From Enterospora canceri (lineage: Eukaryota > Microsporidia > Enterocytozoonidae): a stretch of DNA of 27,321 bases. The position numbers were made by a program, and so were the translations under genes. This document shows positions 1 to 27,321 of this stretch, piece by piece. Where the stretch lies: NCBI GenBank assembly GCA_002087915.1, contig LWDP01000042.1, positions 1-27,321 of the forward strand, in the 5' to 3' direction. The notes under the pieces are model-generated. The model saw only the letters and a program-made list of their open reading frames with translations. It ran no database searches and was not told the origin of the DNA. Each line of letters starts with the position of its first letter. Positions within the stretch are counted from its first letter, which is position 1.

Positions 1-256
1 GAATTACACGCACACAGATGAAGACTATGAGTGGCTTGGAAGCAAGGAAGCAAAGAAACATAGCATGGAACCAACATGTGATGCTGGATATGAGGTAGAG
101 GTAGAAAGGCACTTTCACCCAGGTATAGATTTACAAAGTATTGAAAACAGAAAGAACACCGTTAAGAAGGATGAATATGCAGGTTGTCAAGGAAATGTCA
201 CAATTATCACCGTAGACAGTGAAGAAGGATACGACATCCTCCATTCCAAGTTATAG
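1..256 (+). CDS. C-terminal end of an unknown protein (5' truncated by window edge)
   Basis: The frame is open from base 2 to the stop at 254-256, so this is the last 84 codons of a gene that begins outside the window. An internal ATG at 65 is not needed as a start because the frame stays open upstream of it. The visible part is hydrophilic and acidic with no motif I recognise; it ends in a short beta-like stretch. An AATAAA-like signal follows the stop directly, and only 36 bp separate it from the next start. Product not identified. Confidence 0.55.
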   Translation, partial: NYTHTDEDYEWLGSKEAKKHSMEPTCDAGYEVEVERHFHPGIDLQSIENRKNTVKKDEYAGCQGNVTIITVDSEEGYDILHSKL

Positions 257-292
257 AATAAATAAGCTTAGAATGTTTTTAGAGACCCCAAG

Positions 293-1168
293 ATGGAAGA
301 ATTCTATTCCCTAATGAACAAGGATGGCACCAAAATGTACGACACGTCTGAGACAATCCACATCTCAGCATTGGCCTTGCTTAAAATGATGAAGCACGGT
401 AGAGCAGGAATTCCATTGGAGGTGATGGGCCTAATGTTAGGAGAATTCACTGACGAATACAACGTGAAGGTGGTGGATGTGTTTGCAATGCCACAATCTG
501 GAACAGGCGTAACAGTCGAAGCAGTTGATCCCGTATTCCAGGCCAAAATGCTGGATATTCTCAAGGCAACTGGAAGGACTGAAACTGTTGTAGGCTGGTA
601 CCACAGCCACCCTGGATTTGGATGCTGGCTCAGTTCCACAGACGTATCAACACAGGCAGCATTCGAATACATCTGCAAAAGAGCAGTAGCTGTTGTTGTA
701 GATCCAATTCAAAGCGTAAAGGGAAAAGTGGTCATTGATGCATTCAGGAACATCGAACAACTCTCATTGGATGAGCCAAGAATTGTGACTAGCAACATTG
801 GATTCCTTAAGAAGCCATCATTTGTCTCAATTGTACACGGGTTGAATCAGAAATACTACTCTTTCAATATCTCATTTGAAAAGGACTCTTTGGAGCAGAG
901 GATGCTACTGAATCTGAACAAGAAGACGTGGGCTGACAACCTGAAGCCTAAGGAAGCAGTCAAATTCGATGTCTCTGATTTACTAGACAAGTATTGCAAG
1001 AATGAGTTGGTTGAATCAAAAATGACGAAAGAAGAACTTGAGATGCATAAAATTGGTAAAACAAATTACAGGAGAAGAATTGTTGAGAAATACCAGGAGT
1101 GCATGGAAGAGAATACGATAAACAACTTACTCAAGGCATTGCACAGATTCATGTTTCTAAGCAAATAA
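293..1168 (+). CDS. RPN11: 26S proteasome lid deubiquitinase Rpn11 (PSMD14)
   Basis: Rpn11 is the zinc metalloprotease of the proteasome lid that removes ubiquitin chains from substrates as they are degraded. The 291-aa length is close to that of yeast and human Rpn11. The MPN+/JAMM site is complete: Glu43, then WYHSHPGFG with His104 and His106, Ser114 region, and Asp117 as the third metal ligand. The flanking sequence (GRAGIPLEVMGLMLGEF, VDVFAMPQSGTGV) is the Rpn11 version of the domain rather than Csn5. The C-terminal half carries the helices that bind Rpn8. The start ATG follows a GAGACCCCAAG element, matching the CCC-type start signal. The stop codon overlaps an AATAAA, and only 9 bp separate it from the convergent Pno1 gene. 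Confidence 0.96.
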   Translation: MEEFYSLMNKDGTKMYDTSETIHISALALLKMMKHGRAGIPLEVMGLMLGEFTDEYNVKVVDVFAMPQSGTGVTVEAVDPVFQAKMLDILKATGRTETVVGWYHSHPGFGCWLSSTDVSTQAAFEYICKRAVAVVVDPIQSVKGKVVIDAFRNIEQLSLDEPRIVTSNIGFLKKPSFVSIVHGLNQKYYSFNISFEKDSLEQRMLLNLNKKTWADNLKPKEAVKFDVSDLLDKYCKNELVESKMTKEELEMHKIGKTNYRRRIVEKYQECMEENTINNLLKALHRFMFLSK

Positions 1169-1177
1169 ATAGGTGAC

Positions 1178-1774
1178 CTATTCTTCACGTAAATCATCGT
1201 AGATTGTTTGCAGACAGCCATATTTCTCTTTCAATTTGGTTGATTTGATTCTGAGTCTGTTGAAAATGGATGTTGGTTCAGATCCCTGAATCAGTCTTCC
1301 AATGGCATCTTTGGCAATTTTGATGTTTTCTACGCAGCCAAGAAGTCGTATTTTCTGGTCTATCAAAATGAATTTGCATTTTGAGAAGTTTTCAATGGCT
1401 TCCTTTGTTTTGCCTTGTCTTCCGATAATTCTACCAATGGCTCTTGTCAAATGATTTGATCTCATTCTTTTCACTTCTGATATCTCAAACTGTTCCATGA
1501 ACACATCCTTGTATTTTAGAACTGCAATGGCGTCTTCCACCCTGAATCCGCCTATAATTGACTCTACAAAAACAACAGCCCTATCCAAATACGACATTTC
1601 TACAGTGTGATCTGCTACTTTGAATTCCACTGCATTGCTCTTGTTGTTGTATCTGATGTGCAATTTAGCGTATTCTATTATAGCAGTGTATATCTTGACC
1701 CAATTCTCCTTGATCTTTGCTACTTTATGCCTTGGTATTTCAACTGAACGAATTTTTGGAGTTTCTTCAATCAT
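1178..1774 (-). CDS. PNO1: Pre-40S assembly factor Pno1/Dim2 (KH domain)
   Basis: Pno1 (Dim2) is an RNA-binding factor of the 90S and pre-40S particles. It works with the endonuclease Nob1 and the methylase Dim1 during 18S rRNA 3'-end maturation. The 198-aa protein matches the family across its length: the N-terminal NWVKIYTAI segment, VESIIGGFRVEDAIAVLK, the second KH-like domain with HLTRAIGRIIGRQGKTKEAIEN (GRxGKT-type loop), then NIKIAKDAIGRLIQGSEP. The yeast protein is longer at the N-terminus; here the start is chosen because a CCC-type element (TTTTTGCCCA on the minus strand) abuts the ATG. It converges on Rpn11. Confidence 0.93.
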   Translation of the reverse strand: MIEETPKIRSVEIPRHKVAKIKENWVKIYTAIIEYAKLHIRYNNKSNAVEFKVADHTVEMSYLDRAVVFVESIIGGFRVEDAIAVLKYKDVFMEQFEISEVKRMRSNHLTRAIGRIIGRQGKTKEAIENFSKCKFILIDQKIRLLGCVENIKIAKDAIGRLIQGSEPTSIFNRLRIKSTKLKEKYGCLQTIYDDLREE

Positions 1775-1787
1775 TGGGCAAAAATTT
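1775..1787 (-). promoter_or_regulatory. CCC/AAATTT-type start signal of PNO1
   Basis: Read on the minus strand this is AAATTTTTGCCCA directly before the ATG. Similar C-triplets next to an AT-rich block precede most starts in this window, for example before Rpn11, the ArfGAP, AC19, the AAAP transporter, uS10, Nop7, Nto1, Tim22, Ask1 and NBP35. Such elements are known from microsporidian genomes as transcription signals placed very close to the AUG. Confidence 0.55.
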
Positions 1788-1810
1788 ATTGTTTTTCTAA
1801 GGGACTTTAT

Positions 1811-2641
1811 TCAGCTCCAATCTTTCTGCTCGTAGTTCTTTTTGCTGGTTGTGGTGTATAATGTACCTTGTGATTTAGCAGACGATGGCTTAGTCTGTGT
1901 TTTCTCACTAAATACTCTGGATCCCTCAGAAAGGACCTTGTTGCCTACTTTTGCTGTGGCCGAAAGTGTCTTACTGCTCAACTTCTTAGTCTGTGTATAT
2001 ATTGCAGTTGAAACACTTCCAATTGTATTCAAAGTGATGCTAGATAACGATGCCAGCTTTGGTGAATACTGACTTAATGCATTTTTTACATTTATGCTTG
2101 TTGTAGTCAAAAAGTTGGTGCTTGAAATTTGCTTTGAACTGTATAGTGATGGCTTTGATACTGCAAATGTGCTGCTTTCACTCATTTTTGGAGTAACTGT
2201 CCTATTTTCTACTACACTCTTTTCTTCTTTTAGTTGCGTCACCGTGTTGTAGTATGCTGCAGCTGGCTGTATTTCTACACCTGTTTTCGAGTTGATTTCA
2301 TCCATTAGCTCCACAGAATACCTTATTACTTTCTTGTTTCTATATTTGTCCAATATTTCTACAATTGTAATTTTGTTTGCTCCTAAATGCTCTCTGAATT
2401 TCTTGTTTCCTCCATATTTTATTGGCAAATAGGCCTCTTTAGTCCAATTATCAAGTGTAACCGACTTTATTACATCGTAGTTGACACCGAGAGCCCTATG
2501 TTTGCCTGCGCAATCCAAACAAATGAATATTCCGTACTTACAGCTGGCCCATCGTGGGTTTTTGATGTTGCAATCTGCGCATGTGTTGTTTTCCTCCAGC
2601 TTCATCTTTAGCTCAGTGTTCTTTTTGTAATTCTTTTCCAT
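1811..2641 (-). CDS. ArfGAP-domain protein (Arf GTPase-activating protein)
   Basis: ArfGAPs stimulate GTP hydrolysis by Arf and so control coat assembly on Golgi and endosomal vesicles. The N-terminal ~115 residues hold the ArfGAP zinc finger: [32 protein letters not shown] contains the CX2C...CX2C ligands and the catalytic-arginine region, followed by the usual [13 protein letters not shown] segment. The rest (about 150 residues) is Ser/Thr-rich and low-complexity, with no second domain seen. The frame is open further upstream, but the ATG at 2641 is preferred because ACCCCATA precedes it and the family domain begins about 20 residues later; this gives 276 aa. Gcs1/Age2 versus Glo3 type cannot be settled by eye. 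Confidence 0.88.
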
Positions 2642-2687
2642 TATGGGGTGTAAACAAGTGAAACAAAACAAGGAAAATATTAAAATG

Positions 2688-3203
2688 TCATTTAATATCA
2701 TTGTGGGGCATCTCATTCTCACAGGCTATGAACATCTCACTTTTGTTGAATCTGATTTGTTTGTCAGGTTTGATAACAGTGGTTCTTGATATTGGATTCA
2801 CGTGTCTGTTTTTTGGTGTTGTTGGTTTTGTATTTATTGGTAGTGCAGTTGATTTTGCTTTATTTAGTGATGTGTTTGGTTTACTCGACATGGTATTGGG
2901 TATTTTGTATTCATTTTTTATAGATTTCTTATCAGTCGCATTCTCATTCAGGTAATCGATGTTGAAACAGTCCTCATTTGTCTGTGAACTCTTAAATAGG
3001 TCACAGTTTCCGTCAAATTGTACCTCAAGACCTTCGTTTTTACTCAGCCTTTTTTCAAGATTATTGATTTTTTGAGATAATTCTTTGATTTCATTACTTA
3101 AATCAGGTTTACTGTTGTTTCTGACGCATACAATACATTCGTCTATCTTCTTGTGTATTTTCCTGTAGCTTTCACTAATTGCTTCCATCAGTTCGTCATT
3201 CAT
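2688..3203 (-). CDS. Unknown 171-aa protein with N-terminal coiled coil
   Basis: I do not recognise this protein. Residues ~1-60 look helical with a coiled-coil heptad pattern ([20 protein letters not shown]). The middle and C-terminal parts are Asn/Ser/Thr/Lys-rich and likely disordered. It lies 46 bp upstream of the ArfGAP gene on the same strand and 63 bp from the divergent condensin gene, which is the spacing of a real gene here. No other frame in the interval has a plausible product. A cytoskeletal or kinetochore scaffold role would be a guess. Confidence 0.6.
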
Positions 3204-3266
3204 TGTTTATGCATCCTGATCGTTTTTTATGTAAAATAAGCTTATTTTCACACCTAATTTGTTACA

Positions 3267-4790
3267 ATGGAAAAACAAGACAAAGAACTCGAAAAGTGGA
3301 TTAAGGCTGCAAATGAGAATAAAATAAGTGCAAAGAATGCCTGGAATGCACCACTTATACAACATTTCAACAATATTGATGGTTTTAGAGAGGAAAACAA
3401 AATAAATTTCACCAAGGTTTCTACTGCATTGGACGGATGTGTTAAAGTGTACACAAACAGAGTGGACGAGGTAGCTGATTCCACATACAAATTAGTGAAT
3501 ATAATGGGAAAAGATGAAGAAACTAAAGAAAAGCAGAAGACTAAAACCAAAACCAAAAAAGACAACTTTTTGGTAAAGAACACCGATGCCATAAACATCA
3601 GGATTCCTGAGACTGAACAGTTCAACGACCCTGTATTCAGCGCAATATTATCCAAAAATGATGTGGCATTCGTATTCTATGATCTAAAGCACACAAATCA
3701 AGGCATCCTGCTACACTCTTCCAATAATTGTTTTACTGAACTGATAATGGAGGATGAAGAATGTGATATTGAAATAGAAAAGAGGCCAATTTGTTCTGAT
3801 CTGCTACACGTAAAGAAGCTTGATTACGATGATGAAGTTGTACAAGACCAACAACCTGATCAATCAGAAATGATGTTGGTTCCACGAGAAAAGCTACCTG
3901 GTTTAAGTCAACTGATTGAGAACATATCACACAGAGAAGATGAATCACTAAAAGAAATCAGTCAAAATGAATTTGATGAAGCCTGTGAATTCGAACATGC
4001 AGAAGAATCTGCCAGTGTTGAGGTTAATAAAATAGAAGAGAAACAAGAAGAGATCAAGAGACCATTTATCAAGAAATGGAATGACATTGAAGAATGGAGA
4101 ACAGAATACATCAAGAAGAAGCCAACAACTATCAAGAAAAAGAGAGAGAAAGCATTTTTGGATTTCAAGGCACAGCCAAAATTGAAGTGTATGAGAGAGC
4201 AATTTGATTCAACAATGACAAAAGAGATGATTCTAAATAGAAGAAAGAAGAAGAATGTACTAACAAATGAGTTTCTGATTGATCTCAAAGACTTGTATAG
4301 AATGAACATTGATAAAGAAGTGTATTTTGGTAAGAAAACCAAAAAATCAAATGAAAACACTGTAGAAGAATCAGCATATGAAACAAACAATATCACAGTT
4401 AGCAACGAAATGAATAATGGATTTGAAGAAGAATTTAACGATGAACCTGAAGTCAACAACACCATAGTCAATATTGAGGATGCTAATTTATCCAAGAAGA
4501 TACAATTTGATCAAACTGTTGTTCCTAATGAACCAATTCAACTCAAATTCACCAGAAAAGCCAAGAAAGTCGACATGTTGAAGTTGAAGACGAATTTGTT
4601 CAAACGCATCGAGAAGTTGCCTACGATTGAATTCAACAGTTTATGCACTGATATTAAATCAGATTACACCAGCAAAGAATATAAAGACATTAGCAAACAC
4701 ACTTGTCTCATTGGATTGCTGCATTTGGCCACAGAAAATAACCTAGAACTGGAATGCAACAATAACCACATTCAAATAACAAGAAAGTGA
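3267..4790 (+). CDS. BRN1: Condensin kleisin subunit Brn1/CAP-H (Barren)
   Basis: CAP-H is the kleisin that bridges the Smc2-Smc4 heads and recruits the HEAT subunits of condensin, which compacts mitotic chromosomes. The N-terminus carries the Barren family signature: LEKWIKAANENKISAKNAWNAP, then INFTKVSTALDGCVKVYTNRVDEVADSTYKL, which is the helical part that contacts Smc2. The centre (residues ~90-430) is acidic/basic low-complexity with short conserved blocks, as in other CAP-H proteins. The last ~75 residues (LFKRIEKLPTIEFNSLC...CLIGLLHLATENNLEL) fit the C-terminal winged-helix that binds Smc4. At 507 aa it is clearly shorter than yeast Brn1 (about 750 aa), as expected in a reduced genome. 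Confidence 0.88.
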   Translation: MEKQDKELEKWIKAANENKISAKNAWNAPLIQHFNNIDGFREENKINFTKVSTALDGCVKVYTNRVDEVADSTYKLVNIMGKDEETKEKQKTKTKTKKDNFLVKNTDAINIRIPETEQFNDPVFSAILSKNDVAFVFYDLKHTNQGILLHSSNNCFTELIMEDEECDIEIEKRPICSDLLHVKKLDYDDEVVQDQQPDQSEMMLVPREKLPGLSQLIENISHREDESLKEISQNEFDEACEFEHAEESASVEVNKIEEKQEEIKRPFIKKWNDIEEWRTEYIKKKPTTIKKKREKAFLDFKAQPKLKCMREQFDSTMTKEMILNRRKKKNVLTNEFLIDLKDLYRMNIDKEVYFGKKTKKSNENTVEESAYETNNITVSNEMNNGFEEEFNDEPEVNNTIVNIEDANLSKKIQFDQTVVPNEPIQLKFTRKAKKVDMLKLKTNLFKRIEKLPTIEFNSLCTDIKSDYTSKEYKDISKHTCLIGLLHLATENNLELECNNNHIQITRK

Positions 4791-4810
4791 TCAAAATGTG
4801 TTTTGTACCA

Positions 4811-5179
4811 TTATGGTTGTGGAAATGGTGGTAAATAGAACTGTGAGTTTTCTGCACCTTCAGGTTGTCTCTTATTTCTTCCCACAATAAAACCGTATTC
4901 AAACATTTTGTCCATATCAACCTGGACTTCCTTGTTTTCAATGGCCTTCAGCTCATTCAACTTCGCTTCCGCCTCATTCAAATCCAAATTCATCTTCCTT
5001 AGTTTTGTGCTTATTATTCTCCTAAGTCTCTGTTTCTCTTCTTCCCAGTTCTTGTCGAATGCCTGCTCATATGCATTAAGCAGTCTCAACTCATCAATAT
5101 CTATCTCTCTTCTGGCGTATTGTTCAATACCCTGCTCCAGTTTCCTTGCAATCATTTCGTATAATTTTTGCATAGACAT
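4811..5179 (-). CDS. Small coiled-coil protein, possibly Mediator Med4-like
   Basis: A 122-aa helical protein if the ATG at 5179 (after an ACACCTG element) is the start; the frame extends five codons further upstream. Residues ~15-85 are strongly charged and helical (RLRRIISTKLRKMNLDL). They are followed by MDKMFEYGFIVGR and a proline/aromatic tail, FYLPPFPQP. A long coiled coil followed by a short motif and a P-rich end resembles Med4 of Mediator, but the resemblance is weak and I would not transfer the name. Its stop is 20 bp from the convergent condensin stop. Confidence 0.55.
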   Translation of the reverse strand: MSMQKLYEMIARKLEQGIEQYARREIDIDELRLLNAYEQAFDKNWEEEKQRLRRIISTKLRKMNLDLNEAEAKLNELKAIENKEVQVDMDKMFEYGFIVGRNKRQPEGAENSQFYLPPFPQP

Positions 5180-5289
5180 CAGGTGTAAAATCATTGTTGA
5201 ATATTTCCGTATATTTATCGTGTATTATTTATTTTCATTCGCATAATATTTTTAGAAAAAGCTATAAATAGAATGGCCCATGAAAGGGG

Positions 5290-5775
5290 ATGTTTGACGA
5301 GAAGATCGAGGACGACTGTTCGCTCCCAAAGGCAACGGTAGACAAGCTGATTCACAGCACACTTGCCAGTAAGACACTAATGGCCAAAGACGCCAGAGAA
5401 GTACTCAGAAGTTTTAGCAAAAAAATTCTGATAATTTTAGCAGGGGAAGCAAACAGAAAGTGCGAGGAAGAGAAAAAGAAGACCATCACAATCGACCATC
5501 TGATCCATTCGCTCAGAAAGTACGAATTGGAGCGATACGTGGATGAGGTTGAGAAATCAACGAAATGCTACTTGGAGTACACCAAGCATAAACCATCAAA
5601 ACAGAACAAATTCAAGGAGAGTGGCTTAACGATGGAACAGCTGCATGCAGAGCAGCAGATGCTGTTTGCACAGGCGAAGAAGGTCCCAACCACCGACGGA
5701 GCGAGTGTTGACGAGCTGGAGATTCAAATTGACGACGTCCAAGAAATTCAGGATGACAAGAGCAATTTAAGTTAA
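5290..5775 (+). CDS. NCB2: Negative cofactor 2 beta (NC2-beta/Dr1), histone-fold TBP repressor
   Basis: NC2-beta pairs with NC2-alpha (Bur6/DRAP1) to form a histone-fold dimer that clamps TBP on DNA and blocks TFIIA/TFIIB entry. Residues ~8-95 make an NF-Y/NC2-type histone fold: LPKATVDKLIHSTL, MAKDAREVLRSFSKKILIILAGEANRKC, KKTITIDHLIHSLRKYELERYV. After the fold, SGLTMEQLHAEQQMLFAQAKK matches the Dr1-specific tail (the GI-EEL-QQQ-LFA-A pattern), which separates it from NF-YB. The start ATG follows AAAGGGG, a GGG-type element. At 161 aa it is near the usual family length. Confidence 0.93.
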   Translation: MFDEKIEDDCSLPKATVDKLIHSTLASKTLMAKDAREVLRSFSKKILIILAGEANRKCEEEKKKTITIDHLIHSLRKYELERYVDEVEKSTKCYLEYTKHKPSKQNKFKESGLTMEQLHAEQQMLFAQAKKVPTTDGASVDELEIQIDDVQEIQDDKSNLS

Positions 5776-5815
5776 TCGACCAGTAAACTACGATACAGCA
5801 ATTTTCTGTTCTAAA

Positions 5816-6103
5816 TCATCTGCAACTGTTTCTACGGCTAAACAAGCTCCTCAGAATATTCAGAATGTTTGAGCCGTTTTGGTGAGATTTGTGCACAAAT
5901 TGCACTGTTAAAACACAAACTCGTTCTGATGGGTGTGGTATCGCATATCCACAGAAATCGACTTCGACCTTCTCGTTCGTTTCTTCGTCAATGTAGTCTG
6001 CCCATCCACTACTTATGATCCATCGCAACAGATTCATCATCGTGTGATCTTCGTCCCATATTTCGATTTGCATTTCGTTCTTTATTGCAACTTTCTTGGG
6101 CAT
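5816..6103 (-). CDS. RPC19: RNA polymerase I/III common subunit AC19 (Rpc19/POLR1D)
   Basis: AC19 is the Rpb11/alpha-like subunit that pairs with AC40 in the assembly platform of RNA polymerases I and III. The 95-aa protein has the L-type alpha fold: IWDEDHTMMNLLRW, then VDFCGYAIPHPSERVCVLTVQF. CGYxIPHPSE is the AC19 signature; Rpb11 of Pol II differs here. It is shorter than yeast Rpc19 (142 aa) because it lacks an N-terminal extension. The minus-strand sequence before the ATG is ATTTAGCCCCG, a clear CCC-type start signal. Confidence 0.95.
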   Translation of the reverse strand: MPKKVAIKNEMQIEIWDEDHTMMNLLRWIISSGWADYIDEETNEKVEVDFCGYAIPHPSERVCVLTVQFVHKSHQNGSNILNILRSLFSRRNSCR

Positions 6104-6200
6104 CGGGGCTAAATATTCCTTGAATAATTCGAACTAGATCGTGTTTATTTGATTTTAGTAGTGAATATTCTTTACTGGCATAATCTCTCGTAAATTAAAT

Positions 6201-7367
6201 CTAGTTAGGCGTGATATCCAGGACTGTTTTGACCAAGCAGAGTATTCCGACTGCTATGGCAAATACAACCATCCCACAGTAAACAGGCTTCTTTTTACCA
6301 GAATGCGTCAGGTAGTAGAATGATGGAATTATGAATACCAGGAGTGCAGAGAATGTCTGGGCAACAAATCTAGACACTTTTTTGAAGCTAAATAGCCCAC
6401 TAACCGCCATTATGAAGAGTACAACGGTAATCAATACGCCCAATGCCTTCTCTTTCAGTCTGCTTCTGATTTTCGCTAGTTCTGAAATCTGTGTCTTGAT
6501 TGGATGCACGTGTAATGGTATCGTAACTACCAGAAAGATCGTATAAATCGTCAACGCAGTCGTTTTGGTATTTGAAGCAGGCCATGTGTCGAATATTTTG
6601 TTCGTTATTGTTCTTCCTGCAAAACAGAAGTAGTTTATCATTCCAAATGTAACATAGATGAGTGTGGTACAGCCATAGACTACTGCTATAGACCAACACA
6701 ACTCCTTATAGCTCATATCTGCTTCATTATGGACTGATATAATATTCTGGTGACAGGTGTAACTGAACACAAATGATCCCAGGTTTGTAATTGGATTCAA
6801 AGATTTCCCAATGGTATGCATTCTTCCTGAATCTGTATTCCAGAACATCAGAGATGCAATTAGTAGCATAACTACGCCAACCATTCCCAAAAAAGATGTC
6901 TTCTTAAGTGTCTTGATGTGTTTTGCCATTACAAATGGAAGTGTAAAGAGAAATCCAACTGTCGTAAACCCCATTGCGAACCCTTTGTGTGGGATATCGG
7001 CTGTTTTGATATTCAAGTCATTACAAATTGTTGTTAATGATTCGTGAATCAAACAGAAATACGACAGCAAGACTATGAAGCACTTGAAGAGGATGATTGC
7101 GTCTATACAGACCTTGGTTTTGGGATAGATGTGCAGCGAAATGGATGAAAGCGTGTTATTCTTTCCATAGTGATCATTAACCCTCATGTAAAGGATGCAA
7201 CCAAATAGTGAAATTGTACCGAAAAGTGTTGTATAAAATGTGGCCAATATAACTCCGTGTTGCTGATACAAATAGGGATACTCCAATATTCCACCACCAA
7301 TGCATGCTTTTAGAATGTTAAAGAACACCATTGCGAACCCATTCTGAGAATTTTTACTCTTGTTCAT
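6201..7367 (-). CDS. Amino acid transporter of the AAAP family (Avt-like)
   Basis: A polytopic membrane protein of 388 aa with about 10-11 hydrophobic segments. The first segment has the AAAP/SLC32-36-38 pattern (VFFNILKACIGGGILEYPYLYQQHGVI), where the small-residue break in TM1 forms the substrate site. Family members move neutral or other amino acids with protons or sodium; substrate and direction cannot be read here. Microsporidia depend on imported host amino acids, so uptake or vacuolar storage are both plausible. The start at 7367 is chosen because AAATCCCCTAAA precedes the ATG. It is the longest member of a minus-strand run (AC19, this gene, uS10, cyclin, coiled coil). Confidence 0.85.
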   Translation of the reverse strand: MNKSKNSQNGFAMVFFNILKACIGGGILEYPYLYQQHGVILATFYTTLFGTISLFGCILYMRVNDHYGKNNTLSSISLHIYPKTKVCIDAIILFKCFIVLLSYFCLIHESLTTICNDLNIKTADIPHKGFAMGFTTVGFLFTLPFVMAKHIKTLKKTSFLGMVGVVMLLIASLMFWNTDSGRMHTIGKSLNPITNLGSFVFSYTCHQNIISVHNEADMSYKELCWSIAVVYGCTTLIYVTFGMINYFCFAGRTITNKIFDTWPASNTKTTALTIYTIFLVVTIPLHVHPIKTQISELAKIRSRLKEKALGVLITVVLFIMAVSGLFSFKKVSRFVAQTFSALLVFIIPSFYYLTHSGKKKPVYCGMVVFAIAVGILCLVKTVLDITPN

Positions 7368-7434
7368 TTTAGGGGATTTAATCAACGGAGACTAGAAAAT
7401 TAAACAAGTTTGATCTGTTGATTTCTAGTAAAAT

Positions 7435-7794
7435 TTATTGATTTATCATCAACTGTGCCCTTGCTGGCACGCTCTTCAGGAAATCAGTCACTTTGGTGAT
7501 GTTTGAATCGTGGAGTGATACAATAAACTTTCTCTGATACACACGCATCGTATGTCTCGTGTATGTGGCTGTTCCATTTCCACATGGGCTCTTTCTGGTT
7601 GTAAACACAGCCTCTGCTGTTGGCACAATCTCAGGCATATCAATGTTTTCTTTGAGCTCCTTGACGTATTCGTAGAATTCCCTGGCTGCCAAGTTTATCG
7701 ACTTCTTGTTTGGTGAGGAGAGATTCACCGTGATATTTCGCACTTCTCCAATGTGCTCCTGTGCGATTTCATCCTTCTTATCGCTGTCCTCCAT
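7435..7794 (-). CDS. RPS20: Small subunit ribosomal protein uS10 (RPS20)
   Basis: uS10 sits in the head of the 40S subunit. The family hallmark is present: NITVNLSSPNKKSINLAAREFYEYVK, then the VPTAEAVFTTRKSPCGNGTATYTRHTMRVYQRK block (the TTRKxPCGxGTxTxxR motif), then an SLHDS segment and a hydrophobic C-terminal strand. The ATG at 7794 follows GCAAATTTTGCCCCTACAA, which joins an AAATTT block and a CCC element, typical of microsporidian ribosomal protein genes. This gives 119 aa, the normal size. Confidence 0.95.
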   Translation of the reverse strand: MEDSDKKDEIAQEHIGEVRNITVNLSSPNKKSINLAAREFYEYVKELKENIDMPEIVPTAEAVFTTRKSPCGNGTATYTRHTMRVYQRKFIVSLHDSNITKVTDFLKSVPARAQLMINQ

Positions 7795-7812
7795 TTGTAG
7801 GGGCAAAATTTG
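7795..7812 (-). promoter_or_regulatory. AAATTT + CCCC start signal of RPS20
   Basis: The minus strand reads AAATTTTGCCCCTACAA immediately before the ATG. It is the cleanest example in the window of the combined element. It also overlaps the 3' flank of the upstream cyclin gene, whose stop codon begins at 7824. Confidence 0.6.
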
Positions 7813-7823
7813 CTAAAATTCTT

Positions 7824-8273
7824 CTACGAAAAATCCACAAACCTGTCGATTACGCCCTGTAATTCCTGGTCTGTGGCGCACAGATCGTATTCAAGCAGTC
7901 CCAATGTCATCTTCTCGATGTAATTCATGTCATCAATGTCGTAATCCAACACTTCTGAGAGCACTTCGTTAGAAACACAGTTATCGGTCAAATACTTCGT
8001 GCTCAGGGCCACACAGCCAGAAAACACGTTAACAAACTCGTCTTCTGTCTCAAAGATGTAGTTTTGGAACTGCATAGTGCAATTAACAGCCATTACCAGT
8101 TGCATAAATGAAAATGTCATGTATTTATGCATAAGTTCATTTTTGTGCACCACATCGCTTATTTTCAGGTCTAAAAATCTCGAAAGCAAATTGGCCTTGT
8201 GTACTTCTATTTCGTCTGAATTGGTGTTAGATGCGTGATACATCTCATTGCATCCGATGTAGTTTGATATCAT
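7824..8273 (-). CDS. Cyclin-box protein (Pho80/PCL-like)
   Basis: A 149-aa protein whose residues ~25-149 fit one cyclin fold. Helix-like MHKYMTFSFMQLVMAVNCTM is followed by VNVFSGCVALSTKYLTDNCVSNEVLSEVL, where the A-L--TKY--D--------V pattern is the usual cyclin helix 3, and then MNYIEKMTLGLLEYDLCATDQEL, the usual E--fL--ldydl-v helix 5 pattern. This arrangement is closest to Pho80/PCL-type cyclins. The protein is small and lacks a recognisable second box. The kinase partner is not visible here. An in-frame ATG ten codons further on could also be the start. Confidence 0.6.
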   Translation of the reverse strand: MISNYIGCNEMYHASNTNSDEIEVHKANLLSRFLDLKISDVVHKNELMHKYMTFSFMQLVMAVNCTMQFQNYIFETEDEFVNVFSGCVALSTKYLTDNCVSNEVLSEVLDYDIDDMNYIEKMTLGLLEYDLCATDQELQGVIDRFVDFS

Positions 8274-8318
8274 GTGTTTTGTTTGTGTGCGTGTTTTATG
8301 TCTTGTTTACAAACAATA

Positions 8319-8543
8319 TCATTTGAATAAATCCATTCCATCAATCATGTTAGTGTATTCAGTCTCAAGCTGCTTCCTTCTAGCTGTAATTTTTTCCAGG
8401 TTTATTTTCCCTCTCTCTTCTCTAATTCGTTCTATTTCCCCCTGTAATTCAGCAAGCTCCTTCTTTATCTTCTTGTACTCTGTTTCAATTCTGCCGATGT
8501 TTTTAACTCGTTCAAACTTGATAAAGAGCTTCTTCTCAGACAT
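8319..8543 (-). CDS. Small coiled-coil protein of unknown function (74 aa)
   Basis: The translation is almost wholly a charged amphipathic helix (EYKKIKKELAELQGEIERI), so a coiled-coil subunit of a complex is likely. It could be a prefoldin-like or kinetochore-type small subunit, but nothing specific supports either. The ATG at 8543 is preceded on the minus strand by TATTTATGCCAC, compatible with the local start signal. It lies 35 bp beyond the 3' end of the RNase P RNA candidate, on the same strand. Confidence 0.6.
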   Translation of the reverse strand: MSEKKLFIKFERVKNIGRIETEYKKIKKELAELQGEIERIREERGKINLEKITARRKQLETEYTNMIDGMDLFK

Positions 8544-8561
8544 GTGGCATAAATATTTTGT

Positions 8562-8566
8562 AAAAA
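8562..8566 (-). terminator. Possible Pol III terminator of RNase P RNA
   Basis: A run of five T on the minus strand lies 13 nt beyond the P1-defined 3' end of the RNase P RNA. T-runs of this length stop RNA polymerase III. It sits between the RNA gene and the start of the 74-aa coiled-coil gene. Confidence 0.4.
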
Positions 8567-8578
8567 TTTATTCAGTGT

Positions 8579-8714
8579 GGGACAAGAGTAAGCCTCATTC
8601 TGTTAGCCGGATCGACGGCTGGCAGCATTGATCTGCGTTCTAGGCAGTAACAGGCGCCTTTCGGCATTGCCCGAGGACTTTCCTTAGAGAAATCTCCATA
8701 CTGCCCTTTGTCCC
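8579..8714 (-). ncRNA. RNase P RNA (very small, ~136 nt)
   Basis: Read on the minus strand, RNA nt 1-7 (GGGACAA) pair perfectly with the last seven nt (TTGTCCC) as P1. CR-I is AAGGAAAGTCC (8685-8675) and CR-V is ACAGAATGAGGCTTAC near the 3' end. They pair as P4, AAG(U)CCUC with GAGGCUU, including the universally conserved bulged U. GGCAGTA after P1 pairs with TGCTGCC (one G-U) as P2. AGCCG/CGGCT just before CR-V forms a P19-like hairpin, GCC-GAAA-GGC a P8-like hairpin, and CTGC/GCAG a P10/11-like hairpin around AGAAC. P3 is only a tiny stem and P12 appears absent. RNase MRP RNA is the alternative; the CR-V sequence favours RNase P. P1 defines the ends; the true termini may differ by a few nt. 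Confidence 0.85.
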
Positions 8715-8751
8715 AAAAGAAGGGATCCTTACTACCTCTTTAAGATGCCTG

Positions 8752-9030
8752 AATAATTTAAAAGGAAGATCACATTTCTGTCATTTTTGATGAAAATTCA
8801 ACCCAACTGGGAACCCATCGCTGAACAAAAGAGGTGACGTAGATCCTGAAGAACGAAACCAGTATCCCATACATGAATAACCATGCAATTTGTTTTGATG
8901 ATGATGCAGCGGGAACACATCCACAGCACTTACTATTTAACTTTCTCTCTAGTTTCGCGTATGTTGGGATCAGTTCATAATTTACAGAGACTCGTTCTCG
9001 CTAAATTATTTCCGCGTCTGAAGAATAAAT
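8752..9030 (+). ncRNA. U3 small nucleolar RNA candidate (box C/D, ~280 nt)
   Basis: U3 guides early pre-18S rRNA processing in the SSU processome. The boxes occur in U3 order: a box A-like GATCACATTTCTGT (8768-8781), box C' TGATGA (8788-8793), a box B-like GAACGAAACC (8851-8860), box C TGATGAT (8899-8905) and box D GTCTGA (9016-9021). GCGGGAA (8909-8915) pairs with TTTCCGC (9009-9015) inside boxes C and D. ATTTGTT (8888-8894) pairs with AATAAAT (9024-9030) outside them, giving the two stems of a C/D kink-turn. ATAATTTA...TAAATTAT makes a further internal hairpin (8978-9009 region). The size fits known U3 (about 210-340 nt). The 5' end is a guess from the usual distance to box A. Confidence 0.72.
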
Positions 9031-9064
9031 GCATAAATACAGATTAAATTCATTTTACACTTTA

Positions 9065-9814
9065 TTAATGAGCTAGATAGGTTAACAGTGTAATGAAGCC
9101 ACGATTGATGATGGTTGGGGCACCACTGGACGACTGCTTGCACTCTGAGAATGCTGCGGCCGAGTCACCAGGTTTGTAGTCTGGAAGACATTTCTCAAGT
9201 GTCACAAATGAGAAGCCGTTGCCTCTGATTACGTTGATGATGTTCTGGAGCTCCTCGTCCTCTTGTAGCCTCGATCCATACAGCGAAACAATACGTGAAT
9301 CAAAGCTGGGAGAAAGAAGCCTAAAATGGTTTTCAACTGCCTCAGTTGGGTTGGTTCCTGCGTCGTATGGGCTGAATGCCGATTGTGTCATTATGATGTT
9401 GTTCTCTACGAAATAGTCGTAAACGTATTCATTAGGCATGTTGGAACTATTCAACGGAGACCTGGCGAACTGGACTTTCTCACCAGACACATCCTCGATG
9501 TACGACACCTGGTGATCCAAGTCGCTGTAGATGGCGTCCTTGTCTGAGATCGTCTCGTAGTTTCTGCTTGGGTTTGTTCTGAGTCCAACCGTGTGGCCGT
9601 CTTCAGCAGCAGCTTGGATCATCGAGGCCGTGCTCTCATTCATCGAAGCCGTGCTAAAGTGGAAAGTGGCCTTGATGTTGTTCTCCTTGAGAATGGATAG
9701 GATTTCAGGCGTGTAACAGGATGGTCCGTCTTCGAATGTGAGTGCTACGACTCCAGGTCTCTGGCACTCGCATGGCAAGAACGTGCTTAGGACGCATCCA
9801 AATAGCAGAAGCAT
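9065..9814 (-). CDS. Secreted chitin-deacetylase-like NodB-domain protein, probably catalytically dead
   Basis: Polysaccharide deacetylases (CE4, NodB fold) remove acetyl groups from chitin; in microsporidia a family member is a spore-wall/plasma-membrane protein. This 249-aa protein has an N-terminal signal peptide (~1-17) and a NodB domain: VVALTFEDGPSCYTPEILSIL, then IKATFHFS. Motif 1 is TFEDGP (26-31) rather than TFDDGP. Motif 2, normally a His-Thr/Ser-x-x-His metal pair, reads GHTVGLRTN (73-81) with both ligands replaced. Motif 3 keeps Arg118 in ARSPLN but lacks the RxPYG form. A Ser/Gly-rich stretch followed by a hydrophobic C-terminus could be a GPI signal. Published work on the Encephalitozoon cuniculi homologue also found no deacetylase activity, to my knowledge. 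Confidence 0.85.
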   Translation of the reverse strand: MLLLFGCVLSTFLPCECQRPGVVALTFEDGPSCYTPEILSILKENNIKATFHFSTASMNESTASMIQAAAEDGHTVGLRTNPSRNYETISDKDAIYSDLDHQVSYIEDVSGEKVQFARSPLNSSNMPNEYVYDYFVENNIIMTQSAFSPYDAGTNPTEAVENHFRLLSPSFDSRIVSLYGSRLQEDEELQNIINVIRGNGFSFVTLEKCLPDYKPGDSAAAFSECKQSSSGAPTIINRGFITLLTYLAH

Positions 9815-10043
9815 GCATTGAATATGACATTTATTTTACGTTGTTTTTGTTTACCGTTGAAAATAATTAATTTATCAGGCGAAACAATTTGATGGGATAA
9901 AAACCATTTTACAACACTCCTTATTTTGATCAATATTTGATCATTTTGAAGATCTATCCATTATACACTATTAGGCTGATATATTAAGGTAACTTGTTGA
10001 AAGAGAGATTTGTCATTAATAAAAATTTTGGTTTAGAACCCTT
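9815..10043. promoter_or_regulatory. Divergent intergenic region between deacetylase-like and CTPS-like genes
   Basis: About 230 bp, long for this window, with no ORF or RNA that I can support. It carries a perfect inverted repeat TGATCAA-TAT-TTGATCA (9927-9943) and, just before the CTPS-like ATG, AAATTTTGGTTTAGAACCCTT, an AAATTT plus CCC start signal. The inverted repeat could bind a dimeric regulator; that is inference only. Confidence 0.4.
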
Positions 10044-11684
10044 ATGAAGTACGTTTTGATTTTGGGAAAAGAGGATTTCAGAAACAACTGTAAGGGAAGA
10101 CTGGCAGCATGTATAGGAAATATACTAAGTGGAAATGGTACCAGATGCACGTACGTCAAGCTGAATAGCATGTTGAACACTGATGCAGGTCAACTGAGTC
10201 CAGCAGCCTACAAGGAGATCTACGTGTTGAATGATGGGACTGAGACCTTCTCTGGATGCGGGGAATACGAAAGACTGAATAACACGCACTTAACGAAGTA
10301 CAATGAGTTCAGTCTGGGTAAAGTCATGTACAGTGTTATCACTGGAGAAAACAACTTGAACTTCTTTGGATCCGTTTTTGATTTTGAAATGCTCAGTAAA
10401 ACATTCGATGACATGTTGGATACGGCATGCAACACGTATCCAAAGAGTCGGAGTGGAAAGACAAAGAAGCATGTAGTGGCAATCATCGATGTTGATTTGG
10501 ATGAGAACGAAGATGCATCAAAGCATGTGCTAACAGCAATGCTACGAAAGTTCGAAGGAGTAAACAATGACGACATCTATGTGATAATGATGCACAATAC
10601 AGAAGAAAAGAGTCAGACAGCTGTTGTAAAGCAGATGCACCGATATTACACACGGTGCATGAATGGAGGATTCACACCAGATACAGTTGCGTATCACAGG
10701 TCACTAGGGGCACTGGAAGACAGTCCATCTGAACGATTTACGAAGATGATAAAGAAGAACAAGGGTACGATGCATCACATTCAGACCAGAAACGCATTCG
10801 AAATGCTTCATGAGTTGGCACATGATGGGTTTATGAGCATGTTGTACAAAAAGTTAAATCTGAAGGAGTCGACTCCAATAGTAATACATCCAATCTATCA
10901 GAAACTTATGGAGAAGCATCCAAAGAGACTGAAAATCGGTTTGATAACGAGATCTAAGCCGGAAGAGGATGCATTCCTCTCACTTGTAGAGGCACTTGTT
11001 TGTGGTGGTAAAGTACAAGGTTACGGTGTAGACGTGGTCTATCTGACGTCAGCAGACCCAGATAAGGTCATGGCAACGAAGGAGTTCAAAGAACTCGATG
11101 GAATAGTCTGCCCTGGTGGATTTGGATCAGTTTATTATGAAAACAAGCTTGTTTACATCCATTATGCAAAAACAAACAAAATACCATTTCTGGGGATTTG
11201 TCTAGGAATGCAGCTGGTGTACATTGAGAGATTCAGGGACGAACTAGAGAAGCCGACTGCGACATCAGAGGAGTTCGTGCCTACAACACAGGTTCACGCA
11301 ATCAAGAAGATTCCAAATATAAAATGCCAAAATACCGGTAAGGGCATCTTCCTGGGACTGAACGAAGTTGAACTGGTTTCGATTGGTAAAAAGATCTACG
11401 GCAAGAAAACCAAGAGCTTCAAGTTCAGACACTCTTACGGTATAAACATACGAGAAGAACCAAAGATCGAGCGAGCTGGATTGACAATTGGAGGAAAGAC
11501 TAAGGATGGACGTGTGGTGATTCTGGCTGACGAGAAACATCCGTTCTTTGTTGCAACACAGTATCATCCAGAGCTGACATCTACTCCAGGCTCAGTTGAT
11601 GCCGTTATTGTCGCATTCATTAATTCACTTCTTAAGAGAAAGGGATGGCCTTCAAATGATTCAACATCCAAGTTAAAGAAATAA
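10044..11684 (+). CDS. CTP synthase-like protein with intact glutaminase but degenerate synthetase site
   Basis: CTP synthase makes CTP from UTP, ATP and glutamine. The 546-aa length and overall order match the family. The C-terminal class I glutamine amidotransferase domain (~296-530) keeps its catalytic parts: CPGGFG oxyanion region (356-361), GICLGMQ with Cys386, and YHPE with His508 and Glu510. The N-terminal amidoligase domain aligns (MKYVLILGK, NTDAGQLSP, LTKYNEFSLGKVMY) but has lost the usual motifs. The P-loop SGxGKG region reads GKEDFRNNCKGRL, the Mg/ATP-binding ELGGTVGDIES block reads DVDLDENEDAS, and the UTP-site KTKPTQHSV block reads EKSQTAVVKQM. It may be a diverged paralogue with another job, or a fast-evolving CTPS. 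The start follows a CCCTT element. Confidence 0.85.
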   Translation: MKYVLILGKEDFRNNCKGRLAACIGNILSGNGTRCTYVKLNSMLNTDAGQLSPAAYKEIYVLNDGTETFSGCGEYERLNNTHLTKYNEFSLGKVMYSVITGENNLNFFGSVFDFEMLSKTFDDMLDTACNTYPKSRSGKTKKHVVAIIDVDLDENEDASKHVLTAMLRKFEGVNNDDIYVIMMHNTEEKSQTAVVKQMHRYYTRCMNGGFTPDTVAYHRSLGALEDSPSERFTKMIKKNKGTMHHIQTRNAFEMLHELAHDGFMSMLYKKLNLKESTPIVIHPIYQKLMEKHPKRLKIGLITRSKPEEDAFLSLVEALVCGGKVQGYGVDVVYLTSADPDKVMATKEFKELDGIVCPGGFGSVYYENKLVYIHYAKTNKIPFLGICLGMQLVYIERFRDELEKPTATSEEFVPTTQVHAIKKIPNIKCQNTGKGIFLGLNEVELVSIGKKIYGKKTKSFKFRHSYGINIREEPKIERAGLTIGGKTKDGRVVILADEKHPFFVATQYHPELTSTPGSVDAVIVAFINSLLKRKGWPSNDSTSKLKK

Positions 11685-11812
11685 TGAAGCAGTAAGTAAA
11701 GTACTGAAGCTTCACCCAATTTTAGTTTGTTAGGAAGTACCTATTTTCTAGGTTTCTAAGAACCACCACCCTTATTAACAAAATTATCAAGGCATCTTCA
11801 TTTCTACCCAAA

Positions 11813-12970
11813 ATGACAAAATTTTTTAAACCAAAAAAGAAATTCATTTCCAAGAGAAAAGCAGCAATTGAATTGCACATAAAACTACATGAATTGGACA
11901 AATTGTGTGTGTACTGTTCGATTTATCCAATAGTAGCTGCGAAAAGGCAATGTTTGGATAAAGCAGATGATTTCTATTACACAATTGATGATATCAAACA
12001 GATTGCACGTTCAGATTCCTATTCGAATTTGAAGGCAAATAAGAGACTTGATTCAAAAAGAAAGACGCTGGAAGCAGGTGGATTGTTAGAAAGAGCAGAA
12101 CAGGTGAGAAATGTTGAAATGCGTCTGATACCTTTGATAAAACAGAAATACGGCAGTTTTGGTGAATCAGTTTGCGATTTAGGGAATTCACTTAGATTTC
12201 TATACTTGGCACAATTGCACATGGAAGAAGATTCAAATGTGAAGCATTGCATTACAACTGTTCTAAATGATTTCGAGCAGTTTGTTATTGACAATAATAT
12301 GCTGCAATGTGCATTTATGTCCAAGAATGGCATCTTTTACCAAATCAACGTTGAGGATAAAATGGTTTTGTGGATGGTTCCCTACAAAATAAAAAATAGG
12401 GAGGAATTCTCTAAAGAACACATTTTGATACCACGAGAAGCATTGAAGAGTCTGATTGATTTGGAAGAGGAGAGTGAGGATGCATCGGATGATGACTCGA
12501 TCATTGAGTGCACAAATGAGAGATACCTGAGATATTTAGAATATTCTGTACCTGTTCTAATCACACATGTGAAATTGGTACTGTTTAAGCTCAAAATGAT
12601 GAAAGTTGAAAGAGAATCAAATCACAAACTCAAAGATTGCACATTTTGTATAAGAAACGAATCAATCAGAGAACAAATCGAATTCGTGGTCAATAGCATG
12701 GGTGGAATAGTTTCAGAGACAGGAAACATCGTAATATGTGAAGATGTTAGTGAAATAGAAGAAGACAAGATGTACATTCAGCCACAATATGTTTTTGATC
12801 TATTGAACTTGGAAGACATTGAAATCACGAATTACAAGGTGGGAATGGATTTGCCTACGCACAAGTCACCATTTAACAGCATCTACGACCAAATTGATCC
12901 GGAAATGCTCCAAACACTATCTAATACTAAGAGATATAGACTATTGGACAAAATCAAAAAATTGGAGTAA
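11813..12970 (+). CDS. NOP7: Pescadillo/Nop7, 60S ribosome assembly factor
   Basis: Pescadillo forms the PeBoW complex (with Erb1 and Ytm1) needed for 27S pre-rRNA processing. The N-terminal Pescadillo domain is clear: FISKRKAAIELHIKLHELDKLCVYCSIYP, FYYTIDDIKQIA, then FGESVCDLGNSLRFLYLAQL, and the FMSKNGIFYQINVEDKMVLWMVPY block that closes the domain. A BRCT domain follows at ~265-345, beginning LKDCTFCIRNESIREQIEFVVNSMGG. At 385 aa it is much shorter than yeast Nop7 (605 aa), mainly by loss of the acidic C-terminal tail. TTTCTACCCAAA precedes the ATG. The stop lies 6 bp from the convergent PHD gene. Confidence 0.92.
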   Translation: MTKFFKPKKKFISKRKAAIELHIKLHELDKLCVYCSIYPIVAAKRQCLDKADDFYYTIDDIKQIARSDSYSNLKANKRLDSKRKTLEAGGLLERAEQVRNVEMRLIPLIKQKYGSFGESVCDLGNSLRFLYLAQLHMEEDSNVKHCITTVLNDFEQFVIDNNMLQCAFMSKNGIFYQINVEDKMVLWMVPYKIKNREEFSKEHILIPREALKSLIDLEEESEDASDDDSIIECTNERYLRYLEYSVPVLITHVKLVLFKLKMMKVERESNHKLKDCTFCIRNESIREQIEFVVNSMGGIVSETGNIVICEDVSEIEEDKMYIQPQYVFDLLNLEDIEITNYKVGMDLPTHKSPFNSIYDQIDPEMLQTLSNTKRYRLLDKIKKLE

Positions 12971-12976
12971 ACTGCC

Positions 12977-14035
12977 TTATTTGAATGCTTCTCTAAATGC
13001 ATTAGCACACTGATAATAATCGATGGCTGATCTACCAATATTCATCTGCTTTGATTTGTAATATTCTACTAATTTCGTATTCGAACATTCTGTCTTGAAT
13101 TCATTCAGACTGGTTTTAACCAACTGTGAATATTCCGTTTCAATGATCGCATTCAGTCGCATGTCATCTCTCTCATAGATCTCATCTTTCATTTTTCTGT
13201 AGCCGTCTTTCATCTCATTTGTTTCTTTCCTGCTATTGATTTCAGTTGGGTCTTTAATTGGAAAGTGCTTTTTGCAATAGATTGTGCTATTGTCGATGTC
13301 AATGTACAGTAATCCACACGCACACGTTACATGGAATGCATTCTCGCATCCTAGAAAGCTGCATTCCATTAGATCGTTTGATTTCTTCTTGCATAAAACA
13401 CATTTTCCATTGACTGGTTCGTAATTTGTCATATCAACGGGTTCTTTGAGCGTGTCATTCAGAAAACATATTGTTGGATTGCAAATAGCACAAATAGCAT
13501 GTATCCATTCATTCTGGTCTGTTTTCTTCAAAATTCCATCTTTTTCTGTACAGAATCCACAAACTGAATCAAATTCACCTTCTTCACACTTCTTGCATAG
13601 CCACGCCTTAGTGAATTCTCCTACTCCATAACAGCTCTGGTGCACTGGTATGCCACATCCCTGGCAAACAACCATCTTGTTTTCATTGGAATCATCTGAA
13701 TATCCACAGATGTCACAATAACCGTTTGCTTCTAGAAGTGTAATCTTGTCCATTTTCTTCTTTAAATATGTGGCATATTCCTGTTCTATTCCTTTAATTT
13801 CTTCTACGAATTCATTCTCAGTCATTTCAGACTCTTTTATGAATTTTAGATCGAATTCATCAACCATATACTTTAATGGCTCTGGTTCTGTGCATATTTC
13901 CACTTTCTTGACTCTCTTTCCACCACTACCGTTATCTCCTTCTGCTTCTTCCCAATTTACACCTAAATCCTTATTTAAATCCATGTTCTTGTACACTTTC
14001 GAATAACTCAAGTCACCTCTGTGAATTTTAGACAT
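12977..14035 (-). CDS. NTO1: PHD/extended-PHD finger protein, Nto1/BRPF-like
   Basis: The NuA3/BRPF/Jade scaffolds bring MYST acetyltransferases to histone H3 tails. This 352-aa protein has an N-terminal EPL1-like acidic/helical region (~50-105). A PHD finger follows (YCDICGYSDDSNENKMVVCQ..., ending in WLCKKC), then a zinc knuckle (CGFC...WIHAICAIC) and an extended PHD (CVLCKKK...CAFHVTCACG-like block and YCKKHFP). That PHD-knuckle-ePHD order is diagnostic of Nto1/BRPF/Jade. No bromodomain or PWWP is present, as in yeast Nto1. The frame is open further upstream, but the ATG at 14035 is preferred because AAATTTGCCCAAA lies directly before it. It shares a 22-bp divergent promoter with TFIIE-alpha. 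Confidence 0.85.
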   Translation of the reverse strand: MSKIHRGDLSYSKVYKNMDLNKDLGVNWEEAEGDNGSGGKRVKKVEICTEPEPLKYMVDEFDLKFIKESEMTENEFVEEIKGIEQEYATYLKKKMDKITLLEANGYCDICGYSDDSNENKMVVCQGCGIPVHQSCYGVGEFTKAWLCKKCEEGEFDSVCGFCTEKDGILKKTDQNEWIHAICAICNPTICFLNDTLKEPVDMTNYEPVNGKCVLCKKKSNDLMECSFLGCENAFHVTCACGLLYIDIDNSTIYCKKHFPIKDPTEINSRKETNEMKDGYRKMKDEIYERDDMRLNAIIETEYSQLVKTSLNEFKTECSNTKLVEYYKSKQMNIGRSAIDYYQCANAFREAFK

Positions 14036-14057
14036 TTTGGGCAAATTTTTGAAGTCC
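14036..14057. promoter_or_regulatory. 22-bp bidirectional promoter between Nto1-like and TFIIE-alpha genes
   Basis: The two divergent ATGs (14035 minus, 14058 plus) leave 22 bp, holding TTGGGCAAATTTTTGAAGTC. The AAATTT block is near-palindromic and the C/G triplet lies on the minus-gene side. Both genes must therefore start transcription within or across each other's coding sequence. Confidence 0.6.
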
Positions 14058-14924
14058 ATGGCCGTTGAGTACGAGAAAAAGATGCACCAACTCATTACGT
14101 ACGTAATAAAAGTGTTTTATAGTCCTCAGCATAGCGTATTCATGAGCTTTTTGCTAGAAAAGACCATTTTGACAGAGGAGGAATGTTGTAGATTGATGAA
14201 ATTGCTGAACAGAGAATTCAATAAGATTGTGATGCGTCTCAGAGAGGACAAGTTGATACGCGTAGAGCAGAAGTTGCATACAACTTCTGTTGGCAAAGAT
14301 GAACTAAAGACGGTTTATTACATAAACTATGCAGAAGTACGTGACGTAATAAAATACAAGATTATGAAAATGAACAATCTCGTTGAGAAGTCGAACAGAG
14401 TCAAAGAAGATATGTTGAAGTGTATCATATGTGATAAAACATACTCAATGCTAGACGCACAGGCATTCGTAGAAGATTTTGTATTCAAGTGTCCAATTTG
14501 CAAAAATGAATTGTTGGAGTGTACTGTACAGAATGAGAGAAATGGAATAGATAACAGGACATTTATCAACAAATTGGAGTATCTCATTCGATTATTGAAG
14601 GCAGTTGATCAATATAAAATACCAAACATGGATTATTTTCAGATGAAGAATCTAAAGGCGCAAAAATCCAAAACAACTGAAGAAACAGCTGTGCAAGAAG
14701 CAGAAGAGAAAGAAATTGAAGAAGTCGAACCAGTTCAAAATGATTCTGAAGAATTTGATGTGAAAGAAAATAAGGTCCCATCACCTATTGAGAAGAAGAC
14801 TAGTGAAATAGTTTATGTCACTGTGAATGGGATTGAGAAAGATATCGACAAAATAACAGAAGAGGACAAAGAGAAGATGACAGAGGATGAGTACGTGGCA
14901 TATTATGAAAAATGTGGAATGTAA
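14058..14924 (+). CDS. TFA1: Transcription factor TFIIE alpha subunit (Tfa1)
   Basis: TFIIE-alpha recruits and regulates TFIIH at Pol II promoters. Residues ~1-110 form the extended winged helix (LITYVIKVFYSPQHSVFMSFLLEKTILTEEE...LREDKLIRVEQKLHT...YYINY). A zinc ribbon follows with paired CX2C knuckles (KCIICDKTYS ... FKCPICKNELLEC). The C-terminal third is acidic and low-complexity, ending in a short conserved-looking helix (TEDEYVAYYEKCGM), as in family members where the acidic end binds TFIIH. The frame can be read upstream without an ATG, so the ATG at 14058 is the start (288 aa). Yeast Tfa1 is 482 aa. Confidence 0.9.
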   Translation: MAVEYEKKMHQLITYVIKVFYSPQHSVFMSFLLEKTILTEEECCRLMKLLNREFNKIVMRLREDKLIRVEQKLHTTSVGKDELKTVYYINYAEVRDVIKYKIMKMNNLVEKSNRVKEDMLKCIICDKTYSMLDAQAFVEDFVFKCPICKNELLECTVQNERNGIDNRTFINKLEYLIRLLKAVDQYKIPNMDYFQMKNLKAQKSKTTEETAVQEAEEKEIEEVEPVQNDSEEFDVKENKVPSPIEKKTSEIVYVTVNGIEKDIDKITEEDKEKMTEDEYVAYYEKCGM

Positions 14925-14940
14925 TTATAATCAGGCTGAT

Positions 14941-15288
14941 TTAATATTCCTTCAAGTACTCAGATATCCCGGAATATGCACCAAATACGGCAGCAGAGAG
15001 AAATGGATGCTTCTTGCATGTCATTGCACCAGCTACCGTTCCAGATATGACAGTGTTGTAGGCGTCTTTTTTATTTCTCACAATTTCACAGGCGAATTCA
15101 GTTGCAGTGAAAACCAGTGACATTTTTGCAAATGTTTTCCCTGACGCATGCATAGACTCAGAAAGTGACCTATTCCCTGGTACAAACATCCCGAATACTG
15201 ATCCGAATACATATCCACGCACTGCGTCATTGGTTGCCTTGATTAGAAATGGTTTGAGCCTCTTTTGTATTGAGATATTTTTTGCCAT
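14941..15288 (-). CDS. TIM22: Tim17/Tim22/Tim23-family inner-membrane translocase (Tim22-like, mitosomal)
   Basis: Family members form the channel of mitochondrial inner-membrane import. Microsporidia retain only a relic mitosome with a single Tim22-like protein, which this would be. The 115-aa protein has the glycine-rich helices of the family: RGYVFGSVFGMFVPG, then KMSLVFTATEFACEIVRNKKDAYNTVISGTVAGAM (the EC-E--R-K-D--N---G---G signature), and a last helix FLSAAVFGAYSGI. The frame is open six codons upstream, but the ATG at 15288 directly follows AAAGTCCCTCCAAAA. It is shorter than yeast Tim22 (207 aa), missing N-terminal residues. Confidence 0.88.
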   Translation of the reverse strand: MAKNISIQKRLKPFLIKATNDAVRGYVFGSVFGMFVPGNRSLSESMHASGKTFAKMSLVFTATEFACEIVRNKKDAYNTVISGTVAGAMTCKKHPFLSAAVFGAYSGISEYLKEY

Positions 15289-15425
15289 TTTTGGAGGGAC
15301 TTTCAAAATTCATTTTTCGTTGAAATATGTCTGATCTCTTCGTGCCAGTCTCCTTTGTTTTTCATCATAAACCTTGATACAATCACCTTCTCCAATATCA
15401 AAAACATTCCATTTTTACCCTCAAA

Positions 15426-16067
15426 ATGGGTGATATTGAAAACGATGAGCGAATCATAAGCTACTTGGAAAAAATCGACAACAAATTCTGTGAGATAAAA
15501 AACATACTAAGAGAGATCAGGGGGAAGGTCAAGAAGCATGCAGAGATAAACAGAAACATTCGGGAGAACCTGATGAGCTGGAACAGGTTCTTTAAATTTG
15601 ATGATGAATTAAACCAGAAAGATGCAACACTAAATGACACAACAATTTTTGAAGAAATAAGTCCAAGAATGAGTGTGATAGCAAATGAAATAAATGATGA
15701 GGACGAGAAAGAGAACAACCTAAGAAGCAGGGAGAACACAAGCCACTATGACAATTTATCAACACCATTGAAGCAACCAATTAGCCAGCATACAAACCTG
15801 GACACTCTGACAAACACATCCAAAACAATTGAGCATAGTACAGCAGCACAGCCGCTCACAAAGGAGAGTCTCCCTCAAGCATTCGCAAACGAATCGGTCT
15901 TGCTTGAAATCTACAACTTTGTCAAATCGATTCATGAGACAGACATTGATCCCATACGCAGCAGATTCAATAGCACATCACACAAGAAGCTTGAGATTTT
16001 TGTAAATTTTCTGGTAGGGCGAGATTACCTGGGGAAAAGAAACAACAGACTCTACTTTAAGAATTAA
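15426..16067 (+). CDS. Probable DASH/Dam1 complex subunit Ask1-like
   Basis: Residues ~10-60 (ISYLEKIDNKFCEIKNILRE... VKKHAEINRNIRENLMSWNRFFKF) follow the Ask1 pattern: LEKID, a helical stretch, YA/HAE, and an aromatic W-FF end. Ask1 is part of the DASH ring that couples kinetochores to microtubule plus ends in fungi. The remaining ~150 residues are polar with a short helical C-terminal segment (VLLEIYNFVKSIHETD...LEIFVNFLVGRDYLG) that I do not recognise. The ATG follows TTTTTACCCTCAAA. The assignment rests on one short helical block, so another helical kinetochore or coiled-coil protein is possible. Confidence 0.6.
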   Translation: MGDIENDERIISYLEKIDNKFCEIKNILREIRGKVKKHAEINRNIRENLMSWNRFFKFDDELNQKDATLNDTTIFEEISPRMSVIANEINDEDEKENNLRSRENTSHYDNLSTPLKQPISQHTNLDTLTNTSKTIEHSTAAQPLTKESLPQAFANESVLLEIYNFVKSIHETDIDPIRSRFNSTSHKKLEIFVNFLVGRDYLGKRNNRLYFKN

Positions 16068-16077
16068 ACACAGTGAA

Positions 16078-16941
16078 TTAACCATTTAATTGTTCATATT
16101 GGACCAACTCAGTGCTTCGTATCTTATCCTCGTATGAAAATAGTGGTCCAAAATTCAGCTCTGCCTCTGCTCCGCCATAAAGTGAGAGAGCAGGACGCAA
16201 TTGCCCAGGTTTCTTATCCACTTTGATTCCGTCATGAATTTGGATACCGTTTTGGTAGAAATAAACACAGAGACCATCTTCACTCTCATTTAGAAAGCAG
16301 CTCAGGATGTTACCTGGTGTGATCCGTTCTCCAATAACACGCCTTTTTGATTTCGTGATGAAATAGCCATTTTTCATTTGGTAGCCAAATGACTCGGCAT
16401 CGTATCCAAGTGGCCCAAGCATCTCCGCCTTTTCTGTTGCGTATCCAACTCTGCATACGCCCTTTCTTGAAANGCCATAAAGTGAGAGAGCAGGACGCAA
16501 TTGCCCAGGTTTCTTATCCACTTTGATTCCGTCATGAATTTGGATACCGTTTTGGTAGAAATAAACACAGAGACCATCTTCACTCTCATTTAGAAAGCAG
16601 CTCAGGATGTTACCTGGTGTGATCCGTTCTCCAATAACACGCCTTTTTGATTTCGTGATGAAATAGCCATTTTTCATTTGGTAGCCAAATGACTCGGCAT
16701 CGTATCCAAGTGGCCCAAGCATCTCCGCCTTTTCTGTTGCGTATCCAACTCTGCATACGCCCTTTCTTGAAATAATCGATATCTCAAAATATGAGATATC
16801 GTGTTCATTCTTGTACATGCAAAGCTTATGATGTTTTACGTCTGATCTGATTTTGATGCAGTTTGGTTCATCTCCTTCTACGCTGTAGCTTCCACTGTGC
16901 TTGAAATCCTCGTTTTTAACTGTTGAGAATCTTTTGTTCAT
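16078..16941 (-). CDS. SPRY-domain protein, Ash2/Bre2-like (ORF inflated by an assembly duplication)
   Basis: SPRY domains of Ash2/Bre2 proteins bridge the COMPASS histone H3K4 methyltransferase subunits; other SPRY proteins act in ubiquitination. The core is visible: DISYFEISIISRKGVCRVGYATEKAEMLGPLGYDAESFGYQ, where the CRVGYAT and LGPLGYD segments fit Ash2/Bre2 and hnRNPU-type SPRY domains. ITPGNILSCFLNE and VYFYQNGIQIHDGI follow. An N at 16473 separates two identical 299-bp copies, so a 100-residue block is read twice. Without it the protein is 187 aa and continuous (SLYGGAEAELNFGPLF). It starts 7 bp from the displaced NBP35 stop codon, so the retroelement lies about 92 bp upstream of its ATG. 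Confidence 0.75.
   Translation of the reverse strand: MNKRFSTVKNEDFKHSGSYSVEGDEPNCIKIRSDVKHHKLCMYKNEHDISYFEISIISRKGVCRVGYATEKAEMLGPLGYDAESFGYQMKNGYFITKSKRRVIGERITPGNILSCFLNESEDGLCVYFYQNGIQIHDGIKVDKKPGQLRPALSLYGXSRKGVCRVGYATEKAEMLGPLGYDAESFGYQMKNGYFITKSKRRVIGERITPGNILSCFLNESEDGLCVYFYQNGIQIHDGIKVDKKPGQLRPALSLYGGAEAELNFGPLFSYEDKIRSTELVQYEQLNG
16174..16472. repeat. Exact 299-bp duplicate, copy 1 (left contig end)
   Basis: Identical base for base to 16474-16772, from which it is separated by a single N. Most simply the overlapping end of one contig that was not merged with the next. It lies inside the SPRY gene. Confidence 0.9.
16474..16772. repeat. Exact 299-bp duplicate, copy 2 (right contig start)
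   Basis: Second copy of the 299-bp block in the SPRY gene, offset by exactly 300 bp. Sequence after 16772 continues the gene normally towards its start. Confidence 0.9.
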
Positions 16942-16948
16942 TCTGCGG

Positions 16949-17033
16949 TTAAAAATTCATTGCTTTTCTTATTCCGCTACAAATTTGTGCGATATTTTCA
17001 TCGTGTTCAATTTGACCAGAATCGAGTTCCCTG
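16949..17033 (-). pseudogene. Displaced 3' end of NBP35 (left of the retrotransposon)
   Basis: On the minus strand, from the target-site CCCTG at 17029-17033, an open frame runs 26 codons to a TAA at 16949-16951. Joined at the duplicated CCCTG, it continues exactly in frame from the NBP35 body at 21097 and beyond. It begins ELDSGQIEHDEN and ends KAMNF. The stop lies 7 bp from the SPRY start, which is the normal gene spacing here and supports this as the original gene end. Confidence 0.85.
17029..17033 (+). repeat. Target-site duplication CCCTG (left)
   Basis: CCCTG directly before the 5' LTR matches CCCTG at 21092-21096 directly after the 3' LTR. Five bp is the usual duplication length for Ty3/gypsy integrases. 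Confidence 0.92.
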
Positions 17034-17233
17034 TGACGCAACTTGCATCTCATCAGATTTAGGAGGAGAAGTTTTCACTAATGATAGGTTTGACAGCTAG
17101 GTATAAAAGAAAACGGGATTTGTAACCCATCGTATGAGTCAATATAACAACCAACATACACGCCACAGGAGCGGAGCGAACGCTAGACCGGCAGGATTGA
17201 ATAAAGTCTTATCATCACTACCCGGTTACCTCA
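17034..17233 (+). repeat. 5' LTR of the Ty3/gypsy element (200 bp)
   Basis: Starts TGACGCAACTTGC and ends CGGTTACCTCA. It contains a TATA box (TATAAAAG, 17102-17109) and the ATG of the Gag-Pol frame at 17134, so the last third of the LTR is coding. 199 of 200 bases match the 3' LTR. Confidence 0.95.
17102..17109 (+). promoter_or_regulatory. TATA box in the 5' LTR
   Basis: TATAAAAG lies 32 bp before the Gag-Pol ATG. With a typical TATA-to-start distance of about 25-30 bp the transcript would begin almost at the ATG, leaving a very short leader. Confidence 0.6.
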
Positions 17234-20200
17234 GTTTGAATTCAAAGAGGGTAAAAGACGAATACAATACGATAGCAGGAGAATCAGGCGAGCAAGTGAA
17301 ATACCCGATATACAGGGAAGGTCACGTGATATGCCAGTTGAGCATAGATCGATACGTAGACCACACTACACAAGACATCGTCGATTGGGCCAAGAGAATA
17401 CGGCCTATAATGAAACGCTGCTTTAAGGAGGATGAGGAAGCGAAGGAGGAATTACAGATATTGGTGGATCAGAGATACCATCACCTCTTCGCTAGATGTG
17501 CTCTGTTTGAAAAATGTTTAGAGAAACTAACAGAGTTAACTTATAATCGAGAAATGTTTGGACGATTGCTAGTAGCCTTAGAGGATCTACGAGCTGCTAT
17601 GTTCCCGGACCTACATGGCTATAGGGAAATGCACGATCGCCTAATAGAGAGAACCGATATGTGCATCAACGCACCCAGACGCTTAGGAGAGTTCGAAAAA
17701 GAAGATCTATTTGTAAATGGACTACGAACTTGGATGAAGGAAGAATGGATACGACTCGGAGACAAAGGGTTCGATGCGAAAATAGGTATCCTGATAGCAT
17801 TGGAAAGAAACCGAGTAGAGTCCTGGAATCAGGAATCGCATTACACTCAGCAGAGGAAGTACTGTCCTCGGCACCGAAGCTACACACATGGCCCAGAAGA
17901 GTGCTTCGACAGAACTAGGACAAGCAACAGCAACAAGGGCTCTCAAGCTAAGAATGCGAAAGACAATATCCGCATGATTCAGGAAGAAAAGATCCAGTGT
18001 CAGAAAATTGGACTAGGAGGACTAATTTTGGAAGAGCCCATCCAGGTCGTCCTGGACACTGGTGCACGGCTGACTTACATAAGGAAGGAGGCCCAAGAGA
18101 AATTAAAGTTACCCATAGAAAAGGTAGAGGCCACAGTGCACCTAGCTAACGGTAGAACTGTACAAATCAATGAACAGACGGAAACCGAAATGGAGCTAGT
18201 GGGAATCTCTCATACCCGGTACAAAGTGAAAGCCTTGGTATTGCCAGGCCTGACAGAGGATCTGATCGTAGGCCTAGACTTCATGTGTAACAATGGGATG
18301 GTCCTGGACCTAAAGAAAGGGATCATATCAGTGGATGGCTACGAGTTGCTCATTGAGGAATTCCAAGACAAAGAAGCCAGTCGACCAGAAAATCTATTGG
18401 TGGATAACCTCAGGCAAGTAGTAAGAGAACCGGAAACACTGGAGGATGTTGTTCAGGGATTTAAGGCAACGAATCCCATCTTAGGAAATATCGACGGTCA
18501 AGAACACGAGATCCATCTGACCAGCGATAAACCAGTACACTTCAAGCCCTACGGGCTACCTTTCAAGGTATTGGGGGAACTAAAACAACAGATAAAGGAC
18601 ATGCTGGACCAGGGACTGATAAGCCGTAGCAGTTCCAAATACGGTAGCCCCAGCTTTGGAGTCCTAAAGAAAAACGGAGCAGTGCGAATGGTAACAGACT
18701 TCAGGGCACTCAACCAGATAACAGAGAAGGAGGTCTATCCGTTTCCGAACGTCAAGGACCAGTTGCAAGGATTGCATGGAAGGAAGGTGTTCAGTCAAAT
18801 CGACCTAGATAAGGGATTCTATCAAATTAGAATCCGGAAAGAGGATAGACACAAGACAGGCTTCGTGTTGCCTTTCGGACAGTACGAATATAATCGGCTG
18901 CCTTTCGGCATGGCCAATAGCCCACGCTCTTTCCAACGGGCTATGGATGGAATGCTTCGAGGATTAGACTGTGTTAGAGTATTCGTAGACGACGTACTCA
19001 TCGCTAGTTCAAGTTTAGACGATCACGTAAGGGACGTGAAACTAGTGTTAGAAAGGTTACAAGGAAGTGGAGCTAAGATCAATTTCGAAAAGAGTCATTT
19101 CGGCTTACCTCAGGTGAACTATTTAGGTATGATCATTTCGGAGCACGGAATACGAGCGGATAGCTCAAAGATACACATCGCTCGAATGGAGGAAGCACCA
19201 AAGAACGCGAAAGAAGCAAGGAGACTGCTATGGCTCCTAAATTGGTTTCGTGATTTCGTACCAAGAATGAGCGATAAAGTATTGCCTTTGACCAAAAAGA
19301 TGAAATTGGAAAAGGGAAAGTTTTTCTGGGATCAGGAAGACGAAAGTATGCGAAAAGGGATTTTCGAGGAAATTGAGAAGGAGAATCTATTGCGCCATGT
19401 CGACCCTAGTAAGCCGTTCGAACTACAAGTCGACGCATCAAAAGAAGGCATATCAGGGGTATTGTTGCAGGAAGGAGCAATAGTAGGAATCTACAGTCAT
19501 AAACTGCAAGGATCGGAACTCAATTATACAATCGTAGAAAAAGAATTCTACGCAATAGTTAGGAGTATACAGCATTTCCATAAGCTGGTATGGGGAAGCA
19601 AGATCAAACTAAAAACGGACAGCAAGAACAACAGCTATAATCAACCGGCTGAAGGAAGCAGGATGAACAGGTGGAAGAGCATTCTCAACGAGTACGAGAT
19701 TGAACTCGAACACATTGAAGGCATTAAGAACAGTCTGGCCGATTACTTCAGTAGAGAAGGATGTGAAGATTGTCTGCGATGGTCAACCGAACAGGGATTA
19801 TTTGCAATCCTCTTTGGAGCGCCATTGAGCACGGAGGACAAGAGTGAGGGAATGCAATTTCTCGAACAATGGCAAATCTACTTAAGTAAGGAGGGCAGAG
19901 TAATTGTCCCTAGGAACAAGGGAAAAGAAGTCGCATGGGAGATACATGAAAGAACTATGCATGCCGGGGAAACCACGATGTGGCTGACCATATCCCGGTA
20001 TTTGACAGGAAAAGAGTTACGAGAAAGACTCAGAGAGGTCAGCATGGAATGCCAATATTGCATGGTCTATAAGAACCGCAAAAGCAATTATGGATTTATC
20101 GGAAGAGGTTACTACGGTAAGGACTTCAACGATACCTTAGCTTCGGATTTGGTAGGACCCTTTGTAAGGAAAACTGACAAAGGAAGAATGAAGGTCTGGG

Positions 20201-20889
20201 TCATCTCATTCATCGACCTATGGAGCCGATGTATTAAGTTGAGAGCACTAACCACGATCAATAGTAGAACCGTGTTAGAAGCTTTCGAGAGTTGGATAAA
20301 GGAAAATGGGAAACCTAGGAGGTTCCTAAGCGATAATGGGGGATGTTACACGAGTAAGGAATTCAAGGATTATTTGAAAACCAACGGCATCCAAACCCTA
20401 GCCTTAAGCGCTTATAATCCACGAGGAAACGGAATAGCCGAGCGCTACAATCAAAGGATTAGTCTAGGCATGCGCATAACGAAGGACATCCCATTGGACA
20501 CGGCCATAGAGCGAATTACCCAGGGATTGAACGAAACTGCCAACAGAAGCACGGGATATAGTCCAAAGGAAGTAGTACACCAAACGAGCATTTTCAACTT
20601 GGCTCGAAAACGAGTCACTATAAGCAAGCAAGAATTGAAGGAAAGAAACATGAAGAGTCAGGGAATCAATCAGAAACGCGAAAACGACAAACGAGTACAG
20701 CACCATTGGGACGTCGGCGAAGTAGTCTACGTCAAGGTAGGGGCAATGCCAGGGAAAATGGACTCCCGACAATTAGGACCATTCCGTATCACTAAGGTGT
20801 TAAAGGAATCAGGAGTTCTGGAGATTGAGAACACTCGCAAACGTATGTGGGTGAATCAGCGTAGGGTGGTACCTCTAAAGGTGGGGTAG
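17134..20889 (+). CDS. Ty3/gypsy Gag-Pol polyprotein (1251 aa)
   Basis: One uninterrupted frame encodes everything. Residues ~1-290 are Gag-like, with a short Cys/His segment (YCPRHRSYTHGPEECF, 243-258). The aspartic protease active site is LDTGA (Asp308). Reverse transcriptase spans ~460-690, with Asp557 in QIDLDKGF and FVDD at 617-620. RNase H follows with Asp767 in QVDASKEG. Integrase has an HHCC zinc-binding part (His938, His943, Cys973, Cys976) and the DDE residues Asp1005, Asp1067 and Glu1103. A C-terminal GPF/Y module (LGPFRI, ~1214) is typical of Ty3/gypsy. No stop or frameshift interrupts it, so no gag/pol frameshift is used. It starts inside the 5' LTR and ends 2 bp before the 3' LTR. 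Confidence 0.95.
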   Translation: MSQYNNQHTRHRSGANARPAGLNKVLSSLPGYLSLNSKRVKDEYNTIAGESGEQVKYPIYREGHVICQLSIDRYVDHTTQDIVDWAKRIRPIMKRCFKEDEEAKEELQILVDQRYHHLFARCALFEKCLEKLTELTYNREMFGRLLVALEDLRAAMFPDLHGYREMHDRLIERTDMCINAPRRLGEFEKEDLFVNGLRTWMKEEWIRLGDKGFDAKIGILIALERNRVESWNQESHYTQQRKYCPRHRSYTHGPEECFDRTRTSNSNKGSQAKNAKDNIRMIQEEKIQCQKIGLGGLILEEPIQVVLDTGARLTYIRKEAQEKLKLPIEKVEATVHLANGRTVQINEQTETEMELVGISHTRYKVKALVLPGLTEDLIVGLDFMCNNGMVLDLKKGIISVDGYELLIEEFQDKEASRPENLLVDNLRQVVREPETLEDVVQGFKATNPILGNIDGQEHEIHLTSDKPVHFKPYGLPFKVLGELKQQIKDMLDQGLISRSSSKYGSPSFGVLKKNGAVRMVTDFRALNQITEKEVYPFPNVKDQLQGLHGRKVFSQIDLDKGFYQIRIRKEDRHKTGFVLPFGQYEYNRLPFGMANSPRSFQRAMDGMLRGLDCVRVFVDDVLIASSSLDDHVRDVKLVLERLQGSGAKINFEKSHFGLPQVNYLGMIISEHGIRADSSKIHIARMEEAPKNAKEARRLLWLLNWFRDFVPRMSDKVLPLTKKMKLEKGKFFWDQEDESMRKGIFEEIEKENLLRHVDPSKPFELQVDASKEGISGVLLQEGAIVGIYSHKLQGSELNYTIVEKEFYAIVRSIQHFHKLVWGSKIKLKTDSKNNSYNQPAEGSRMNRWKSILNEYEIELEHIEGIKNSLADYFSREGCEDCLRWSTEQGLFAILFGAPLSTEDKSEGMQFLEQWQIYLSKEGRVIVPRNKGKEVAWEIHERTMHAGETTMWLTISRYLTGKELRERLREVSMECQYCMVYKNRKSNYGFIGRGYYGKDFNDTLASDLVGPFVRKTDKGRMKVWVISFIDLWSRCIKLRALTTINSRTVLEAFESWIKENGKPRRFLSDNGGCYTSKEFKDYLKTNGIQTLALSAYNPRGNGIAERYNQRISLGMRITKDIPLDTAIERITQGLNETANRSTGYSPKEVVHQTSIFNLARKRVTISKQELKERNMKSQGINQKRENDKRVQHHWDVGEVVYVKVGAMPGKMDSRQLGPFRITKVLKESGVLEIENTRKRMWVNQRRVVPLKVG
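17235..17246 (+). other. Palindrome TTTGAATTCAAA at the expected primer-binding site
   Basis: Reverse transcription of LTR elements is usually primed just downstream of the 5' LTR. Here that position is coding and holds a perfect 12-bp palindrome instead of the TGG expected for pairing to a tRNA 3' CCA end. Internal tRNA priming or self-priming are possible; neither is shown. Confidence 0.4.
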
Positions 20890-20890
20890 A
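20877..20890 (+). other. Polypurine tract of the retrotransposon
   Basis: AAAGGTGGGGTAGA directly precedes the 3' LTR and overlaps the last Gag-Pol codons. Position and purine content fit the plus-strand primer of reverse transcription. Confidence 0.65.
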
Positions 20891-20891
20891 C

Positions 20892-21091
20892 TGACGCAAC
20901 TTGCATCTCATCAGATTTAGGAGGAGAAGTTTTCACTAATGATAGGTTTGACAGCTAGGTATAAAAGAAAACGGGATTTATAACCCATCGTATGAGTCAA
21001 TATAACAACCAACATACACGCCACAGGAGCGGAGCGAACGCTAGACCGGCAGGATTGAATAAAGTCTTATCATCACTACCCGGTTACCTCA
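20892..21091 (+). repeat. 3' LTR of the Ty3/gypsy element (200 bp)
   Basis: Matches the 5' LTR except A instead of G at 20980. It repeats the TATA box and the first 33 codons of Gag-Pol, which then read out into host sequence as a short open frame ending at 21195. It also supplies the last two codons and the new stop of the interrupted NBP35 gene on the minus strand. Confidence 0.95.
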
Positions 21092-22163
21092 CCCTGCACA
21101 TTTTGATACTGAAATTTATTCTGCCTAAGAAAATAAGGCTGTTTTTGGTACTGAATAGTTCAACTGCTCCAGTACCAAATACGTCATTGATGTGACCGCA
21201 TTCTATGCATTCTATCCCACTCATGTTTTCTACTACGCCCAAAACACGCATTTTGGCCTTTTTACAGAAACTAAGCTGTCTATTCAAATCAGACATTGCA
21301 AGTGGATGTGGCGTAGAAATCAGCACCGTAGAGCATTCTTTGATGTAATTGAAGAGCGCAATATGTTCATCAGTGATATTTGGTGGTGTATCAATGATCA
21401 GGATATCACAATTGTCAAAATTGCAATTTTTCAGAATCTTCTTGATCAAATACGTCTTGTAACTACTATCAAATATGTCACTGGTTGTGTTAATGTGTCC
21501 TACTGAGAATGTTTTGTATCCATTTGCATCAATTGGATCAAATGTATCGTCAATGTTCGATATTATATGATTTTCCGTTTGTGTTAATTTTGGAATTGAC
21601 GGACCAGATAGGTCAAAATCAATTAGAAGCACATTATGATGCTGTTTGAGGTGACTNGCAATATGTTCATCAGTGATATTTGGTGGTGTATCAATGATCA
21701 GGATATCACAATTGTCAAAATTGCAATTTTTCAGAATCTTCTTGATCAAATACGTCTTGTAACTACTATCAAATATGTCACTGGTTGTGTTAATGTGTCC
21801 TACTGAGAATGTTTTGTATCCATTTGCATCAATTGGATCAAATGTATCGTCAATGTTCGATATTATATGATTTTCCGTTTGTGTTAATTTTGGAATTGAC
21901 GGACCAGATAGGTCAAAATCAATTAGAAGCACATTATGATGCTGTTTGAGGTGACTAGCAAGTTGTACAGACATGAAACTCTTACCAACACCGCCTTTGC
22001 CACACATTATTGCAACAATCTGTTTAAACTGTTTCAATCTTTCTTTGATTCGATCGATATCTGGATCCGGTTTGGCTGTCTTACATTTCTCTGCACTGGG
22101 ACACCCTTTACATCCTTCTGCAACACCAGCCTCTTTGCTTCCTACTCCTGGACAACTATTCAT
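21084..22163 (-). CDS. NBP35: Cytosolic Fe-S assembly P-loop ATPase Nbp35, 3' end cut by a retrotransposon and ORF inflated by an assembly duplication
   Basis: Nbp35 is the scaffold ATPase of cytosolic and nuclear iron-sulphur protein assembly. The N-terminus has the Nbp35-type cluster motif: Cys4, Cys18, Cys21, Cys27 (C-x13-C-x2-C-x5-C), which Cfd1 lacks. The Walker A is MCGKGGVGKSF; DFDLSGPSIP and IIDTPPNITDEH follow. The C-terminal cluster pair is CIEC in GIECIECGHIND. The ATG at 22163 follows CCCCCC on the minus strand. Two defects overlie the gene. An N at 21657 between identical 299-bp copies repeats 100 residues. The Ty3/gypsy 3' LTR replaces the last 26 codons with Val-Arg-stop. The real product here would be about 259 aa, against about 283 aa before insertion. 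Confidence 0.92.
   Translation of the reverse strand: MNSCPGVGSKEAGVAEGCKGCPSAEKCKTAKPDPDIDRIKERLKQFKQIVAIMCGKGGVGKSFMSVQLASHLKQHHNVLLIDFDLSGPSIPKLTQTENHIISNIDDTFDPIDANGYKTFSVGHINTTSDIFDSSYKTYLIKKILKNCNFDNCDILIIDTPPNITDEHIXSHLKQHHNVLLIDFDLSGPSIPKLTQTENHIISNIDDTFDPIDANGYKTFSVGHINTTSDIFDSSYKTYLIKKILKNCNFDNCDILIIDTPPNITDEHIALFNYIKECSTVLISTPHPLAMSDLNRQLSFCKKAKMRVLGVVENMSGIECIECGHINDVFGTGAVELFSTKNSLIFLGRINFSIKMCRVR
21092..21096 (+). repeat. Target-site duplication CCCTG (right)
   Basis: Second copy of the 5-bp duplication flanking the retrotransposon; it lies within the NBP35 coding sequence. Confidence 0.92.
21358..21656. repeat. Exact 299-bp duplicate in NBP35, copy 1
   Basis: Identical to 21658-21956 with a single N between. 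Best read as an unmerged contig overlap; it doubles the stretch from SHLKQHHNV to NITDEHI. Confidence 0.9.
21658..21956. repeat. Exact 299-bp duplicate in NBP35, copy 2
   Basis: Second copy, offset by exactly 300 bp. The sequence right of it continues normally into the Walker A region of the gene. Confidence 0.9.
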
Positions 22164-22184
22164 GGGGGGATTGATCAACTAAAT

Positions 22185-23507
22185 TTATTGCATAAAACTC
22201 TCTAAAAAAGAAACTGTTCGAATTTTGAGCTCACCAAATTCTATTTCATCTTCCAAAACATTTCCAAATAATTCCAGTAACTCATCAAATGCTTTGGTTT
22301 TGAGCAATCTGGCATACAACGATGCTAAAATCACCATACATTCGATCAAAATAGGTTGAAGATCACTGATGTAGAAATAATCTACAATAAATCCAGTGAA
22401 TTCCATCACAAATGATTCTTTCTGATCAACGAGCAAACTTTTTAGTTGCCTTTTCTCATACAAATACTTCATCACAGAATAAATATTCGATAGGTCTCCT
22501 TCTGCAAATACCAGAGCAAATGCTTTCTTGTGATTATGATGCATGAGATGTCTCTCCCACTCGTTTCTTTGTTTTGAATTTCTTCCAAATGTATTAACTG
22601 TGAGTTTCTCTTCGAAATCTGTCAGTTTCCTAATCTTTGCTTCATCTTCCTTGATCTTCAAAGGAACCTTCTTTTTCTTGATATAAATCCCACTTTGTCC
22701 AATCACATACAAATCATCTCTGATAAATGCAATGTTTTGTGCTGGTTCTCTGATATTCACGCTTGAACACCGTTTTAGATTGAAATCAAATGCCTTAATG
22801 TGGTGATCTTTGGATGCTGTATAGATACTGTTGCAGCAGATTAATATGTCAGTGATACTCTTGTAATGTGATATTTTATCCACTTTTCCATTTTCTGTTA
22901 TCACGTATATTCTTGTTTCACCAAATCCAATACATCCATTTTTGATCATTCTGAACCCAGACATCATTTTTGTTCTAAACTTGTATTTTTCCTCTATAAT
23001 TTTCATTTCTAGATTATTGATCTCAATTTGTTTGATCTTGTTCTTGTCTAATACATACAGCCTCCCATCATATTCTTCAATACCAATCAAATTGATAAAT
23101 AACCTGAACTCCTTCAATATTCGATTTGTCTTTAAATCGTAAATATGAATACAATTTGGTGTAAGTATCAGCAAACAATCTTGTACCTTTTTGAATGCAA
23201 TAATTGCATCATTCATTTCGCATTTTCCTATTACTGTCTTAGATAATGTAATAAACAGAGTCTCATTCGTGTTGAATCCAATGTAAATGACATCATCGTG
23301 TGCATAAATTGTAGTTATTTTGATAGTTGAATTGTAGATCTTAGAATTCTTTTTACCATCATACGCGTATACTGTTGTTTCTGTTGCATATACAATCATC
23401 TTATCTGTACAATAAGTGTTGCAAATACTCCCATCTACTTCTATAGTCTTCTCAAATTGTATTCTATTGAATTCCGGTAATTTGTAGTTCACATCATCAA
23501 AATTCAT
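22185..23507 (-). CDS. UTP15: WD40 beta-propeller protein, Utp15-like (SSU processome)
   Basis: Utp15 belongs to the t-UTP/UtpA module that starts assembly of the SSU processome around U3 and the 5' ETS. Residues ~1-290 are repeated short beta-strand units (for example ITTIYAHDDVIYIGF, ITDILICCNSIYTASKDHHIKAFDF), as in a degenerate WD40 propeller. From ~310 a helical domain (ERHLMHHNHKKAFALVFAE, then YSVMKYLYEKRQLKSLL, FTGFIVDYFYISDL) follows the Utp15 C-terminal domain pattern of a basic fold start, ALdxAL and LvxRxxLxxAL. The 440-aa length is close to yeast Utp15 (513 aa). Another propeller-plus-helical Utp cannot be excluded. Confidence 0.65.
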   Translation of the reverse strand: MNFDDVNYKLPEFNRIQFEKTIEVDGSICNTYCTDKMIVYATETTVYAYDGKKNSKIYNSTIKITTIYAHDDVIYIGFNTNETLFITLSKTVIGKCEMNDAIIAFKKVQDCLLILTPNCIHIYDLKTNRILKEFRLFINLIGIEEYDGRLYVLDKNKIKQIEINNLEMKIIEEKYKFRTKMMSGFRMIKNGCIGFGETRIYVITENGKVDKISHYKSITDILICCNSIYTASKDHHIKAFDFNLKRCSSVNIREPAQNIAFIRDDLYVIGQSGIYIKKKKVPLKIKEDEAKIRKLTDFEEKLTVNTFGRNSKQRNEWERHLMHHNHKKAFALVFAEGDLSNIYSVMKYLYEKRQLKSLLVDQKESFVMEFTGFIVDYFYISDLQPILIECMVILASLYARLLKTKAFDELLELFGNVLEDEIEFGELKIRTVSFLESFMQ

Positions 23508-23537
23508 GGCCTACAATTTTTGTGAATTTCTCAGCCC

Positions 23538-24950
23538 ATGGACTTAGACCAGCTTGTCTTAAAAATAGAAAGGTGTTATCGATACAGAGACTATGAGACC
23601 GCAATATATTTGGCTGCAGTATTAAGTAATACTGATAAGTCATATGAGATGTTGTTTGGTCTTCTACTTCACTCAAACAAAGAGTATGCCAGGTGTGCAT
23701 CAACTTTGAGCAAAAACAAATCAAATACAGCATTATATTACACAGCATGTTCATTATATGAATTAAAACAGTATGATTTAGCATACAAAACAATGGAAAC
23801 ACTAATTAAGAAGGATGAGGAGGATGAGAAGACAGGCTGTTTCTTCCTAGACTCATTCTTAATAGAACGTGATATGGAATATTTCCATATGCTAATGGGC
23901 AGAATAAAAGTGCAAATGGGATCAGCAACAAGTGCAATTGAATACTTCAAGAAATCTGCAGAATATGGATGTTTACTTCCAGTTGTTGAGAACCTGTATG
24001 AAAATCAGGCATCTGTTGTACTTACCCAATTCAAAGATGATCCAATAGCAACCTACTACACAAACATCACCAGTTTAAGCACCCTACAAAACAACAAGAG
24101 CATTCAAAAGGAATTTGAGAAACGGACGCCTGGTCCTGGAACATATTTTCTGGCCAAATTGGCACTGTTCAAAATGCAGATTGGTGAATTTGATGATGGT
24201 TTAACAATATACAAATTGATCAGGAAAAAGGACCAGGCATTTTGTAAGGGTATGGATGTATTCTCAACGTATTTCTGGAAGCAGAAGAAAGAGAATCTGC
24301 TGGGATTACTTTCAAAAGAACTCATTGAAACGAATCCATGCGATGAAAAGACTTGGATTGCTGTAGCAAACTATTATTCGGCAAAAGGAGACATCGATAA
24401 CTCAATTACTTGCATTGAAAAGTCCATTTTAATCAAGGAAAGTGCACTAGCAAACACATTGCTTGGATTCGAATACGTTTCAAAGGGTCAATTTGCTAAG
24501 GCAACAATTCATTTCAGGGTCTCACTGAATATGCAGGAGAAAAATAGTCGGGCTCTCTTTGGCCTAGGAATCGCGTATGAAAACATGTCCAAATTTGACA
24601 AGGCAGAGACATTTCTGCTTCGTGGATTAGAATTCAATTCTCATGATGTTGCCATGCAGACATACGCAATCAGGTTCTACACACAAGAAGGACACTTTGA
24701 CGAGGCATTCAAGTTGTTTAAGAAGTTCATGGGCTACCAAAATGAGTCAATTGATGTTGTGGCCAAAGCAATCAAAGCCAACATCTCAAATTTCACAGAA
24801 AATGAGGAGCTGATGGTGCTAGAATTCGTGAAGATTCTTGCAACATGGGGCAGGTTGTCTGAAGCACGATGGCTATTTGAACGCATTAGGGTGAGAACAT
24901 CAGTCTATTTCAAGACCAAATTATCACTGGAAACAGAAGCATTTTTGTAG
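23538..24950 (+). CDS. CDC27: Anaphase-promoting complex subunit APC3/Cdc27 (TPR)
   Basis: Cdc27 is the TPR subunit of the APC/C that binds the activators Cdc20 and Cdh1 through their IR tails. The N-terminal block (CYRYRDYETAIYLAAVLSN ... LLLHSNKEYARCASTLS) matches the Cdc27 dimerisation TPRs. From residue ~265 a run of TPRs (KTWIAVANYYSAKGDIDNSI, ALANTLLGFEYVSKGQFAKA, ALFGLGIAYENMSKFDKAE, then the AMQTYAIRFYTQEG repeat) is close to the Cdc27 superhelix with its AYTLLGHE-like ANTLLGFE segment. The long disordered insert between the two parts in yeast Cdc27 (758 aa) is almost gone, giving 470 aa. A 30-bp divergent gap with AGCCC before the ATG separates it from the Utp15-like gene. Confidence 0.82.
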   Translation: MDLDQLVLKIERCYRYRDYETAIYLAAVLSNTDKSYEMLFGLLLHSNKEYARCASTLSKNKSNTALYYTACSLYELKQYDLAYKTMETLIKKDEEDEKTGCFFLDSFLIERDMEYFHMLMGRIKVQMGSATSAIEYFKKSAEYGCLLPVVENLYENQASVVLTQFKDDPIATYYTNITSLSTLQNNKSIQKEFEKRTPGPGTYFLAKLALFKMQIGEFDDGLTIYKLIRKKDQAFCKGMDVFSTYFWKQKKENLLGLLSKELIETNPCDEKTWIAVANYYSAKGDIDNSITCIEKSILIKESALANTLLGFEYVSKGQFAKATIHFRVSLNMQEKNSRALFGLGIAYENMSKFDKAETFLLRGLEFNSHDVAMQTYAIRFYTQEGHFDEAFKLFKKFMGYQNESIDVVAKAIKANISNFTENEELMVLEFVKILATWGRLSEARWLFERIRVRTSVYFKTKLSLETEAFL

Positions 24951-24982
24951 AAGATCAATCTACTGATGAATTAACCTGAAAA

Positions 24983-25162
24983 CTAAATCAAAATGTGTTT
25001 ATCACCCATACGCTGTTGAAATAAATCACTAGTTACCTCTCTATGTACATGTCCTATTACCTCTATTGACATAATGTTTTCATCTTCATCAATCACAAAC
25101 TCTCCTTTATTAGATGTCATCAAACAAGCGTAAAATAGACTGTTAGACCAGTTCTTTATCAT
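24983..25162 (-). CDS. Possible small gene (59 aa), function unknown
   Basis: A minus-strand frame starts at the ATG 25162-25160 and stops at 24985-24983. It fills most of an otherwise empty 292-bp interval in a genome with few gaps. The product is mixed in charge and has beta-like content (NKGEFVIDEDEN, MSIEVIGHVHREV), reminiscent of a small OB-fold, but I cannot assign it. An in-frame stop lies 7 codons upstream. No clear CCC element is seen before the ATG, which lowers confidence. Confidence 0.4.
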   Translation of the reverse strand: MIKNWSNSLFYACLMTSNKGEFVIDEDENIMSIEVIGHVHREVTSDLFQQRMGDKHILI

Positions 25163-25242
25163 ATTACGCTGTTTTATTCAGAAGATCACTGTTGTAATAT
25201 TGCCTCCTTATTGCCTTAAATTCAATCATTTTTCTTACCGTT

Positions 25243-27048
25243 ATGATTAACAACGCGGAACTTCAGTTGTCAAAGAACAGGCGATTCAATGATGCATGGG
25301 CATTTATTATGTTCTTGCTTCTCTGTGGGACACTTTCTGGAATTGGAATCCGCAACATGATCGAGGAAAAATCAGTACACAAAACATTCGTTAATATTTC
25401 CTCTGAATATGCGAAAATAATTGGATTTAACCTCCTAGCCACCTTTGGATTCAACTTCCTGATGCTACTGCTGTACCTTGGTCTACCAAAAGTAGCCATT
25501 TATTCAGGCCTGCTTTTTGTACCAGCATTACTGACATATGTTAGTATTGTTGCAGGACAAGAACATTTTCCCATACTGATTCCTGCAGTAGCCATGTTAT
25601 TCTCACTAATCACCTGGTTATTCATCAGAAGGAAGATCAACATCATTGCTCAGCTCTACACAACCACATCCAGAATCCTATTACGGAACTTCTTCATGCT
25701 TGCATTCAACTATCTGTTATTTATGTTCATCACAATTGGTGTATTCATAACAGTAACCAAAGCATTTCCACGTGATATGGACAACACTGGACTCCCTGAA
25801 ATCGTCCTGTGCTTCACGCAATTTTGGATTGAGACCTTCTTCATCTACTTTTTTGACGTATTTACAGTTTGTGTGATCACAGGTGAAATACTAAAGAAGA
25901 CATCACCAAATGATGACGATAGAAATGCACTCATAGGAATAAGAGCACTCAAATATACGCTGTATGCTATGGGATCTATCGCATATGGAGCATTGCTCAT
26001 CGCAATAATTAAGACACTTCGTGTACTATCGCATCTCGAACAGAGCAAGGAAGATGAAGTACAGTATCATCACAGAAGACCATTTGCATTCGCGCTACTG
26101 ATGTGTGTAGTTTCAATTCTATTGGCAATATTCGAAGCATTTGTTTCAGTATTGAACAAATTTGCATTTGCATACCTGGCAATAACAGGTGACAAATACA
26201 TGGATTCAATGAGAAACTCATTTGAGAGACTCTCTGAGAAGGAGAATGCGGCATTTGAATCATTCGTGATTACAGAACACTTGCAGAACATATTCTTCAT
26301 TGTTCAGGTCATCCTGATATTAGGATTCAATGCACTTTTGATAGGATTGAAGGAGTTTCTGAAGCCATACGGCCCAAAAAATGTCGAAATTAAGTTGTAC
26401 GTCATGGGCGCACTNTTGGCAATATTCGAAGCATTTGTTTCAGTATTGAACAAATTTGCATTTGCATACCTGGCAATAACAGGTGACAAATACATGGATT
26501 CAATGAGAAACTCATTTGAGAGACTCTCTGAGAAGGAGAATGCGGCATTTGAATCATTCGTGATTACAGAACACTTGCAGAACATATTCTTCATTGTTCA
26601 GGTCATCCTGATATTAGGATTCAATGCACTTTTGATAGGATTGAAGGAGTTTCTGAAGCCATACGGCCCAAAAAATGTCGAAATTAAGTTGTACGTCATG
26701 GGCGCACTCTTTGCGATATTCATCTCATTCCAATTCACCAACATCATCAAATCAGGCTGTCTTGCTCTCTCGTATCTACAGATCATTGCACCAGAGAACA
26801 TAAAGGAGTATGATCCAGCATTACATGAAGTATTGGCTGAAATACAAGAAAGTGGAAAGGTAGAAGAGAATAAGACACCTGAAGAAGAGAATCAAAATGG
26901 AGACGAGAATCAGAATGGAGACGAGAATCAAAATGGAGACGAGAATCAAAATGGAGACGAGAATCAGAATGGAGACAAAGGCAGAGAATTAAACCAGAAT
27001 CAGCTTGAACCGGAAGCACAGGCAGAAACAGGGGCACAACCTACATAA
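25243..27048 (+). CDS. Choline-transporter-like membrane protein (CTL/Pns1, SLC44; ORF inflated by an assembly duplication)
   Basis: A polytopic membrane protein with about 10 hydrophobic segments after removal of the duplicated block. The N-terminal RFNDAWAFIMFLLLCGTLSGIGIRN fits the first CTL helix. Farther on, LKYTLYAMGSIAYGALLIAIIKTLRV and LNKFAFAYLAITGDKYMDSMRNSFERL follow the CTL/Pns1 signature of the R-GS-AFG-L core and the N--AY--IAI-G--F--SA----L stretch. The family moves choline or related cations, though the yeast member's substrate is unsettled. An N at 26415 between identical 293-bp copies repeats 98 residues; the true protein is about 503 aa. The C-terminus has five ENQNGD repeats. 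The acidic tail is probably cytoplasmic. Confidence 0.78.
   Translation: MINNAELQLSKNRRFNDAWAFIMFLLLCGTLSGIGIRNMIEEKSVHKTFVNISSEYAKIIGFNLLATFGFNFLMLLLYLGLPKVAIYSGLLFVPALLTYVSIVAGQEHFPILIPAVAMLFSLITWLFIRRKINIIAQLYTTTSRILLRNFFMLAFNYLLFMFITIGVFITVTKAFPRDMDNTGLPEIVLCFTQFWIETFFIYFFDVFTVCVITGEILKKTSPNDDDRNALIGIRALKYTLYAMGSIAYGALLIAIIKTLRVLSHLEQSKEDEVQYHHRRPFAFALLMCVVSILLAIFEAFVSVLNKFAFAYLAITGDKYMDSMRNSFERLSEKENAAFESFVITEHLQNIFFIVQVILILGFNALLIGLKEFLKPYGPKNVEIKLYVMGAXLAIFEAFVSVLNKFAFAYLAITGDKYMDSMRNSFERLSEKENAAFESFVITEHLQNIFFIVQVILILGFNALLIGLKEFLKPYGPKNVEIKLYVMGALFAIFISFQFTNIIKSGCLALSYLQIIAPENIKEYDPALHEVLAEIQESGKVEENKTPEEENQNGDENQNGDENQNGDENQNGDENQNGDKGRELNQNQLEPEAQAETGAQPT
26122..26414. repeat. Exact 293-bp duplicate in the CTL gene, copy 1
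   Basis: Identical to 26416-26708 and separated from it by a single N; repeats the block from LAIFEAFVSV to LYVMGA. Best explained as an unmerged contig overlap. Confidence 0.9.
26416..26708. repeat. Exact 293-bp duplicate in the CTL gene, copy 2
   Basis: Second copy, offset by 294 bp; the frame is kept. Confidence 0.9.
26887..26976 (+). repeat. Five 18-bp tandem repeats encoding ENQNGD
   Basis: GAGAATCARAATGGAGAC occurs five times in a row (18 x 5 = 90 bp), varying only at a synonymous A/G. It codes for an acidic, Asn-rich tail of the CTL protein. Copy number is likely to vary between strains. Confidence 0.92.
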
Positions 27049-27062
27049 AGACTCAATTAAGC

Positions 27063-27236
27063 TTATTTCTTATTTTGTTTGTAAGCCAAGATGCTTGTTT
27101 GAACATGAAGTGTAATGAACTTGGTCTCTTCTACTAAGTTTCTCATGTTCCTGTCCACATCCCGTATCACCTGTGCCAATTCGTCCAGTTTCTCGACTGC
27201 TCCGCTTTTTCTGTTTGACTCGTTCTCACATTCCAT
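27063..27236 (-). CDS. Possible small coiled-coil protein (57 aa)
   Basis: A minus-strand frame begins at the ATG 27236-27234 and stops at 27065-27063, 14 bp from the convergent CTL stop. The sequence before the ATG reads AAATACCCTGA, the local CCC-type start signal, which argues that it is real. The product is a single charged helix (VEKLDELAQVIRDVDRNMRN) with a hydrophobic stretch near its end. DASH-complex subunits are this small and helical, but no specific family is recognisable. Confidence 0.5.
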   Translation of the reverse strand: MECENESNRKSGAVEKLDELAQVIRDVDRNMRNLVEETKFITLHVQTSILAYKQNKK

Positions 27237-27321
27237 TCAGGGTATTTATGCTTCTTTTCAGTACGATAAATCAGATACATTTGAAATGTAGCTGTGGAGT
27301 CTCAGTAGTCCATTGAATATC

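What the first reader, a model, noticed from the sequence alone, without database searches (positions are those of the whole stretch)
16949..22163. A Ty3/gypsy retrotransposon splits the essential Fe-S assembly gene NBP35 and removes its last 26 codons
Seen directly: CCCTG duplicated on both sides of the element. The minus-strand NBP35 frame breaks at 21092-21096 and resumes, in frame, at 17033 with 26 more codons and a stop 7 bp from the next gene. The LTR supplies Val-Arg-stop instead. Nbp35 is essential in yeast. Inference: either the shortened protein (all cysteine motifs and Walker A kept) still works, or the insertion is one allele among nuclei or strains.
Basis: partly seen in the sequence, partly recalled or inferred. 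Interest (0 to 1): 0.8.

Follow-up and report, generated by a model that had tools for sequence, protein, structure and literature searches.

The report
Jumping gene truncates parasite iron-sulfur gene
In the crab parasite Enterospora canceri a young retrotransposon sits inside the only NBP35 gene found and cuts off the protein's last helix, and its partner protein CFD1 ends early at about the same place.

Summary
A 4,058-bp Ty3/gypsy-type LTR element with an open frame lies at 17034-21091; its 200-bp LTRs differ at one base and CCCTG is duplicated at its edges. It sits in the minus-strand NBP35 frame and replaces the last 26 codons with Val-Arg-stop. The contig is Enterospora canceri (Microsporidia). 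The 2.24 Mb held contains no other NBP35; the one other family hit is CFD1.

New here: the lost tail carries a D-x-G motif (43 of 44 aligned relatives) and, in the nearest relative, a confidently predicted terminal helix. CFD1, the scaffold partner, also ends early in this genome without any element: 17 residues after the last strand's Gly, against 34-51 in 48 aligned relatives. The NBP35 frame also holds an assembly artefact, an exact 299-bp repeat around one N, so the deposited 359-aa protein is 100 residues too long.

I rate a working scaffold without terminal helices slightly ahead of an unseen intact allele; reads must decide. A retrotransposon breaking a gene is a known kind. The double truncation is the part worth following.

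The parts
17034..21091 (+). Ty3/gypsy-type LTR retrotransposon, full length, frame open
   Evidence: LTRs, target duplication and domains; only full copy of this family seen in the held genome
17034..17233 (+). 5' LTR (200 bp)
20892..21091 (+). 3' LTR (200 bp, one difference)
17029..17033 (.). target-site duplicate CCCTG, left copy
21092..21096 (.). target-site duplicate CCCTG, right copy
17134..20889 (+). single gag-pol type ORF, 1,251 codons; its first 33 whole codons lie inside the 5' LTR
21084..22163 (-). NBP35 frame as it stands, ending Val-Arg-stop from the LTR; contains the assembly duplicate
   Evidence: same as NUBP2 [Enterospora canceri], 359 aa
16949..17029 (-). displaced NBP35 tail: 26 codons and stop
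21358..21956 (.). assembly artefact: exact 299-bp repeat on both sides of one N (21657)
16078..16941 (-). next gene, SPRY domain; starts 7 bp after the displaced stop; 92 bp lie between its ATG and the element; carries its own N artefact at 16473

Best explanation
A Ty3/gypsy-type LTR retrotransposon of the kind known in microsporidia inserted recently into the 3' end of the only NBP35 gene seen in Enterospora canceri. Shown: the insertion, its 5-bp target duplication, the near-identical LTRs, and the loss of the last 26 codons. Inferred: the short protein (about 259 residues once the assembly duplicate is discounted) is what the recorded allele makes, and it still serves as cluster scaffold with CFD1, because this lineage's scaffold already tolerates loss of the terminal helix; CFD1 in the same genome ends early at about the matching place without any element.
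For: Insertion anatomy. No N and no duplicate at either junction. All four N-terminal Cys, Walker A and the C-terminal CxxC kept (sequence printed). CFD1: 17 residues after the Gly of the last strand, 48 aligned relatives 34-51; no N in its locus; modelled at mean pLDDT 90.9. Rest of the pathway: a Nar1-type match, Dre2 family, Isu-type scaffold. Client types present: primase large subunit and DEAD_2 helicases; in the primase subunit and two of three helicases read, the cysteines are there by eye (ligand positions recalled). Neither scaffold protein has the longest terminal branch of its tree: NBP35 ranks 5 of 45, CFD1 9 of 49.
Against: The lost piece is kept by all 44 relatives aligned (33-52 residues against 12; D-x-G in 43, E-x-G in 1) and is a well-predicted helix in the nearest relative (59% identical; model). 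Both branches are longer than the median (0.537 against 0.303; 0.429 against 0.248). LTRs differ at 1 of 200 bases, so the insertion may be too young to have been tested by selection. A confident model does not show stability. Cia2 and Rli1 were not found in the held part.
Confidence: 0.45

Rival explanations
1. The insertion is real but is one allele among several in the nuclei or spores sampled; an intact allele supplies NBP35 and was lost, collapsed or left in a short contig of the draft.
For: Conservation of the lost tail; young LTRs; about 28% of the printed assembly size is not held; the contig piece bearing the element is bounded on both sides by overlap joints only 560 and 565 bp from the element, which at the density of the other 9 joints has a chance of about 7 in 10,000.
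Against: A 30-base empty-site pattern with up to 3 mismatches has no match in the 2.24 Mb held; the joints are not at the junctions, where I would expect an empty allele to branch (inference); no intact E. canceri NBP35 among the 120 hits listed.
Confidence: 0.4
2. The cytosolic Fe-S scaffold is decaying: both CFD1 and NBP35 have lost their ends because this intranuclear parasite needs its own scaffold less, or takes Fe-S proteins from the host nucleus.
For: Both partners truncated; Cia2 and Rli1 not found in the held part; branches longer than the median.
Against: Nucleotide and ligand motifs intact in both; Nar1-type, Dre2, Isu and client families present; the absences come from a partial genome.
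Confidence: 0.1
3. Assembly error: the draft joins NBP35 to an element that lies elsewhere.
For: The contig has three overlap artefacts.
Against: In-frame continuation across the element plus a matching 5-bp duplication; the overlaps at joints reach 299 bp, longer than the 200-bp LTR; the related C58 element also has a 5-bp duplication.
Confidence: 0.05

Closest known systems
Microsporidian Ty3/gypsy LTR retrotransposons (Parisot et al. 2014, PMC4202319; passages seen)
   Same: LTRs with one polyprotein instead of separate gag and pol; outside E. canceri the best named relatives are in Nosema granulosis, Nematocida homosporus and Dictyocoela muelleri
   Different: Sits inside a housekeeping gene; polyprotein starts inside the LTR (whether others do was not tested). 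The paper says such elements are typically absent from small genomes such as Enterocytozoon bieneusi.
Nbp35-Cfd1 CIA scaffold of Trachipleistophora hominis (PMC5216125; passages seen)
   Same: Two P-loop ATPases of the same families
   Different: The proteins labelled T. hominis in the alignments (P0046, P0178) keep the terminal region; both E. canceri proteins lack it.

Membership tests
Ty3/gypsy LTR retrotransposon | Direct LTRs beginning TG and ending CA with short target duplication | tested here: met
Ty3/gypsy LTR retrotransposon | Domain order protease, RT, RNase H, integrase | tested here: met
   residues 300-384, 511-668, 732-854, 1005-1096
Ty3/gypsy LTR retrotransposon | Primer-binding site matching a tRNA 3' end next to the 5' LTR | tested here: inconclusive
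   by eye no TGG start; TTGAATTCAA follows the LTR in both elements; tRNAs were not searched
Nbp35 | N-terminal four-Cys motif, Walker A, C-terminal CxxC | tested here: met
Nbp35 | C-terminal D-x-G loop and last helix of the P-loop domain | tested here: not met
   present in the displaced tail only; the gene is Nbp35 by descent, the recorded product lacks this part
Cfd1 (locus on C14) | P-loop ATPase of PF10609 without the N-terminal four-Cys motif, CxxC kept | tested here: met

The most novel reading that the evidence does not exclude
Enterospora canceri runs a minimal cytosolic Fe-S scaffold in which both subunits have lost the terminal helix of the P-loop domain, CFD1 by ordinary sequence change and NBP35 by a retrotransposon whose LTR now supplies the stop codon of an essential gene.
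Probability: 0.4. Interest if true: 0.65.

Novelty: new member of a known kind. Interest (0 to 1): 0.45.

Why it matters
If the short forms work, the terminal helix of a widely conserved Fe-S scaffold is dispensable, and a transposon has helped to trim an essential gene in a very small genome. If an intact allele exists, this is a visible case of insertion polymorphism in a parasite whose population structure is hardly known (recalled). Either way the deposited NBP35 protein is 100 residues too long.

Tried and rejected
A second NBP35: PF10609 gives C14 and the window only; C14 is CFD1 by its lack of the N-terminal cysteines and by its relatives.

An empty site in the held genome: none; this says little, as part of the assembly is missing.

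A hidden frameshift giving CFD1 its tail: by eye only 28 bp separate its stop from the next ATG, and no other frame resembles the tail.

PF04068 hit on C17 as Rli1: rejected; the ORF looks like Tsr3 (recalled). The 7 NF009945 matches are all below the cut-off (best 65.9 of 469 bits); I take them for other ABC proteins.

In-frame N duplicates as real tandem repeats: rejected. 299 bp is the commonest and largest size (7 of 11), and 299 plus one N stays in frame by arithmetic. That a 300-base overlap graph made them is recalled, not checked.

Symmetry of the joints round the element (560/565 bp): no mechanism found. The pair of joints 5.1 kb apart on C16 has ordinary-looking ORFs and no 20-base direct repeat between them, so joints are not caused by elements in general.

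Short tails elsewhere: among all 119 other NBP35 hits listed, 8 have fewer than 20 residues after the Gly; none of these is among the 44 aligned relatives, and I take them, unproven, for incomplete records. Among the 120 CFD1 hits listed one, a 179-aa record, is shorter than E. canceri's.

Papers: nothing on this insertion in the listings (open library only; some searches listed part of their hits). Passages were seen of PMC5216125, PMC4202319, PMC8007109, PMC13174016, PMC12134460 and PMC9164220; PMC8007109, PMC13174016 and PMC9164220 were not used. The E. canceri genome paper (Wiredu Boakye et al. 2017) was seen only as a citation.

One search also held a stray 33-residue piece of L001, with no match.

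Full report
What is there. The window is a 27,321-bp contig of Enterospora canceri, a microsporidian listed among intranuclear parasites (passage; that its host is a crab is recalled). The protein NUBP2 [Enterospora canceri] is 100% identical to the window's frame and lies on a contig of the same length. At 17034-21091 stands a full-length LTR retrotransposon with one open frame of 1,251 codons holding protease, reverse transcriptase, RNase H and integrase matches. Its LTRs are 200 bp with one difference (0.5%, 95% interval about 0.01-2.8%). CCCTG is duplicated at its edges.

What it hits. On the minus strand NBP35 runs from 22163 to the element. The LTR end supplies Val-Arg-stop; the missing 26 codons lie beyond the element at 16949-17029 and continue in frame when the flanks are joined in a script. 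The next gene, with a SPRY domain, begins 7 bp after the displaced stop, so the displaced tail now makes up most of the 92 bp between that gene and the element. That it acts as a promoter there is only a guess.

Is the pathway still needed? A Nar1-type match, Dre2 family, an Isu-type scaffold, a primase large subunit and three DEAD_2 helicase matches are present. In the primase subunit and two of the three helicases the cysteines I recall as cluster ligands are present by eye (the third was not read). Cia2 by PF01883 was not found, and Rli1 by NF009945 gave only matches far below the cut-off. The held genome is 2.24 Mb in 75 contigs; a paper's table gives 3.10 Mb in 537 contigs and 288-fold coverage (passage of PMC12134460), so these absences are weak.

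The element family. The held genome shows one full copy of this family, one LTR 90% alike on C29 and four shorter or more diverged LTR pieces (the tool calls such counts lower bounds), and a more distant pol on C16 (32% identical over part). A second full element on C58, 46% identical in protein, has identical 211-bp LTRs (0 differences) and target duplicate GATTT, so such elements have moved recently. In both, the polyprotein's first ATG lies inside the 5' LTR, with 33 and 49 whole codons in the LTR, and TTGAATTCAA follows the LTR. PMC4202319 (passages) describes a single polyprotein for microsporidian Ty3/gypsy elements and suggests that drift can fix insertions.

Assembly. All 11 single-N joints in 196,059 bp (the window, five other contigs whole, one but for its last 58 bases, and the last 25,750 bases of C14) are flanked by flush exact duplicates: 7 of 299 bp, the others 293, 283, 269 and 185. 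One lies in NBP35, so its 359-aa record is 100 residues too long. Two joints bound the element's contig piece at 560 and 565 bp from the element. One within 566 bp on each side has a chance of about 7 in 10,000 at the density of the other 9; I cannot explain it. It could hint at alternative sequence nearby, but I would expect an empty allele to branch at the junctions themselves, and there is no joint there.

Verdict. Whether the short NBP35 is the only form is open: 0.45 working and sole or main form, 0.4 one allele among several, 0.1 decay, 0.05 artefact. Reads across the two junctions would settle it.

Noticed in passing
L001:1474-2163 (G000:C14): CFD1 lacks the terminal region kept by 48 of 48 aligned relatives, and no identical protein is among the 120 database hits listed.
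   Followed up: yes
16473, 21657, 26415 and 8 joints on other contigs: All 11 single Ns examined join two exact flush duplicates of 185-299 bp; three frames of this window are inflated by 98-100 codons each.
   Followed up: yes
16474-21656: The contig piece holding the element ends almost symmetrically, 560 and 565 bp from the element; cause unknown.
   Followed up: partly
17134-17233; L031:1967-2114: In both full elements the polyprotein start lies inside the 5' LTR, and a palindrome TTGAATTCAA sits just after it, without the TGG start expected of a tRNA primer site.
   Followed up: partly
L031:1904-6028 (G000:C58): A second Ty3/gypsy-type element with identical 211-bp LTRs and target duplicate GATTT.
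   Followed up: partly
L005:1501-1693 (G000:C29): An LTR 90% like this family's, with no internal part matched, flanked by GTTGT/ATTGT (4 of 5 match, by eye).
   Followed up: partly
G000: Cia2 (PF01883) and Rli1 (NF009945 over cut-off) not found in the held 2.24 Mb.
   Followed up: partly
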